Assembly (NCBI RefSeq): GCF_000238335.3
Contig: NZ_AHCB03000005.1
Span: 682,001 to 746,000 of the forward strand
Reading direction: 5' to 3'
Source of the DNA: Pseudoalteromonas marina
GTDB lineage: Bacteria; Pseudomonadota; Gammaproteobacteria; Enterobacterales; Alteromonadaceae
Length of the DNA: 64,000 nucleotides
Part shown: piece by piece, positions 1 through 64,000 of the stretch
Position numbering within the stretch: the stretch's first letter is position 1
Layout: each line of letters starts with the position of its first letter
The notes under the pieces: generated by a model
Database searches by the model: none
The model's input: only the letters and a program-made list of their open reading frames with translations
Told to the model about the DNA's origin: nothing
Position numbers and translations under genes: made by a program

Positions 1-1
1 T

Positions 2-1324
2 GCCCAAGCTGCAGGTACGCTGGGCACTATTTTATTGTTAGTGACTATTTTTGGTGTAGTGGCTTCGCCGGTTATCGCCGCTTTATTTGGTACCGGCTGG
101 TTTATTGATTGGTGGCAAGGCGGCCCCAATGCAGAAAAGTTTGAGCTGGCCAGTTCGTTATTAAAATTTACCTTTCCGTATTTGTTGTTTGTAAGTTTAG
201 TCGCGCTGAGCGGTGCGGTAATGAATGTTTACAACCGTTTTGCCGTTGCCGCATTTACTCCTGTGTTACTCAATATATCAATAATCACCTGTGCTATTTT
301 TTTACATGATAAGTTTAGTGTTGGTGCATATGCTCTCGCTATAGGTGTATTTGTTGGTGGCATTGTTCAGTTGTTATTTCAATTACCTTTTTTATTACGC
401 GCTAAAATGTTGGCTCGCCCGCGCTGGGCTTGGCATGACGAAAACGTAAAAAAAGTGCGTAAGCTTATGCTGCCCGCATTGTTTGGCGTATCGATAAGCC
501 AAATTAATTTATTACTAGATACTATGATTGCCTCATTACTGATGACAGGTTCTATAGCATGGCTTTATTACTCAGACAGGCTAATAGAGTTTCCGCTTGG
601 TTTATTTGGGATTGGTATAGCCACTGTCATTTTACCGGCGCTTTCTAAATTGCACAGCAGTAAAAAATTGAGCGATTTTCAGCATACGTTAGATTGGGGA
701 GTTCGCTTTGTAATATTTTTAGGTATACCAGCAATGGTTGGCTTAATGATAATAAGCCCACTTATAATTACGGTCCTATTCGATCATGGTGCCTTTAAAG
801 AGGACAGTGTTGATCATGTAGAAGCGGTAAGTTTAGGTGTTGTAGCTTACTCTGTTGGGTTAGTTAGTTTTATGTTGATTAAAGTGCTCGCGCCTGGGTT
901 TTATTCACGTCAAGATACTAAAACGCCCGTACGCATTGGTATTATAACCCTTGTGCTAAATATGGTATGTAATATTATGTTAGCCCCTTTTATAGGTTAC
1001 TTAGGGTTAGCACTCGCTACATCAATGTCAGCCAGTTGTAATGCATTTTTACTTTATAGGCAGCTAAAAAAAGAAAATGTTTATCAGTTTTCTTCTATGA
1101 GTTTGCGTTTCACTATCAAGTGTATTGTTGCAAGTTTAGTCATGGGCTGTGTTACATGGTATGTAAGTAGTTACTATTTCTGGGCCTCGTGGGCTTTCGC
1201 ACAACAAGTTATATTATTAATTGCCCTTGTTGTATTAGCAGGAGTTAGCTACTTTGCAATGCTCTTTTTAATGGGTGTAAGACTAAATACGATAAAAAGT
1301 GTAGCAATTACTGAATCAAACTAA
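2..1324 (+). CDS. murJ: Lipid II flippase MurJ, 5' end missing
   Basis: This inner-membrane protein of the MOP superfamily flips lipid II outward for peptidoglycan synthesis. About 440 residues are visible, against a usual 510-520, so the first 70-80 residues lie outside the window. The frame is open from base 2, and the ATG at 35 is internal. The sequence is a string of hydrophobic helices with short charged loops. It carries MurJ-type stretches such as RLIEFPLGLFGIGIATVILP and a Lys/Arg-rich cytoplasmic loop. It is followed after 83 bases by ribF, the order seen in many gammaproteobacteria. The family call is firm; only the start is unknown. Confidence 0.95.
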   Translation, partial: AQAAGTLGTILLLVTIFGVVASPVIAALFGTGWFIDWWQGGPNAEKFELASSLLKFTFPYLLFVSLVALSGAVMNVYNRFAVAAFTPVLLNISIITCAIFLHDKFSVGAYALAIGVFVGGIVQLLFQLPFLLRAKMLARPRWAWHDENVKKVRKLMLPALFGVSISQINLLLDTMIASLLMTGSIAWLYYSDRLIEFPLGLFGIGIATVILPALSKLHSSKKLSDFQHTLDWGVRFVIFLGIPAMVGLMIISPLIITVLFDHGAFKEDSVDHVEAVSLGVVAYSVGLVSFMLIKVLAPGFYSRQDTKTPVRIGIITLVLNMVCNIMLAPFIGYLGLALATSMSASCNAFLLYRQLKKENVYQFSSMSLRFTIKCIVASLVMGCVTWYVSSYYFWASWAFAQQVILLIALVVLAGVSYFAMLFLMGVRLNTIKSVAITESN

Positions 1325-1407
1325 AAAAAAGATTATAATCGGCAGCCTTGTGGCTTTTCCTTGATATAAGTCGTGATAATACTTGCTGAAAAAAGGCTTT
1401 AGGTGGC

Positions 1408-2358
1408 ATGGAGTTAATTAGAGGTATACACAATATTCGCCCACACCATTTTGGGTGTGTGTTAACTATTGGTAATTTTGACGGCGTTCACTTAGGTCAT
1501 GCGCAAGTATTAAAAGGCTTGTTAGCCGACGCAAAAGCACACAATTTACCCAGTACGGTGTTGTTGTTTGAGCCTCAACCTCAAGAGTTTTTTGCAAAAA
1601 ATAATGCCCCAGCAAGGTTAACTCGCTTACGCGACAAGTTACGTTTATTAAGTGATTTAGGCATTGAACGTGTAATTTGTATTAGCTTTAATCAGCGGTT
1701 TGCAAATATGCATGCAGAACAGTTTGTAAACGAGATACTAATAAAAAAACTCGGTGTTAAAGCGTTAACGGTGGGTGACGACTTTAGATTTGGCCAACAA
1801 CGTAAAGGTAATTTTAATTTACTTGTAAATATGGGTAAACAAGCAGGCATGGATGTACAAAGCACTGCGAGTTTTCATCAGTTAAATGCTAGAGTAAGTA
1901 GCACGTTAATACGTGAGGCATTGGCATGTGGTAACTTAGCCGATGCAAAAGTGATGCTTGGTCATAATTATGCGATTTCTGGGCGTGTTATACACGGTTG
2001 GAAACGAGGCCGTGAACTTGGCTTTAGAACTGCAAATATAGCGCTAAAGCGCCAAGTTTGCCCCGTGAATGGGGTATTTGCTGTGCAAGCGACTATTGCA
2101 GGGAAACAGGTTTTTGGGGTTGCTAATATAGGCAATAAACCCACATTTAATGGGACACGTGCACTTCTGGAAGTTCATCTTTTTGACTTTGCACAAGACA
2201 TTTACGGACAATTTATGCACGTTGAGTTGATACAAAAACTCCGCGATGAAAAAAAATTCGAGACATTAACACAATTAACGGCGCAAATAGCAACAGACGT
2301 TGCCGCCGCTAAACAGTGTTTTGGTTTAAATCAGGTAGCCGATAGAGACGGAATGTAG
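1408..2358 (+). CDS. ribF: Bifunctional riboflavin kinase / FAD synthetase
   Basis: RibF phosphorylates riboflavin to FMN and adenylylates FMN to FAD in the cytoplasm. The N-terminal nucleotidyltransferase domain (about residues 15-165) has the TIGNFDGVHLGH signature. The C-terminal flavokinase domain (about 185-305) has GRELGFRTANI and NIGNKPTFNG. At 316 residues it has the normal length. The start MELIRGIHN matches the family N-terminus. It is preceded by AGGTGG only one base away and by AAAAGG about 11 bases away, so the true Shine-Dalgarno is unclear. It ends five bases before ileS and belongs to the ribF-ileS-lspA-fkpB-ispH operon. Confidence 0.97.
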   Translation: MELIRGIHNIRPHHFGCVLTIGNFDGVHLGHAQVLKGLLADAKAHNLPSTVLLFEPQPQEFFAKNNAPARLTRLRDKLRLLSDLGIERVICISFNQRFANMHAEQFVNEILIKKLGVKALTVGDDFRFGQQRKGNFNLLVNMGKQAGMDVQSTASFHQLNARVSSTLIREALACGNLADAKVMLGHNYAISGRVIHGWKRGRELGFRTANIALKRQVCPVNGVFAVQATIAGKQVFGVANIGNKPTFNGTRALLEVHLFDFAQDIYGQFMHVELIQKLRDEKKFETLTQLTAQIATDVAAAKQCFGLNQVADRDGM

Positions 2359-2363
2359 GATAA

Positions 2364-5192
2364 ATGAGCGACTATAAACATACTTTGAACTTACCGGAAA
2401 CACCGTTTCCAATGCGTGGCAATTTGGCACAACGTGAACCAAAAATGCTAAAAGCATGGTATGAAGACGACCTATACGGTCAAATCCGCAGCGCTAAAAA
2501 GGGCAAAAAAACCTTTATTTTGCATGACGGTCCTCCATATGCGAATGGCGACATTCACTTAGGTCACTCAGTAAATAAAATTTTAAAAGACATTATTGTA
2601 AAGTCTAAAACCTTATCAGATTTCGACTCACCATATATTCCAGGTTGGGACTGTCACGGTTTACCAATCGAGCTAATGGTTGAGAAAAAAGTAGGTAAGC
2701 CTGGCGTTAAAGTAACTGCGAGCGAGTTTCGCGAAAAATGCCGCGCTTATGCTAAAAAGCAAGTTGAAGGTCAAAAAGTAGACTTTAAACGTTTAGGTGT
2801 GTTTGCCGATTGGGACAAGCCATACCTAACAATGAATTTTGATTTTGAAGCGAATGCAATTCGTGTACTTGGTCGTATTATTAAAAATGGTCACCTACAC
2901 AAAGGTGCAAAGCCTGTGCACTGGTGTACTGATTGTGGCTCTGCATTAGCTGAGGCTGAAGTTGAGTATCAAGATAAACAGTCGCCAGCCATTGATGTGC
3001 GTTTTATTTTTGCTGACCAGGACGCCGTAGTTAATGCATTTGATATGGCACAAGGGCATAAAGGTAAAGGTAGTGTAGGTACTGTAATATGGACTACAAC
3101 ACCATGGACGCTTCCAGCAAACCGTGCAGTAGCCGTGCATGCTGAGTTAGAATATGCATTAGTACAAGTTGAAGATGAAGGCGCTGAGCAGCGTTTAATT
3201 TTAGGTTCAGAGCTTGTAAAAGATGCTATGGATCGTTTTGGTTTTAATCATTACCATGTTTTAGGTTACGTAAAAGGTGCTGCACTTGAAAACTTGCAAG
3301 TAGCGCATCCTTTTTATGACTTTAATGTACCGGTAATTGTTGCAGAACACGTAACTACGGACTCAGGTACTGGCGTGGTGCATACAGCACCGGGTCATGG
3401 TCAAGAAGATTTCGTGGCAGGCTTAAACTATAACCTAGAAGTTGCTAACCCAGTTGGCGCTAACGGTGTGTACTTGCCTGATACAGAATTATTTGCAGGC
3501 CAGCACGTATTTAAAGCAAACGCGAGCGTAATTGAAGTATTAAAAGAGCGTGGCGCTTTAGTGCATCACCATGCGCTTACTCATAGTTACCCACATTGCT
3601 GGCGTCATAAAACCCCTATTATTTTCCGTGCTACGCCACAATGGTTTGTTAGCATGGATCAGGCTAACTTACGTAAAGATTCACTTGCTGAAATTAAAAA
3701 TACGCAGTGGTTACCAGAGTGGGGTGAAAGCCGTATTGCAAACATGGTCGAAGGTCGCCCAGATTGGTGTATTTCTCGCCAACGTACTTGGGGTGTACCC
3801 ATTGCTTTATTTGTTGACAAAGACACCGGTGCATTACACCCAAATACCCAAGCGCTTATTGAGCAAGCTGCCGCATTAGTAGAAAAATCAGGTATACAGG
3901 CATGGTATGACTTAGAGCCAGAAACACTATTAGGCGAAGAAGACGCTAAACAATACATGAAAGTGCAAGATACACTCGATGTATGGTTTGACTCAGGCGT
4001 GTCGCATGCGTGTGTTGTTGATGCTCGTGAAGAATTAGTAGGTCCAGCAGATTTATATCTGGAAGGGTCGGATCAACACCGTGGTTGGTTTATGTCGTCG
4101 ATGATGACATCGGTTGCAATTAATGGTCATGCCCCTTATAAACAAGTGCTTACGCATGGCTTTACCGTTGATGAAAACGGCAGAAAAATGTCTAAGTCAT
4201 TGGGTAACGTTATCTCTCCGCAAAACGTTATGAATAAGTTGGGTGCTGACATTTTACGTTTATGGGTCGCGTCTACCGACTACACGGCTGAAATGACTGT
4301 ATCGGATGAAATATTTAAACGCTCTGCAGATCGCTACCGCCGTATTCGTAACACAAGCCGTTACTTATTAGCTAACTTAAATGGTTTTGATCCTAAAACA
4401 GATCAGGTTGCTGTTGACGATATGGTTGAGCTTGATAAGTGGATTGTTGGCCGTGCTGCACAGCTTCAGGACGAAATTTTAGCCGCTTACGATAGCTACC
4501 AAATGCTATTAGTTACGCAAAAGCTAATGAACTTCTGTACGGGTGAGCTTGGTTCGTTCTATTTAGATGTAATTAAAGACCGTCAGTACACAGCTAAGAG
4601 CGACAGCCATGCACGCCGTTCTTGTCAAACTGCGCTTTACCACATTGCGGAAGCAATGACGCGTTGGATGGCACCAATTATGAGCTTTACAGCACAAGAA
4701 ATTTGGGAAGCTTTACCTGGAGAACGTAGCGATTACGTATTTACATCAGTATGGTATGAAGGTTTACAAGCACCAACAAGTACCCAGTTTAGTAATGATG
4801 ACTGGCAAGCAATTTTAAATGTACGTGACGAAGTGAACCGTTTATTAGAAGCGGCACGTAAAGAAGAAGTTATTGGTGCGGCTCTTCAAGCTACAGTTAA
4901 TTTATTTGCGGGCGAAGAGCTGGCAAACAAATTAACAGCATTGGGTGATGAGCTGCGTTTTGTACTGCTAACGTCAGCTGTTAATGTAGCGCATGTTGAT
5001 AGCCAGCCTGCAGATACGCAAGAAACAGAAATTGAAGGTTTGTACATTAGTGTTGCAGCAACAGATGCCGCCAAATGTGAACGTTGTTGGCATTACAGCG
5101 ACGATGTAGGCATTGAGCCTGCTCACCCAGAAATTTGCGGTCGTTGTGTTAGTAATGTTGATGGCGAAGGCGAAAAGCGTCAATTCGCTTAG
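2364..5192 (+). CDS. ileS: Isoleucyl-tRNA synthetase
   Basis: IleS charges tRNA-Ile. It is a class Ia enzyme with a CP1 editing domain. The HIGH motif is visible at about residues 55-69 ([15 protein letters not shown]), and KMSKS lies at residues 608-612. The editing domain contains a [17 protein letters not shown] stretch. The C-terminus has a four-cysteine zinc site (CERCWHY and CGRC) typical of the bacterial type-1 enzyme. Length, 942 residues, is normal. Its stop overlaps the ribosome binding site of lspA, suggesting translational coupling. The type-1 form is the mupirocin-sensitive class by family knowledge; sensitivity is not tested here. Confidence 0.98.
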
Positions 5193-5204
5193 GGGATGTT
5201 TTTA

Positions 5205-5705
5205 GTGAGCAAACTAGCCCAAAAAAGTGGTTTAGTGTGGTTATGGTTGAGTCTATTGCTTTTAGCAATAGACTTTGCCAGTAAAACACTTGTTGTAAAT
5301 ACTATGGCTTATAGCGAGTCTATTAATTTACTACCTGTTTTTAGTATTACCTATGTGCATAACTATGGTGCTGCTTATAGTTTTTTAAGTGATGCTGGTG
5401 GTTGGCAACGTTGGTTTTTAAGCGCAATTGCAATTGCTATAAGTGCCTTATTGGTGTGGTGGCTAAAAAGATTACCCGCAACTAATAAAGTGTTATGTGG
5501 TGCTTACTCGTTAGTGCTTGCTGGCGCTATTGGTAACTTATACGACCGTATTGCTTACGGTTATGTAATTGACTTTATTCACGTATTTTATGAAGACTCA
5601 CATTTTCCAGTATTTAACTTTGCTGACTGTGCTATTTGTGTAGGCGCGGCATTGTTATTATTTGACGCCTTTACAGGTGAGAGTCCGAAGGAGCATAAAG
5701 CATGA
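5205..5705 (+). CDS. lspA: Lipoprotein signal peptidase (signal peptidase II)
   Basis: This integral inner-membrane aspartic protease removes the signal peptide from diacylglyceryl-prolipoproteins. Four hydrophobic helices are visible. The two catalytic aspartates sit in NLYDRIAYGYVIDF and FNFADCAI. I place the start at GTG 5205 (MSKLAQKSGLVWLWL), because AGGGG at 5191-5195 is nine bases upstream. The in-frame ATG at 5196 touches that site with no spacing. The GTG start also matches the MSxx...LRWLWL beginning of known LspA. Its end overlaps fkpB by four bases (ATGA). Several lipoproteins in this window (BamD and those at 25465 and 55973) would be its substrates. Confidence 0.95.
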   Translation: MSKLAQKSGLVWLWLSLLLLAIDFASKTLVVNTMAYSESINLLPVFSITYVHNYGAAYSFLSDAGGWQRWFLSAIAIAISALLVWWLKRLPATNKVLCGAYSLVLAGAIGNLYDRIAYGYVIDFIHVFYEDSHFPVFNFADCAICVGAALLLFDAFTGESPKEHKA

Positions 5706-6142
5706 GCCAAGCTGTAATTGGTGAAAACTCGCAAGTTATTTTTCATTTTTCTATAAAACTTGAAGATGGCTCTGCCGCTGATTCAACTAAAGTGCACAAC
5801 AAACCTGCAAAGTTAACAATGGGCGATGGCAGCTTAACGGCAAATTTTGAGAAGTGCCTATTAGGTCTAAGCGCAGGTGAAAGTAAAACCTTTGAATTAG
5901 AACCTGAAGATGCATTTGGTCAGCCAAACCCAGATAACATTTATTATGTTGATCGTAGTAAATTTGGCGCAGAAACACCTGCGAAAGTAGGTGCTATTAT
6001 TGCGTTTACTCAACCTGATGGTACAGAGCTTCCGGGCTTAGTGCGGGAAGTGCAGGGTGAGTCGGTTACTATTGATTTTAACCATCCGCTATCTGGCCAG
6101 CGTTTAACATTTGAAGTTGATATTATTGAGGTAAAAGGCTAA
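5702..6142 (+). CDS. fkpB: FKBP-type peptidyl-prolyl cis-trans isomerase (SlpA/FkpB type)
   Basis: This is a small cytoplasmic FKBP with chaperone activity. Its 146 residues include an FKBP core interrupted by an insert-in-flap domain, as in SlpA. Visible signatures are the opening [19 protein letters not shown], the mid-region [21 protein letters not shown], and the end [20 protein letters not shown]. It overlaps lspA by four bases upstream and ispH by one base (TAATG) downstream, so it is in a coupled operon. The lspA-fkpB-ispH order is the standard gammaproteobacterial arrangement and supports the call. Confidence 0.95.
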
Positions 6143-7071
6143 TGGATATTTTATTAGCTAATCCACGTGGCTTCTGCGCAGGCGTTGATAGAGCAATTAG
6201 CATAGTAGAGCGCGCTTTAGATATTTTTGAAAAGCCAATTTACGTACGTCATGAAGTTGTTCATAACAAATATGTTGTTGACGGCTTAAAGAACCGGGGC
6301 GCAGTGTTTGTAGAAGAATTACACCAAGTACCAGACGACAGCATTGTTATTTTTAGTGCGCATGGTGTATCTCAAGCGGTACGCTCTGAAGCCAAGCGCA
6401 GAGAGTTAAAAGTATTTGATGCGACTTGTCCACTTGTAACTAAAGTACATATGGAAGTAACCCGCGCAAGCCGTAAGGGTATAGAATGTATTTTAATTGG
6501 CCATCATGGTCACCCAGAGGTTGAAGGCACCATGGGGCAATACGACAATGATGCTGGCGGTATTTATTTAGTAGAAACCGTAGACGATGTTATTGCGCTT
6601 AATGTTAAAGATGCAAAAAACTTATTTTATTGTAGTCAAACAACGCTCTCTGTTGATGACACTGCTGATGTAATAGATGCATTACGAGAAAAATTTCCTG
6701 CAATTGACGGCCCGCGTAAAGATGATATTTGTTACGCGACTCAAAATCGCCAAGATGCTGTTCGCGACCTAGCTGATAAGGTTGATGTATTATTAGTTGT
6801 TGGTGCGAAAAATAGCTCAAACTCAAATCGCTTGCGTGAACTTGCAGATAAAATGGGTACAACCGCTTACTTAATTGACGATGCTACTGATGTACAGGAG
6901 CAGTGGGTTTCAAGCGCTAATTCAGTAGGGGTTACGGCTGGTGCGTCAGCACCTGAAGTGCTTGTTCAGCAGGTAATAAGTCGTTTAAAAGAGTTGGGTG
7001 GCACACAAGTTGTAGAAAACCCAGGTGAAGAAGAAAATATCGTATTTGCTGTTCCTGTGGAGCTGCGTTAA
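6142..7071 (+). CDS. ispH: 4-hydroxy-3-methylbut-2-enyl diphosphate reductase
   Basis: IspH (LytB) is the last enzyme of the MEP pathway. It reduces HMBPP to IPP and DMAPP with a 4Fe-4S cluster. The three cluster cysteines are visible in [10 protein letters not shown] (Cys12), [12 protein letters not shown] and [11 protein letters not shown]. The family [14 protein letters not shown] and SSNSNRL stretches are also present. Length, 309 residues, is normal. It is the last gene of the ribF-ispH operon. In Pseudomonas the pilE end of the minor pilin operon abuts lytB/ispH; here a two-component pair and pilV follow instead. Confidence 0.98.
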
Positions 7072-7111
7072 TCTATATAAATTAATTATTTAGATTACAA
7101 GGAGAGCTGTG

Positions 7112-8146
7112 ATGAGCAAAACGCCTCAATCGGATGTATTGCTTTTTTCAGCTCTTTTTAATGAGCGAGGTGTGCTTGCCTCGCTTGTTGTCACTCAAGT
7201 TATTGCGGTTGTTTTAGCATTTGCTCCGCATGCTCAGGGTGATATATGGCTTAGGCTTGGAATAATTAGCCTATTTTTACATTTAATTGTTTTATCAAGT
7301 ACTTCCTCGTTATATATAGCTCGGCACTTTTTACAAAAGCGCACACGTGCTATACAGCTTTCACTTTTTTTTGTTTCTTTTTTATTATTTACCAGCCTAT
7401 TCAGTGTTTTATTTTCGCGCTTTGCGTTTGATATAAATACAACTGAACACCTTATTTATTTTGTTATTCAAAATACTATTATTGTTGCATTTTTAGTTGC
7501 TTTATTTGTGCAGTTTTTGCTTATCTATGCTGAAAAAGAGCAACAAACTAAGGCACTTTCCCGTGCTGAGTTAGACGCTTTGCAAGCACGAATTCGTCCA
7601 CACTTTTTATACAACAGCTTAAATACAGCGGCAGAATTAACGCATCACGATGCCGCGGCTGCAGAGCAAGCTATTTTAGCATTAGCTGCATTGTCACAAG
7701 CGGCAATGCGTTCAGGGCAAAGCGTGTTGTTGAACGATGAGGTAACACTGAGTAAGCAATATATTGCCTTAGAAACTTGGCGCTTTGGTGAGCGGTTAAA
7801 AGTTAATTGGCACATTCCCTCAGATTTACCAGCATTAAATATACCGTGTTTAACACTTCAGCCATTAATTGAAAACGCAGTATGCCACGGTGTTGAAACA
7901 AGTGAAGACGGCGCGACAATAAATGTAGAGCTGCATATCACCACCGGCTATATAACAATGATTGTCTCAAACCCAATTACAGCCTCAAAGGAGCAGACTA
8001 GGCCTAATAATGGAATGGCACTTGATAATATTCGCCAGCGTTTAAATATTTATTATAAAAATAAAGCGCAGCTTACTATTACTAATAGGGATGGCGTATA
8101 CAGGGTGAAAGTCGTTATTCCTAAACATATTGAGAATAGCTTATGA
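7112..8146 (+). CDS. LytS/AlgZ-type sensor histidine kinase
   Basis: This is a membrane sensor kinase of the LytS (HPK8, His_kinase family) type. Roughly the first 150 residues form four to five hydrophobic helices with no large external domain. A short linker and the H-box ARIRPHFLYNSLNT (His near residue 162) follow, then the N-box LTLQPLIENAVCHG. The C-terminal glycine box is degenerate (NNGMALDNIRQRL), as known for AlgZ/FimS proteins. The ATG at 7112 has AGGAGAG five bases upstream; GTG 7109 is an alternative. It overlaps the response regulator by four bases. By family and position I infer that it senses an envelope or surface cue and controls the downstream pilin operon. Confidence 0.85.
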   Translation: MSKTPQSDVLLFSALFNERGVLASLVVTQVIAVVLAFAPHAQGDIWLRLGIISLFLHLIVLSSTSSLYIARHFLQKRTRAIQLSLFFVSFLLFTSLFSVLFSRFAFDINTTEHLIYFVIQNTIIVAFLVALFVQFLLIYAEKEQQTKALSRAELDALQARIRPHFLYNSLNTAAELTHHDAAAAEQAILALAALSQAAMRSGQSVLLNDEVTLSKQYIALETWRFGERLKVNWHIPSDLPALNIPCLTLQPLIENAVCHGVETSEDGATINVELHITTGYITMIVSNPITASKEQTRPNNGMALDNIRQRLNIYYKNKAQLTITNRDGVYRVKVVIPKHIENSL

Positions 8147-8850
8147 ATGTACTGATTGTTGATGATGAACCATTAGCTAGGACGCGATTAAAACGGCTTT
8201 TAGCAGTTGACAAAAGCATAGTGATAAAAGCAGAGGCAGCGAATGGGAATGAAGCGTTAGAGCTTGCTAAAAAGTATAACCCTGATTTAATTTTTTTAGA
8301 TGTCGATATGCCAGGAATGAATGGCTTAGAGGTAGCGCATAAGCTAAACAGAATGCCTTTACCACCCGCTATTGTGTTTGTTACGGCTCACCCAGAGCAT
8401 GCATTAGATGCCCTGCAATTAAGTGCTGCGGGATATCTAGTTAAACCTATTACCGACCAATCTTTAAGTAAAGTGCTAGATCAGCTAGGGCGTTTAAATA
8501 AAGCGCATGTGCAAAAACAGCAATCAGCTAAAATTAGTTACCAGGTGGCAGGGGTTATAAAAAGTGTAGAGCTTGACAGCATTATTTATTTTATCGCGCA
8601 GCAAAAATACACAAACATGGTTTTTGAAGGTGGAGAAGCCTTTATAGAACAGAGCTTAAAACAGTTAGAGCTACTTTACCCCGCCCAGTTGTTACGAATT
8701 CATAGAAATACCTTAGTAAACAAAAGTAAGCTGCTATGTTTGAAAACACAAAATACAGGGGTACATACAATAGAACTTGTTGGTTGCAAAGAGCACTTAG
8801 CTGTAAGCCGACGGGAACTAAAAGCAGTTAAAGATATATTAAATGCCTAG
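8143..8850 (+). CDS. LytTR-family response regulator (AlgR-like)
   Basis: The receiver domain (residues 1-120) has the acidic pair in LIVDDEP, the phosphoacceptor Asp53 in FLDVDMPGMNG, the Thr in FVTAH and the Lys in YLVKPI. A LytTR DNA-binding domain follows (about 135-232), ending LAVSRRELKAVKDIL. Its start overlaps the kinase stop (ATGA), so the two are co-translated partners. In Pseudomonas aeruginosa, AlgR acts on the fimU-pilVWXY1Y2E operon. Here an AlgR-like gene is directly upstream of pilV, with a LytTR-type direct repeat in the gap. Control of the pilin operon by this protein is my inference. Confidence 0.92.
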   Translation: MNVLIVDDEPLARTRLKRLLAVDKSIVIKAEAANGNEALELAKKYNPDLIFLDVDMPGMNGLEVAHKLNRMPLPPAIVFVTAHPEHALDALQLSAAGYLVKPITDQSLSKVLDQLGRLNKAHVQKQQSAKISYQVAGVIKSVELDSIIYFIAQQKYTNMVFEGGEAFIEQSLKQLELLYPAQLLRIHRNTLVNKSKLLCLKTQNTGVHTIELVGCKEHLAVSRRELKAVKDILNA

Positions 8851-8856
8851 CTGTTA

Positions 8857-8886
8857 ACCGTTTATCAACAAATCCTACCGCTTATC
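8857..8886 (+). promoter_or_regulatory. Candidate LytTR binding site (direct repeat) before pilV
   Basis: Two imperfect direct repeats lie in the gap after the AlgR-like gene: ACCGTTTATC at 8857-8866 and ACCGCTTATC at 8877-8886. The start-to-start distance is 20 bases, about two helical turns. The first repeat fits the published LytTR half-site pattern [TA][AC][CA]GTTN[AG][TG] at every position. The second differs by one base. Paired direct repeats two turns apart are the known LytTR binding mode. The assignment to this regulator is inference. Confidence 0.6.
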
Positions 8887-8956
8887 CTAGTAAGTATTGA
8901 ATCTAAATTTTAATGCCATAAACTTACAATCAGACAATTTTTTATTTGGTTTTGGT

Positions 8957-9517
8957 ATGCAATCGTCTCAAACAAAATTTCAAAAAGGCTTCACACTAAT
9001 TGAAGTACTTATTGCATTTATAATTTTAAGTTTTGGCTTATTAGGGGCCGTGGCTTTGCAAGCTAAAGCTAAGCAGGCAAGTTTTGATTCTATGCAGCGA
9101 GCTGCTGCTGTTGCGCTAGGAAACGATATTATTCAACGTATTCGTGCAAATGATACACCGCAATTAGTTGGGCTTTACGCTAAAACATTTAATAGTGAAA
9201 CCTCTACAACAACGTCTCAAACTTGCTTCACAGCAAGCTGCAGTGCAGCGCAAGTTGCAGCTTTAGATTTAGAACAATGGAAACGCGCGATTAGAGCGCG
9301 AGAAAATACAGGCGCCTTAGATGACGCAACTGTGTGTATTAGGCCAACAGCAGTTGGTGGCTCAGGTGGTAAAGCATTTAATTTAGAAGTGATTATTTCA
9401 TGGCAAGGCAGACAAGAATTTACAGCCAATGATGCAACAGCCGCAATTGAGTGTGGCGAATCAGACAAAAAGCGCCGTTTAGTGGTTTTAACTAGTTACA
9501 TTTACCTTAGGAGTTAA
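8957..9517 (+). CDS. pilV: Type IV pilus minor pilin PilV
   Basis: PilV is a minor pilin of the priming complex at the type IV pilus tip. The ATG at 8957 gives an 11-residue class III leader ending QKG, followed by FTLIEVLIAF with the conserved Glu5. It is cleaved and methylated by PilD. A TTG at 8897 is in frame, but it would add 20 residues before the leader and lacks a good binding site. About 186 residues follow from 8957, of PilV size, with a cysteine pair (CFTASC) and later single cysteines. It starts the operon pilV-pilW-pilX-pilY1-pilE; pilW begins two bases after its stop. Confidence 0.9.
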   Translation: MQSSQTKFQKGFTLIEVLIAFIILSFGLLGAVALQAKAKQASFDSMQRAAAVALGNDIIQRIRANDTPQLVGLYAKTFNSETSTTTSQTCFTASCSAAQVAALDLEQWKRAIRARENTGALDDATVCIRPTAVGGSGGKAFNLEVIISWQGRQEFTANDATAAIECGESDKKRRLVVLTSYIYLRS

Positions 9518-9519
9518 GC

Positions 9520-10527
9520 ATGAGCATTAAGCAAAAAGGTTTTACCCTTGTAGAAATGATGATCTCGCTTTTTATAGGGGGCTTAGTACTTGGCGGCGTT
9601 ATGTTCACCTACATTGGCATGAAAGTAACCACAAAAGACACCATGACCATAGGTGAGATCCAAGAGTCTGCGCGCCTTGCTATTAACATTATGCAGCGTG
9701 ATATAGAACAAATTGGATTTTGGGGCACATACTACGATGACTCTTTTGTCGCAGGGAATACAACAAGGGCGACGGCAACAACTCCTGCACCAGATTGTTT
9801 TGAAGGGGCTAATAACGGGAGTTTTCCTGATTTAGCGTCTGCCACTAACTTTAGAACCATTTATGCAAAGGTTGCAGAAGAGTCCAAAGAACTAAATTGC
9901 GTGAGTAACCCTGTTAAAAGTACAGATATTTTACAGCTTAAATTTTTACAAGGTAACCGCTTAACAGTAGGAGCCGCAGGAAACGAAACCCAAGCAGGTC
10001 AAAACTACTTTGTTGCAGAGCAAGAAAAGGCGCAATTTGTTCGCGGCGTAGTCAATGCTGGTGCGCTAAATATTAATGCAACGGTTTGGCCTTATAGCCA
10101 CCACGTTTATTACATTTCAGAGCAAACGTACAAAGTTAATAATAAAAATATTACTGTTCCCGCATTGATGAGAAAACGCTTGGTGGGGGCTAATATTTCT
10201 ACAGAGACAATAATGGAAGGCGTAGAAAATATGCGCTTTGTTTTTGGCCTCGATACAAATAACGACAGCCGCATTGATACCTATAAAAGTATCGGCGATA
10301 TGGAACATTCAGACTGGGAAGACCGAAAGGGTATTTTAACTGTTCAAGTATTCTTATTGATAAGAGCTTTACAAGAAGACCCCGGGCTTAAATTAAAGAA
10401 TCAAACATATACCTTGGGCGAAGACGATAATAAGCGCCAGTTAACATTTAATGACAGTTACAGACGCACCGTATTTACTACCACAATTCGATTAAACAAC
10501 GTTGGATCAAACTTATGGCGTATTTAA
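9520..10527 (+). CDS. pilW: Type IV pilus minor pilin PilW
   Basis: The short prepilin leader MSIKQKG is followed by FTLVEMMISLFIGGLVLGGV with Glu5, so this is a PilD substrate. The 335-residue length, much longer than other minor pilins, and the C-terminal region RRTVFTTTIRLNN are typical of PilW. A good Shine-Dalgarno (AGGAG) lies about seven bases before the ATG. It overlaps pilX by 13 bases. With PilV, PilX and PilY1 it is expected to prime pilus assembly and display the adhesin. Confidence 0.93.
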   Translation: MSIKQKGFTLVEMMISLFIGGLVLGGVMFTYIGMKVTTKDTMTIGEIQESARLAINIMQRDIEQIGFWGTYYDDSFVAGNTTRATATTPAPDCFEGANNGSFPDLASATNFRTIYAKVAEESKELNCVSNPVKSTDILQLKFLQGNRLTVGAAGNETQAGQNYFVAEQEKAQFVRGVVNAGALNINATVWPYSHHVYYISEQTYKVNNKNITVPALMRKRLVGANISTETIMEGVENMRFVFGLDTNNDSRIDTYKSIGDMEHSDWEDRKGILTVQVFLLIRALQEDPGLKLKNQTYTLGEDDNKRQLTFNDSYRRTVFTTTIRLNNVGSNLWRI

Positions 10528-11018
10528 AAAACTCACCTAACAAACAGCAGGGTGTTGTGCTCATTACTGCATTAATTATGGTAATAGCCGTCACTGGTAT
10601 TGCTGTAACACTGATGAGTAGCAGCAGTATTGACGTTAAAATTACAAATGCAGCGCAAGAACGAGAAGTCGCTGAAAACGAACTTATTGGTGAAGTTCAA
10701 AGAATGATTTCTGATGAGGCTAACAAAGGGGCTGCAAACCAGTTTTTTTTAACACCCGATGAAGTCTCACACCATTCTGGAGACAACGGTGAAGGTATGA
10801 CAATTGCAACGCACGGCGATATGCAAAGTAAAATGATTAACTTAAATCAAGGTGCACTTGATTTAGAATGCCCAAGGCGCTTTAACTTCACAGCGGGTAT
10901 ATCGTGCAACATGGTACAAGTTGCTACTACCGTTGAATATGGATCTAAAGCAAAGCATTCACTCACAATTGTGACAGGTGTAGCACAAGAAATGGCTAGT
11001 ATGAGTAAGGGAATTTAA
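10515..11018 (+). CDS. pilX: Type IV pilus minor pilin PilX
   Basis: This is a 167-residue protein with an N-terminal hydrophobic segment QQGVVLITALIMVIAVTGIA. It has the Gly before the helix but lacks the usual FTLIE and Glu5, as is normal for PilX/GspK-type pilins that cap the tip complex. The gene overlaps pilW by 13 bases and stops one base before pilY1, indicating translational coupling. The two cysteines (CPRRF and CNMVQ) may pair. Position and size make the family call solid, although the sequence itself is poorly conserved. Confidence 0.9.
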   Translation: MAYLKNSPNKQQGVVLITALIMVIAVTGIAVTLMSSSSIDVKITNAAQEREVAENELIGEVQRMISDEANKGAANQFFLTPDEVSHHSGDNGEGMTIATHGDMQSKMINLNQGALDLECPRRFNFTAGISCNMVQVATTVEYGSKAKHSLTIVTGVAQEMASMSKGI

Positions 11019-11019
11019 G

Positions 11020-14000
11020 ATGAATTTTAAATTAAACAAAGTGCTAGCGGCATTACTTGGTTTAGCGGTCAGTACAACGGCAAGCGCAGAAGACATTGAG
11101 TTATATGTAAACCATGATGTGGACCTTGATGAAAAACCCCGTGTTTTACTCATTTTCGATACCTCCGGAAGTATGGCTTTTTCATCTACTAATGGCAATG
11201 ACTGTGGTTTTAATGAAAGTACTAATTTATTCATTCATTGTCCTGATAGCCGTCTATCAGCTGCAAAAACTGCAATGAAAAAAGTAGTTAATGATAATGA
11301 AGAGATTGACTTTGGTTTAATGCGTTTTGTGGGGACATCGGGGGGCTATGTTGTTGAAGGTATAGGGAGTCCGCATTCCGACATAACCTCATCAATTGAT
11401 AGGTTGCCTGCCGATGGTGGTACGCCCTTATCTGAAACTCTTTGGGAAGCATATCTTTACATTACAGGCGGTAGTTTAGAATACGCAGAACCAGTAGAAC
11501 GATCAAATAGAGATACGTCAATAGAAAACGAGGTATTAACTGGAAGAGAGCTTGTCCGACGGTGTAATAGAGGAGGAAGACGGTGCTGGAATGAATGGCA
11601 AAATACGTATAGCTACAATTATATTTCTCCTTTTGCCGACTCAACAGCTGAGGCAAAACGTTGTGATAACTCAGTAAACATTATCTATATGACCGATGGT
11701 GATCCTTCTCCTAGGTATGTGTTTGATCGTTGGGGAAGGCGTTATATCAATGAAAATAGCGATAACGCTAGTGATAGTTCAATAAGTGACGCCCATAATG
11801 ATTTTTTCAACACGCCCTTAGTTGAGAGTGATTATGTTTATAATAATTACCTGCACCAATTGGCTAAGATAATTCACGGTACTAGTGATACAACAGTTGA
11901 TTTGTATCCATCAACGCCTGATATTCATGAAACTGGGCGCCTATATACGATAGGCTTTGGTTCAGGTATGAGTGAGGATGGACAAGAATTATTGCGTCAA
12001 GCCGCTCAATTAGGTGGTGGTGAAAATTTACCGGCCAGTACACCAGATCAACTTTCGGCATCATTAAACAGCGCAATTTCTCGCATTCGAGAGGTAAACG
12101 ATAGTTTTTCATCTCCTTCAGTGGCCAGTAATAATGTAGACCAAACAAGAAGCCGTGACGCTATTTATTTTGCAATGTTTTATCCAGAAACTAATACTCG
12201 TTGGGGCGGCAATTTAAAAAAATTAAAAGTGTCTGGGAGCCAAATTGTTGACTCTACAGGAGCCAACGCACTTGACTCAAATGGTTTAATTGATACGGAT
12301 GCAAAAACTTTCTGGTTACCTTCTGGGCAATCAGCGGACGGTAACCTTGTTGCGCAGGGCGGTGTTAATTATCACTTAAGTAGTTTAACAGGCAGTGATT
12401 TGGAAAACCGCCGTAAAATATATACTGATAAGCAAGGAGATATTGTCAGGTTTACTTCATCTAAAGTTAATGAAGTTTTAGACTTAGTTCCAGATAACTC
12501 TATTTTATTATCGGATTCTGATATCAAATGGACTATGGGAATAGACGTTGATGATGAAGATAGTGACAACAGTACTACAGATCAAAGGCAAAATATTTTT
12601 GGCGACCCGCTTCATTCTAAACCTGTTGCATTAGATTACGGTAATAATGATATTCGTATTCTAATTGGCACTAATGCCGGTTTCTTACATATGTTTAAGG
12701 ATGATGATGTTAATAACACAGTAAGTGAAAGCTGGGCTTTTATTCCCTCTGAACTTTACGACATAATAAAACCCTTACGCACCAAAGAAACGGGTAAGAA
12801 ATATGGCATGGATGGCCCTATAAGCGTTTACTTTAATAACAAAAGCTTAAACAGCGATGGGTTAAATGATGGAATTATTGACGCCAGTGGAGACGATAAA
12901 GTATGGGCGTTTGCGGGTATGCGTCGCGGTGGAGAAAACTACTATGCGCTTGATATTACCAACCCAGATGAGCCTAAAAAACTGTGGGATAACCCAATTG
13001 AAGGCGGTAAAGGTCAATTTCAAGAGCTGGGGCAAACATGGTCTAAGCCGCAGATTGCTTATATTAAAGCATTTGGTGATAAACCATTACTTGTATTTGG
13101 AGCAGGATACGACACAAATAAAGACGCGGTTATTAAAAGTGAAGATAGTGTAGGCCGAGGCATATACATTGTTGAGGCCGAAACCGGTAAACGAGTGTGG
13201 GCATTAACGCCTAACATTAATGGGTTTAAGGGCAAACACAGCATTGCTGCAAATATTACTACGTTAGATTCTGACTATGACGGCTATATAGACAGAATAT
13301 ACGCAGCCGATACAGGCGGTGATGTGTGGCGTATAGATATGCCAGGCACAAATACCAATGATTTTAGTCATTTTAAACTGGCAGAACTTGGCAGTAACAA
13401 AGCAACAGAAGACAGACGCTTTTTTTACAAGCCACTTGTTGCGCGTACTATTTACAGTAAAGTTTCAGAAACGACGGTTAACGGTAAAAAAGTGATTACA
13501 CGTTTGGATACACCGTATGATGCAATAGTTATAGGCAGTGGTAACCGCTCTAAACCAACTGGTACAAATGAGCAAGACCAACTCTTTATGATAAGAGATG
13601 AAAATACAGTTACACAAACGTTTAAAACTAACGCACCAGACACCATTAAACCAGATGATTTAATGCTGATGAATTCAGACCCGTTTGGTAATGCACTTGA
13701 TGATGTGGACGATTTTGTAGACTTAGAAATAGATTTAGCAAAATTCAATGGCTGGCGTTATGAGTTAGGCACAGGAGAGAAATCGCTTGCCGCTTCAACG
13801 GTAGTGGGTGGTGTTGCGTACTTTACTAGCTTTACTCCGGCGTCAGATTCATCAACAGAAAACCAATGTTCGCTTAGTGGCGGGGGAGGCTCATTGTATG
13901 CTTTCCACCTGCATTACGGTACAAAAGTGTATGACGACCTAAAATTTTCAACCAGTTACGATGTACCAGATACACCGCAACTTTACTTTGGAGAAGGTCC

Positions 14001-14271
14001 TTCATGTGCGGATGGTAATGGCGATGGTAAGTGTGATGACAATCCAACATTATCTGTAACACAAGAAAGTCAATTTTACCTTATTGGACCGGGTATAAAA
14101 GGGGAAAATGCACAAAACCCAATGAAGCCAGTGGAGATCACAGGCCCAGGTTTAAATGTGGTTGATGGTAAAGTGCAGCTTGTTAACCCTGATAATACAT
14201 TAGGCTTTGGATTTAGAACGCAGCAAACGTATATCTATAAGCGTGAAGAAAATGATGAAGTTGGAAATTAA
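11020..14271 (+). CDS. pilY1: PilY1-type pilus tip adhesin / assembly factor
   Basis: This is a large exported protein (1083 residues) with a Sec signal peptide ending near ASA (residues 1-24). An N-terminal von Willebrand A domain has the MIDAS motif DTSGSM and a later MTDGDPSPRY loop. The C-terminal half is a PilY1 beta-propeller with repeated GxxxG-D strands. Acidic calcium-binding-like loops are visible (DSDYDGYID, and GNGDGKCDD near the C-terminus). In Pseudomonas PilY1 controls pilus extension/retraction and surface sensing through calcium. The gene lies between pilX and pilE with gaps of 1 and 9 bases. Confidence 0.93.
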   Translation: MNFKLNKVLAALLGLAVSTTASAEDIELYVNHDVDLDEKPRVLLIFDTSGSMAFSSTNGNDCGFNESTNLFIHCPDSRLSAAKTAMKKVVNDNEEIDFGLMRFVGTSGGYVVEGIGSPHSDITSSIDRLPADGGTPLSETLWEAYLYITGGSLEYAEPVERSNRDTSIENEVLTGRELVRRCNRGGRRCWNEWQNTYSYNYISPFADSTAEAKRCDNSVNIIYMTDGDPSPRYVFDRWGRRYINENSDNASDSSISDAHNDFFNTPLVESDYVYNNYLHQLAKIIHGTSDTTVDLYPSTPDIHETGRLYTIGFGSGMSEDGQELLRQAAQLGGGENLPASTPDQLSASLNSAISRIREVNDSFSSPSVASNNVDQTRSRDAIYFAMFYPETNTRWGGNLKKLKVSGSQIVDSTGANALDSNGLIDTDAKTFWLPSGQSADGNLVAQGGVNYHLSSLTGSDLENRRKIYTDKQGDIVRFTSSKVNEVLDLVPDNSILLSDSDIKWTMGIDVDDEDSDNSTTDQRQNIFGDPLHSKPVALDYGNNDIRILIGTNAGFLHMFKDDDVNNTVSESWAFIPSELYDIIKPLRTKETGKKYGMDGPISVYFNNKSLNSDGLNDGIIDASGDDKVWAFAGMRRGGENYYALDITNPDEPKKLWDNPIEGGKGQFQELGQTWSKPQIAYIKAFGDKPLLVFGAGYDTNKDAVIKSEDSVGRGIYIVEAETGKRVWALTPNINGFKGKHSIAANITTLDSDYDGYIDRIYAADTGGDVWRIDMPGTNTNDFSHFKLAELGSNKATEDRRFFYKPLVARTIYSKVSETTVNGKKVITRLDTPYDAIVIGSGNRSKPTGTNEQDQLFMIRDENTVTQTFKTNAPDTIKPDDLMLMNSDPFGNALDDVDDFVDLEIDLAKFNGWRYELGTGEKSLAASTVVGGVAYFTSFTPASDSSTENQCSLSGGGGSLYAFHLHYGTKVYDDLKFSTSYDVPDTPQLYFGEGPSCADGNGDGKCDDNPTLSVTQESQFYLIGPGIKGENAQNPMKPVEITGPGLNVVDGKVQLVNPDNTLGFGFRTQQTYIYKREENDEVGN

Positions 14272-14280
14272 GGACCAAAA

Positions 14281-14697
14281 ATGAATAAGCAACGTGGATT
14301 TACCTTGATTGAGCTGATGATAGCGGTGGCTATTGTTGGCATTATAGCGGCGGTTGCAGTGCCCAATTATACTGAATATGTAAAACGGGCATCAAGAGCG
14401 GAAGCTGCTGCAGCACTTTTGGATACGGCTAATAAGCAAGAGCAGTTTTTTGTTGATAACCGTGAATACACAGAAACATTTGCAGACTTAGGACTTCAAG
14501 ATAAAACCGAAAATGGACATTTTGAATTATCCATTGATGTCGTCGATGGTAATGCATTTACAATAAAAGCAAAGCCAATAGCTGGTGCTGTAAAAGGTGA
14601 TAACGACTGCAAGGAGTTATCTGTTACCGATACAGGTCTAAAAGGCGCTAAAGGTGCTAAAGGTAACTCAGATATTGACTATTGCTGGGGCCGTTGA
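14281..14697 (+). CDS. pilE: Type IV minor pilin PilE
   Basis: The leader MNKQRG is followed by [20 protein letters not shown], a classic pilin helix with Glu5. The 138-residue protein has a C-terminal disulfide-type loop between [10 protein letters not shown] and DYCWGR. A GAKGAKG stretch sits inside the loop. In a pilVWXY1E operon this is PilE, a minor pilin linking the tip complex to the major pilin; a generic PilA-like pilin is the alternative. AAGGA lies about five bases upstream of the ATG. The stop is only two bases from the end of the convergent pseudopilin gene. Confidence 0.9.
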
Positions 14698-14699
14698 GT

Positions 14700-15227
14700 T
14701 TAATTTTTTTGACACTTATCGGTTGATTTAATTCTTATTCTGCCAGTTTGGCTCACCGACAAAGCCAACCCTTCGAGGTTGGCTTTTTCATTTGGGCAGT
14801 AAACAAACGTCCCATTTTGAAAGCCGTTTAATGAGCCATCAGGGCGAAACGTGATTGCAGTGCGAGGGTATTCAAGCGCATCAGCCTCATTTATTCTTTC
14901 AAAGGTACTAAGTAACAATTCATCGTCATCTAATGTTGTTGATTTATCTAGATCGATAAACAAAGACATTTGACCATCCCATTCATCTTTTGAGCATTCG
15001 CCTTCGTTTAACGAGCAAAGAGTAACGTAAGTACTATTTTCAATTGCGTAAAGTCGACCATAATTGATAGTTCGGTGCAGAAGGTTAACGTGGTTCTCTA
15101 GCCGGTTTTTTGCTAGAAATTCTGGGTAGTACCACATAGAGATTTGACTGATAATGCTTACAACAGCGAGTGTAAGCATTAATTCAAGAAGCGTGATTCC
15201 TTTACATTTCGATATTGATAACCTCAT
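14700..15227 (-). CDS. FimT/GspH-family pseudopilin (first of two)
   Basis: This is a 175-residue protein with a prepilin leader (MRLSISKCKG) and the helix ITLLELMLTLAVVSIISQ, including Glu5. The C-terminal GspH-type domain has TFRPDGSLNGFQNGTFVYCP and a final LSVSQTGRIRI. Such proteins are FimT/FimU-type minor pilins; FimT also binds DNA in competent species. It is convergent with the pil operon and ends two bases from the pilE stop. The same DNA carries a hairpin plus T-run readable on the + strand (14761-14788). A second member follows upstream at 15306-15857. Confidence 0.85.
   Translation of the reverse strand: MRLSISKCKGITLLELMLTLAVVSIISQISMWYYPEFLAKNRLENHVNLLHRTINYGRLYAIENSTYVTLCSLNEGECSKDEWDGQMSLFIDLDKSTTLDDDELLLSTFERINEADALEYPRTAITFRPDGSLNGFQNGTFVYCPNEKANLEGLALSVSQTGRIRIKSTDKCQKN
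14761..14788 (+). terminator. Intrinsic terminator of the pil operon, inside the convergent gene
   Basis: A ten-base perfect stem (AAAGCCAACC, loop CTTCGA, GGTTGGCTTT) runs into TTTTT on the + strand, 64 bases after the pilE stop. It lies inside the coding sequence of the minus-strand pseudopilin gene. The orientation and U-tract fit termination of the pilV-pilE transcript. On the minus strand it has an A-tract upstream and a short T-tract, so it could also act weakly there. Confidence 0.65.
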
Positions 15228-15305
15228 CCCTGAAGTCCTAAATTGATTATCTTTTAATTTAGTTTAGTAAATGAATAAAATATGACAAGCTAAATTGATT
15301 GTTTT

Positions 15306-15857
15306 TTAACCGCAGGTTTTTGCACTATCACCTAAATAAAACGCCGTACCAGATTGAGAAACGCTGAGTGCTTTATTGTTATCTGTGCCGTTGTTAGGAC
15401 AAAAAACAAACTCTCCTGGGTTTGTTGTAATTCGACCACTGGTATTAAACCGTAGCCGCCTTGAGTTACCTGTAAATTTAACTTTATCTTCCAGGCTAAT
15501 TTTTTCCATAACGCGTAATAATGAGTCGGTGGATTTGTTGTAGTGGCCACTGTTATCAGAGTCGATAAAAACAATAATAATTTTATTCCTATCCCATCGG
15601 TTTCGGCATTGCATATTATCGTTTTGGTTTTTTACTTCACCATGTTGCGCTGCACATATTACAACTATTTCATCGGTGCTTGCAGCTTGAGAACGCGCGT
15701 AGCTAATGTTTCTTTTCAGCTCAAGTAAAAAGTTTTCAGCACGGTTTTCTTCTAACATGTCGCTACTATTCCAAAAAGCGATAGATGCTATAATGCCAAC
15801 AATTGCGACGGTTACCATTAATTCTAAAAGTGTGAATCCTGATTGTTTAATCTTCAT
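15306..15857 (-). CDS. FimT/GspH-family pseudopilin (second of two)
   Basis: The leader MKIKQSG is followed by [20 protein letters not shown] (Glu5 present), giving a 183-residue prepilin. The GspH-type C-terminal half has RRLRFNTSGRITTNPGEFVFCP, then ALSVSQSGTAFY and a terminal CG. It is a paralogue of the gene at 14700-15227 and transcribed in the same direction, with 78 bases between them. In Pseudomonas, fimT and fimU lie at the start of the minor pilin operon. Here both members lie on the opposite strand beyond pilE. Which one is the FimU equivalent cannot be told by eye. Confidence 0.86.
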   Translation of the reverse strand: MKIKQSGFTLLELMVTVAIVGIIASIAFWNSSDMLEENRAENFLLELKRNISYARSQAASTDEIVVICAAQHGEVKNQNDNMQCRNRWDRNKIIIVFIDSDNSGHYNKSTDSLLRVMEKISLEDKVKFTGNSRRLRFNTSGRITTNPGEFVFCPNNGTDNNKALSVSQSGTAFYLGDSAKTCG

Positions 15858-16004
15858 AACGATCTCATTTACAGCTAATTTTTATATTACGATTCTTATA
15901 TGGCCAAAATTATATCATGGCTGATTAATTTATCACCGTAATTCAATTGCTTTGTTTGCTATGAACCTTATGATTGTCTAAAATCGTGGCATCTAAGGCT
16001 TTAA

Positions 16005-16355
<351 letters not shown>

Positions 16356-16380
16356 TTTAAGCTTAAATAGCTTAGGCAGT

Positions 16381-16407
16381 AAAAAGGCGCTTTAAAGCGC
16401 CTTTTTT
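16381..16407. terminator. Bidirectional terminator between glnB and bamD
   Basis: The stem AAAGGCGC, loop TTTAAA, GCGCCTTT is flanked by an A-run on the left and a T-run on the right. It can therefore terminate glnB on + and bamD on -. Confidence 0.85.
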
Positions 16408-16411
16408 GTAT

Positions 16412-17176
16412 TTACTGTGTTCTTTTATTCAGCGCTTGTGCTTTTTTAGCGTTTTGACTTAATTCGGTTAAACCTAATTTTTCATAGCTTTTTTGCATCA
16501 TATCAAGGGCTGCATTTAAATAACTACTTTGCGAGTAGTGTTCAACTACAAATTTACCACGGTTAGCAGCTGCTAAGTACGCTTCGCGCTCATAGTAGTA
16601 TGTAGCTACTTTTAGCTCGTAACGTGCCATTCGGTTTAATAACCATACTAAACGACGTTTTGCTTCTGGTGCGTAACCGCTTTGTGGAAAACGTTTTACA
16701 AGCGTTGATAAATCAGTAAAAGCAACGCGGGTTCTGTTCGCATCCCTGTCTGCTCTATCAATACCAAAGTATTCTTGGAACGCGTTTTTGTCTGCTTTAA
16801 TATTTACCAAACCACGCATGTAATACATGTAATCTAGATCTTTATGATTTGGATTCAAACGGATAAAACGGTCAATGGTTGCTAATGCTTGTTCAGTGTT
16901 ACCCGACTGGTAATGAGCATACACTAAATCCATTTGCACTTGTTTTGAAAATGGCCCAAATGGGTAGCGCGAATCAATCGCTGATAAAAGCTCAATTGCA
17001 CGGGCATATAAACCTGAATCTAGTGTTTCTTTTGCATCTTCGTATAAAGCTTGTGCTGATCTATTTGGTACACGTTGAATGTCTTCTTGGTCAGGTGCTG
17101 ACGAACAGGCACCTAAACTAAGTACCGAAACTGAAAAAACGATGGCAAATGCACGTTTCCCTATTTTATTTATCAT
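16412..17176 (-). CDS. bamD: Outer membrane assembly lipoprotein BamD
   Basis: BamD is an essential periplasmic-facing lipoprotein of the BAM complex that inserts outer-membrane beta-barrels. The lipobox LSLGAC places the lipidated cysteine at residue 24. The remainder is TPR-like helical pairs (for example SALYEDAKETLDSGLYARAIELL-type repeats, LVYAHYQSGNTEQALATIDRFI, and YYEREAYLAAANRGKFVVEHY). Length, 254 residues, is normal. It is divergent from rluD across 141 bases, the usual arrangement for yfiO and rluD. Confidence 0.96.
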   Translation of the reverse strand: MINKIGKRAFAIVFSVSVLSLGACSSAPDQEDIQRVPNRSAQALYEDAKETLDSGLYARAIELLSAIDSRYPFGPFSKQVQMDLVYAHYQSGNTEQALATIDRFIRLNPNHKDLDYMYYMRGLVNIKADKNAFQEYFGIDRADRDANRTRVAFTDLSTLVKRFPQSGYAPEAKRRLVWLLNRMARYELKVATYYYEREAYLAAANRGKFVVEHYSQSSYLNAALDMMQKSYEKLGLTELSQNAKKAQALNKRTQ

Positions 17177-17317
17177 TTTATTTGTTACCTTCGATGTCTT
17201 CGGCTAGGCCAAGTCGGTAAAACCGAGTAAACTATACGTATTATATTATGCTTTTATTAAAAGCGATTCTAACCCAGTCGAGCAAAGCTTGCACTGGTAA
17301 ATTGGGTAAAGTTACGA

Positions 17318-18295
17318 ATGACAGAGCAAATTTCTCTTCAAGCCGAGGTTCCAACCGACTTAGGTGGTAAACGTCTAGACCAAGTATTAGCGCAATTGTT
17401 CCCTGATTATTCACGTTCACGTATAAAAACTTGGATTTTGGATGATAAAATCACCGTTGATGGCGAAATATTAAACACACCGCGTACAAAACTGTTAGGC
17501 GGTGAAGTGTTAAATGTTGAAACAACCATTGAAGCACCGCGTGAATACCTTGCACAAAATATCGACTTAAACATTGTTTATGAAGATGACCATATTTTAG
17601 TTATTAATAAACCTATGGGATTAGTGGTTCATCCTGGTGCTGGTAACCCAGATGGCACAGTGCTTAATGCATTATTACACCATTACCCTGACATTATTAA
17701 TGTGCCACGAGCAGGTATTGTGCACCGCTTAGATAAAGATACAACAGGTTTAATGGTTGTTGCTAAAACAATTCAAGCGCAAACACACCTTGTTAAGGCA
17801 CTACAAAAGCGTGAAAACTTCACTCGTGAATACGAAGCGCTTTGTAACGGCACTATGACAGCGGGTGGTATGGTTGAAAAACCAATTGGTCGCCATGCAA
17901 CACAGCGTACTCATATGGCTGTACATGAAATGGGTAAGCCTGCCATTACTCATTACCGTGTTGCTGAAAAATTTCGTGCGCATACGCGTTTGCGCTTGCG
18001 TTTAGAAACAGGCCGTACTCACCAAATTCGTGTACACATGGCTTATTTGAACCACCCATTAATTGGTGATCAGTCATACAACGGTCGTCCGCGTCCACCA
18101 AAGGGTGCAACACCGCAATTGTTTGAACTGCTTAGAAGTTTTAAACGCCAAGCGTTACATGCGGTAAAACTAAGTATTGCGCATCCAATCACGGGCGAAA
18201 TGATGACGTGGCAAGCACCTATTCCAGATGATATGGTAGAAATGACGTTAGCACTTCGTGAAGATACTCAGGCTAACCCAGATATAGATAGATAA
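17318..18295 (+). CDS. rluD: 23S rRNA pseudouridine synthase D
   Basis: RluD makes pseudouridines 1911, 1915 and 1917 in helix 69 of 23S rRNA. An S4 RNA-binding domain is at about residues 17-65 (GKRLDQVLAQLFPDYSRSRIKTWI). The catalytic domain has the HRLDKDTTGLMVVAKT motif with its active Asp. RLETGRTHQIRVHMAYLNHPLIGD follows in the same domain. Length, 325 residues, is normal. It overlaps pgeF by one base (TAATG), the same operon order as in E. coli (rluD-yfiH-clpB). Confidence 0.96.
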   Translation: MTEQISLQAEVPTDLGGKRLDQVLAQLFPDYSRSRIKTWILDDKITVDGEILNTPRTKLLGGEVLNVETTIEAPREYLAQNIDLNIVYEDDHILVINKPMGLVVHPGAGNPDGTVLNALLHHYPDIINVPRAGIVHRLDKDTTGLMVVAKTIQAQTHLVKALQKRENFTREYEALCNGTMTAGGMVEKPIGRHATQRTHMAVHEMGKPAITHYRVAEKFRAHTRLRLRLETGRTHQIRVHMAYLNHPLIGDQSYNGRPRPPKGATPQLFELLRSFKRQALHAVKLSIAHPITGEMMTWQAPIPDDMVEMTLALREDTQANPDIDR

Positions 18296-19026
18296 TGCAG
18301 TTGCTATCAGCAACATGGCAAAGCCTTCATAATGTGAGTACCCTCAGTACCACACGTGAAGGCGGCGTATCAAAGGCACCCTATAACAGTTTAAATTTGG
18401 GGCTTCATGTTAATGATAGCCAAGCTAACGTTTTAAAAAATCGCTCAGTATTAAATAACTTCCTTCCAAATCCAGCTATCTGGCTAAATCAAATTCACAG
18501 CGCAGATGTAATTACAGTTGATCAGCAGTTTGATTTTAATAAATTACATAATGCCGATGCACTCTATACGCGCCTAGTTGATCAACCTTTGGCTATAATG
18601 ACTGCCGATTGCCTACCTATATTGCTTGCAAGTAATGATGGGACTGAGGTAGCAGCTATTCACGGCGGCTGGCGAGGGCTAAAGCAAGGTATTATTCAAA
18701 ATGCACTTAAATGCTTTAACGCTAAACCAGAAAATATATATGCTTGGCTTGGTCCGGCAATAGGGCCGGATCAGTTTGAGGTTGGTGTAGAGGTTTTTGA
18801 AGCATTTAATAATCAATCGCCTTTATTCTCAGATGCATTCAAGCCGCATCTCAATAACAAGTATTATGCTGATATATACGGTATAGCGCGTACTTTATTA
18901 TCGCAGTTAGGGGTAATAACTATTGCTGGTGGTGAGTACTGTACAGTTTCTCAATCACATTTATTTTTCTCTTATAGAAGAGATGGGCAAACAGGGCGAA
19001 TGGCTAGTTTGATCTGGCGCAAGTAA
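18295..19026 (+). CDS. pgeF: Peptidoglycan editing factor PgeF (YfiH, laccase-domain family)
   Basis: This is a member of the YfiH/DUF152 multicopper-oxidase-like family. PgeF prevents misincorporation of L-Ser into muropeptides in E. coli; older annotations call it polyphenol oxidase. The conserved metal-binding region is seen in MTADCLPILLAS and AAIHGGWRGLKQGI, with a later CTVSQSHLFFSYRRDGQTGRMAS. Length, 243 residues, is normal. It is coupled to rluD through TAATG and precedes clpB. Confidence 0.93.
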   Translation: MQLLSATWQSLHNVSTLSTTREGGVSKAPYNSLNLGLHVNDSQANVLKNRSVLNNFLPNPAIWLNQIHSADVITVDQQFDFNKLHNADALYTRLVDQPLAIMTADCLPILLASNDGTEVAAIHGGWRGLKQGIIQNALKCFNAKPENIYAWLGPAIGPDQFEVGVEVFEAFNNQSPLFSDAFKPHLNNKYYADIYGIARTLLSQLGVITIAGGEYCTVSQSHLFFSYRRDGQTGRMASLIWRK

Positions 19027-19059
19027 TTAAACATTTAGCGAATATATTTTCTTTCGTAC

Positions 19060-19089
19060 CTTGAACAAATCGTGCAACATACCCATTTA
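19060..19089 (+). promoter_or_regulatory. Sigma-32-type heat-shock promoter of clpB
   Basis: A -35 element CTTGAAC at 19060-19066 and a -10 element CCCATTTA at 19082-19089 are separated by 15 bases. They closely match the RpoH pattern CTTGAAA-N13-15-CCCCATNT. The site lies about 35 bases upstream of the clpB ATG, and clpB is a known RpoH target in many gammaproteobacteria. Confidence 0.75.
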
Positions 19090-19123
19090 TTAATCAATTA
19101 GATTTTTTAATAGGTAACCCCTC

Positions 19124-21700
19124 ATGCGTTTAGATAGATTTACAAGTAAATTTCAATCTGCGCTTTCTGATGCGCAATCACTTGCCCTTGGCCGCGATCA
19201 TCAATTTATTGAACCCGTTCACCTAATGTATGCACTCCTCCAACAGAGTGGTTCAAGCGTTCGTGCCTTGTTTGCTCAAACAGGTGTAAGTGCCGATGAG
19301 CTTAATACAAAGTTATCCCAAGAAATAGAAAAGCTATTCAAAGTTGAAGGGGTTGGGGGCGATGTACAGTTATCTAATAATATGGCTACGCTTATAAATT
19401 TATGTGATAAGTACGCTCAAAAGCGCAAAGATAAATTTATTTCTAGTGAGTTATTTGTTCTTGCTGCGTGTGATGACAAAGGCCCGCTTGGGGATATTTT
19501 GAGATCGCTTAATATCACTGCAACAAAAATAGAAAGCGCCATAAAAGCAATCCGTGGGGGTCAAAAAGTTGATGATCCGAATGCGGAAGAAACGCGCCAA
19601 GCTTTAGAAAAATATACGATTGATTTAACCGAGCGTGCAGAGCAAGGCAAGCTTGACCCCGTTATAGGTCGAGACGACGAAATACGCCGTACTATCCAGG
19701 TATTACAGCGCAGAACTAAAAACAACCCGGTACTTATTGGCGAGCCTGGGGTGGGTAAAACCGCCATAGCAGAAGGCTTAGCGCAGCGTATTATTAATGG
19801 TGAAGTACCAGAGGGATTAAAAAATAAACGTGTATTGTCACTTGATTTAGGAGCCTTGGTTGCTGGTGCTAAATTTAGAGGTGAATTTGAAGAGCGTTTA
19901 AAATCGGTTTTAAACGAGTTGGCTAAAGAAGAAGGCCAAGTCATCTTATTTATTGATGAAATTCATACCATTGTAGGTGCAGGTAAAAGCGATGGCGCAA
20001 TGGATGCAGGCAATATGCTTAAGCCAGCGCTCGCACGTGGCGAGCTGCATTGTGTAGGGGCAACCACACTAGACGAATACCGTAAATACATAGAAAAAGA
20101 TGCAGCCCTTGAGCGCCGTTTTCAAAAAGTATTAATCGAAGAGCCTTCAGTTGAAGACACTATTGCAATATTGCGTGGTTTAAAAGAACGTTATGAACTG
20201 CACCACTCAGTTGAAATCACCGACCCTGCAATTGTTGCTGCCGCGCAGTTATCGCATCGTTATATTAGCGACCGCCAGCTTCCCGATAAAGCAATAGATT
20301 TAATTGATGAAGCAGGTTCTTCTATTCGTTTGCAAATTGATTCGAAGCCTGAGTCATTGGACAAGCTTGAACGCCGCATTATTCAGTTAAAACTTGAAGA
20401 TAATGCTCTCGCTAAAGAAAAAGATGAGGCAAGTCAAAAGCGCCGCAGTGAAATGCAAGAGCTTATAACCGATCTTGACGGCCAATACCGCGAACTCGAT
20501 GAAATTTGGAATGCAGAAAAAGCATCACTGCAAGGTACGCAAGTAATTAAAGCTGAGCTTGAGCAAGCTCGGCTCGACTTAGACGTTGCTCGCAGAGCAA
20601 GTGATTTACAGCGCATGTCTGAGTTGCAATATGGTCGTATACCCGAGCTTGAACGCAAATTAGACTTAGCGTCACAAGCCGAAATGCAAGACATGACGCT
20701 GCTTAAAAACCAAGTAGGCGAAGATGAAATTGCAGAGATACTCTCTCGTTGGACTGGTATTCCAGTGTCACGCATGCTGCAAGGTGAACGTGAAAAACTG
20801 CTGCAAATGGAAGATAGATTGCACAGTAAAGTAATAGGGCAAGACGAGGCAGTTGTTGCGGTGTCTAACGCTATTCGTCGCTCCCGAGCAGGGCTTGCTG
20901 ATCCAAACCGACCGATTGGCTCATTTTTGTTTTTAGGGCCAACAGGCGTAGGTAAAACAGAGCTTACAAAAGCCCTTGCTGGGTTTATGTTTGACACAGA
21001 AGATGCCATGGTGCGTATCGATATGTCTGAGTTTATGGAAAAACATTCTGTTGCCCGTTTAGTAGGTGCGCCTCCTGGGTACGTAGGGTATGAAGAAGGG
21101 GGCTACTTAACAGAAGCTGTTCGCCGTAAGCCATACTCGGTCATATTGCTTGATGAAATAGAAAAAGCACACCCTGACGTGTTCAATATTTTATTACAAG
21201 TACTTGATGATGGTAGGCTAACCGACGGACAAGGGCGTACTGTTGATTTTAAAAATACCGTAATCATCATGACCTCAAATTTAGGTTCAGATATTATTCA
21301 AGAGCAGGCGGGTAATAATGATTACGCAACACTTAAATCAAAAGTAATGGATGTATTGATCAGTGAATTCAGACCTGAGTTTATAAACCGCATTGACGAA
21401 ACCGTGGTATTTCATCCGCTAGCGAATCAGCACATTAAAGAGATTGCTGATATTCAGTTAATGAAGTTACGTGAACGTTTAACTGAGATGGGGTACTTAC
21501 TAGAAATTAGCGATGCGGCGCTCGATACTATTGCTGCAAGTGGGTTTGATCCTGTATACGGCGCACGTCCATTAAAGCGGGCCATTCAACAAACAATTGA
21601 AAATCCGTTGGCGCAAAAGTTACTTAATGGTGATTATATTCCGGGATGTGTCATTGTTATTGATGCTGGCAGTGATGGGTTAGTATTTACTAGCCGGTAA
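19124..21700 (+). CDS. clpB: ClpB disaggregase
   Basis: ClpB is a hexameric AAA+ chaperone that threads proteins out of aggregates with DnaK. It has 858 residues, the normal length. The double N-domain (1-145) begins [25 protein letters not shown]1 has Walker A GEPGVGKT near residue 206 and pore and sensor motifs. A coiled-coil middle domain lies at about 410-525. NBD2 has Walker A GPTGVGKT near residue 605 and ends in [20 protein letters not shown] sigma-32-like promoter precedes it, and a hairpin terminator follows. Confidence 0.98.
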
Positions 21701-21708
21701 ATAATTAT

Positions 21709-21752
21709 AAAAACCGCTTAGTTGCCTATCTCCTGAAACTAAGCGGTTTTTT
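21709..21752. terminator. Terminator between clpB and the chemoreceptor gene
   Basis: A stem of at least 13 base pairs (AACCGCTTAGTT with AACTAAGCGGTT, loop of about 13 bases) is flanked by an A-run and a T-run. It serves two convergent genes. Its stem is nearly the same as the terminator after ggt (58401-58434). Confidence 0.85.
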
Positions 21753-21764
21753 AACCTATAATGT

Positions 21765-23321
21765 TTATACTTTAAAAGTTAATAGCAAGTCATTTACTTT
21801 TCGTGAGCCTTCAACCAGTTCTGCTGCACCTTTAGCTACTTCAAAGCTTAAACTCAAATTGTTATCGCCAAAGGCTTTAATATCAGTCACATTGTTGCTG
21901 ATATCGTTACTTACCATTTGTTGCTCTTCTGCTGCAGACGATATTTGAATGGCTAAATGCGATATTTCACTAATTTGAGAAAAGATACCTTCTAGCTCCA
22001 CTTGCGTTTTTTCTGTGGTAATTACGCAATTATCGGCTTGCTCTTTTGTGTCTTGCATCACTTTTGACCAGCTAAATAAAGTATCTTGTATTTCTTTTAT
22101 TGAGCTGTGAATTTGTGTTGTAGCACTTTGTGTACGAGACGATAAAGTTCTTACTTCATCGGCAACGACAGCAAACCCTCTGCCATGCTCACCCGCTCTA
22201 GCTGCTTCTATTGCTGCGTTAAGTGCAAGTAGGTTTGTTTGATCTGCAATGCCTTCTATTTCACTCATTACCTGACCAATCTTATCAGCTTCTGAGGCCA
22301 AGCTACTTGCGGTGGTTGCTGCATGCTCAACTTGCACTGCTAGTTCAGAAATCATATTACTATTATCAGCAATGTGTATTTTGATTTCAGAGCAACTGCT
22401 ATGCGTTGCGTTTACTTTATCTGCCGTTTCAGCAGTGTTTACTGAAATTTCGCCAATGGTCGATCCCATTTGAGTCATGGCAGATGCAATCTGTTCCAAG
22501 CGCTCACCCTGAGAAGCAATTCCTTGCTCTGTAAGTGTTGATTGTTTGTCTAAATTAGTCGCAATACTATTAAAGCTAAGAGTTGAGTCTTTCATACGCC
22601 CAAGAACAGTTCGTAACTTGGCATTTAGCAGTTGTTCTTTGAAGTCACTAACGCTATGGGCTGTGGTGCCGCTGTAAATATAGCGAGAAACAGAGTCCGA
22701 TTTAGCTTTATGCTCACGCAATATTTTTGGGGTTGCAACAAGCTCATCGTAATTTAGGGCGATTACCAATATACAAACAATAACGTTAAGTAAAGCAATG
22801 GCTATTGGAGCAAATACTAAAGAGCTTATTAACCAAAGTAACACACACGCTATGGTGATACTCTGCCTAACTCCAGTTTGTTCGCGAATACTGAACAATG
22901 ATTTATTAGCATTAAGGGTGTTGTATAAGCTTTGCGCTTTATTTTTGAGTGCTTGACTCGGTTTTGTTCTTACTGATTGGTAGCCAACCAGCTGGCCATG
23001 TTCAAAAATTGGCGTAACAAAAGCGTCAACCCAATAGTAACGGCCATCTTTACAGCGATTTTTTACCATGCCGCGCCAAGAGTGACCTTGTTTTAATGTT
23101 TCCCACATTTCTTTGAACGCTGCTTTAGGCATATCTGGGTGGCGAACTATATTATGGTTTTTGCCAACAAGCTCTTGTATTGAGTAACCAGCAACTGTAC
23201 AAAATTCTGTATTAGCGTAGGTAATAACACCGCGTAAATCGGTTGTTGAAACAAGCTCTTGTGACTCATCAAAATGAACTTCTTCATTAATTAGTGTTTT
23301 ATTACTGTGCATTGCATTCAC
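21765..23321 (-). CDS. Aer-like methyl-accepting chemotaxis protein with PAS domain
   Basis: This is an inner-membrane energy or redox taxis receptor. The N-terminal PAS domain (about residues 15-125) has the Aer-type run [20 protein letters not shown] and [20 protein letters not shown] double hydrophobic segment follows (about 155-195), then a signalling domain with the MCP hairpin tip [20 protein letters not shown]. About 518 residues in all. I prefer GTG 23321, since AAGG is six bases upstream; ATG 23327 touches that site. The cytoplasmic PAS with no periplasmic domain suggests FAD-based sensing as in Aer, which is inference. An FNR-type site lies upstream. Confidence 0.88.
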
Positions 23322-23337
23322 TATCATCCTTTTTAAT

Positions 23338-23358
23338 TAACTGAAGTATATTCAGTTA
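23338..23358. promoter_or_regulatory. Inverted repeat in the chemoreceptor leader
   Basis: TAACTGAA and TTCAGTTA form a perfect eight-base inverted repeat around GTATA, 16 bases upstream of the chosen chemoreceptor start. It lies between the predicted transcription start (near 23384) and the ribosome binding site. It could be an operator or an RNA hairpin affecting translation. The binding factor is unknown. Confidence 0.4.
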
Positions 23359-23390
23359 TTTACACAAAGCAAAATTAAAGCTCGATTATG

Positions 23391-23433
23391 TTTATATTGA
23401 CGATGAATTGAATGCTTTATTGATCTATATCAA
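23391..23433 (-). promoter_or_regulatory. FNR/ANR-type box and class II promoter of the Aer-like gene
   Basis: TTGATCTATATCAA at 23420-23433 is a perfect TTGAT-N4-ATCAA palindrome. On the minus strand a TATAAA -10 hexamer lies at 23396-23391, predicting a start near 23384. That puts the box centre at about -42, the class II FNR position. Oxygen control of the downstream energy-taxis gene is therefore likely. FNR, ANR and EtrA share this sequence, so the exact regulator cannot be named. Confidence 0.65.
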
Positions 23434-23753
23434 GATTTCTGTGGTTAATAACGTCAGCGAAATAAAATTGAATTCTTTAATCGAAATAACAGGTCTCCTA
23501 TCCGCATTGGTTTAATGCTTCATTGCATACCGTGTTATTAGTAAATACCTTCGTAAAGCAATTGTATAAAGTAAATAGCAATGGCAAGATTACAACATAA
23601 TTTTACGAAGATAGTTAAATCAAGCGTATGCTCAAATTAGGGATTTTAAGACTAATTGAAAAAACTAAGTGGTTCTTAACAATTTAATCTTGAGTAATCG
23701 GTAATTAGCCCCCATAACCGTATGATTACGCCACGTGGCCCGAGGAAATATTT

Positions 23754-25331
23754 TTGACAACACAAGATCTAACAAATGCGCTTAACGCGTTATCGACTGG
23801 TGAACACCAAAACGCAATTAAAGGCATTAAACGTGGCATTGAACGAGAGTCGCTAAGAATACAAAGCAACGGTGCTATATCTCCTACAGGTCATCCTAAA
23901 GGGGTAGGGAGTGCACTAACCAATGGTCATATAACGACTGACTTTTCTGAATCTTTACTTGAATTTATTACACCGGTTAGCGAGTCATCAACGCAAACAT
24001 TAAAGCAGCTGCGCGATCTTCAAAAGTTCACGCTTGAAAATATGGGTGACGAACTGCTTTGGCCTATCAGTATGCCGTGCTTCATCAACCACCAAGACGA
24101 TATCGTACTTGCTCAGTTTGGTAGCTCGAATATAGGCAAAATGAAGACGCTTTACCGTGAAGGGCTAAAAAATCGATACGGGAGTATGATGCAGGCTATT
24201 GCTGGCGTGCATTTTAATATCTCTTTTCCAGAGTCACTTTGGAAGTCTCTGCACTCGTTAAAGCAAAGTAATGCGAGCTTGCAGGATTTTATATCTGATG
24301 GTTATTTATCGCTGATAAGAAACTTCAAACGCGAGCTGTGGCTTATTAGTTATATGTTTGGCGCATCGCCTGCCCTGTGTAACTCATTTTTGCAGGGTCG
24401 TAAAACAGATTTACCGTTTAAAAAATTAGGTAAAGGTACCTTGTACTTAGAGGTCGGCACTGCATTGCGTTTAGGTAACTTAGGTTACACAAACAGCGCA
24501 CAATCGTCCTTGCGTGTCATGTATAACTCGCTTGATGAATATGTTGCTGGTTTGAAAAAGGCCATCAATACGCCATCAGATATATACAGCGACATTGACG
24601 ACTACACTAGCGAACAGCCAAAACAGTTAAATAAAAATATTCTGCAAATAGAAAATGAATTTTATTCGCCAATTCGCCCTAAACGTAATGCGAACAGTGG
24701 TGAGACGCCAACAGATGCACTATTGAGAGCGGGTATAGAATATGTTGAAATTCGTGCTCTAGATGTAAACCCATTTAGTGAAGTGGGTATCGATATAGAG
24801 CAAATTCACTTTTTAGATGTATTTTTAACGTATTGCTTATTAAAAGATTCACCAAACATGGATTGGAAAGAACAGGCTCGCAGTACTGAAAATTTAGATG
24901 CGGTTGTAAATCAGGGGAGAGAGCAAGGGTTGATGCTCAACGATAATAATACTCCGCGTAGCCTGCAATCTTGGGGGAATCAAATATTTGCTCAATTGAC
25001 TGATGTTGCAAAATGGATGGATAAAGCTTACGGCGTAAGTTATTACTCTGAAACAATTGAGCGAATGAGTATGTGGGTTAATGATCCTTCGCTTACTTAC
25101 TCTGGGCGATATGTAGCAAAATTAAAAGAGTCAGGTTTAGACAATGGTCACTTTGCCTTAGACTTAGCAAACCAGTATAAGCAAAGCCACATAGACACAG
25201 ATTACAGTGAGTTTTTAAAGCCGTGGCTCGAGCAGCAAGTTGAGCAGTCAAATGAAGCGCAGCGTAATATAGAAAATGCAGATGCGCAGTCGTTTACAGC
25301 GTTTTTAGATGAGTATTTTCATAAAAACTGA
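23754..25331 (+). CDS. gshA: Glutamate-cysteine ligase
   Basis: GshA catalyses the first, ATP-dependent step of glutathione synthesis. The 525-residue length and sequence fit the proteobacterial type-1 enzyme. Visible signatures are RGIERESLRI near the N-terminus, TTDFSESLLEFITP, and YVEIRALDVNPF in the ATP-grasp-like core. The start codon is TTG at 23754, with GAGGA seven bases upstream and no better alternative. A 430-base gap upstream separates it from the divergent chemoreceptor gene, so it probably has its own promoter there. No gshB is in the window. Confidence 0.96.
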   Translation: MTTQDLTNALNALSTGEHQNAIKGIKRGIERESLRIQSNGAISPTGHPKGVGSALTNGHITTDFSESLLEFITPVSESSTQTLKQLRDLQKFTLENMGDELLWPISMPCFINHQDDIVLAQFGSSNIGKMKTLYREGLKNRYGSMMQAIAGVHFNISFPESLWKSLHSLKQSNASLQDFISDGYLSLIRNFKRELWLISYMFGASPALCNSFLQGRKTDLPFKKLGKGTLYLEVGTALRLGNLGYTNSAQSSLRVMYNSLDEYVAGLKKAINTPSDIYSDIDDYTSEQPKQLNKNILQIENEFYSPIRPKRNANSGETPTDALLRAGIEYVEIRALDVNPFSEVGIDIEQIHFLDVFLTYCLLKDSPNMDWKEQARSTENLDAVVNQGREQGLMLNDNNTPRSLQSWGNQIFAQLTDVAKWMDKAYGVSYYSETIERMSMWVNDPSLTYSGRYVAKLKESGLDNGHFALDLANQYKQSHIDTDYSEFLKPWLEQQVEQSNEAQRNIENADAQSFTAFLDEYFHKN

Positions 25332-25352
25332 TACCCAACATGCACAAAAAAA

Positions 25353-25374
25353 ACGCAGCCTAATATGGCTGCGT
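25353..25374. terminator. Hairpin after gshA
   Basis: The stem ACGCAGCC, loop TAATAT, GGCTGCGT lies 21 bases after gshA. On + the right side is AAATAAT, not a U-tract. The run of eight A on the left makes a proper U-tract only for minus-strand RNA. It may stop gshA weakly, or block antisense transcription into gshA. Confidence 0.5.
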
Positions 25375-25464
25375 AAATAATATTCAGGGATGAAACAATG
25401 CTATACGGCTGCATTAATCACTACGACCGACACTTCTTATAAAAGTTCAGTGAGAACACAAAAA

Positions 25465-26079
25465 ATGAACAAAAAAGCACTTATTTTATCTCTCACTCTC
25501 GCTTTATCCCTTGCCGGGTGTGCTACAGCGCCACCTAAACAGCCAAATGATCTTTGCAAAATTTTTGAAGAAAAGCCTGATTGGTATTTTGATGCAAAAG
25601 ACGCGCAAGACAAGTGGGGCTCTCCGAAACATGTACTCATGAGCATGATGTATCAAGAAAGTTCGTTTAAGCACGATGCAGCTCCGCCTATGGAATATTT
25701 TTTATGGATTATACCAACAGGTAGAGCAAGCTCAGCCTACGGTTATTCACAAGCTAAAACGCCTACTTGGGCTGATTACGTTCGTGAAACAGGTAACAGC
25801 GGGGCAGATAGGGATGACTTTGATGATGCAATCGACTTTATGGCGTGGTTTGTTTATAAAACGCATAAAGTAAACGGCATTTCAAAATGGGATGCTTACG
25901 CTCAATATCTTAATTATCATGAAGGCTGGGGCGGATATAAACGTGGCACATATAAGAAGAAAAAATGGTTAATGAGCGTAGCCAACAAAGTAAAAAATAG
26001 AGCAAGTCGTTATGGCACGCAATTAAAGCGATGTGAAGATGAGCTCGATAAAGGCTGGTTAGAGCGGTTATTTACTTAA
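25465..26079 (+). CDS. Lipoprotein with lytic-transglycosylase-like (SLT) fold
   Basis: The ATG at 25465 gives a clean lipoprotein signal (MNKKALILSLTLALSLAGC). The in-frame ATG at 25390 would add 25 residues before it, and an AGGG directly abuts that codon. The mature part has MMYQESSFKHDA, with a candidate catalytic Glu. ASSAYGYSQAKTPTWADY and a YLNYHEGWGGYKRG stretch resemble the goose-lysozyme/Slt fold. It is probably a periplasmic peptidoglycan-cleaving lipoprotein of about 204 residues. Activity is inferred from motifs only. It is a single gene between gshA and the convergent CNNM gene. Confidence 0.78.
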   Translation: MNKKALILSLTLALSLAGCATAPPKQPNDLCKIFEEKPDWYFDAKDAQDKWGSPKHVLMSMMYQESSFKHDAAPPMEYFLWIIPTGRASSAYGYSQAKTPTWADYVRETGNSGADRDDFDDAIDFMAWFVYKTHKVNGISKWDAYAQYLNYHEGWGGYKRGTYKKKKWLMSVANKVKNRASRYGTQLKRCEDELDKGWLERLFT

Positions 26080-26094
26080 TCGCACAACAGCGTG

Positions 26095-26120
26095 AATAAG
26101 GAGCCTTATGGCTCCTTATT
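26095..26120. terminator. Bidirectional terminator
   Basis: AATAAGGAGCC, loop TTAT, GGCTCCTTATT form an 11-base perfect stem between the SLT lipoprotein gene (+) and the CNNM-family gene (-). A/T-rich flanks suit both directions. Confidence 0.75.
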
Positions 26121-26122
26121 TG

Positions 26123-27394
26123 TTATTGACGAGTACGTTTTTTAGGTTGTATTTTAACCTGTTTAATCATGTTTTCTTTTACTTCGAGTACTTCTAATGG
26201 GTATCCCGCAATACGTAAACTGATATTTGCGTCAGGAATATCTTCTAAATATTCAACAATTAAGCCGCTTAATGTTTTAGGGCCATCAAGAGGAAAGTCC
26301 CATTCCATTTCTTTATTTAAGTCACGGACGTTTGCGCCACCATCTACAATAAACGAGCCATCAGGTTGCGTTGTCACTTCTTCACTTGGCGTACGTGTTT
26401 GAGTGGTCGTGAAATCGCCCACCACCTCTTCTAAAATGTCTTCAAGGGTCACTAGGCCTTGAATATCGCCGTATTCATCAACAACTATGCCAATTCGCTC
26501 TTTTGATTGTTGAAACTTAAACAGTTGTGTATTTAACGATGTGCCTTCGGGGATAAAGTAAATTTCGCGAACTGCACGCAATAGTGAAGGTTTATCAAAT
26601 TGCTCTTTTGTTAAAAGTCGCAGCGCATCACGTGAGTGAATAAAACCGACTGCATCATCAATATTATCGCGATACAACAAAACACGTGTATGTTGCGCAT
26701 GTGTTAGCTGGCGGCTAATTACTTTCCAATCGTCGTTTATATCAATCGCCACAATTTCGTTACGTGGAATCATAATATCTTCAACAGTAACTTGTTCTAG
26801 ATCTAAGATAGAAGTCAGCATGCTTTGGTGACGAGCAGGTAATAAAGCACCTGATTCGTTCACGACTGTTTTTAATTCTTCTTTGCTCATGCTGTGCTCA
26901 TCGATTTGAGCTGCACTAATACCAAATAAACGTAATATGCCGTTAGTTAGCCAGTTAACAACTACAACAAACGGAAACATGATTTTCAGCAAGCCTTTAA
27001 GTATCACTGAGCTTGGAAAGGCTACTTTTTCAGGGTAAAGGGCTGCGAGTGTTTTAGGTGTTACTTCAGCAAATATAAGCACAACCAAGGTAAGTACACC
27101 AGTTGCTATTGCGATACCTAAATCACCGTATAGGCGGATACCTATAATAGTGGCAACTTGAGCTGCGGCTATATTTACTAGGTTGTTACCAATTAAAATG
27201 AGGCCAATAAGCCTATCGGGACGGCTAAGTAATTTACTGACTCGTTTAGCTGCGCGGTGATCTTGCTTTGCAAGATGTCGCAGGCGTATACGATTGATTG
27301 ACATAATCCCAGTTTCAGAACCAGAAAAATAAGCAGAAAAAAGTACCAATAATCCTAATGTGATAAACAGGGTACTTGTCGATATGTCGTCCAA
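26123..27394 (-). CDS. yfjD: CNNM/CorC-family membrane protein (YfjD type)
   Basis: This inner-membrane protein has 423 residues. An N-terminal CNNM/DUF21 domain (about 1-190) carries hydrophobic helices and FSGSETGIMSINRIRLRHLAKQ-type charges. A CBS pair follows (about 205-335; VEDIMIPRNEIVAID, GLVTLEDILEEVVGDF). The C-terminal CorC_HlyC domain includes GTFIVDG-like PDGSFIVDGGANVRDLN. Family members are linked to Mg2+/Co2+ efflux or resistance; old names include hemolysin-like. It is next to ypjD and ffh, as in E. coli. Confidence 0.92.
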   Translation of the reverse strand: MDDISTSTLFITLGLLVLFSAYFSGSETGIMSINRIRLRHLAKQDHRAAKRVSKLLSRPDRLIGLILIGNNLVNIAAAQVATIIGIRLYGDLGIAIATGVLTLVVLIFAEVTPKTLAALYPEKVAFPSSVILKGLLKIMFPFVVVVNWLTNGILRLFGISAAQIDEHSMSKEELKTVVNESGALLPARHQSMLTSILDLEQVTVEDIMIPRNEIVAIDINDDWKVISRQLTHAQHTRVLLYRDNIDDAVGFIHSRDALRLLTKEQFDKPSLLRAVREIYFIPEGTSLNTQLFKFQQSKERIGIVVDEYGDIQGLVTLEDILEEVVGDFTTTQTRTPSEEVTTQPDGSFIVDGGANVRDLNKEMEWDFPLDGPKTLSGLIVEYLEDIPDANISLRIAGYPLEVLEVKENMIKQVKIQPKKRTRQ

Positions 27395-27455
27395 CGATGG
27401 ATCCTTTTTTTATAAATCAATGCGTATTAAGCTAGAGTGAGCAACTAGAGTCAAG

Positions 27456-28262
27456 TTAAAACTTGTTTAGTACGACTTCTTGTACAAAACGGCTGCCAAA
27501 ATAAGCTAATGTGAGGACAAATGCTGCAACCATGATGGTAATTACCACAGGTTTACCACGCCAGCCTTGTTTAATATGGCCAAGAGCGACTACAACAAAA
27601 ATAGCCCATGCCACCAACGAAAGTATGGTTTTATGGATAAACTCTTTGGCAAACATGCCATCGAGAAATACAAATCCGCACACGAGTGCAATTGTAAGCA
27701 GCGCAGTACCAAGATTAAGCAGTTGATAAAGCTGGCGCTCAACAACCATCAACGGAGGTAAATGGCTATGCACAATGGCGAGGTCTTTGCGCTTAAGGCG
27801 TTTATCTATAAAGTAAAATTGCACGCCGTATAAGGTTGCAATTATTAATATACAGTAAGCGAGTAAGGAAAGTGATATATGGGCAACCAAACCAAGCTCA
27901 ACATCTATACTTTGCAACAATATATGATGGGGTATGAATAAGCTTGCAACAGATAAAAGCGCTGCAAAGCCATACACTACGGGCAATAATAAAGTGGCTG
28001 GAAATTTTAAGGAGACAGCTGTTACAGACACAACAATAACCCAACAGGTTAGCAGTGCGACATTTACAATGCTTAGATCTTGACCGTCAGAACGAAACAC
28101 CGAGTTCACCAATAACAACATATGCGCCAATATAGCGACGGTACTCAAGATAACAGTTACTTTTTGGTTTGGGCCTTGTTTATGAAAAAGCCGTGAAAGC
28201 ACGTGTGACGTCGCTAACACATAAAATAAACTGGTGATAATAGTTAAACTGATGATCAGCAT
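27456..28262 (-). CDS. ypjD: Cytochrome c assembly (CcsA/HemX-like) membrane protein YpjD
   Basis: This is a 268-residue protein with about eight hydrophobic helices. The arrangement around LGLVAHISLSLLAYCILIIATLYGVQ is typical of the CcsA/CcmC heme-handling superfamily. The position divergent from ffh and next to yfjD matches E. coli ypjD. The exact role of YpjD is not settled. Heme handling is a family inference, and no CXXCH is present. Its upstream region is shared with ffh (249 bases). Confidence 0.88.
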   Translation of the reverse strand: MLIISLTIITSLFYVLATSHVLSRLFHKQGPNQKVTVILSTVAILAHMLLLVNSVFRSDGQDLSIVNVALLTCWVIVVSVTAVSLKFPATLLLPVVYGFAALLSVASLFIPHHILLQSIDVELGLVAHISLSLLAYCILIIATLYGVQFYFIDKRLKRKDLAIVHSHLPPLMVVERQLYQLLNLGTALLTIALVCGFVFLDGMFAKEFIHKTILSLVAWAIFVVVALGHIKQGWRGKPVVITIMVAAFVLTLAYFGSRFVQEVVLNKF

Positions 28263-28496
28263 TTTGCTTGGGCCACTTAATTTGAGTCAAAAAATCCTTG
28301 CAAGTACAAACGCATTGTATTTTATAGCAACGCAAATGAATAGACCTTAAAAAAGAAACTTAATTCACCGCACTTGAACACTGTATTGTCCACCACTATT
28401 TACGGTATACTGTTTTTAATTCAAATTTAATAATATCAATGTCATTAGTCGAGCTGGTAGCTAAATCGGCTGAGTAATTAAATTGGTATAACGTTT

Positions 28497-28510
28497 TATC
28501 GGAACCGATA
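28497..28510. promoter_or_regulatory. Palindrome overlapping the ffh ribosome binding site
   Basis: TATCGGAACCGATA is a six-base perfect inverted repeat with a two-base centre, ending one base before the ffh ATG. It occupies the place of the Shine-Dalgarno (CGGAA). It could be an operator or a small translation-blocking hairpin. No factor can be named. Confidence 0.3.
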
Positions 28511-28511
28511 C

Positions 28512-29891
28512 ATGTTTGAGAATCTCCAAGAACGATTAGGTAAAACCTTAAAAAATATCAGTGGCCGTGGCCGCCTAACAGAAGACAACATTAAAGATAC
28601 TCTTCGCGAAGTGCGCATGGCCTTTTTGGAAGCCGATGTGGCTTTGCCAGTTGTTCGCGATTTTGTAAAGCAAGTTAAAGAACGTGCAGTGGGTGTTGAG
28701 GTAACTAAAAGCTTAACGCCTGGGCAAGTGTTTGTAAAAATTGTGCGTGAAGAGCTTGAAAAAGCGATGGGCGAAGCAAACGAAGAGCTGAGCTTAAACG
28801 CACAACCGCCAGCAGTTGTTATGATGGCTGGTTTGCAAGGTGCCGGTAAAACGACCAGTGTTGGTAAACTTGCTAAGTTTTTAAAAGAGCGCAAGAAAAA
28901 ATCAGTGCTTGTTGTTAGTGCCGATGTTTATCGTCCTGCAGCAATAAAACAGCTTGAAACGTTAGCCACAGAAGTTGATGTAGATTTCTTTCCAAGTGAT
29001 ATTTCACAAAAGCCTGTTGATATTGCTACTGCGGCTATTACACACGCTAAAAAGAAATTTATTGATGTTGTATTAGTTGATACAGCGGGTCGCTTGCATG
29101 TGGATAGCGACATGATGGATGAAATTAAAGATCTTCATTCAGCTATCAACCCAATTGAAACATTATTTGTTGTTGATGCTATGACGGGTCAAGATGCGGC
29201 AAATACTGCAAAAGCATTTGACGAAGCTCTGCCACTTACTGGTGTGATATTAACTAAAACAGATGGTGACGCCCGAGGCGGTGCTGCTTTATCTATTCGT
29301 CATATTACAGGTAAACCCATTAAGTTTATGGGTGTGGGTGAACGTACAGACGCACTTGAACCTTTCCACCCTGACCGAATAGCATCGCGAATTTTAGGCA
29401 TGGGTGATGTACTTTCATTAATCGAAGAAGTCGAAATGAAAGTGGATAAAGAGCAAGCTGCCAAAGTTGCCGAAAAAGTATTTAAAGGCGCAGGCTTTAC
29501 GCTGGATGACTTTGCTGACCAGTTAAAGCAAATGAAAAATATGGGCGGCATGATGTCGATGCTTGATAAACTTCCTGGGATGTCTAATTTACCTGACGCG
29601 GTAAAAGGTCAGATGGGTGATAAAACCTTCATTCAAATGGAGGCTATCATCAGCTCTATGACAAAACAGGAGCGAGCTCGTCCTGAAATCATTAAAGGGT
29701 CGCGTAAAAAACGTATTGCAGCAGGTTCTGGCACACAGGTACAAGAGATCAATAAGTTGCTTAAACAATTTACGCAGATGCAAAAAATGATGAAAAAAAT
29801 GAAAGGCAAAGGCGGGATGCAAAAAATGATGCGCGGTATGAAAGGCATGTTGCCACCGGGCATGATGGGCGGCGGCGGTCCAAAATTTTAG
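28512..29891 (+). CDS. ffh: Signal recognition particle protein Ffh
   Basis: Ffh is the GTPase subunit of SRP. It binds 4.5S RNA and hydrophobic signal sequences and delivers ribosomes to FtsY. The N domain is residues 1-90. The G domain has P-loop GLQGAGKTTSVGKLA near residue 107, DTAGRLHVD, and TKTDGDARGGAALS. The C-terminal M domain is methionine-rich (KKMKGKGGMQKMMRGMKGMLPPGMMGGGG). The 459-residue length is normal. A strong terminator follows before rpsP. The 4.5S RNA gene is not in the window. Confidence 0.98.
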   Translation: MFENLQERLGKTLKNISGRGRLTEDNIKDTLREVRMAFLEADVALPVVRDFVKQVKERAVGVEVTKSLTPGQVFVKIVREELEKAMGEANEELSLNAQPPAVVMMAGLQGAGKTTSVGKLAKFLKERKKKSVLVVSADVYRPAAIKQLETLATEVDVDFFPSDISQKPVDIATAAITHAKKKFIDVVLVDTAGRLHVDSDMMDEIKDLHSAINPIETLFVVDAMTGQDAANTAKAFDEALPLTGVILTKTDGDARGGAALSIRHITGKPIKFMGVGERTDALEPFHPDRIASRILGMGDVLSLIEEVEMKVDKEQAAKVAEKVFKGAGFTLDDFADQLKQMKNMGGMMSMLDKLPGMSNLPDAVKGQMGDKTFIQMEAIISSMTKQERARPEIIKGSRKKRIAAGSGTQVQEINKLLKQFTQMQKMMKKMKGKGGMQKMMRGMKGMLPPGMMGGGGPKF

Positions 29892-29933
29892 ATTTTTAGT
29901 AAGCGTTGCACTTTAATTAATCACAGCGCATAC

Positions 29934-29960
29934 AAAAAAGGAGCAAATTGCTCCTTTTTT
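29934..29960 (+). terminator. Terminator after ffh
   Basis: The stem AAAAAAGGAGCAA pairs with TTGCTCCTTTTTT with a very short centre, followed by G. It lies 43 bases after the ffh stop. Confidence 0.85.
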
Positions 29961-30056
29961 GTTGAATAATTTATGCACTCTGTACTGCATTAACTCTAAT
30001 TTTTAGCCTAGATCACGGTTTAACCTACTAAACTGGCTTTTTGCTTCACTTCTTAC

Positions 30057-30108
30057 TTGCGTTATTGCTAAAAACTCGTACAATTCACCGGCTCCCCATA
30101 CTGGGGAG
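30057..30108 (+). promoter_or_regulatory. Candidate rpsP operon promoter with 5'-terminal hairpin
   Basis: A weak -35 (TTGCGT, 30057-30062), a 16-base spacer and TACAAT (30079-30084) are followed by a GC-rich discriminator TCACCGG. This is a pattern of growth-rate-regulated promoters. The predicted start is near 30091. The hairpin CTCCCCA-TAC-TGGGGAG (30092-30108) would then sit at the very 5' end of the mRNA, about 43 bases before rpsP. It could stabilise the transcript. Confidence 0.45.
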
Positions 30109-30151
30109 TAAATCTTATTAATGAAAACAGTCAATCTATTTAGAGGACGGT

Positions 30152-30400
30152 ATGGTAACTATTCGTTTGCAACGTGGTGGCGCTAAAAAACGCCCTTTCT
30201 ATCAAATTGTGGTTGCGGATAGCCGTTTCTCGCGTGACGGTCGCTTCATCGAGAAAGTTGGTTTCTTTAACCCAATCGCTTCGGGTCAGGAAGAAAAACT
30301 TCGCTTAGATTTATCTCGTGTAGATCACTGGGTAGGTCAAGGCGCAGGTCTTTCAGATCGTGTAGCTAAATTAGTTAAAGACGCTCGTAAAGCGGCTTAA
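30152..30400 (+). CDS. rpsP: 30S ribosomal protein S16
   Basis: S16 binds 16S rRNA and is needed for 30S assembly. The 82-residue sequence [29 protein letters not shown] start is diagnostic, with [12 protein letters not shown] following. GAGGACGGT lies just upstream as a ribosome binding site. It is the first gene of rpsP-rimM-trmD-rplS, the conserved ribosome-biogenesis operon. Confidence 0.98.
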
Positions 30401-30417
30401 TAGGCGTAAGTGTAACC

Positions 30418-30954
30418 ATGAGTCAAGAGAACACCTCATCAATAATTGTCGTAGGAAAGCTCGGCGCCCCTTATGGTATAAAGGGCTGGCTTAAGGTACA
30501 TTCATTTACTGATGATCCCGCAGGGATCTTCGATTTCAGCCCGTGGTTGATAGGGCAACAAGGTAAATGGCAGTCCTTAGAAGTGGTCGACTGGCGTCGC
30601 CACAACAAAGGCTTTATCGCTAAATTTGCGCAAGTAAACGATCGAGACGAAGCAATGGCTTATACCCATGCAGAAATCTCAATGGATGCAACGCAATTAC
30701 CAGAACTACCGCAAGGTGAGTTCTATTGGCGAGATCTCATTGGCATGTCGGTTGTAACTGATAAAGGTTATAACTTAGGCACTGTTGATGACTTGATGGA
30801 GACAGGGTCAAATGATGTACTGGTTGTGAAAGCAAACAGTAAAGATGCATTTGGTCAATCGGAGCGTTTAATACCTTTTTTAACCGATTCAGTTATCAAA
30901 GATGTTAAATACGACGTAAAAGAAATTACCGTAGACTGGGATCCTGGGTTTTAA
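30418..30954 (+). CDS. rimM: Ribosome maturation factor RimM
   Basis: RimM assists late 30S head assembly and binds S19. The 178-residue protein has the N-terminal domain with [26 protein letters not shown]-barrel C-terminal domain has [13 protein letters not shown] and NDVLVVK, ending [25 protein letters not shown]. It is in the rpsP operon, overlapping trmD by one base (TAATG). Length and order are standard. Confidence 0.97.
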
Positions 30955-31721
30955 TGACTCAAACTAGTTCATTGTGGGTTGGGGTGATAAGCCTTTTCCC
31001 GGACATGTTTGACGCAATTACCCAACAAGGGGTTACTGGTCGCGCAGTAAAAAATGGGTTAATTAATTTTAACTGCTGGAATCCACGTGACTATGCTTTA
31101 GATAAGCACAGAACTGTGGATGATCGTCCTTACGGGGGCGGACCAGGTATGTTAATGATGGTTAAACCATTGGAAAAAGCTATTCTTGACGCTAAAAAAG
31201 CGGCAGGTGATGGTGCTAAAGTAATTTATATGTCCCCACAAGGGCGCAAGCTTGATCAGCAAGGGGCTAGCGAACTCGCTAACTCTGACAAACTGATTTT
31301 GATTGCCGGTCGATATGAAGGTATAGATGAGAGAATAATAGAGTCATACGTTGACGAAGAATGGTCAATTGGTGATTTTATTTTGAGTGGTGGTGAACTA
31401 CCTGCCATGACATTAATTGACGCAGTAGCGCGATTGGTGCCTGGCGTGTTAGGTCATAACCAATCAGCAGAGCAAGATTCATTTTCGGATGGCTTGCTAG
31501 ATTGCCCTCACTACACACGACCAGAAACATTGGACGACAAACAAGTTCCTGCTGTATTACTCAGTGGTAATCACCAAGCAATAGCAAGGTGGCGGCTTAA
31601 GCAGTCATTAGGCAGAACTTGGATACGACGTCCTGACTTGTTGCATAACCTAGCTCTGACTGAGGAGCAAGCGGTATTACTCGCAGAATTTCAGCAAGAG
31701 TACCAAAAAGCTTGTGGCTAG
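30954..31721 (+). CDS. trmD: tRNA (guanine-37-N1)-methyltransferase
   Basis: TrmD makes m1G37 in tRNAs reading CNN and some other codons, preventing +1 frameshifts. It is a SPOUT-fold, knotted enzyme of 255 residues. Visible motifs are [38 protein letters not shown], and the knot stretch [16 protein letters not shown]. It is coupled to rimM by TAATG. rplS follows 33 bases later. Confidence 0.98.
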
Positions 31722-31754
31722 AAGACAGTTACACCTAGGAAAGTGAGAAACATA

Positions 31755-32114
31755 ATGGCAAAAGTAAACCAAAATATTATTAAAGCGCTTGAAGAAGAGC
31801 AGCTTAAAACAGACGTACCTGCATTTGGCCCTGGTGATACAGTGGTTGTACAGGTAAAAGTAAAAGAAGGTGCTAAAGAGCGTCTACAGGCCTTTGAAGG
31901 TGTTGTAATCGCTAAGCGTAATCGTGGTCTTCACTCAGCATTCACAGTTCGTAAAATCTCGAACGGTGAAGGTGTTGAGCGTGTATTCCAAACGCACAGC
32001 CCTCTTATCGATAGCGTAACAGTTAAGCGTCGCGGTGCAGTTCGCCGTGCTAAGCTTTACTACTTACGTGAGCGTTCTGGTAAATCTGCACGTATTAGAG
32101 AAAAACTTAACTAA
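31755..32114 (+). CDS. rplS: 50S ribosomal protein L19
   Basis: L19 sits at the 30S-50S interface. The sequence has [28 protein letters not shown] and a C-terminal [12 protein letters not shown] choose ATG 31755 ([16 protein letters not shown]), giving 119 residues; GTG 31743 is an in-frame alternative four codons earlier. AGGAAAGTGAGA precedes it. It is the last gene of the operon, followed by a UUCG-capped terminator. Confidence 0.97.
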
Positions 32115-32136
32115 TACGCGCTGTTTATCAACGCAA

Positions 32137-32172
32137 AAAACGGGTTGCAGTCTTCGGATTGCAACCCGTTTT
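32137..32172 (+). terminator. Terminator of the rpsP-rplS operon with UUCG tetraloop
   Basis: The stem AAAACGGGTTGCAGTC pairs with GATTGCAACCCGTTTT around TTCG, one of the most stable tetraloops. It lies 22 bases after rplS. A second T-run follows a few bases later. Confidence 0.9.
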
Positions 32173-32493
32173 CGTTTTTAAGCGGTCTAGATTTTTATTG
32201 TAATGTTGAGTGGCGCAGGCAATATTACATATTTGAAATAAATTGACTTAAAACGCGTTTCTCTTTTTATTTACTGCAGCTTAGGTTTAAAACTTTTTTA
32301 TTGTTTTTACGCAATGAGTTTATCGATATTTAGCTCACTACAAAAAACTAAAGACTCATTGATCATTCCCTACAAAAGCTTCTGAAATGTTGCCCATAAT
32401 CTGACTGATAACATAAATTCACCGTTGGTTTTAACCTTGCTATATGCGATCAGCCCTTTTAACGTCTAACGTATCCTGTTAGTATTTATCGTA
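32173..32493. other. Intergenic, rplS to tyrA promoter
   Basis: About 320 bases have no credible ORF. There is only a loose inverted repeat CAATGAGT ... ACTCATTG (about 32311-32362, loop near 35 bases). No RNA gene was recognised. Confidence 0.4.
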
Positions 32494-32529
32494 TTGATTA
32501 GTTTACTTTTATGTAAATATAAATTTACG
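32494..32529 (+). promoter_or_regulatory. tyrA promoter with overlapping TyrR box
   Basis: TGTAAATATAAATTTACG at 32512-32529 matches the TyrR consensus TGTAAA-N6-TTTACA at 11 of 12 fixed positions. A candidate promoter overlaps it: TTGATT at 32494-32499, an 18-base spacer, then TATAAA at 32518-32523 inside the box. TyrR binding would cover the -10 element, which fits repression by tyrosine. The box ends 30 bases upstream of the tyrA start codon. Confidence 0.75.
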
Positions 32530-32559
32530 AAATTTGATTTTTTCAAGGTGGGATTGGAC

Positions 32560-33693
32560 GTGGCAAATATAAGTGATTTGGCCCAACTAAGACAAGGTAT
32601 AGATGAATGCGATGCGCAGCTTGTTGCCTTATTAGCTAAACGCAATGGTATTACCCAAAAAATTGGTGAAATCAAACAGCAAACAGGTGCGCCTTTACAT
32701 GCACCAGAGCGTGAAGCTGAATTACTAGCTGCTAGGCGCCAAGAAGCGATTAATCAAAATGTAAGTCCCGATCTAGTGGAAGATATTCTCAGGCGGATGA
32801 TGCGTGAAGCATATCAAAACCAACAGGCTAAGTTAGCGTGTGCAGCGCCATCACTTTCACCTATTGTTATTGTGGGCGGTCAAGGGGCGATGGGGCAGTT
32901 ATTTGCCCAACAATTTATGCGCTCAGGTTATGACGTCAAAATATTAGATAAAGAGCAGCAAGATGATGCCCAAAGCATTTTAACCGGTGCAAAACTGGTC
33001 ATGATCAGTGTACCTATTAATGCCTTAGAGTCTGTAGTTGCTAAACTACCAAAACTAGATGATGACTGTTTGCTCGTAGATATTACATCAGTAAAGCAAT
33101 CGCCAATTAAAGCATTAAAAGCAGCTCATAGTGGTCCAGTTGTTGGTTTACACCCTATGTTTGGGCCTGATATTTCACATTGGGTAAAACAAACGGTAGT
33201 TGTATGTGAGGGCAGAGAGCATAAGGCGGCAAAAGGGCTATTAGAGCAGTTACAAGTGTGGGGGTGTCAGCTTGTAGAGCTAGATGCTAAAAAACACGAT
33301 GAAGCCATGCAAATAATTCAGGTAATGCGACATTTAACAACGTTTGTTTATGGGCAGTTTTTAGCAAAGCAAAGCCATACTTTAGCAGAGTTACGAAGTT
33401 GCTCGTCGCCGATATATCAATTAGAGCTAATGATGGTAGGGCGTTTGTTTGCGCAATCACCTGAGCTTTATTCCGATATAATGTTGGCTCAGTTTGATGA
33501 CGTTGAAAGTTTGTTAGCTCAATACCAAGATACCTTTGCACAAACGCTTGAAAAGCTTAGGGTAGGTGATAAAGCAGCCTTAATGGAGGCATTTGCAGAT
33601 GCTAAATCATATTTTTCAGACTCAACTGCGCATTTTTTAACACAAAGCCGCAGTTTACTTAATAAAGCGAATGACGCTAAGGTGCTCGACTAG
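32560..33693 (+). CDS. tyrA: Chorismate mutase / prephenate dehydrogenase (T-protein)
   Basis: This fused enzyme converts chorismate to prephenate and on to 4-hydroxyphenylpyruvate for tyrosine. An AroQ chorismate mutase domain spans about residues 1-90 (LRQGIDECDAQLVALLAKRN). The NAD-binding dehydrogenase domain has IVGGQGAMGQLFAQQF and GLHPMFGPD. I place the start at GTG 32560 with AAGGTGGG about seven bases upstream, giving 377 residues, close to E. coli TyrA (373). The reading frame is open further upstream, but that part covers the promoter. It is convergent with pheA. Confidence 0.96.
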   Translation: MANISDLAQLRQGIDECDAQLVALLAKRNGITQKIGEIKQQTGAPLHAPEREAELLAARRQEAINQNVSPDLVEDILRRMMREAYQNQQAKLACAAPSLSPIVIVGGQGAMGQLFAQQFMRSGYDVKILDKEQQDDAQSILTGAKLVMISVPINALESVVAKLPKLDDDCLLVDITSVKQSPIKALKAAHSGPVVGLHPMFGPDISHWVKQTVVVCEGREHKAAKGLLEQLQVWGCQLVELDAKKHDEAMQIIQVMRHLTTFVYGQFLAKQSHTLAELRSCSSPIYQLELMMVGRLFAQSPELYSDIMLAQFDDVESLLAQYQDTFAQTLEKLRVGDKAALMEAFADAKSYFSDSTAHFLTQSRSLLNKANDAKVLD

Positions 33694-33713
33694 CTTTACA
33701 TTCAAATAAATGT

Positions 33714-33741
33714 AAAGGGGGCACATTTTGTGCCTCCTTTT
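33714..33741. terminator. Bidirectional terminator between tyrA and pheA
   Basis: AAAGGGGGCAC pairs with GTGCCTCCTTT (one G-T pair) around ATTTT. It lies between two convergent genes. Confidence 0.75.
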
Positions 33742-33754
33742 GAATAGCCTATAT

Positions 33755-34912
33755 TTAAGTATTCACACTAACAGCTTGTAATGTTTCACTTTGGTAGCAA
33801 CCTAATATGCGCACATATTGGGTATGTTCTTTAAGTTCCTCTAGCGCTTCTTTTACTTGGGTATCAGCCAAGTTTGCTTCTAAATCAACATAAAACACTT
33901 CTTCCCATGGGTTGCCAGGGGTAGGGCGTGATTCCAGTTTTACCAAGTTTATTTTGTGTTGCTTGAAAATCATCAGTGCATCAGCAAGTGAGCCGGCTTG
34001 TTGTTTGGTCGACATGATCAAGCTGGTCTTCGTAGGTATTTGATTCGACACATGCAAAGGCTTACGCGCTACGACTATAAAGCGGCTGTGGTTTTCGCTT
34101 TGATTAGCTAAGTTTGATTTAATAACTTCAAGGCCTACATTTTTACCAGCTTGAGCGGAGCCAATTGCAGCACTATTTGGTGTGCTGAGCGCAGATTGAA
34201 GTGCTGAAGATGTTGAGTCACATGTTTCATGTTGCAAATCCCCTAACCCTTGTAAAAAGCGGCTACATTGTGCGAAGGGTTGTGGATGAGCAAATACTTT
34301 TGTGAGCTGTTCAAGTTGTGTATCAGGTTTAGCTAATAAGCAATGCTCAACACTGTGTGTCACTTCACCAACAATAGATACTTGTGCGTGTTGTAGTAAA
34401 TCAAATACTTCGTTAATACTGCCTGAGCTGGTATTTTCAATAGGAAGTAATCCAAAGTCTGCTTGCCCGCTTTCTACCTTGGAGGTGATTTCTTCAAACG
34501 ATGAACATCCAATTTCAACGAGTTTGCCGGGGCGACGGCTAAAGTACTTATGGCAAGCAAGTTGGCTATATGAGCCTTGCCCACCTAAATAAGTAACACG
34601 GTGTGTTTCGCTTAATGCATCAGGGTTTAGGTTTTTTTGCAGCATTGCTTGCTGGTGTAATACGGAGTCTTCTAGGATTGTTTGAAAAACATTGTTTACA
34701 TAATACGCATCTAAGCCAAGTGACTTGCCATAACCAATTAATTTTTCTAGTAGTGCTAGTTCACGGGCTTCATCACGAATAGGCTTGTTATTTGCAATTT
34801 TATATTCAACAACACCATGACTAATACGGCGCCGTTTAGCTAAGAGTACGAGTAAGTCAGAGTCTATTTCATTTATATCATGTCTTAATGTGTTTAATAC
34901 ATCGTTGGTCAT
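33755..34912 (-). CDS. pheA: Chorismate mutase / prephenate dehydratase (P-protein)
   Basis: This fused enzyme leads to phenylpyruvate for phenylalanine. An AroQ chorismate mutase domain covers about residues 1-95 (LRHDINEIDSDLLVLLAKRR). The dehydratase domain (about 105-285) has YLGGQGSYSQLACHKYF, LLPIENTSSGSINEV and ENHSRFIVV. A C-terminal ACT domain with the ESRPTPGNPWEEVFYVD regulatory motif indicates feedback by phenylalanine. I chose ATG 34912, with GAGGAA about eight bases upstream, giving 385 residues (E. coli 386). ATG 34939 is an alternative. A Phe-rich leader and attenuator precede it. Confidence 0.96.
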   Translation of the reverse strand: MTNDVLNTLRHDINEIDSDLLVLLAKRRRISHGVVEYKIANNKPIRDEARELALLEKLIGYGKSLGLDAYYVNNVFQTILEDSVLHQQAMLQKNLNPDALSETHRVTYLGGQGSYSQLACHKYFSRRPGKLVEIGCSSFEEITSKVESGQADFGLLPIENTSSGSINEVFDLLQHAQVSIVGEVTHSVEHCLLAKPDTQLEQLTKVFAHPQPFAQCSRFLQGLGDLQHETCDSTSSALQSALSTPNSAAIGSAQAGKNVGLEVIKSNLANQSENHSRFIVVARKPLHVSNQIPTKTSLIMSTKQQAGSLADALMIFKQHKINLVKLESRPTPGNPWEEVFYVDLEANLADTQVKEALEELKEHTQYVRILGCYQSETLQAVSVNT

Positions 34913-34960
34913 TTTGGGGTTCCTCATTCCAAAAGTCATCTGCGTAAATGCAGCATATAC

Positions 34961-35042
34961 AAAAAAGCCTCCCGGTTGGGAGGCTTTACTATTCGATTGA
35001 TTTATCTCACAAACAGGCCAGCCTCTTTTATATAAAGAAGCT
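34961..35042 (-). promoter_or_regulatory. pheA transcription attenuator
   Basis: Three alternative pairings are visible on the minus strand. Segment 1 (35042-35034, AGCTTCTTT, inside the leader Phe codons) pairs with segment 2 (35028-35020, AAAGAGGCT). GAGGCT of segment 2 pairs perfectly with AGCCTC of segment 3 (34987-34978, AAAGCCTCCC). Segment 3 makes a perfect ten-base terminator stem with segment 4 (34973-34964, GGGAGGCTTT) around AACC, followed by a U-tract. This is the classical 1:2, 2:3, 3:4 design. A ribosome stalled at Phe codons would free segment 2 to form the antiterminator. Confidence 0.88.
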
Positions 35043-35081
35043 AAAAAAAGAAAAAATAATGCGAGAATAAAATATGTTCAT
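35028..35081 (-). CDS. pheL: pheA leader peptide PheL
   Basis: A 17-codon ORF encodes MNIFYSRIIFSFFSFFI, with six Phe among 17 residues, including two FF pairs. It ends 8 bases before the GAGGCT antiterminator segment's far edge and about 40 bases before the terminator stem. E. coli PheL is likewise a short Phe-rich peptide. Phe-tRNA shortage would stall ribosomes in the last codons. No strong Shine-Dalgarno is visible. A possible promoter is TTGAAA (35160-35155) with TATCTT (35136-35131). TTGACA at 35116-35111 would start transcription too close to the ATG. Confidence 0.85.
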   Translation of the reverse strand: MNIFYSRIIFSFFSFFI

Positions 35082-35271
35082 GCAGTTAATGTATGGAGAG
35101 TTAGGGGTAATGTCAATAACATACTTTACTAAGATAGTGCTTAAGTATTGATTATTTCAACTTTTGTAATTTTTTTATAAAGTTTACAAAAAATTTATAA
35201 TAATGAATTTGAATCTGGTATATTTCATTAACAGCTAAATAATAACAACTATTAATAATTAAGGTTGGCTT

Positions 35272-38200
35272 GTGCTATATAGACGCCCTCCATCGCGTTT
35301 TGGAATAAACTCTTTAAGTGTGAAATTGTCGTTACTCATATCCTCAATTTGTTTAATTGCGGGTGTTTGTGCTGCCTTTTTTATGCTTAAATCTGAGGAA
35401 AAGCAGCTGGTTTTTGAAGAGCACGAAGTACTAAAAAGCTCGACCGATTTATTAGTAAGGCAATTTAAAGAACGAATAGAAACAAAAGTTAATATTGCCA
35501 AGCAGGCTAACAACATAGTTAATGAGCAGTTATTTCAAAAAAACTCCCCAATTGATCTAACCAGTAAAGCGCAACTACAGTTTAATAGTGATGGCACTAT
35601 TCGAAGCGCTTCATCGGATGGTTTATCTGCCGCGTTTTTACCACAAGAAAAGTTCACACCTTTTTACAAACAGTTATTTAATAACTCTGAAGCACTATGG
35701 GATGTTATTTCACCAACATTGGTTTATGACTTCTACAATTTTTACCTTATAACCAATGATGACTTTATCAGAATATCGCCACCTAATTGGGCGTTAAATG
35801 CTCCTGCTGATTTTCGAGTAAGCGGTGGTTCAACTTATAAGTATGTTCGCGAAAGTTTAGGCAACTCTGTAGAACCTGAATGGTCAAAGGTTTACTACGA
35901 TAGAGTATGGCATGATTGGGTGATCAGTTTACTGGTCCCTATTTATTCGAATAATGAATTTATAGGGGTTACAGGCAGTGATATTACGCTTAATAAACTC
36001 GTGTCTTTTCTACCTATAGGAGACAAAGAAAAAAACTTACTTGTTTTTGATAGTAAAGGCCAATTATTAGCCCACCCAGATTTGAGTACTTCATTACTTG
36101 CTGAATACGGAAAAAATAATAAAAAAGTGGCTATGGACGAGTTTGTAAACCCTCAGCTCAAGTCAATTATTAGTGAGGCAATTGCGACAAAGCTTCCAGA
36201 ATATGCAAGTTCTTTTTTACAAAATGACGAGGCTCACTTAATCAATATTCAAAAAATTGATCAGCTAGATTGGTACATAGGGGTTTATAAAAAGCGTTCT
36301 TCTACATTGTCTGCTCTGCAAGATTTGAAACTTAAGTTTTTTGGTCTTTTTATTCTTTACGCTATTTTAGTTGCCTTGTTATTGCATCAAGCCTTGCAGC
36401 ATCTTGTGTTACGCCGATTGCATTCACTTGTTTATGCGGTATCGAGCTTTGGTCAGGGTAAACTAGATACTCAATTTCCAGAAGAGAATAAAGACGAAAT
36501 TGGTACGCTTAACGGTTCGTTTAAAGATATGTCGGTTGAAATTCGTAAATTAATTGATGGACTTAACCAGCGAATAACTGAAAAAGAAATAGCCGAAAAA
36601 GCAGCTAATCGATTATCAAAAGCAGTCGCTTTCTCTGGCACAGGTGTTGTTATAACTGACGAGAACTTTGTTATCGAATACGTTAACCCCAAAATGTTAG
36701 AGATGACAGGTTATCCAGAAAGTCATTTCACTCGAGCGCCACTTTTAAATATTATTGCGTCTGATATGGCTATTTTGGTCGAAGATATTGATATAGACCT
36801 ACGTAGTCGTAACTATTGGCGCGGTGATACGTTAATTGAAAGCAAAGATAAACAGCCTATTTGGGTTTCATTGAGCGTTTCACCGATACGAGAGGAAGGC
36901 GGTAATATCACAAGTTATGTTGCTTCCGCACAAGATATCTCGTTTGTTAAAGAAAGCCAGCGCAAAATGGAACAGCTCGCTTATTTTGACACGCTAACAG
37001 GTTTAGCAAACAGAACCTTCTTCAGAATGCAGTTGCGCAAATCTCTTGCGCTTGCAGAACGTGGTCATTATGCCTTTTCACTTTTTTACTTTGATTTAGA
37101 TGAATTTAAGCGAATTAATGACACCCTTGGACATGACGCAGGCGATCAATTATTAATACAGGTCGCGAATAGACTTAAGAAGCGCCTAAGATCGGAAGAT
37201 ACAATTGCACGTTTAGGTGGCGATGAGTTTGCAGTATTACTCAGTGGAATTGAAAGCCAAGAACACGCAACCGATGTGGCAAATACAATCCAACAAACGC
37301 TTAATATGCCTATTATGCTAGGAAATAACGAGGTAATTATAAGCGCGAGTATTGGTATTACTATGGCGCCATATGACAGCCTCGAAGAAGATCAGCTTCT
37401 GAAACACGCGGATTTAGCAATGTATGAGGCCAAAGAGAAAGGGCGTAATACGTTCCACTTTTATAGCCAAGAGTTAAATGCAGCCGCAAATGAGCGCTTA
37501 TTTATAGAAAACGAACTGCGTATTGCGTTAAAAGAAGAGCAATTTGTGGTTTATTATCAGCCGCAGATAGATAGTCGTACTCAAAAGGTTGTAGGATACG
37601 AGTCATTATTGAGATGGTTCCACCCAACAGAAGGTCTAATACCGCCAGATAAGTTTATTCCTGTAGCTGAGGCGACAGGGCTTATTGTTGAATTAGGTGA
37701 GTGGGTATTACAGGAGTCATGTAATTTCGTTGTGAGATTGACAGAGCAAAACCGTGAAAATAACGTATCGATTAACTTATCTGCTCGCCAATTTAAAGAT
37801 TCGAATCTTGTGCCGACCCTAAGTAAGATGATTATTACATCGGGCGTATCGGCTAAACGATTACATTTAGAGTTAACTGAAAGCATGTTGATGGGGAACG
37901 TAGAGGCTGCTATTGCTCAACTTCATGAGCTAAAAGCACTAGGTATTTCTATTTCAATCGATGATTTTGGAACAGGGTATTCTTCGCTTAGTTATTTAAA
38001 ACGTTTTCCGGTAGATATACTCAAAATAGATCGTTCATTTGTGCAAGATATCCCAGAAGATAGCAATGATATGGAGATTACAGCCGCTATTATAGCAATG
38101 GCTCAAAAGCTTAATTTAGATGTGGTTGCTGAAGGGGTAGAAACCATAGAGCAAGTTGAGTTTTTACAAAACAACAACTGTTTTATAGTGCAAGGGTACT

Positions 38201-38283
38201 ATTACAGCCGCCCAATTCCTGAGTCTGATTTACCAGACTTATATTTAAAGCTGGGTGAAGTACCATTTAAAAAAGTAATGTAG
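35272..38283 (+). CDS. Cache-HAMP-PAS-GGDEF-EAL cyclic-di-GMP protein
   Basis: This is a membrane-bound cyclic-di-GMP enzyme of 1003 residues. A TM helix near residues 14-34 is followed by a large periplasmic dCache-like domain (about 40-340; DWYIGVYKK near its end). A second TM lies at about 350-370, with HAMP (about 370-425) and PAS (about 450-560). GGDEF (about 570-730) has an intact RLGGDEF and an RxxD I-site (RSED) five residues before GGDEF. EAL (about 750-990) has ESLLRW in place of EALLRW, with DDFGTGYSSL, LKIDRSF and AEGVET intact. The start is GTG 35272. Both activities look possible, and the net output is unknown. Confidence 0.92.
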   Translation: MLYRRPPSRFGINSLSVKLSLLISSICLIAGVCAAFFMLKSEEKQLVFEEHEVLKSSTDLLVRQFKERIETKVNIAKQANNIVNEQLFQKNSPIDLTSKAQLQFNSDGTIRSASSDGLSAAFLPQEKFTPFYKQLFNNSEALWDVISPTLVYDFYNFYLITNDDFIRISPPNWALNAPADFRVSGGSTYKYVRESLGNSVEPEWSKVYYDRVWHDWVISLLVPIYSNNEFIGVTGSDITLNKLVSFLPIGDKEKNLLVFDSKGQLLAHPDLSTSLLAEYGKNNKKVAMDEFVNPQLKSIISEAIATKLPEYASSFLQNDEAHLINIQKIDQLDWYIGVYKKRSSTLSALQDLKLKFFGLFILYAILVALLLHQALQHLVLRRLHSLVYAVSSFGQGKLDTQFPEENKDEIGTLNGSFKDMSVEIRKLIDGLNQRITEKEIAEKAANRLSKAVAFSGTGVVITDENFVIEYVNPKMLEMTGYPESHFTRAPLLNIIASDMAILVEDIDIDLRSRNYWRGDTLIESKDKQPIWVSLSVSPIREEGGNITSYVASAQDISFVKESQRKMEQLAYFDTLTGLANRTFFRMQLRKSLALAERGHYAFSLFYFDLDEFKRINDTLGHDAGDQLLIQVANRLKKRLRSEDTIARLGGDEFAVLLSGIESQEHATDVANTIQQTLNMPIMLGNNEVIISASIGITMAPYDSLEEDQLLKHADLAMYEAKEKGRNTFHFYSQELNAAANERLFIENELRIALKEEQFVVYYQPQIDSRTQKVVGYESLLRWFHPTEGLIPPDKFIPVAEATGLIVELGEWVLQESCNFVVRLTEQNRENNVSINLSARQFKDSNLVPTLSKMIITSGVSAKRLHLELTESMLMGNVEAAIAQLHELKALGISISIDDFGTGYSSLSYLKRFPVDILKIDRSFVQDIPEDSNDMEITAAIIAMAQKLNLDVVAEGVETIEQVEFLQNNNCFIVQGYYYSRPIPESDLPDLYLKLGEVPFKKVM

Positions 38284-38289
38284 TTTTAT

Positions 38290-38316
38290 AATTGCGGGTT
38301 AACCACCCGCAATTTT
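38290..38316 (+). terminator. Terminator after the GGDEF-EAL gene, overlapping the yciH 3' end
   Basis: AATTGCGGGT, loop TAACC, ACCCGCAATT then TT. The hairpin lies 6 bases after the + gene. It contains the stop and last codons of the minus-strand yciH gene. Confidence 0.7.
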
Positions 38317-38628
38317 CACTTTAAACTTCAAGCCCTCTAAAATTGCTTTTAACTTATCTCGGTCATCGCCTTGGACTTCTATAACACCTTCTTTTACAGC
38401 GCCACCTTGGCCCATTTTACTTTTTATTGTTTTAGCTAACTTTTTTAAGTCATGTTCTTTTGGGTCTATGCCAACAACAAGCATTACGCCTTTACCTTTA
38501 CGGCCTTTTGTTTGACGCTCAATACGAACAAACCCATCTTTGAAAAGCTTAATATCAAGCTCTTTTTCTGGTTTTGGCTGGTCAATGCGTCCAGTGCTTG
38601 TTGAATATACTAAGTGACTATCTGTCAT
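38299..38628 (-). CDS. yciH: SUI1/eIF1-like translation factor YciH
   Basis: This is a 109-residue protein with the SUI1 fold. Visible features are VRIERQTKGRKGKGVMLVVGID, LAKTIKSKMGQGGAVKEGVIEVQGDDRDKL and a short C-terminus. Bacterial YciH resembles eIF1 and may aid start-site fidelity; its physiological role is poorly defined. The gene stands alone, convergent with the cyclic-di-GMP gene, and its last codons lie in that gene's terminator. Confidence 0.94.
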   Translation of the reverse strand: MTDSHLVYSTSTGRIDQPKPEKELDIKLFKDGFVRIERQTKGRKGKGVMLVVGIDPKEHDLKKLAKTIKSKMGQGGAVKEGVIEVQGDDRDKLKAILEGLKFKVKIAGG

Positions 38629-38762
38629 GGTTTACCTTATTCAGTCAAAATGTATTAAATAATGGCGTAAATAATAGCAAATTTGCTGTTGTGTGTTTTT
38701 CTTTTTGCTAAATACTTTTAACAGGTTATATTTAATCAAAGATACATTTAACGGAGAAATCG

Positions 38763-39068
38763 ATGAATTTAACTACCCGTACATCAGCCGATGGAAAAGC
38801 GCTAACAATACAAATAAAGGGAAAGTTTGACTTTAATTTAGTGCAGTCTTTTCGCCAAGCCTATGCTCAGATAGACAGTAGCACTAACAAAGTGATTGTA
38901 GATTTAAGAGAAACTGACTATATGGATAGTTCTGCACTAGGCATGCTTTTAAATATGAAAAAAACATTAGAAGATAAAGTGACTGTGTTTGAAATCACTA
39001 ATTGCCAGCCACAGCTGAAAAAAATATTACAAATATCGCGCTTCGATAAGAAATTTGATATTAGCTAA
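38763..39068 (+). CDS. STAS-domain anti-sigma factor antagonist
   Basis: This is a 101-residue single STAS domain of the SpoIIAA/RsbV type. The motif YMDSSALGMLLNMKK carries the Ser that a partner kinase would phosphorylate (Ser near residue 60). ACGGAGAAATCG upstream provides a good ribosome binding site. It overlaps the receiver-PP2C-kinase gene by one base (TAATG), so the two are co-translated. By analogy with HsbA in Pseudomonas and CrsA in Shewanella, it would act as the switch element in a partner-switching pathway. Its target is not identified here. Confidence 0.9.
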   Translation: MNLTTRTSADGKALTIQIKGKFDFNLVQSFRQAYAQIDSSTNKVIVDLRETDYMDSSALGMLLNMKKTLEDKVTVFEITNCQPQLKKILQISRFDKKFDIS

Positions 39069-40720
39069 TGTCAGCACACGTTCTTATTGTCGATGATCAG
39101 GCATTAAACCGTATTTTATTAAGTCAAATGCTCAAAGATGAAGGTTATCAGGTATCGATGGCCTTCAACGGCCAAGAAGCAATTAAAGTCCTTGAGCATA
39201 AAGCCATAGACATTGTGTTACTCGATGTAATAATGCCGGTTATGGATGGTTTTGAGACAGCCAAAATAATAAAAAATAAATACAGTGAAGTTTATTTACC
39301 TATTATTTTTATTACTTCGTTAGACGACAAAGCAAGTTTTGAAAAATGTTTAGAAGTCGGCGGGGATGACTTTATCCACAAGCCATTTGATAAAGTTATT
39401 CTTCACGCAAAAATTAAAGCTCATAGAAGAACTCGTGAGCTAAGCAAAAAAGCCAACCAACAAAAGCAACTACTCGAGTATCACCACAATCAAATTGAAC
39501 GTGAACACGAAATAGTGGAACACATATTTAATAATTCGCTCGAGAATCAAGATGATTTTAAGCAACATCTAGATTTTAATTTGTCGCCAGCGTCCATGTT
39601 TAATGGAGACATGTTTTTAGTTGCGCAAAGTCCAATAGGTAACTTGTATTGTATGCTGGGTGACTTTACTGGGCATGGCTTGGCAGCTGCTATAGGTGCG
39701 CTACCTGTCTCTCGCGCATTTTATACAATGGTAAATAAAGGTAAGGCCGTTAATGATATTGCCTTTGAGCTAAATACACTTCTTTACAACCTGTTACCGG
39801 GGCATATGTTTTGCGCGGCTACCATTGTTGAGCTCAGTGCGTCAGGAAAAAGTATATCAGCGTGGCTTGGTGGCTTACCCGATGCATATTTGATCAATAC
39901 TAAAGGTAATATAGAAAAGACATTAGAGTCTCAACACATGGCATTGGGTATATTAGACAAACATGAATTTGAGTACGATTTAATACATTTTGAAGTAAAT
40001 AGTGATACACGTTTAGTTTTTGCTACCGACGGCATAACAGAAACCACTAATAAGCAGGACGAGTTTTTTGCTGAAGAACGCTTTATAGCATCATTAAAAA
40101 GTAAGCCCATGATCTCTTGTGAAGATATAATTGCTGATGTAAGTGATTTTGCGCAGGGCTTACAACAACAAGATGATGTAAGCATTGTCTTGCTTAACTG
40201 TTTGCCTTTGCAGGTGGAAGAAAAGCCGAGAGAGCCTTTTTCAACGCTTGCCTTCAATTTGTCATTAAGCCTTAATTCAAAGCAAATTAAGCAAACCGAT
40301 CCTGTCTACGATATTGTCAATATTCTTAGTCGTATTGAGGGATTAAATGATCATCGCTCAAACATTTTTTTACTCCTTTCTGAAGCTTATAACAATTCAC
40401 TTGATCATGGTGTTTTAGGATTAGACTCCGCAATAAAGCTGCAAGAAGACGGTTTTTTTAAGTTTTATGAAATGCGTGAGAAAGCCATAAGTGAGTTAAA
40501 AGATGCCATGATCATTATTGATATACGCTACTGCCCAGAAACACTCAGTTTGTATTTTATCATTTGTGATTCGGGGAGGGGGTTCAGTAGCCAATCAAAT
40601 GATGAAATGAGTGGCAATAATGAATTTGGGCGTGGTCTTTCACTGCTTGAAGAAATTGCAGAAAAAGTCACATATAACGCCAGTGGTAACCAAGTAGAAA
40701 TGTCCTATAAGTTGATCTAG
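39068..40720 (+). CDS. Response regulator with PP2C phosphatase and HATPase kinase domains
   Basis: This is a three-domain, 550-residue switch protein. The receiver (1-125) has LIVDDQ, phospho-Asp in VLLDVIMPVMDGF, and HKPFDK. The SpoIIE/PP2C domain (about 165-385) has metal-binding GDMFL, GDFTGHGLAAAIGAL, FATDGITETT and QQDDVSIVLL. The C-terminal RsbW-like HATPase (about 415-550) has the N-box LLLSEAYNNSLDHG, CDSGRGF and FGRGLSLLEE. All key motifs look intact, so it should both phosphorylate and dephosphorylate the adjacent STAS protein under receiver control. The order receiver-PP2C-kinase matches CrsR/HsbR-type proteins. Confidence 0.92.
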   Translation: MSAHVLIVDDQALNRILLSQMLKDEGYQVSMAFNGQEAIKVLEHKAIDIVLLDVIMPVMDGFETAKIIKNKYSEVYLPIIFITSLDDKASFEKCLEVGGDDFIHKPFDKVILHAKIKAHRRTRELSKKANQQKQLLEYHHNQIEREHEIVEHIFNNSLENQDDFKQHLDFNLSPASMFNGDMFLVAQSPIGNLYCMLGDFTGHGLAAAIGALPVSRAFYTMVNKGKAVNDIAFELNTLLYNLLPGHMFCAATIVELSASGKSISAWLGGLPDAYLINTKGNIEKTLESQHMALGILDKHEFEYDLIHFEVNSDTRLVFATDGITETTNKQDEFFAEERFIASLKSKPMISCEDIIADVSDFAQGLQQQDDVSIVLLNCLPLQVEEKPREPFSTLAFNLSLSLNSKQIKQTDPVYDIVNILSRIEGLNDHRSNIFLLLSEAYNNSLDHGVLGLDSAIKLQEDGFFKFYEMREKAISELKDAMIIIDIRYCPETLSLYFIICDSGRGFSSQSNDEMSGNNEFGRGLSLLEEIAEKVTYNASGNQVEMSYKLI

Positions 40721-40764
40721 CTCTGTGAAAATATCCATGCTATCATTTCTGGCAACTTAGATGT

Positions 40765-41436
40765 ATGGATGGCCAAATGATTTCTTCTTATTTAACGCAA
40801 GCGCAGTTGCGCGTTAATGCAACCTTAATTACAGCCGAGCTTGAAAAGCTTGAACACTATTTAGCGCATACATCTTTGCCAGAAACGCGTTGGCAGTATC
40901 AAATACCTGAATTAGGTGAAGGCGGAGCGTGTAGCTTATTTGGTTACTTGCAAGATGAGCCTTTTAACCTTGCTGATTTTATAAATAACAATAGTAATAC
41001 CAATAGCAAGCTTGCACAGCTGCAAAGTATTGTTAACTATGTTCACGCGCAAACGGGTGTTGACTGGTATGGTATTTATCAATCAACAGACACTGACGAA
41101 GGTAAGCAACTTTTAAAGCTTGCTTATCATGGTGTACCTAGCCGCCCTCTATTTCCGCTTACAGAGGACTTTGCTGCAGGAAGCAATAATGTTCAAGTGG
41201 CGTTATCACAAAAAGGTCGCATTATTAATAATGTAGAGAAGTATTTAGCACAAGGTGGAGAGTATTATACCTGTGACCCTAAAGTTAAATCTGAAGTATG
41301 TTTGCCTTTATTTAATGCCCAAAATGAGTGTGTAGGTATTATTGATGCTGAAGCATTTGATAATGACTTTTTTGATGACAAAGTTTTGGCCATTTTAATT
41401 GCGTGTTGTATTAAAATTCCTCACTCACTCGTGTAA
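40765..41436 (+). CDS. GAF-domain protein
   Basis: This is a 223-residue cytoplasmic protein with a single GAF domain (about 80-220; WYGIYQS, then YYTCDPKVKSEVCLPLFNAQNECVGIIDAEAF). The CDPxxKSEVCLPL region resembles the active-site strand of free methionine-(R)-sulfoxide reductases (YebR family). The full cysteine set of that family is not clearly present. I therefore call it only a GAF protein. ATG 40765 is the first start; ATG 40777 is an alternative. It lies 44 bases after the partner-switching gene and may or may not be cotranscribed. Confidence 0.72.
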   Translation: MDGQMISSYLTQAQLRVNATLITAELEKLEHYLAHTSLPETRWQYQIPELGEGGACSLFGYLQDEPFNLADFINNNSNTNSKLAQLQSIVNYVHAQTGVDWYGIYQSTDTDEGKQLLKLAYHGVPSRPLFPLTEDFAAGSNNVQVALSQKGRIINNVEKYLAQGGEYYTCDPKVKSEVCLPLFNAQNECVGIIDAEAFDNDFFDDKVLAILIACCIKIPHSLV

Positions 41437-41516
41437 ATAACACTAGTCAACGTGATGTGCTTTTATGTTAAGCTAAGCTTAATTGCTAACCCATAAATAT
41501 AGATAAGAGATAGCCC

Positions 41517-42707
41517 ATGTTCTCAGTATTAAAACCATTACCAACCGATCCTATTCTTGGCCTTATGGCGGCCTATAAAAAAGATACAAACCCTAATAAA
41601 ATTGATTTAGGTGTGGGTGTTTATAAAGATGAGCACGGTAATACACCTGTATTAAACGCAGTGAAGAAAGCAGAAGCATTTCGCTTAGAAAATGAAACAA
41701 GCAAATCTTATATTGGCTTAGCAGGTAACTTAGACTACTGTCAAAAAATGGAACAGCTATTACTTGGTGAGCACCAAGCATTATTAGCAAATCGCGTGCG
41801 TACAGCACAAGCACCAGGTGGTACAGGTGCACTTCGTGTTGCTGCTGAGTTTATTAAGCGTTGTAATACAGATGCAACTGTATGGGTTACTACACCTACT
41901 TGGGCAAACCACATTAGTTTATTTGAAGCTGCGGGTTTAACCGTAAAAGAATACCCGTACTACGACTACGAGAATAAAGACCTGCTATTTGATGAGATGA
42001 TCAATACCCTTAAGCAAGTACCAAAGGGTGATGTAGTGCTATTACACGCATGCTGTCATAACCCAAGTGGCATGGATTTAAACGAAGCTCAGTGGAACAC
42101 AGTAGCAGAGCTTGCTAAAGAAGTTGGCTTTACACCATTAGTAGATATAGCTTACCAAGGCTTTGGCTCTTCACTAGAAGAAGATGCACGCGGACTTCGT
42201 ATTTTAGCTGATGCCGTTGAAGAGTTAATTATTTGCTCATCGTGCTCTAAAAACTTTGGTTTATATCGTGAGCGTATCGGTGCATGTTCATTAATTGCAA
42301 AAGACAGTGCGACAGCTGATGTGTCAAACTCAGTAATGTTAAGTGTGGTACGTAGCATTTATTCAATGCCTCCGGCACATGGTGCTGATATTGTTAACAC
42401 TATTTTAAGCAGTACAGAGCTTACGCAAATGTGGCATGCTGAACTTGATGAAATGCGTACGCGTATTAATGGCCTTCGTAGTTTAATTAAAGAAAGCCTA
42501 GCATCAAAAGACATAGCGCAAGACTTTTCATTTATTGAACGTCAACACGGTATGTTTTCGTTCTTGGGTATTAATAAAGAGCAAATTGAGCGATTACAAA
42601 AAGAGTACGGCATATACATTGTTGGCTCAAGTCGTGTCAACGTTGCCGGTGTTAGCAAAGCAAATCTTGATTACTTTGCAAATGCAGTTGCTGACGTTTG
42701 TAAATAA
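41517..42707 (+). CDS. tyrB: Aromatic/aspartate class I aminotransferase
   Basis: This is a PLP-dependent fold-type I transaminase of 396 residues. The start MFSVLKPLPTDPILGLMAAYKKD is typical of AspC/TyrB. The HNPSGMD loop, the PLP-lysine stretch SSCSKNFGLYRERIGA and the substrate Arg region SRVNVAGV are visible. It likely transfers amino groups between aromatic amino acids or aspartate and 2-oxoglutarate. TyrB and AspC cannot be separated by eye. The neighbouring tyrosine permease argues for an aromatic role. No TyrR box was found upstream, and a strong terminator follows. Confidence 0.85.
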   Translation: MFSVLKPLPTDPILGLMAAYKKDTNPNKIDLGVGVYKDEHGNTPVLNAVKKAEAFRLENETSKSYIGLAGNLDYCQKMEQLLLGEHQALLANRVRTAQAPGGTGALRVAAEFIKRCNTDATVWVTTPTWANHISLFEAAGLTVKEYPYYDYENKDLLFDEMINTLKQVPKGDVVLLHACCHNPSGMDLNEAQWNTVAELAKEVGFTPLVDIAYQGFGSSLEEDARGLRILADAVEELIICSSCSKNFGLYRERIGACSLIAKDSATADVSNSVMLSVVRSIYSMPPAHGADIVNTILSSTELTQMWHAELDEMRTRINGLRSLIKESLASKDIAQDFSFIERQHGMFSFLGINKEQIERLQKEYGIYIVGSSRVNVAGVSKANLDYFANAVADVCK

Positions 42708-42721
42708 ACGTAGCTAATATA

Positions 42722-42760
42722 AAAAAACCGCAATCCATTAATCACGGTGTGCGGTTTTTT
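42722..42760. terminator. Terminator between the aminotransferase and tyrP
   Basis: AAAAAACCGCA pairs with TGCGGTTTTTT around a 17-base loop. It is symmetrical enough to serve both convergent genes. Confidence 0.8.
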
Positions 42761-42793
42761 ATTAACTAAATTTTGGTATTACAAAAGCAAGCT

Positions 42794-43999
42794 TTAACCA
42801 ATTGCAGGTATAAATCCACTCATTTGCATAAATTGCGCAGTAATTATTAGCACACCACATAACGCTGCAATCAATAGCCCTATACTTCCACTGCGTACTT
42901 TATAACCAGTGTTGGTACTGGTTGAGGCACGTTGTTTATAAACCATAGTAACAGGTAAAAATACAGCCAGTACAACTAAAGCTATGGCGGCATAGCCAAG
43001 GGCCATTATAAAGCCTTGCGGGTAAAAAAGAGCAAATCCTAAAGGCGGTATAAATGTAATAAGCGCTGTTATAACACGGCCTTGGTTGTTATCTCCTTGT
43101 TTAAATGCATCAGCAAAAAAATCAAATAAACCTAAGCTTACACCTAAAAATGAAGTCGCTAACGCTAAATCAGCAAATAATTCCACCGCTATAGATACAT
43201 TTGAATTATGTGCAATACTTGCAACACTGGCTACAAAACCACTTAAGCCCTCACTATTGAGTAAATCGCTTTGGCTCATAATACCTTGGCTTAATAGTTG
43301 CCAAAATATGTAAATCACCAAGGGCAATGCTGCGCCTGCAATCATCACTTTACGCAGAACTTTTACGTCAAGACCTACGTATTTAACAATTGATGGGATA
43401 GAGCCGTGAAAACCAAAAGATGTAAATACCACAGGAATTGCCGATAATATTAGCCCTTGCTCAACGGGCATTTCGAGCAAGTGCTTTGATTGTACATAGG
43501 GCGTAAGCATATAAAATAGGCTAGCTAAAACAATCACCTTGATTGAAAAGAGTATTCTATTAAATTTATCTACCTTGCTAGTCCCTAGTGTAACCACGCT
43601 TGCAATAATGACCGCCAAAATAACGGAGCCAAATTGGGGGGCAATTTCTAATTCAAATCCAAGATTGATTCGCTCTTGAAGCTGAGCACCACCGCCTGCG
43701 ATATAAGCTGCACATAAAGCATAAAATAAAAACACCATTGAAAAATTGGCAATGTATTGACCGCGCTTCCCAAGCCAGCGTTTAGCAAGTGTATTTAACG
43801 TTGCATCACGAGGGGCAAACTGATGTAGCTCTAGCATCAGCAAGGCGGTGTAAGTCATTAATATCCAGCTTGCAACAATGAGTGCAAGTGCAGTCATAAA
43901 GCCTAAACCAGCAGAAGCGATAGGTAAAGCAAGCATACCTGCACCAATAGTGGTACCAGCTACAATTAACATGCTACCTGTTGTTTTATTTTTGAGCAC
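42794..43999 (-). CDS. tyrP: Tyrosine-specific (aromatic amino acid) permease
   Basis: This inner-membrane proton symporter belongs to the hydroxy/aromatic amino acid permease (HAAAP) family. Its 401 residues have about 11 hydrophobic helices. The N-terminus KTTGSMLIVAGTTIGAGMLALP and VFTSFGFHGSIPSIVKYVG are family signatures. TyrP, Mtr and TnaB are related, so the substrate is inferred. A TyrR box lies 92 bases upstream, which favours TyrP or another aromatic permease. It is convergent with the aminotransferase gene. Confidence 0.88.
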   Translation of the reverse strand: MLKNKTTGSMLIVAGTTIGAGMLALPIASAGLGFMTALALIVASWILMTYTALLMLELHQFAPRDATLNTLAKRWLGKRGQYIANFSMVFLFYALCAAYIAGGGAQLQERINLGFELEIAPQFGSVILAVIIASVVTLGTSKVDKFNRILFSIKVIVLASLFYMLTPYVQSKHLLEMPVEQGLILSAIPVVFTSFGFHGSIPSIVKYVGLDVKVLRKVMIAGAALPLVIYIFWQLLSQGIMSQSDLLNSEGLSGFVASVASIAHNSNVSIAVELFADLALATSFLGVSLGLFDFFADAFKQGDNNQGRVITALITFIPPLGFALFYPQGFIMALGYAAIALVVLAVFLPVTMVYKQRASTSTNTGYKVRSGSIGLLIAALCGVLIITAQFMQMSGFIPAIG

Positions 44000-44090
44000 T
44001 TAATTACCTTAATTATTATTAATTTACACGCACCATATAACTAGAACGGTAAAACTCAAATAGTTTTGTTATAAATGGTATTAAATAAAA

Positions 44091-44108
44091 TGTAACTTAC
44101 ATTTTACA
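44091..44108 (-). promoter_or_regulatory. TyrR box upstream of tyrP
   Basis: TGTAACTTACATTTTACA matches TGTAAA-N6-TTTACA at 11 of 12 fixed positions. It is placed about 92-109 bases before the tyrP start. The divergent EamA gene is 218 bases away on the other side, so tyrP is the likelier target. Confidence 0.7.
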
Positions 44109-44325
44109 GCTGTATATTTAAGCATTATTTAATCTTTAATATGATTAAATATCTATTCATAAACCCTTTACAGCGTATAATTTTATTACTAGATATTGAG
44201 CGTTTATATCTTAAGATTAAACTGACAGTTAAGTACGTGTACTGTAACTAATTTATTTATACGCTTAGCTGGTTTTTTCCCTTAAAACCCACTCGCTTTA
44301 TTTTTAACTTACAAAGGAATGGCAC
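44109..44325. other. Intergenic between the tyrP operator and the EamA gene
   Basis: This stretch is very AT-rich and has no credible ORF. It probably holds the EamA promoter; no clear -35/-10 pair stands out. Confidence 0.35.
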
Positions 44326-45213
44326 GTGCCTGTTAAGGTTTCTTATTTTTTAATGGTTCTTATATGGTCCACCACACCGCTGGGTATTGTGTGGAGTAGT
44401 GAGAGTGTTTCGCCATCACTAGCGGTGTTAATGCGTATGCTCGTTGGGCTATTCATTGGTGCGCTTGTTGTTGCAGTCACTAATGTAAGAGTGCCATGGA
44501 GTAAACAAGCTTGCCTACTCTATGCTTACTCAAGCATTGGTATTTTTGGTGGCATGTTATTGAGTTATATGGCGGCTAGAACAGTGCCTTCTGGCATTAT
44601 TTCACTTATGTTTGGATTGGCACCTATTTTATCGGGATTGCTTGCTCAACAGCTATTAAACGAGCCTAAATTTAGTTTAATAAAACTCATTGCTTTAGCA
44701 AGTGCGTTAGTCGGACTTTATTTTGTAAGCTATAACCAAGTACAAAACTCACAAACTCAGGGGCTTGGGCTTGTATATGTGTCTATGGCTGTATGCTTTT
44801 TTAGCTTAAGCGGTGTGATGATAAAGCGGGTGAAAATTGCAATTCACCCTATGGCCACAACATTTGGTGCACTAGTATTTGTAACGCCATTATTTTTTAT
44901 TGCGTGGTGGGTGCTTGATGGTGAGCTTAATATACAAAACTGGAATTTAAGGTCGCTTTGGGCAATTGGTTATTTAGGACTATTTGGGTCGTTAATAGGG
45001 GCATTAGCATATTTTCATGTTTTACAAAACTTAAACGCGAGCACCGTTGCGTTAACAACACTTATTACACCTAGCTTTGCAATAGGGTTAGGTGCGTGGC
45101 TTAATAACGAGCCACTATGTAAAGAGCTAATAATTGGCGCTGCTATTATTGTAATTAGTTTAGGCTTTTTTCAATTTGGTGATAAATACTTAAAAACTAA
45201 AAGTAAGCGCTAG
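44326..45213 (+). CDS. EamA-family (DMT) transporter
   Basis: This is a 295-residue inner-membrane protein with about ten helices in two EamA repeats. The N-terminal MVLIWSTTPLGIVWSSESVSPS and the end of repeat one (FGLAPILSGLLAQQLLNEP) are typical, and the second repeat ends TPSFAIGLGAWLNNEP. Such proteins export amino acids or metabolites; the substrate is unknown. The GTG start at 44326 has AAAGGAA about seven bases upstream. It is divergent from tyrP, so an amino acid export role is conceivable but unproven. Confidence 0.88.
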   Translation: MPVKVSYFLMVLIWSTTPLGIVWSSESVSPSLAVLMRMLVGLFIGALVVAVTNVRVPWSKQACLLYAYSSIGIFGGMLLSYMAARTVPSGIISLMFGLAPILSGLLAQQLLNEPKFSLIKLIALASALVGLYFVSYNQVQNSQTQGLGLVYVSMAVCFFSLSGVMIKRVKIAIHPMATTFGALVFVTPLFFIAWWVLDGELNIQNWNLRSLWAIGYLGLFGSLIGALAYFHVLQNLNASTVALTTLITPSFAIGLGAWLNNEPLCKELIIGAAIIVISLGFFQFGDKYLKTKSKR

Positions 45214-45311
45214 GGTGTGTTTAACTTTGTGGCTTGAAGCCTGTTTAATCGAGGGGCGGTTAATTAAATCACGGCGCAAAGTTTGTAACCTCGTAAATTA
45301 AGTAAAATCCC

Positions 45312-46190
45312 CTACATCTTAGCTATTTGAATGACCAAACGGCGGTTTTTATCGCGGCCTAAAATATTATCGTTGGTGTCTACAAAGCGTTTTTCACCAA
45401 ACCCCGTTGTTTTTACTTTATTTTCATCCACACCTAAGCTCACCATATAATCTTTTATCGCTTTTGCACGCTTACGAGATAGGTCTAAGTTGTTCCAACG
45501 ACCGCCATAACTGTCGGTATAAGAATCAATACTAATGGACTCAATGGTTGAATCGTTTTTTAGATACTCAGCAATTTTATCAAGGCGTTGCTGGGATGAC
45601 TTAGTTAACTTACTGCTATTAGATTGATAGTTCATCACTGTAAACGAAATATCCTCAAAGCTGTAAGGTAATAGTTCGTCACGGCATTGCAAAAAGGCCC
45701 AATAGGCTTGCTTAAAGTTTACACTTGAAATACCAACGGCAATTTTATCGGCACTATTTTGCCAGTCTTGGTAATAAAAAGTGGGGTAAAACCCTTTTTC
45801 AAGTTCTGTAAGCATTTCCCAAGCAGTTTGATTACCGAGTTCACCATCAAACTTTTTAAGTAGTTTCATATTTGCTATGTCGCGTGCTGGCAGCCCAGAG
45901 CGCCAAGAAGGAGGAACTGCTTTAAGCCCTGCAATGGCGTAATTTTCAGGGCGAACAACCATATCTAAATTGAAAGTTAGGTTTTTATTTTTACTCGCCG
46001 ATGCTTTAAAAATAGCCTCGCCATAGTAAGGTACCTCATGGTTCAACTGACATTGCAAACGTGTTGTTTTAACCACTTCCCAATTTGAACTGTCTTGATT
46101 TGCAGAGTAATTACGCATGGCCGCATGTGCACTGACGCTCAATAGCGCAGAGCTAATACTAACGCTCATTAATAATAACTTTAATTTCAT
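45312..46190 (-). CDS. motY: Sodium-type flagellar motor protein MotY
   Basis: MotY forms the T-ring with MotX around the polar, Na+-driven flagellar motor. ATG 46190 gives the signal peptide MKLKLLLMSVSISSALLSVS-AHA, with GGGGAG seven bases upstream. An upstream in-frame start would add 19 unlikely residues. The N-domain has AMRNYSANQDSSNWEVVKTT, FDGELGNQTAWEMLTELEKG and YPTFYYQDWQ, closely matching Vibrio MotY. The C-terminal OmpA-like peptidoglycan-binding domain (about 165-290) has SYTDSYGG, LSRKRAKAIKDYM and GRDKNRRLVI. No motX or stator gene is in the window. rnt is divergent. Confidence 0.9.
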   Translation of the reverse strand: MKLKLLLMSVSISSALLSVSAHAAMRNYSANQDSSNWEVVKTTRLQCQLNHEVPYYGEAIFKASASKNKNLTFNLDMVVRPENYAIAGLKAVPPSWRSGLPARDIANMKLLKKFDGELGNQTAWEMLTELEKGFYPTFYYQDWQNSADKIAVGISSVNFKQAYWAFLQCRDELLPYSFEDISFTVMNYQSNSSKLTKSSQQRLDKIAEYLKNDSTIESISIDSYTDSYGGRWNNLDLSRKRAKAIKDYMVSLGVDENKVKTTGFGEKRFVDTNDNILGRDKNRRLVIQIAKM

Positions 46191-46395
46191 CAAAGACTCC
46201 CCGTAAACCCGACACGCCAAAAATTTGGCTTTGTTCAGTACTACCATATTATATAGCAGTTAACACTTAGCTAGTATCACTTAAAGCAAGTTGTATGCCT
46301 AAAATTATAGGAATAAATAATAGGAAAAAGTCCCTAGCCGAACGGCACCTACTTTTGACATAATAGAAGGCTTATACCTACAAACCAAGAATACT

Positions 46396-47079
46396 ATGGC
46401 AAATACTGAGCAAACCCTTTTCGCAAAACGCTTTCGTGGCTTTTTTCCTGTTGTTATTGATGTTGAAACTGCTGGTTTTAACAAAGAGACAGATGCATTA
46501 CTTGAAATTGCAGTCTCTGTTTTAAAAATGGATGATGACGGGTTGCTTAGCATAGATCAAACAGTGCATTTTCACGTTGAGCCGTTCGAAGGCGCAAATA
46601 TTGAGCAAGCAGCAATTGAGTTTAACGGCATTGACCCATTTTCGCCATTACGAGGTGCAGTCGCAGAAGAAGACGCTATCAAAGAGATTTGTAAGGTCGT
46701 GCGTAAAGCGCAAAAGGCAGCAGGGTGCCAGCGTTCTGTTATTGTGGCGCATAACGCTGCGTTTGATCATGGCTTTTTAAATGCGGCTATTGAGCGCAAT
46801 AATATAAAGCGCACACCGTTTCATCCATTTGTCAGCTTTGATACAACAACGTTAGCAGGGCTTGCTTTAGGTCAAACAGTATTAGCTAAGGCTTGTCGTG
46901 CGGCTGGAATTGAATTTGATAACAGTCAAGCACACTCGGCACTTTACGACACAGAACGCACCGCTGAATTATATTGTTTAATTGTAAACCGTTGGCAAGA
47001 GTTAGGCGGTTGGCCACTTGCGCCACTCGATGAGAGTGGCGATGATGAAGCCGCCAAGGAACCTAAAACGACTGAGTAA
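46396..47079 (+). CDS. rnt: Ribonuclease T
   Basis: RNase T is a dimeric DEDDh 3'-5' exonuclease that trims tRNA CCA ends and other stable RNA 3' ends. Exo motif I is [21 protein letters not shown]. Motif II is in the [17 protein letters not shown] stretch, and motif III is [15 protein letters not shown]. The 227-residue length is normal. The 3' end overlaps the convergent FapA-like gene by 17 bases. It would take part in maturing the tmRNA encoded 1.9 kb away. Confidence 0.96.
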
Positions 47080-48688
47080 TTTTACCCTCAGATAATCTTA
47101 CGAAGTGGGGGGGATAAATACGCGAAAACTGTTTTGTTTCTTTTGCTATTTTAAGCTCCACACCAGGGTGCATTAATTCGTTCACTTTTAAGCGGCTAGA
47201 AGCTAATAGCTGGGCTATTTTTCTTTTTACGAGTGCTTTTTGTTGCTTAACATGACGAGAGCGGGCATTTACTTGCTTTTCGTTAGCAGTAATTTTATCA
47301 GTAAATTGCTTGCGCTGAGCAGGGTTAGTTATTTTCTCTGCTTTAGTTCGCGCATTTTTTAAATCCAGTAATTTAGTACTTAATACCTTTTCAAAGTCGT
47401 TAATTTGGCTTTGCTTATCACGCAGTTCAAACCAATTTTGTGCTAAAAATACACGCGTTTTAGTACCAGCAGGCGCACCTAATTCACCTGTTTCAATACG
47501 CATTGCATCAAATATATTACCACCTATAATTTTGCCACGAGGGTTATCGGCTTTGCCAACACGTATTAAACGTTTAGCTGTTAGATCACAATGTAATACT
47601 TGGCGCTCTATGAATAAGCTTTGTTCAGTTTTAATATCACAATATTGAGCATAGCCTATAGAAATTGTACGCTTGGCTGAAATACGACAAGTAAATGCTT
47701 CCTCGCTTTCACGATTTCGGCCTATGGCACCTAATACAATAGTTACAGCACTTTCGCTTTGCACAATCCCTGATTCAACAAAGCCTAAAACAGTAATGTC
47801 ACCTTTCGCTTTTACTCGCATTCCGTCTTTTATATCGCCACTAATAATTACACTGCCGTCAAAATCAATGTGGCCTGTACTTACATCTACATTATCGAAA
47901 CATAAAACGTCGTCAACGCGCATTCCACGTGGCAGCGCAACAGGAACGCCTTTGCAATCTGCAATCAGTAAATTAGGGTTTGTTGGGTCTATTTTTGTCC
48001 CTTCAAAGGGTTGTAGTTCAAGTTCTTTTCCTGGCGAAGCAGGGATAATATCGCCAAACACCGTGTATCCGTCTTCACCCTGGGTGGCGGCTATACGTTG
48101 CATAAGAGGAGTGCCCGGTTTAACAGTAATAATAGCCCCAAGATCTTTCATATCAACTTTACCGCCAGCGGTTGCTTGCGGGCTTAAAACGCGATCTTGT
48201 GCTGTTGAACAAAGGCGAACAAATTTAGCATCGCTACCTTCTTTTGGATTGCGGCCATGGGCTACAATAGCGCTATATGCCACACCTGAAGCTTTTTCAA
48301 ACTGTTGGCCTAAAAAACTATCAAGCGCACGCGGACTAATCCCTTTTTTTACACCTGCTTGGCTAAGCGCCTCTTGCGCATCTTCCATTGTTAGCAGTGA
48401 TCCACCTTTAGCTGTAGTAATAGTGGCCTCTGCAACCATATTCTTTTCATCAATATTAATAGCGATAGTGGCATCCACTGCTTTAGCAATCACCAAAGAT
48501 ACTTCTTTGTGGTTTTTAGAAGGCGCAAAAAGTTTCCCGATATTAGCTGTAATAGTTTCATACTCGCCAAATTCAGATTGTTCAAACATTTCAATTAATT
48601 GAGTGCTTGTGACCGGAAAACCGCTATCAATAGGATGTTTAATTAAAGAAACACACCCTGTATTTTTATCTAATGAAAAAACCGACAT
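47063..48688 (-). CDS. FapA-like (DUF342) protein
   Basis: This is a 541-residue cytoplasmic protein. The central beta-helical FapA core (about 175-430) is rich in short repeats such as [36 protein letters not shown]-terminal coiled-coil region (about 410-500; [25 protein letters not shown]) follows. Family members are named flagellar assembly protein A, and Vibrio relatives affect PTS-linked flagellar pole placement. The function here is inferred. motY is two genes away, so a flagellar link is plausible. The 3' end overlaps rnt by 17 bases. Confidence 0.85.
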
Positions 48689-48893
48689 TTTAAATCCCTA
48701 CTTCTTATGCCTGTTATTATTCTTAACCTTTACAGTTACAACTAAACCTTTAGCACTAGCTGGCTAATCCCTTATTTGAACACAGGTTTACCATATTGTT
48801 AAGTAAATGTTTACTGTAGCTAATACATTATTGCTAATTTGGTTGCTAAATATGCAGTTAGCCTGTGTAAATCAAATAAAGCGTTATTAAGCC

Positions 48894-48923
48894 TTGAGTA
48901 TCATCACTTTACTCAGTTATACT
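48894..48923 (+). promoter_or_regulatory. Candidate ssrA promoter
   Basis: TTGAGT (48894-48899), an 18-base spacer and TATACT (48918-48923) predict a start near 48930, about 26 bases before the mature tmRNA 5' end. The extra leader would be removed by RNase P. Confidence 0.55.
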
Positions 48924-48955
48924 GCTTGCACGCTCTGAATGAGTTTACTAATTCA

Positions 48956-49312
48956 GGGGCTGATTAGGATTCGACGGAATTCAAGAAGCCCAAGGTGCAT
49001 GTCGAGGTGCGGTTTGCCTCGTAAAAAAGCCGCAATCTAAAGTAATCGCAAACGACGATAACTACTCTCTAGCAGCTTAGGCTGGCTAGCGCTCCTTCCA
49101 TGTATTCTTGTGGACTGGATTCTGGAGTGTCACCCTAACACCTGATCGCGATGGAAACCCTGGCCGGGGTTGAAGCGTTAAAACTAAGCGGCCTCGCCTT
49201 TACTTACCGTGTTTGTCCGGGATTTAAAGGTTAATTAAATGACAATACTAAACATGTAGTACCGACGGTCGAGGCTTTTCGGACGGGGGTTCAAATCCCC
49301 CCAGCTCCACCA
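48956..49312 (+). ncRNA. ssrA: tmRNA (ssrA)
   Basis: This is a 357-base transfer-messenger RNA that rescues stalled ribosomes with SmpB. The 5' end GGGGCTGATTAGGATTCGAC and the 3' end with T-arm GGTTCAAATCC and terminal CCA pair as the tRNA-like domain. The tag ORF starts at GCA 49048 and ends at TAG 49078-49080, encoding (A)ANDDNYSLAA, close to E. coli ANDENYALAA. Pseudoknot-type GC-rich segments follow. CCA is genome-encoded. A strong terminator follows at 49351. Confidence 0.97.
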
Positions 49313-49350
49313 ATAACGGTTTTTAAATTCGTTTGTTTAAAAACCCTAAA

Positions 49351-49388
49351 AAACCCGCAACTTGAGCAATCAAGTTGCGGGTTTTTTT
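49351..49388 (+). terminator. Terminator after ssrA
   Basis: AAACCCGCAACTTG, loop AGCAAT, CAAGTTGCGGGTTT with T-run to 49388. It also lies just before the end of the minus-strand gene at 49408 and may serve it. Confidence 0.9.
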
Positions 49389-49407
49389 ATGTGGTTAATA
49401 AAAGCTA

Positions 49408-50466
49408 TTATGATTCTCTTATTGTGCGTAGCTTCATTTTTATCACAATGATCATTAATATAAGTAGTGATAAAACACTAATTGATAGCGTTAAGTTAAT
49501 TACGGCGTTGTTGGGCTGATTAACTTTAGGGTGTGCGTTTCCATTTTGCTGCTGCCTAATATAACGCTGGCTTATCCAGTCTACGGCGTTGATCCATTGT
49601 ACTTTATTAGGATCTGTATTATTGAGTGTACTCATTGTATGTGCGTCATTATTTAAACTTTTTGCTAAATTAATGAGTTGCAACCAAAACGCATTTTTCT
49701 CACCTAAGTCGTCTATTTCTTGCAGGCGAAGGTTTAATTTTTCTCCTCCCATTTTTTCAATATTAGGCTGCTTTACACTGTCGGCATAGCTATTAATTAA
49801 TAGAGAAAACCGATTGAACTGCTCGCTATCGTGGCTTTGCTGTGCATTATTATTGGCACTCAAATTCGTTTTTTGTTGATTACTAACTGCCTTTTGCTCA
49901 GTTATGTACTGTTTGTAATCTTGGTAGGTTAAGCCTGTTAACGTGTTACTTTGTGATTCACTCATTGTATTTGAAAGCAAATTATAGCTAAGAGTAAGGC
50001 CCGTAATTGTCATAACTAACAGGGCTATATAGCAAAGATAGAGTAGGCTTTTTAGTGAAGATCGCTGTAGCTTTACTTTGTCGTTTTTGTAACGCGTAAT
50101 TATAGTTTGTATAGAATTAGTTTTTTTCTGCAGTAGTGTACGTTTTGAATTAGACGTTTTATGTTCTTCTGCATCATCATGTTTTGTTAATTTTTTTAAC
50201 GCTAAAGGATACTGCTTTGCTGTAAGAGCGGTAGATTGATGCAGTTCAACTCGTGTTATTAAGCCCATTTTTTTTAGTGACGATTCTGCTTTAACGGCTT
50301 CAATACTCGTTAGATCTTTTTTTAATGCGTAAGATTTACCATCAAACAACTTTATAGCAATAGTGTGGGGAATATTTAAAAATTGGCTAAGTTGTTTTTG
50401 TACCAATGAAATATTGGCATGTTGGTGTAGTTGGCCATTAAAAATAATTTTAAATGTAGCGCTCAC
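49408..50466 (-). CDS. Membrane protein of unknown function with FKIxF-type N-domain
   Basis: I do not recognise a named family. The 352-residue protein starts at GTG 50466 with AAGGA about six bases upstream. Residues 1-75 (MSATFKIIFNGQLHQHANIS to LKKMGLITRVEL) look like a small cytoplasmic domain seen at the start of other proteobacterial membrane proteins. A charged linker follows, then a TM helix at about 142-167, a long polar region and a C-terminal TM (about 318-343). The region between the helices is rich in Asn, Gln and Ser and is probably periplasmic. It is a single gene next to ssrA. Confidence 0.7.
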   Translation of the reverse strand: MSATFKIIFNGQLHQHANISLVQKQLSQFLNIPHTIAIKLFDGKSYALKKDLTSIEAVKAESSLKKMGLITRVELHQSTALTAKQYPLALKKLTKHDDAEEHKTSNSKRTLLQKKTNSIQTIITRYKNDKVKLQRSSLKSLLYLCYIALLVMTITGLTLSYNLLSNTMSESQSNTLTGLTYQDYKQYITEQKAVSNQQKTNLSANNNAQQSHDSEQFNRFSLLINSYADSVKQPNIEKMGGEKLNLRLQEIDDLGEKNAFWLQLINLAKSLNNDAHTMSTLNNTDPNKVQWINAVDWISQRYIRQQQNGNAHPKVNQPNNAVINLTLSISVLSLLILMIIVIKMKLRTIRES

Positions 50467-50937
50467 TTTAATTCCTTTGTTTTCATTTCCCTTAAGGAGC
50501 TTTTTTTATCTATATACATAACATAAACTTAACAGATTAAGGCCCTGTTTTCTATATTCCTCACTAATGATTTTTTATTAATAATTTAATGTGCTTAAAC
50601 TTAATACAGTAAAGTGACTTTACGAGAAGGAAATTTGAAAGGTGGAGGGATAATAGATTACGTTTAGGTCACAGAGCGCTGCTCACTTGAGGCTTATCGT
50701 CAAGGGATTCTATTGCTAATTTATTAACTCTCACAGGCAATGCTTTGGTTTGCAGTTGTTGACGTGGTTAGAGGGTAAATTGTTTGGGGTAGCCTTATGG
50801 CTGTTGTGGCGTATCTAAATGATTTGTTCTTTTTGAATTAAATATTAGCAGCTTGTTTTGAGTGTCAGCTGTTTAGTTAACTTGCTAATAGTTGAAAGTG
50901 TTGCCCCATTAACGCTTTTGTTAATGGAGCACTTTGG
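50467..50937. other. Intergenic, 471 bases
   Basis: No credible ORF or known RNA is visible. A hairpin CCATTAAC-GCTTTT-GTTAATGG (50906-50927) sits beside the 3' end of the minus-strand NAD(P)-binding gene and lacks a T-run. The remainder shows no repeat or clear motif. The base composition is mixed, with some GT-rich stretches near 50750-50810. Confidence 0.4.
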
Positions 50938-51573
50938 CTATTTAACCGCAGATTTAATGGCAGTATCACCGTCAAAAAGTTCAAAAATACGGTTCTTTTC
51001 AAACGAATTGGTTGCGATATGCAGCAGTGCATTGGCTACATTTTCACGACTAATTTTAGCCTTATCTTGGTCATCAGGGCGCTGTGTTGTCACTTTCATT
51101 GATGCGCTTTCATCAGTGAGCGTACCCGGGCGAACAATGGTGTAATTTAAACCACTACTGGCAAGGTGTTCATCGGCCATGTGCTTGGCAACTAAGTATG
51201 GTTTTAAATCACTTTCTATTGCGTCAGGGTTATCTGCACCTATTGAGCTGACCATAATAAAGTGCTTAACGTTATTGTTTTTTGCGTAATTAGCCGCTTT
51301 TGCTGCAGCCCATAGATCAATTAATAGTGTTTTGTCGTCGCCGGTGCTTCCACCAGAACCAGCCGCAAAAATTACTTGATCACAACCTTTAATAGCTTCA
51401 CTAAAATCACCTTCTAAATCTTGCTCTACAATATTTAAAAACGGGCTTTCTAAATCACTTAGCTTAGTTTTATCACGAACAAGGGCGGTAACATTTTGTT
51501 CGTTCTTAAGTAATAACTCCGTTGTCATTTTACCAATTTGACCACTAGCGCCAATAATTAAGGTCTTACTCAT
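50938..51573 (-). CDS. NAD(P)-binding atypical SDR protein
   Basis: This is a 211-residue Rossmann-fold protein. The nucleotide-binding stretch is TLIIGASGQIGKMTTELLLKN at the N-terminus. DQVIFAAGSGGSTGDDKT and ISSIGADNPDAI-like VSSIGADN follow, and YTIVRPGTLTDE closes the core. It belongs to the NAD(P)H-binding / YwnB-type atypical short-chain dehydrogenase group. The substrate is unknown. It stands alone with its own ribosome binding site (AAAGGAG before the ATG). Confidence 0.88.
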   Translation of the reverse strand: MSKTLIIGASGQIGKMTTELLLKNEQNVTALVRDKTKLSDLESPFLNIVEQDLEGDFSEAIKGCDQVIFAAGSGGSTGDDKTLLIDLWAAAKAANYAKNNNVKHFIMVSSIGADNPDAIESDLKPYLVAKHMADEHLASSGLNYTIVRPGTLTDESASMKVTTQRPDDQDKAKISRENVANALLHIATNSFEKNRIFELFDGDTAIKSAVK

Positions 51574-51745
51574 AATTAACTCCTTTCACTTGTTAGTAAA
51601 TGTATTTGCTTACAAGTAGACCTTGGGCTTAAAAATTGTTTTTAAAGGGCAAAAATAGACATTAACGTATTAATTTTAAAAAACATTTAATATAAAAAGA
51701 GTACCTTAACTGAGTATGAAAATGAGTAGTTATATTTGTGTTTTT

Positions 51746-52075
51746 CTATAATATTTTTTCAATCATTATACTCACTTCGGTCACATAGTTACGGTGGTAT
51801 AAGCTAATACGTACTTTACGATTTTGGTAATTGTAATAAAGGGTGCGGTAGTTTTCACTGCCGGTTATCTTCAATGGGTCACCTAATTGTTGCTGATAAA
51901 AGTCTGTAATGGAGGAAATAGACTGCGTTAAATACCCAGTTTTAACAAGTGGGTATTCATCTGTTACTTCCATAGTTGTTACAAACTCATCTGGCACTGC
52001 AATATCAATAACATTTATGGCAAGTGTTTTAAAAGAGGTAAACAATAACAGCGATAGTATAATTAATTTTTTCAT
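51746..52075 (-). CDS. Small secreted protein of unknown function
   Basis: This is a 109-residue protein with a Sec signal peptide (MKKLIILSLLLFTSFKTLA). The mature part is about 90 residues and ends VRISLYHRNYVTEVSIMIEKIL. SSITDFYQQQLGDPLKI and RTLYYNYQNRKVRISLY suggest a small periplasmic alpha/beta domain. I do not recognise the family. It lies upstream of the mnmC stop with 59 bases between, and nothing suggests an operon. Confidence 0.7.
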   Translation of the reverse strand: MKKLIILSLLLFTSFKTLAINVIDIAVPDEFVTTMEVTDEYPLVKTGYLTQSISSITDFYQQQLGDPLKITGSENYRTLYYNYQNRKVRISLYHRNYVTEVSIMIEKIL

Positions 52076-52134
52076 TGTGACTCTTTAAGTTCCTTTTATT
52101 AAGAACAGTTTACCCAAATAGTGGGCTTTGTCAT

Positions 52135-54144
52135 TTATATTTTATTACGAATTAAATCTCTTACAATAAAGCGAGCGGGGTGTATAGCTTGGCTTACTCG
52201 CTCGCTGAGTGGGCGCGGCTCGTTTGCTAAGCAGCTAATAAAATGTTCAGCACACAGTGGTGCGCTGCACAAGGCACGAGCTCCAAAGCCCGTAAAAATA
52301 TGTAGCCCTTGTTGAGGGTGATTGAGAGGCAAATATTGATAACGCTTACCCAATCTCAGGTTTGCAAATGCATTTGTAAAATCGCTTTGTTCACACCATT
52401 GCCCAGCCATTGGCAAGTGGTCGATGAATGTGCACCTTACTGCTGCTTTTGCAGAGCTTACTTTTCCTAACGTTGTAGCAAAGTCGCTATGATCGTAAAA
52501 GTTTATGAGTTGAGCACGGTTAGTGTGGTTATCCTCATCTGAAACATGGCGACTTTTACTGTTTTTATCAAATGTAGCGCCCATGCAATGATGGTCTAAA
52601 TAAGCTGGTGTAAAGTAGCCTTTATGGCAAAGTACCGTTTTAAGCTTTCGAGATTCAGGACTTGCTTGAACATGCGATACTTGCCCGCGCACGCCTACAA
52701 TAGGAAGTGATTTTGTTTGCTCAAATGTGTCGCTGTGCTCACCTGTGCAAATAATAACATCGCTAAATGGGCCAAACTGTTGATTATTGCTTGTTAAAAC
52801 CCAGCCGTTTGCTGTTTTTTCTATGTTTACTATATTGCAATTAAAGTGGCTGTTGTGGGGCATTAGCTTATTGGCCGCGCCTAGCATTGCATTAACGAGT
52901 TGTGGTGGATTAACCCAGCCACCTTGTTCAAAATAAACACCAGGGTACCCAGTTTGAACGCCGGCTATTTCATCGCCTTGCTCTGCGGTTACGTTTTGCA
53001 TAAGTTGCTTTGGCCAAAGTTGCTTTTGAGCAAGGTTTTTGTGTTTATCAGCAAGGGGCTTTTTTACTGCATGTTGCAAAACACCACACCATTGATGATC
53101 AAAGCTAAATCCATCATTTAATAATTGCTGGTAAACGCGCTTTGCGTATAAAAAACTATGCGCAAAAAGTTCACTATGCGGTGAATCTTTAGCTTGTAAA
53201 TGAGGGTACACCGCGCCTTGCACATTATGTGACGCGCCCATGGCTGGCTGCGGGTCTTTGCAGAATAATTCAGCGTTTATACCGCGTTTAGCAAGGCTGT
53301 ATAAAATACAACTACTGGCTATACCGCCACCAATAATAGCGACGTTATTAAGTTTACTATCGTCTTGATTAAAGTAAGGGGGGGCTGATTGAGCCGTGTT
53401 TGCATGTGGTATTTGGCCTATTAGCATGTCTCTTTTTTTGCCAAAGCCTTTGGTTTTAATTGTATCAAACCCGGCTTTTATTAAACCACGGCGCACAAAA
53501 CCTGCAGCTGTAAACGTAGCTAGAGTTGCCTTTGCTTTTGAAATGTCAGCCATGCTATTAAATAAGCTTTGCTGCCACATTTCAGGGTTTTTGCTTGGGG
53601 CAAACCCATCTAAATACCAGGCATCTACAATCCCTGTTTGTGGGTAGCTCATTGTATTAATAGACGCGAGTGCATCGCCAAAATATAAGTCGAGGACAAC
53701 ACGTCCGTTGTCAAACTCAAGTCGGTGACACCCTTGTAAATTAATAGGGTAATGGTTGACGAGTTTTTCACTTAATTTTTGTAATGAAGGCCACGCTTGA
53801 AGCGCTTTACTTAAATCGTTAACTTTTAATGGGTATTTTTCAAACGAAATAAAGTGAAGGCGTTTTACACCTTTATCTAATTGATTTTGTGGTTGTTGAC
53901 GTGCAATATGATCGTTAAAGTGTTGCCATGTATTTAAAAAATTTAACCCAGTACCAAATCCTGTCTCTGCTATTACAAAGTGGGGTTGGTCATGAGTTTG
54001 TAATCGAGTTTCTATATTATTTTGCTCATAAAACACATAATGCGATTCGGCAAGACCGTCGTCATTCGAAAAATAAATATCACCAAAGTCATCAGCAAAT
54101 GGTGTACCTAAATCGTTAAAGTGTATATGTGCGTTTTTAATCAT
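52135..54144 (-). CDS. mnmC: Bifunctional tRNA 5-methylaminomethyl-2-thiouridine biosynthesis protein
   Basis: MnmC finishes the mnm5s2U wobble modification. An N-terminal SAM-dependent methyltransferase domain (about 1-245) has FVIAETGFGTGLNFLNTW and WYLDGFAPSKNPEMW. The C-terminal FAD-dependent oxidoreductase domain (about 265-640) has VAIIGGGIASSCILYSLAKRG and a terminal IFTGFGARALCSAPL. At 669 residues it matches E. coli length. The divergent position against fabB is the same as in E. coli. Confidence 0.96.
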   Translation of the reverse strand: MIKNAHIHFNDLGTPFADDFGDIYFSNDDGLAESHYVFYEQNNIETRLQTHDQPHFVIAETGFGTGLNFLNTWQHFNDHIARQQPQNQLDKGVKRLHFISFEKYPLKVNDLSKALQAWPSLQKLSEKLVNHYPINLQGCHRLEFDNGRVVLDLYFGDALASINTMSYPQTGIVDAWYLDGFAPSKNPEMWQQSLFNSMADISKAKATLATFTAAGFVRRGLIKAGFDTIKTKGFGKKRDMLIGQIPHANTAQSAPPYFNQDDSKLNNVAIIGGGIASSCILYSLAKRGINAELFCKDPQPAMGASHNVQGAVYPHLQAKDSPHSELFAHSFLYAKRVYQQLLNDGFSFDHQWCGVLQHAVKKPLADKHKNLAQKQLWPKQLMQNVTAEQGDEIAGVQTGYPGVYFEQGGWVNPPQLVNAMLGAANKLMPHNSHFNCNIVNIEKTANGWVLTSNNQQFGPFSDVIICTGEHSDTFEQTKSLPIVGVRGQVSHVQASPESRKLKTVLCHKGYFTPAYLDHHCMGATFDKNSKSRHVSDEDNHTNRAQLINFYDHSDFATTLGKVSSAKAAVRCTFIDHLPMAGQWCEQSDFTNAFANLRLGKRYQYLPLNHPQQGLHIFTGFGARALCSAPLCAEHFISCLANEPRPLSERVSQAIHPARFIVRDLIRNKI

Positions 54145-54213
54145 AATTTTTAAATTTACAAAATATATTTTTCATTATTTTACGGGTTTTCTTTGTAATA
54201 GTCTGGCGTTATT

Positions 54214-54247
54214 TATAAGCTAGCAGTTCAGAGTACAAGTGTACGCT
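54214..54247 (+). promoter_or_regulatory. fabB promoter with FabR-type operator
   Basis: AGAGTACAAGTGTACGCT at 54230-54247 is a near-palindrome. Its reverse strand matches the FabR-type pattern AGCGTACA-N2-TGTTCGCT at 14 of 16 fixed positions. A TATAAG -10 lies at 54214-54219, so the operator would sit just after the predicted start, suited to repression. FabR is known to act on fabB and fabA in other gammaproteobacteria. Confidence 0.6.
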
Positions 54248-54322
54248 AGAAAGCTGACCACTTAAGTGATTAAATTCGCGTAAAATAAAACGCAATTAAG
54301 TATTAAGCTAAGGGAATCACCC

Positions 54323-55534
54323 ATGAGAAGAGCCGTAATTACCGGTATCGGTGTTGTATCAAGCATTGGTAACAACAAAGAAGAAGTTTTAGAGTCATTA
54401 AAAACAGGTAAAAGTGGTATCGCTTTCAACCAAGAGTTTGCTGACTACAACTTGCGCAGCAACGTATCAGGTAAAATTGATATAAACGTTAAAGACCATG
54501 TTGACCGCAAAGCAATGCGCTTTATGGGTGATGCTGCTGCGTACTCTTACATTTCGATGACTCAAGCAATTGAAGACTCAGGGTTATCAGAAGAGCAAGT
54601 CTCAAACGAGCGCACGGGTATTATAGTTGGCTCTGGTGGTGGTTCATCTAAATGGCAAGTAGAAGCCGCCGATATTTTGCGTGAAAAAGGCGTAAAGCGT
54701 GTAGGCCCTTACATGGTGCCTCGCACTATGGCCAGTACAACTTCAGCATGTTTAGCGACTCCTTTTAAAATAAAAGGGGTTAATTATTCAATTAGTTCTG
54801 CATGTGCTACGTCGGCGCATTGTATTGGTAATGCGGTTGAACAAATTCAACTTGGCAAGCAAGACGTTGTGTTTGCTGGTGGCGGTGAAGAACTTCACTG
54901 GACGCTTGCAATGGAATTTGACGCAATGGGTGCACTCTCTACTAAATACAACGAAACACCAGAAAAAGCATCGCGCACATATGATGCTAACCGTGATGGT
55001 TTTGTTATTTCTGGCGGTGGTGGCATTGTAGTCGTAGAAGAGCTAGAGCATGCATTAGCACGCGGTGCGCATATTTACGCTGAAATAGTAGGGTATGGTG
55101 CTACATCTGATGGGTACGATATGGTTGCTCCATCGGGTGAGGGTGCTGCACGTTGTATGCGTCAAGCAATGCAAAATGTAGACTGCATTGATTATCTTAA
55201 CACGCATGGCACATCAACACCTGTTGGTGATGTTAAAGAGCTTGGTGCAATTCAAGACGTATTTGGTGGTAACTCGCCCATGATCAGTGCGACTAAGGCA
55301 ATGACGGGTCATGCCCTAGGGGCTGCCGGTGTGCATGAAGCCATTTTCTCTTTGTTAATGCTTGAGCATGGTTTTGTAGCACCTTCAATTAATGTTGATG
55401 AATTAGACGAGCAAGCTGTAGGTTTAGATATTGTTACTGAACGCAAAGATGTAGAGCTAAATACAGTGATGTCTAACAGCTTTGGCTTTGGTGGTACAAA
55501 CGCCACTTTGGTAATGAGCAAATACAAAGCTTAA
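54323..55534 (+). CDS. fabB: 3-oxoacyl-ACP synthase I
   Basis: KAS I elongates acyl-ACP and is needed for unsaturated fatty acid synthesis with FabA. The 403-residue protein has [17 protein letters not shown] at the N-terminus. The Cys nucleophile is in [16 protein letters not shown] (near residue 163). The two His are in [14 protein letters not shown] and [14 protein letters not shown], and the C-terminal [14 protein letters not shown] is present. The sequence looks like FabB rather than FabF. AAGGGAA lies about eight bases before ATG. A strong terminator follows. Confidence 0.97.
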
Positions 55535-55560
55535 TTACCTACATTTGTTTTTTCGGTAAA

Positions 55561-55591
55561 AAAAAGGTAAGCCACAATGGCTTACCTTTTT
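55561..55591. terminator. Terminator between fabB and the small lipoprotein gene
   Basis: AAAAAGGTAAGCCA pairs perfectly with TGGCTTACCTTTTT around CAA. It can work on both strands for two convergent genes. Confidence 0.85.
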
Positions 55592-55604
55592 ATTATAAAG
55601 GGAG

Positions 55605-55973
55605 TTATTCCCCCTTACTGTGTTCTTCGCGAGCTTGCTCAATTTCGTCTGCAATTTCTTGGGCTTTTTGCTTGGTTTTTTCTGTTAATTCACCTGCGGC
55701 TTCTTTACTTTTTATCCATGCATCGATAGCAATTTCCTTACCATCGTCGTACATGTCTAAGCCCATGGCTTTGCTTTGTTGAAGTAACTCGTTTAACGAC
55801 TCATCATTTTTAAGATCGTGTGTTGTTTCTTTTACTTCATTCCAGGCATCACCTAGTTTTTCTTGCATTTGAGCGCTTTTTTCTTTTGTTTCTTCTTTTA
55901 CTTCTTTAGCGTCTTCACAACCGGTTAAAGTAATTAAAGTGCCTAATAATGCTAAACCTGCTAATTTGTTCAT
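55605..55973 (-). CDS. Small helical lipoprotein of unknown function
   Basis: The lipobox LITLTGC (Cys near residue 19) marks a lipoprotein. The mature part, about 100 residues, is almost all charged helix (KEVKEETKEKSAQMQEKLGD, then SKEAAGELTEKTKQKAQEIA). This is a coiled-coil or apolipoprotein-like pattern. No enzyme motif is visible. It resembles small envelope stress lipoproteins in composition only. It is convergent with fabB and divergent from the GNAT gene, 50 bases away. Confidence 0.8.
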   Translation of the reverse strand: MNKLAGLALLGTLITLTGCEDAKEVKEETKEKSAQMQEKLGDAWNEVKETTHDLKNDESLNELLQQSKAMGLDMYDDGKEIAIDAWIKSKEAAGELTEKTKQKAQEIADEIEQAREEHSKGE

Positions 55974-56023
55974 ATGCTATCTCCTCAAGAGATTAATAGT
56001 TAATTCCAGATAATTATAGAGTA

Positions 56024-56569
56024 ATGAAAATGAACGTTCCCGTAACAGAGCGGTTAAAGTTTAAATTAATGAACGAGCATGATTGGCAACAACTATATGA
56101 GCTTGATCAAGACCCTGCAGTAATGCAATTTTTAACGCGTGGTGTGCCTACAAGTAAAAAACAAATTAGAGATGAGGGGATACCGCGTATGCTTGCATAC
56201 CGCAATGCTAAAAAGGGTTGGGGGCTTTGGTCTGTGACAACTAAAGACACCAATACATTTATTGGTTGGGTCCTTTTAAGACCTATGGATTTTTTTAGTG
56301 AACAACCAAACTTTAGTGATATTGAAATTGGTTGGCGCTTTAAACAAATAAGCTGGGGGCTGGGATATGCAACTGAAGCCGCGAGAGCATTATGCGCAGA
56401 GCTCACCAAACAGCCTGATGTTAATTATATTAGTGCCAGTGCGTTAGCAGATAATATAAGTTCTATAAAAGTAATGAAAAAGCTTGGACTAACGTTTGTC
56501 AAATCTTACACGCATACTGATGAGCAGGGTGACTTACCTGCTGTTTTATATTCTAAGCGCCTAAAGTAA
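56024..56569 (+). CDS. GNAT-family acetyltransferase (RimJ/RimL type)
   Basis: This is a 181-residue single GNAT domain. It begins VPVTERLKFKLMNEHDWQQLYEL. It carries IGWRFKQISWGLGYATEAARAL, the acetyl-CoA loop region, and ISASALADNISSIKVMKKLGL, a RimL-type end. Substrate could be a protein N-terminus or a small amine; unknown. Starts at ATG 56024 or ATG 56030; the second has better spacing from AGAG. It stands alone ahead of ggt by 139 bases. Confidence 0.85.
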   Translation: MKMNVPVTERLKFKLMNEHDWQQLYELDQDPAVMQFLTRGVPTSKKQIRDEGIPRMLAYRNAKKGWGLWSVTTKDTNTFIGWVLLRPMDFFSEQPNFSDIEIGWRFKQISWGLGYATEAARALCAELTKQPDVNYISASALADNISSIKVMKKLGLTFVKSYTHTDEQGDLPAVLYSKRLK

Positions 56570-56708
56570 GACTAAAATCTGCACCTACAAGGATTGACCT
56601 AGCCATAAATGCTGTGCATAAATATGGGAAGGTTATACTGCTTATTATTTTTAACTTAACTTTTAAGTGAAACTTCCAACAACTAAAACAATAATTTAAG
56701 GACGTTAT

Positions 56709-58382
56709 ATGGGCTTATTTTTTTCGCCAACCAAGCTAGTGATAACGAGTGTACTTGTGTTTCAATTCAGTGCATTTCATGTAGCAGCCAAGCAAGTTGC
56801 GCAAAGTGCTGTTGCTATGCCTGACTCGTACAGTGCTGATACGGCTAAAAATATATTAGAGCTGGGCGGAAATGCCGTAGACGCAGCTATAGCAGCACAG
56901 TTTGTATTGGCTGTAACCCTGCCTGAAGCTGGTAACATTGGTGGCGGCGGATTTATGCTGATCCAAAAAGATGGCAAAAGTGATTTTATAGATTACCGAG
57001 AAACGGCTCCAAGCGATGCACACCGAGACATGTACTTAGACGAACAAGGCAATGTAATACCTAATAGATCTATTTATGGCATACACGCAAGTGGTGTACC
57101 TGGCAGTGTTGCGGGTATGTGGTTAGCTCATAAAAAACACGGTACTGTAGAATGGAAAAAATTAGTACAACCTGCCGTTACTTTAGCTGAGCAAGGTTTT
57201 ATTGTGCCACCAAAATTGGCGCAAGGGGTTAGTAATTACATAAGCTATTTAAACGAGCAACAAATAGATGTTAACTTCGAAAAATATTTTGCTGGTTTAA
57301 AAGCCAATGAAAAATTTGCACAACCTGAGCTGGCAAAAACATTAAAGCGAATTCGCGATGATGGACAAGCAGGGTTTTATGAAGGCGAAACAGCCAATAT
57401 TATCGAAAAATTTATGCGTAAGCATGGCGGTATTATTACCAAAGCTGATTTAAAAAACTATACGGCTAAGTCGCGCACACCATTAAAAGCAAGTTGGAAC
57501 GGGTATGAAGTGCTTACTTCGCCGCCACCCAGTTCAGGCGGTATTGCAATTTTACAATGGCTAAAAATGTATGAACTGCAAAAACTAAATAATGAAGTGG
57601 CTCATAATTCGTCGTCTTACGTGCATTTGCTTTCTGAAATAGGTAAACGCGTGTTTGCAGACCGAGCAGAGTACTTAGGTGATCCTGACTTTTTTGATGT
57701 GCCAGTAAACGCATTACTCAATGAATTATATTTAAAAAAGCGTATGGCTGATATTTCATTAACCGCGATTTCAACAACCGAAAAAATAAAGCCCGGACTG
57801 AAAGAAAGTGAACAAACCACACATTTTTCTATTGTTGATAAAATGGGGAATGCCGTAGCAAATACCACAACTATAAACTTAGGGTTTGGTAGTGGGGTTG
57901 TAGTTGAAGGCGCCGGGTTTATTTTAAATGATGAAATGGACGACTTTAGCGCAAAACCGGGTGTTATGAATGCGTTTGGTGCGTTAGGTGGTAAAGCTAA
58001 TGAAATACAGCCACATAAACGTATGCTTAGCTCCATGACACCGACCATTTTATTAAAGGATAACACAGTAAAAATGGTAACCGGCTCACCTGGTGGTACA
58101 ACGATTATTAGCTCGGTTTACCAGTCAATTTTAAATGCAATAGAGTTTAATATGAGTGCAGAGCAGGTGGTTAACGTGCCTCGCTTTCATCATCAGCTGT
58201 GGCCTAAAAACGTTATACGTGTTCACGAAGGGTTAAATGATGCGGTAAGAGTAGAGCTTCAAAAAATGGGTTACACAATTGACGAGCGCCACTTTGGTGA
58301 CATGCATGTGATTATTAATAAAGATGGGGAATTAGATGCTGCGTCTGAAAATTCAGGAAGAGGTAAATCAATCGTTTTTTAA
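56709..58382 (+). CDS. ggt: Gamma-glutamyltransferase
   Basis: This periplasmic Ntn-hydrolase cleaves glutathione and transfers gamma-glutamyl groups. A signal peptide covers about residues 1-27. The 557-residue proenzyme has NIGGGGFMLI, FIDYRETAPSDA and SGVPGSVAGMW in the large subunit. Autocleavage at EQTTHFSIVDKMGNAV would give Thr (near residue 374) as the nucleophile. GSPGGTTIISSVYQ follows in the small subunit. Together with gshA (about 31 kb away) it closes glutathione turnover. The terminator at 58401 follows. Confidence 0.96.
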   Translation: MGLFFSPTKLVITSVLVFQFSAFHVAAKQVAQSAVAMPDSYSADTAKNILELGGNAVDAAIAAQFVLAVTLPEAGNIGGGGFMLIQKDGKSDFIDYRETAPSDAHRDMYLDEQGNVIPNRSIYGIHASGVPGSVAGMWLAHKKHGTVEWKKLVQPAVTLAEQGFIVPPKLAQGVSNYISYLNEQQIDVNFEKYFAGLKANEKFAQPELAKTLKRIRDDGQAGFYEGETANIIEKFMRKHGGIITKADLKNYTAKSRTPLKASWNGYEVLTSPPPSSGGIAILQWLKMYELQKLNNEVAHNSSSYVHLLSEIGKRVFADRAEYLGDPDFFDVPVNALLNELYLKKRMADISLTAISTTEKIKPGLKESEQTTHFSIVDKMGNAVANTTTINLGFGSGVVVEGAGFILNDEMDDFSAKPGVMNAFGALGGKANEIQPHKRMLSSMTPTILLKDNTVKMVTGSPGGTTIISSVYQSILNAIEFNMSAEQVVNVPRFHHQLWPKNVIRVHEGLNDAVRVELQKMGYTIDERHFGDMHVIINKDGELDAASENSGRGKSIVF

Positions 58383-58400
58383 CTAATTAAAATTAGATTT

Positions 58401-58434
58401 AAAAAACCGCTTAGTATGTACTAAGCGGTTTTTT
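58401..58434. terminator. Terminator after ggt
   Basis: A 16-base perfect stem, AAAAAACCGCTTAGTA with TACTAAGCGGTTTTTT, loop TG only. It is convergent between ggt and the DUF3379 gene. Its core repeats that of the clpB terminator. Confidence 0.9.
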
Positions 58435-58446
58435 ATTTACTATGGC

Positions 58447-59199
58447 TTAGAGCCAGCGAATTGCGTTGGTTACTCGCTCGTTATAGGTATCTAGTGGTGC
58501 ACCCACACTGGCAACCAAAATGGTATCGGCCTGCGACCCGCGATTGATTTGGCCTTCAAAGCGCTCATCTTGGAAATGATCATTTCCCAAACCAAACGAT
58601 TTATTTTCTGAAGGTACAATAAATACCGTCATTGGACCAAAGTCCGATTCAAAAATTAAATGTAAGCCTCTTTCCCCTTTAAAATCACAAAACATAGCGT
58701 AAGTTATATCGCCAGGAAGCTCATCTATGTGACCACCAAGTACGGCCAGTTTGTCATTGACACTTTGAAGGCTGATAGGGGATTTTTTATCAAGGGCATT
58801 TATTTCGTAGTACACATGCGCAAGTGCATGCTCGCCCGCTTCGTGGCCAATATGCTGCTCTGAGCTGAAAAAGAACGCACTCACTGCGACCATGAATGAT
58901 GCCGCTAAGGCAAGGTGCACACGGTCAAACTTAAAACGCGATTTAGCGTCAACAACATTGGTGCCAGCAGCTTGCTCTTCTTGTAAGGCTTTTTCTTTTA
59001 ACGATGTATTTAAAATAATACGATCAGCTAAGTTATCAGGCACAGGTATATCGAGTGCATCTTGAAGGTGTTGATCAAATTCTTTCATTTCGGTAATAAA
59101 ACTTTGTCGCTCAGGGTTGCTCTGGGCAAACTCCATAAGTTCCTTATCTATATCGTTTGGTTGCGCAATAGTGCGGCGACGAAACTCAAGTTCATCCAT
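58447..59199 (-). CDS. DUF3379-type membrane protein, probable anti-sigma partner
   Basis: This is a 250-residue protein with a cytoplasmic N-terminal region (residues 1-95) and one TM helix (about 96-114; VHLALAASFMVAVSAFFF). A periplasmic domain of about 135 residues follows (DITYAMFCDFKGERGLHLIF, then FGPMTVFIVPSE). DUF3379 proteins sit beside ECF sigma genes. Its one-base overlap with the sigma gene and its topology suggest an anti-sigma or sigma-regulatory role. That role is inference; I see no zinc HxxxCxxC motif. Confidence 0.8.
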   Translation of the reverse strand: MDELEFRRRTIAQPNDIDKELMEFAQSNPERQSFITEMKEFDQHLQDALDIPVPDNLADRIILNTSLKEKALQEEQAAGTNVVDAKSRFKFDRVHLALAASFMVAVSAFFFSSEQHIGHEAGEHALAHVYYEINALDKKSPISLQSVNDKLAVLGGHIDELPGDITYAMFCDFKGERGLHLIFESDFGPMTVFIVPSENKSFGLGNDHFQDERFEGQINRGSQADTILVASVGAPLDTYNERVTNAIRWL

Positions 59200-59756
59200 T
59201 ATTTTGATGCCCCTTTAAGTTGTTCATCATCACGGCTTAAAGCCTCTTTAAGTTGGTTTCTAGCACGGTATAAACGAGTCATTACCGTGTTTTTATTTAA
59301 ATCGAGTATGTCGGCAATTTCCTCGCCGGTGCACCCCATTACGACCTGTAATAATAGTGGCTCTCTGTATTCGTCAGATAGCAATCCAATTTGTCGTTGA
59401 ATAACGGTTTGTTCCATTTCATCATCAAGTGAGTGGCTGGTTTCATCAACTAGCGTATCGTTTTCTACATCACTGTAATCAAACTGTTTACGTTCAAATC
59501 GTCGTGCGTTTTCTCTGCGTAAAATAGTCAGTAACCACGGTTTTGCTGCTTTTTGATCGAGTAAAGAATCAAGTGAGCGCCAAGCGCGCAAAAATGTCTC
59601 TTGTACTAAATCATCAGCTATGTGCGGATCACGGCACAACCAGTATGCAAAGCGGTAAAGCTCTTTATTATAAACGTGAACTAAGGCTTCATAACGTTTT
59701 TGTTTCTCTGCCATATCGATTAAGACCTGATTATTTGATTTTTTATTTCCCAGCAT
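59199..59756 (-). CDS. ECF-type RNA polymerase sigma factor
   Basis: This is a sigma-70 family member of about 185 residues. Region 2 has LYRFAYWLCRDPHIADDLVQETFLRAW and KPWLLTILRREN. Region 4 has LLSDEYREPLLLQVVMGCTGEEIADILDLNKNTVMTRLYRARNQL. Several starts are possible; I use ATG 59756, with GTG 59762 and ATG 59714 as alternatives. The stop overlaps the DUF3379 start by one base. The promoter targets are unknown. Confidence 0.9.
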   Translation of the reverse strand: MLGNKKSNNQVLIDMAEKQKRYEALVHVYNKELYRFAYWLCRDPHIADDLVQETFLRAWRSLDSLLDQKAAKPWLLTILRRENARRFERKQFDYSDVENDTLVDETSHSLDDEMEQTVIQRQIGLLSDEYREPLLLQVVMGCTGEEIADILDLNKNTVMTRLYRARNQLKEALSRDDEQLKGASK

Positions 59757-59816
59757 AAGCACTTTTTTACTACTATATTTTTATTTAATGAAAAAAGACT
59801 CATACGTAACTTTATT

Positions 59817-61472
59817 TTAGCTATAAAGGTCTTTTAATACAGTTTGTTGCGAATTTGATGCTTGAGCTTGCTCACTCTCAAGTATTTTTATAATAGCACC
59901 AAGGTCACTGTTTGTAGCTTTATTTCCATACAATTGCGCTTGTAATTGAATTACCTCAGTACTCAACTGTGAGTTATTAATCTGTCGGCATAACTCATCA
60001 ATAGCGCCGGTATCCTGTTTGGTTATTTGTACAGCGTAATTATTTAGCTCATTGTAAAAGGCCTTAACATCACCTGCTTTTTGTATGTTCAACAGCTTTT
60101 TTAAACTTGGCTGGCTGCGTGGAGTAGGTAATGGCTTCACTTTTTCAATGGTATTTATATTAGAACGGGTAACCCAATAAAAAATTGCAGTGCCAATCCA
60201 TAAAATATATCCCAGTAAAGCAACAGGAATAAGCCATAGTGGCGTGTAGCTGCGAGCAGTTTGCATTTGGGCTGATGTATTAGCGTCAGCTTTAGTTTCA
60301 TCAACGGGTGTGTTCTCAATACTTTGCTCTGTATTTACAGGGGTATTAACAACGGTGCTGCTTGGCGTTACAGTAATTTTACGCGCTGGGAGCGTGGCAA
60401 AACTAATACGGTTAATTTTAGTATTGAACCAAGGTAATTTAATTTCAGGTAAGGTGTAAGTGCCCGGTGTTTGTGGCAATAATGCATACGATGCAGTTTG
60501 TTGCGAAACAACACGCCCATTTCTTACTGCGTTGTTGTTCTCTTTTTGATCAGGGTAGCTACGGATCCCATTTATTGTTGGCATTTCTATATCTGGGAGT
60601 TGCTCTTTGGTGACGCCAAGCGCTGTAAGTGTAATTGTACGAGTTATAGGTGTACCGACTTCAATGGTGTCATCACTTGGTTGCCATTCTTCACCAAGGT
60701 TTACCAGCTCACTGGGCAACCATGCTCCTTTGTAATCACTGGGAATAGGTTTAATTTCTATTTGTTGGTCTTCGCCAATTGCAGATACTTCCAACTGGCG
60801 ATAATTTTGTTGCACTCGGCCCTGAAATACGGGGGCAGCAATAGTATAAGGACCACTTTTTTGGGGTTGAATCAAATACTCTCGAGTAATAACTAGGTAG
60901 CGTTTACCATCAACTAATTCGTAACTTTCTGTCTGTTTACCTAGTTGTGTTAGCTGTGCATCTTCCATGCTCGGTGTGCTTAAACTACCATCAAGTAACT
61001 CTTTAGCTAAGTATAGTTTTAGTGTGTAAACGCCTGCTTCTTGCACATAAAGTGAATTGCTAGAAAGTGATGTTTTTACAAAAATGTCGTTATTATTGTC
61101 AGCGTTTGCAGCACGTTTTGTCACGGTTAAATCAATTGGCTGCGAGCTTAATCCACTTACCGTAAATGAGGGGATAGTGTACTGCCCCTCTGTGCGGGTC
61201 ATTAATTTAACGCTCCACGTAGTTTGTTTATTAATGCTACCGTTTATGATGTTAGTTCGCGTACTTAAACTTGTTGGGCCGACTACAAAATCTTTCAGCA
61301 GTACAGACGTATCGGGTTGTTCACCTTTCACGTTATCGTCTACTGATATATTGAGCATAAAAAACTCCCCCGCCAAAACAGGGTTTTTATCTACGCTCGC
61401 TTGAAGTTTTGTCGCTGCGAACGAGGGGATCGCGCATAGTAGCAATAAACAGCAAAATAATCGCATTACCAT
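59817..61472 (-). CDS. batD: BatD family protein
   Basis: This is a 551-residue exported protein. A signal peptide ends near SFA (residue 19). A beta-rich periplasmic region (about 20-410) follows, with RTEGQYTIPSFTVSGL and TPGTYTLPEIKLPWF repeats typical of BatD/DUF3999-like oxygen-tolerance proteins. A TM helix lies at about 415-437, and a cytoplasmic helical tail completes it. It starts at 61472, or at 61466, where TAATG overlaps the previous stop. It forms the end of the Bat operon. Bat proteins are linked to stress and oxygen tolerance; the mechanism is uncertain. Confidence 0.9.
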   Translation of the reverse strand: MVMRLFCCLLLLCAIPSFAATKLQASVDKNPVLAGEFFMLNISVDDNVKGEQPDTSVLLKDFVVGPTSLSTRTNIINGSINKQTTWSVKLMTRTEGQYTIPSFTVSGLSSQPIDLTVTKRAANADNNNDIFVKTSLSSNSLYVQEAGVYTLKLYLAKELLDGSLSTPSMEDAQLTQLGKQTESYELVDGKRYLVITREYLIQPQKSGPYTIAAPVFQGRVQQNYRQLEVSAIGEDQQIEIKPIPSDYKGAWLPSELVNLGEEWQPSDDTIEVGTPITRTITLTALGVTKEQLPDIEMPTINGIRSYPDQKENNNAVRNGRVVSQQTASYALLPQTPGTYTLPEIKLPWFNTKINRISFATLPARKITVTPSSTVVNTPVNTEQSIENTPVDETKADANTSAQMQTARSYTPLWLIPVALLGYILWIGTAIFYWVTRSNINTIEKVKPLPTPRSQPSLKKLLNIQKAGDVKAFYNELNNYAVQITKQDTGAIDELCRQINNSQLSTEVIQLQAQLYGNKATNSDLGAIIKILESEQAQASNSQQTVLKDLYS

Positions 61473-63355
61473 GATTTTTCTACTCCTGTAGGGCGGCGTT
61501 GATATTGTCTTTTTTGGGCTTCGAGTTGCATTTTATTCCGTAGTAAAATTGCCGGGTCGTCCGGTACTTTTCTGAGTAACTGATTAAGCTGCTGGGCTTT
61601 TTCTTTTTCTTCATTTGTAAGCTCACTGGCTTGTGCTTGCATTGCCTGTTGTTGCGCTTTTTGTTTTTGCTCGTCGCTAACGGGTTGCTCACTCATTGCT
61701 TGCGATTGGGGCTGTTGCTGGTCAGGCTGTTCAGCGTTTTTATTTTCGCTTTGTTCGCTTTGTGGTTGTGCTTGCATATCAGGTTTATTTTGCTCCTCTG
61801 ATTGCTCACCGGTTTGCCCTTGCTGATCTTCAGAGGGTTCAGACTCTTGCTCTGATTTTTCGCTCGCATCGCTCTGGCTTTGGTTTTCACCTTTTGCCGA
61901 GTCGTTTTGCTCATTATTTTGTTGCTCTTGCCCAGATTGTTCGTTATTGGGTTGTTGGTTTTCTTGATTTTGAGATTCATCACCACTTTGTTCTTGCTGG
62001 TTTTGCTGTTCTTGTTGATTCAACAGCTGCTCAACTAAGGCTTGGTTATCTGCGGCTTGACTAAAATCACTTTGCAGCGTTTGAGCATGCTTATAAGCGT
62101 TTATGGCCTCTTCAAGTTTGCCCGCTTTGGCAAGTGCATTGCCATAGTTATAGTAACCTGTGGCGGACTTATCTTGACCAAATGCATCTAAAGCGGCGTT
62201 ATAATTGCCTTGTTTGTAAAGCGCTGCGCCTTTTAATTGGTTTGACTTCGCGTTAGCGGCTTTGTCGTATTCTTCATTTTTATAGGCGGTGAGAGCCCGT
62301 TGGTCTGTATTTTTTAATAGTGTAGGGAGCTCCAATGCATACGCGTTTTGCTGAGGTAAAAAGGTAAGCAACAAAACCGCGCCTAAAAAGGCAGAGCGCC
62401 TGAATAAATACAAACCAAATGGTAACAAGAGCAAAAGCCCGTAAATACCGGCATCAATACGCCACAGTGCTTGGCTTTGTGTTTCATCTTTTAATAACTC
62501 ACTATTAGCCATTGGCGAAAACGTATTTATGTCGCTATTACTTGGTTGATAGCGTGCAAATTTCCCGCCACTGCGCGTTGCTAAGCTTTTTAGTTGTGAA
62601 ATATTTATAGTCGGGACCACAATTTGACCGTACCGGTCTTTTAAAAAACCACCTTCAGGTAACTTTATAGGCGCACCTTGCTCTGACCCGACACCATAAA
62701 TGTTGAGTCTAAATGTTGTGTTATTTATAAAGCTTGTTACATCGCTTTGTTCTTCTTGTTCTATACCATCGGTTATTAAAATAATATCGCCATCAATATA
62801 ACCTGCCTGATTTAATAACTCTTTTGCCATATCTAGGCCAGCTAAAACATTAGAGCCTTTGTCGGGCATTATATCGGGGCTTAAGCTTGGAATTAAATTG
62901 CTGAGTGTTGTGGCATCATTGGTTAGTGGCGATATGGTATACGCAGTGCCAGCATAAGCAACTAGCGCGGTGTCACCTTCTTTAAAAAGCTCAATCATAT
63001 CAAGGGATTTAAAACGAGCTTGCGTTAACCTGTTTGGTAAAATGTCGGTGCTGTACATTGAATAAGACATATCCATAACGATGACACGAGCACTTTTGCT
63101 TTGAAAAACGGGTACCTGTTTTTTTTCAAAGCTTGGGCCTGCACTGAATAAAACCCCTAAACTGCAAAATACAGCTATCAGCCAAAGTGGTTGGCTGGCT
63201 TTTGTGTTGGTATCACTGATGACAAATTGGGCTAAGTGCGATGCAATTAATTGCACGTCTGTGGTTTTTTTATGCTTAATTAACGCTACAAAAAATAGGC
63301 CAATTGCAGGTATAAGCAGCCATAAAATGGCAGGGCGAATAAATTCAAAATCCAT
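61466..63355 (-). CDS. BatB-BatC fusion: vWA domain, TPR and Gln-rich tail
   Basis: This is a 629-residue membrane protein. Two TM helices lie near the N-terminus (about 10-27 and 55-75). A vWA domain (about 85-280) has the MIDAS MDMSYSMYSTD and ITDGIEQEE. A further TM pair lies at about 300-340. TPR repeats follow (about 365-430; GNYNAALDAFGQDKSATGYYNYGNALAKAGKLEEA). A low-complexity Gln/Glu/Asn/Ser tail runs from about 440 to 585. The tail is followed by a short conserved helix. It combines what other bacteria encode as batB and batC. It overlaps neighbours by 1 to 7 bases. Confidence 0.9.
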   Translation of the reverse strand: MDFEFIRPAILWLLIPAIGLFFVALIKHKKTTDVQLIASHLAQFVISDTNTKASQPLWLIAVFCSLGVLFSAGPSFEKKQVPVFQSKSARVIVMDMSYSMYSTDILPNRLTQARFKSLDMIELFKEGDTALVAYAGTAYTISPLTNDATTLSNLIPSLSPDIMPDKGSNVLAGLDMAKELLNQAGYIDGDIILITDGIEQEEQSDVTSFINNTTFRLNIYGVGSEQGAPIKLPEGGFLKDRYGQIVVPTINISQLKSLATRSGGKFARYQPSNSDINTFSPMANSELLKDETQSQALWRIDAGIYGLLLLLPFGLYLFRRSAFLGAVLLLTFLPQQNAYALELPTLLKNTDQRALTAYKNEEYDKAANAKSNQLKGAALYKQGNYNAALDAFGQDKSATGYYNYGNALAKAGKLEEAINAYKHAQTLQSDFSQAADNQALVEQLLNQQEQQNQQEQSGDESQNQENQQPNNEQSGQEQQNNEQNDSAKGENQSQSDASEKSEQESEPSEDQQGQTGEQSEEQNKPDMQAQPQSEQSENKNAEQPDQQQPQSQAMSEQPVSDEQKQKAQQQAMQAQASELTNEEKEKAQQLNQLLRKVPDDPAILLRNKMQLEAQKRQYQRRPTGVEKSW

Positions 63356-64000
63356 TAGTTTGGCTCCTTTAATGCGCGCAATGTACTTAGCATCACGTTT
63401 AAGCTAATTAGTAAAATGGCAATAAGTAGCGGGTAATAAAATAATGAGCTTTGTGGGCGAAAGGTTTTTTCGTCCGCACTAATGGGCTCTAGCTTATCAA
63501 GCTCTGCGTAAATCTGTTTGAGGCCCGCTACATCCTTGGCTCTAAAGTAAAGGCCGCCGGTATCGTCAGCTATATTTTTTAGTAGGCGCTCATCTAAATT
63601 ACTTCCGCCTGAGCCACCCATATTAAATAGGCTAAAGCCACGTGGGTTATCAGAGCCGACACCTATGGTATAGACTTTAATGCCCTCTTCCCGGGCGAGT
63701 AATAATGCGTCGTCAGGGTTTAGGTTACCTGCAGTATTTTGCCCGTCGGTTAATAGCACGACGATTCGGTTGCTGTCTTCTTTACTTGCAAAACGTTTAA
63801 CCGATAAACCAAGTGCATCGCCAATAGCTGTAGCGCGGCCAACTAAACCTATTTGTGCTTCGTTAAGCATTTTAGTTACCGTTTTTAAATCGCGCGTTAA
63901 AGGTGTTTGTAAAAACGCCGTATCGCCAAACAAAATAAGTCCAAGTCTGTCGCCAGTGCGTTGTTCTATAAAGTCGCTAAGTACTGCTTTTACCATTGTT
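63355..64000 (-). CDS. BatA-type vWA domain protein, 5' end missing
   Basis: This is the C-terminal part of a vWA protein, about 215 residues, open beyond the window. Visible are MVKAVLSDFIEQRTGDRLGLILFGDTAFLQTPLT, a VVLLTDGQNTAGN strand, and GVGSDNPRGFSLF. A terminal TM (about 193-208) precedes LRALKEPN. The MIDAS DxSxS lies beyond the window. It overlaps the BatB-BatC gene by one base. The rest of the operon (DUF58 and MoxR-like AAA+ genes) is expected past 64000. Confidence 0.88.
   Translation of the reverse strand, partial: TMVKAVLSDFIEQRTGDRLGLILFGDTAFLQTPLTRDLKTVTKMLNEAQIGLVGRATAIGDALGLSVKRFASKEDSNRIVVLLTDGQNTAGNLNPDDALLLAREEGIKVYTIGVGSDNPRGFSLFNMGGSGGSNLDERLLKNIADDTGGLYFRAKDVAGLKQIYAELDKLEPISADEKTFRPQSSLFYYPLLIAILLISLNVMLSTLRALKEPN

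Follow-up and report, generated by a model that had tools for sequence, protein, structure and literature searches.

Attenuation relies on tight timing between RNA polymerase and the ribosome. In Escherichia coli, pheA is preceded by the annotated leader gene pheL, and the system combines a short Phe-rich leader peptide, a stop codon near segment 2, the choice between 2:3 and 3:4 pairing, an outer helix around the inner hairpin, a GAGGC/GCCUC core and a bifunctional pheA gene with a convergent tyrA. All these properties recur at the pheA locus described here, which lies in the window, a stretch of 64,000 nucleotides from Pseudoalteromonas marina. The 5′ region of pheA from Shewanella has been listed as a predicted amino-acid attenuator, matched there to Trp_leader RF00513 (PMC2659441), and the trpL attenuator RNA of Sinorhizobium meliloti is described as beginning with the ATG of its leader peptide (PMC7298713). 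What we describe is, at its core, a pheA attenuator of the ordinary, known type; the probable leaderless start of its leader peptide is the only point that goes beyond this type.

The pheA leader and predicted attenuator in the window

The pheA gene (minus strand, 33755..34912) encodes a bifunctional chorismate mutase/prephenate dehydratase. Its start at 34912 was picked by a GAGG ribosome site (34925-34922) and by comparison with relatives; the ORF list contains an earlier ATG at 34939. PheA showed its best match to PRK10622 (467.9 bits, under the cut-off of 577 for this model) and exceeded the cut-off of CM_P_1, and its closest named relatives are from Pseudoalteromonas (98% and 97%). At one of the compared loci (L015, the pheA of genome G025) an in-frame TAA lies within the pheA match. 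The tyrA ORF (plus strand, 32494-33693) is convergent with pheA. Its listed TTG start precedes the family match by 26 residues, thus the true start is probably internal. Beyond the leader, a 1003-residue protein with GGDEF- and EAL-like sequences, recognized by eye, is encoded at 35272-38283 on the plus strand; the gene is transcribed away from the pheA leader and has a promoter-like site ahead of it at 35174-35201.

Upstream of pheA, an ORF of 17 residues with six Phe, MNIFYSRIIFSFFSFFI, extends on the minus strand over 35028..35081 and ends with the stop codon TAA at 35030-35028. Segment 1 (UUAGCUUCUUU, 35034..35044) overlaps leader codons 13-16. It forms an 11-pair stem (35044-35034 with 35028-35018) with segment 2 (AAAGAGGCUGG, 35018..35028), whose first base is the last base of the leader stop codon. 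The 2:3 pairing joins GAGGCU (35025-35020) to AGCCUC (34985-34980) in segment 3 (AAAGCCUCCC, 34978..34987). Together with segment 4 (GGGAGGCUUU and the T-run, 34961..34973), segment 3 forms a predicted intrinsic terminator, a perfect 10-pair stem (34987-34978 with 34973-34964) followed by a T-run to 34961, 48 nt upstream of the pheA start. In silico the 2:3 antiterminator and the 3:4 terminator are mutually exclusive, with −17.7 kcal/mol for the antiterminator fragment and −17.6 kcal/mol for the terminator hairpin. A further helix, CUGUUUG/CGAAUAG (34989..35016), separates segments 2 and 3 within the antiterminator form. In the full-length fold of the window, 1:2 is surrounded by an outer helix of 11 pairs, with its 5′ strand in leader codons 4-8 (35060..35071) and its 3′ strand at 35001..35011; both strands were assigned from the folds and from lineage swaps. 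The outer helix and the CUGUUUG/CGAAUAG helix are alternatives because they have bases in common.

The fold of the attenuator region has a z-score of −3.72, and none of 200 shuffles was as stable. The reading frame and the three pairings, including the ten-base terminator stem with its T-run, had been proposed by the first-pass annotation and were all recovered on re-reading. The outer helix and the promoter spacing described below were absent from it.

The Rfam family RF01859 (Phe_leader) matched 35082-34958 over the full model length (1-125) with 52.2 bits and an E value of 3.4e-8 in 301 bases, 2.8 bits under the gathering cut-off of 55 bits. A default Rfam scan misses the leader because of this cut-off and lists only tmRNA for the window, where a tmRNA gene with the tag ANDDNYSLAA is located at 48956-49312 on the plus strand. 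The traits of the family are present, namely a Phe-rich leader ORF upstream of pheA and an outer helix, formed by leader codons and the stretch before the terminator, around the inner hairpin; several pairs of this outer helix are marked as non-standard in the alignment. RF01859 exceeded its cut-off in 15 of 60 genomes, among them six of the same genus with the match at pheA (G020, G007, G008, G002, G032, G031), and at an E value of 1e-6 a match was present in 99 of the 247 genomes searched from the order. Several genomes of family f18 (e.g. G201, G223, G243) carry two matches each, and the second match of G233 (L156) has no adjoining PheA match.

Conservation of the reading frame and of the helices

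A total of 105 Pseudoalteromonas loci were compared. L109, with 29 nt upstream, was excluded, and the remaining 104 loci gave 79 distinct regions; L120-L124 are not from Pseudoalteromonas. In each of the 79 regions the leader contains 5-9 Phe, and a terminator-like hairpin (−13.0 to −20.7 kcal/mol) is present. In fragment folds, scored by a rule of four out of five bases, 2:3 and 3:4 were formed in 79/79 regions and 1:2 in 71/79, the eight regions without 1:2 being early-branching lineages. Clades A and B were separated partly by their −10 box. In the PheA tree clade B forms one group (0.951), as does clade A together with L111 (0.944), a locus initially assigned to clade C.

The ATG lies 36, 39 or 42 nt from the AGCUUCUU core, always a multiple of 3, in all 69 regions of clades A and B. 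Among the 32 clade A leaders of 17 residues the Phe codons 10, 12, 13, 15 and 16 are invariant and the residue is constant throughout codons 10-16, while codons 2-9 vary. Within codons 2-9 of clade A, letters other than the modal one numbered 60, 64 and 84 at the first, second and third codon position, respectively, i.e. no strong excess at the third position. Coding and pairing are inseparable at codons 13-16, because these codons also form segment 1.

The intergenic region of 359 nt is AT-rich (29% G+C), and the Phe fraction of its best short ATG ORF was matched by 8 of 1000 dinucleotide shuffles. To this extent the locus could be a plain premature terminator, in which a U-rich stretch resembles a Phe ORF by chance and the ribosome exerts no control. 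However, a leader length that shifts in threes only, five invariant Phe codons, the 2:3 pairing in every genus region and the match to RF01859 speak against such a coincidence and make it most improbable. The frame and the Phe codons, whose conservation the first-pass annotation had put forward as a check, are conserved.

Compensatory changes, put forward in the same place, gave a divided answer. The 2:3 and 3:4 stems are almost invariant in the genus. Across clades A and B, represented by 55 distinct rows, no double changes occur in 1:2, 2:3 or 3:4, so that for these helices the test is silent within the genus; 91.1%, 100% and 95.4% of the cells, respectively, are paired, and the two outermost pairs of 1:2 fail often. 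In the same rows, 98.4% of the cells of the CUGUUUG/CGAAUAG helix are paired, and this helix contains one double-change pair. The outer helix varies on both strands between lineages yet remains paired. A large part of clade A has UCUCGC opposite G(C/U)GAGA, while parts of clade B have UUACGCGC opposite GCGCGUAA, or ACACGCAA opposite UUGCGUGU. Mean duplex energies with the own partner strands were −10.71 (A), −12.95 (B) and −14.27 (C), compared to −10.01, −11.28 and −8.36 with partners from other members of the clade and −7.26, −6.51 and −7.21 when the leader part was shuffled. Exchanging partners between clades A and B gave a mean of −7.94 vs. −11.70 for own partners. It is therefore for the outer helix, by lineage swaps, that the check turned out positive. 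A loss of the outer helix of the Rfam model at this locus was considered and rejected, as the helix is present in the full-length fold of the window and has at least 5 pairs in that of 76/79 genus regions.

In other genera of the same family a terminator hairpin follows 17 of 18 leaders. Matching segments occur there in a different sequence (e.g. L219). For the best segment 2 the score was 8.2 vs. 5.0 for shuffles, with 3 of 17 loci (L231, L237, L243) no better than chance; for 16 chosen loci of the order it scored 9.3 vs. 5.7, with one (L165) no better than chance.

Predicted leaderless start of the leader peptide

The best promoter-like site on the pheA strand is TTGACA-N17-TACATT, with the −35 box at 35111..35116 and the −10 box at 35088..35093 (minus strand; 10/12 for both boxes together). 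The −10 box ends 6 nt upstream of the leader ATG. With the usual spacing between −10 box and +1, a gap of 6 nt places +1 on the A of AUG, and the transcript is therefore predicted to start at 35081.

This spacing is widespread in the genus. The gap between −10 box and ATG is 6-7 nt in 48/79 regions (43 and 2 as scored, and 3 after the start had been shifted to the homologous ATG; for L021, L083 and L086 the gap had first been measured from an earlier in-frame ATG), and in these 48 regions the −35 box is TTGACA or TTGACT. A fixed rule for leaderless spacing selected 42 genus regions, compared to a mean of 0.585 and a maximum of 4 in 200 mononucleotide shuffles. The bases between −10 box and ATG vary and contain no conserved ribosome site. 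The other 31/79 regions (clade B) are not of the leaderless type; in these the gap is 14-51 nt and the promoter scores are weak.

The strict pattern TTGACW-N16-18-TANNTT-N6-7-ATG occurs once in the whole genome, at the pheA leader, and the reversed pattern nine times. At least one match was obtained in 36 of 37 genomes (own and relatives), with the pheA leader recurrent among the matches. A second recurrent site of this kind, ending in GCGCCGATG, was seen in four relatives (G008:C2:559177, G010:C9:486659, G021:C2:447049, G022:C2:506925); it may be another leaderless start or may lie within a gene.

Beyond the genus, 28 of 55 other-genus genomes of the same family with a PheA match were examined; 10 of these 28 regions had no leader by the rule used, and 13 of the 18 leaders are of the leaderless type. 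For the order, loci were picked from among the RF01859 matches listed at an E value of 1e-6, and 15 of 90 were excluded as lacking a PheA match. Leaderless-type spacing was found in families f6 (15/15), f9 (12/12), f7 (3/3 tested) and f20 (1/1), and not in f18 (0/13), f21 (0/16) or f25 (0/13), in a comparison that accepted any in-frame ATG and is thus biased towards the leaderless class. For f7, 3 of the 5 listed RF01859 matches were included; an additional f7 genome (G041) had no leader by the rule. The ORF was badly picked by the script at L244, L245 and L130, which were scored as not leaderless-type.

The same attenuator could have an ordinary spacer, with transcription starting further upstream, e.g. 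from the second promoter-like site on this strand (TTGAAA-N18-TATCTT, 35160-35131, 9/12), and with the leader translated from a normal initiation site, albeit one with a poor SD sequence. A spacer of this kind does exist in clade B and in leaders of the E. coli type. Nevertheless, a TTGACA/T box and a TANNTT-like box located 6-7 nt from the ATG recur across families while the intervening bases are variable, and in clade A the scan picked the TTGAC/TACATT site everywhere except in L051, for which the script used an in-frame ATG further upstream. We therefore regard an upstream start as unlikely. In the PheA tree the spaced clade B is nested, with leaderless-type lineages, some of them relatives from beyond the genus, branching off before it. 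Together these data make it likely that pheA attenuators in Pseudoalteromonas and in several other families of the order use a leaderless leader peptide. The tree suggests that the leaderless state is ancestral in the genus, with one replacement by a spaced start in the luteoviolacea/rubra/piscicida group.

If the first transcribed base is indeed the A of AUG, the ribosome that operates the switch would have to load directly at the bare 5′ terminus, and attenuation in these bacteria would run with 5′-end ribosome loading. Related families would then differ at exactly the step of leader initiation and would lend themselves naturally to comparing leaderless with Shine-Dalgarno initiation within a single regulatory device. 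Among the entries listed by literature searches, none described a leaderless pheL. A primary transcriptome of Alteromonas describes 10 leaderless transcripts, and pheA is absent from the main text of that study (PMC5864184).

Ribosome positions and comparison with known attenuators

Ribosome positions were modelled with footprints whose leading edge lay 10, 12 or 14 nt downstream of the first base of the A-site codon; the RNA beyond this edge, as far as segment 3, was folded. For the window, stalling at codons 12-15 led to 2:3 at all three footprints and stalling at codons 1-9 to 1:2, with the outcome at codons 10, 11 and 16 depending on the footprint; a ribosome at codon 17 or at the stop codon left neither 1:2 nor 2:3. 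Antitermination in this model is thus limited to stalls within the FSFFSFF block. Across the genus, 2:3 formed in 79/79 regions when the ribosome stalled at either the fourth-last or the second-last Phe. With a stall at the last Phe it formed in 78, 46 or 13 regions, depending on the footprint, and at the stop codon never.

Without a ribosome, the fold up to segment 3 prefers 2:3 over 1:2 in 55/79 genus regions but not in the window, and with a stall at codon 2 the model prefers 2:3 in 64-67/79 regions, again not in the window. In these relatives, default termination would therefore need 1:2 to be formed first.

A ribosome-mediated pheA attenuator of the Phe_leader/pheL type, probably with a leaderless start, is strongly favored by these results. 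Attenuation of the pheL design had been suggested by the first-pass annotation and is supported by the near-threshold RF01859 match, the conserved frame and Phe codons and stall positions as in E. coli. The frame, the pairings, their conservation and the promoter spacing can be read from the sequence itself; the transcript start, translation, termination and the response to Phe are the predicted parts of the following scheme. Transcription would begin at the leader AUG, give or take about one base, and the leaderless end would be loaded with a ribosome. With ample Phe-tRNA, this ribosome would reach the stop codon and cover segment 2, so that 3:4 would end transcription near 34961. When Phe-tRNA is scarce, the ribosome would stall in the FSFFSFF block, covering segment 1 and leaving segment 2 free; segment 2 would then pair as 2:3 and RNA polymerase would continue into pheA. 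If no ribosome loads or if it stalls earlier, the outer helix and 1:2 would sequester segment 2, and transcription would end.

The Shewanella prediction resembles this locus in placing an attenuator in the 5′ region of pheA and differs, as far as described, in its match to Trp_leader RF00513. As a precedent for a leaderless attenuator RNA, trpL of S. meliloti is to be named, although it responds to Trp instead of Phe, belongs to the alphaproteobacteria and is described from experiments, whereas the start in the window is predicted. E. coli pheL differs from the window in the distance from a −10-like TACTGT (assigned by eye) to the ATG, which is about 25 nt in E. coli and 6 nt here, and in having AAGGAAAC before the ATG, where the window has no AAGGAAAC-like site. 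The same stall logic applied to E. coli pheL gave 2:3 at codons 6-14, which are its Phe block, and neither pairing at the stop codon.
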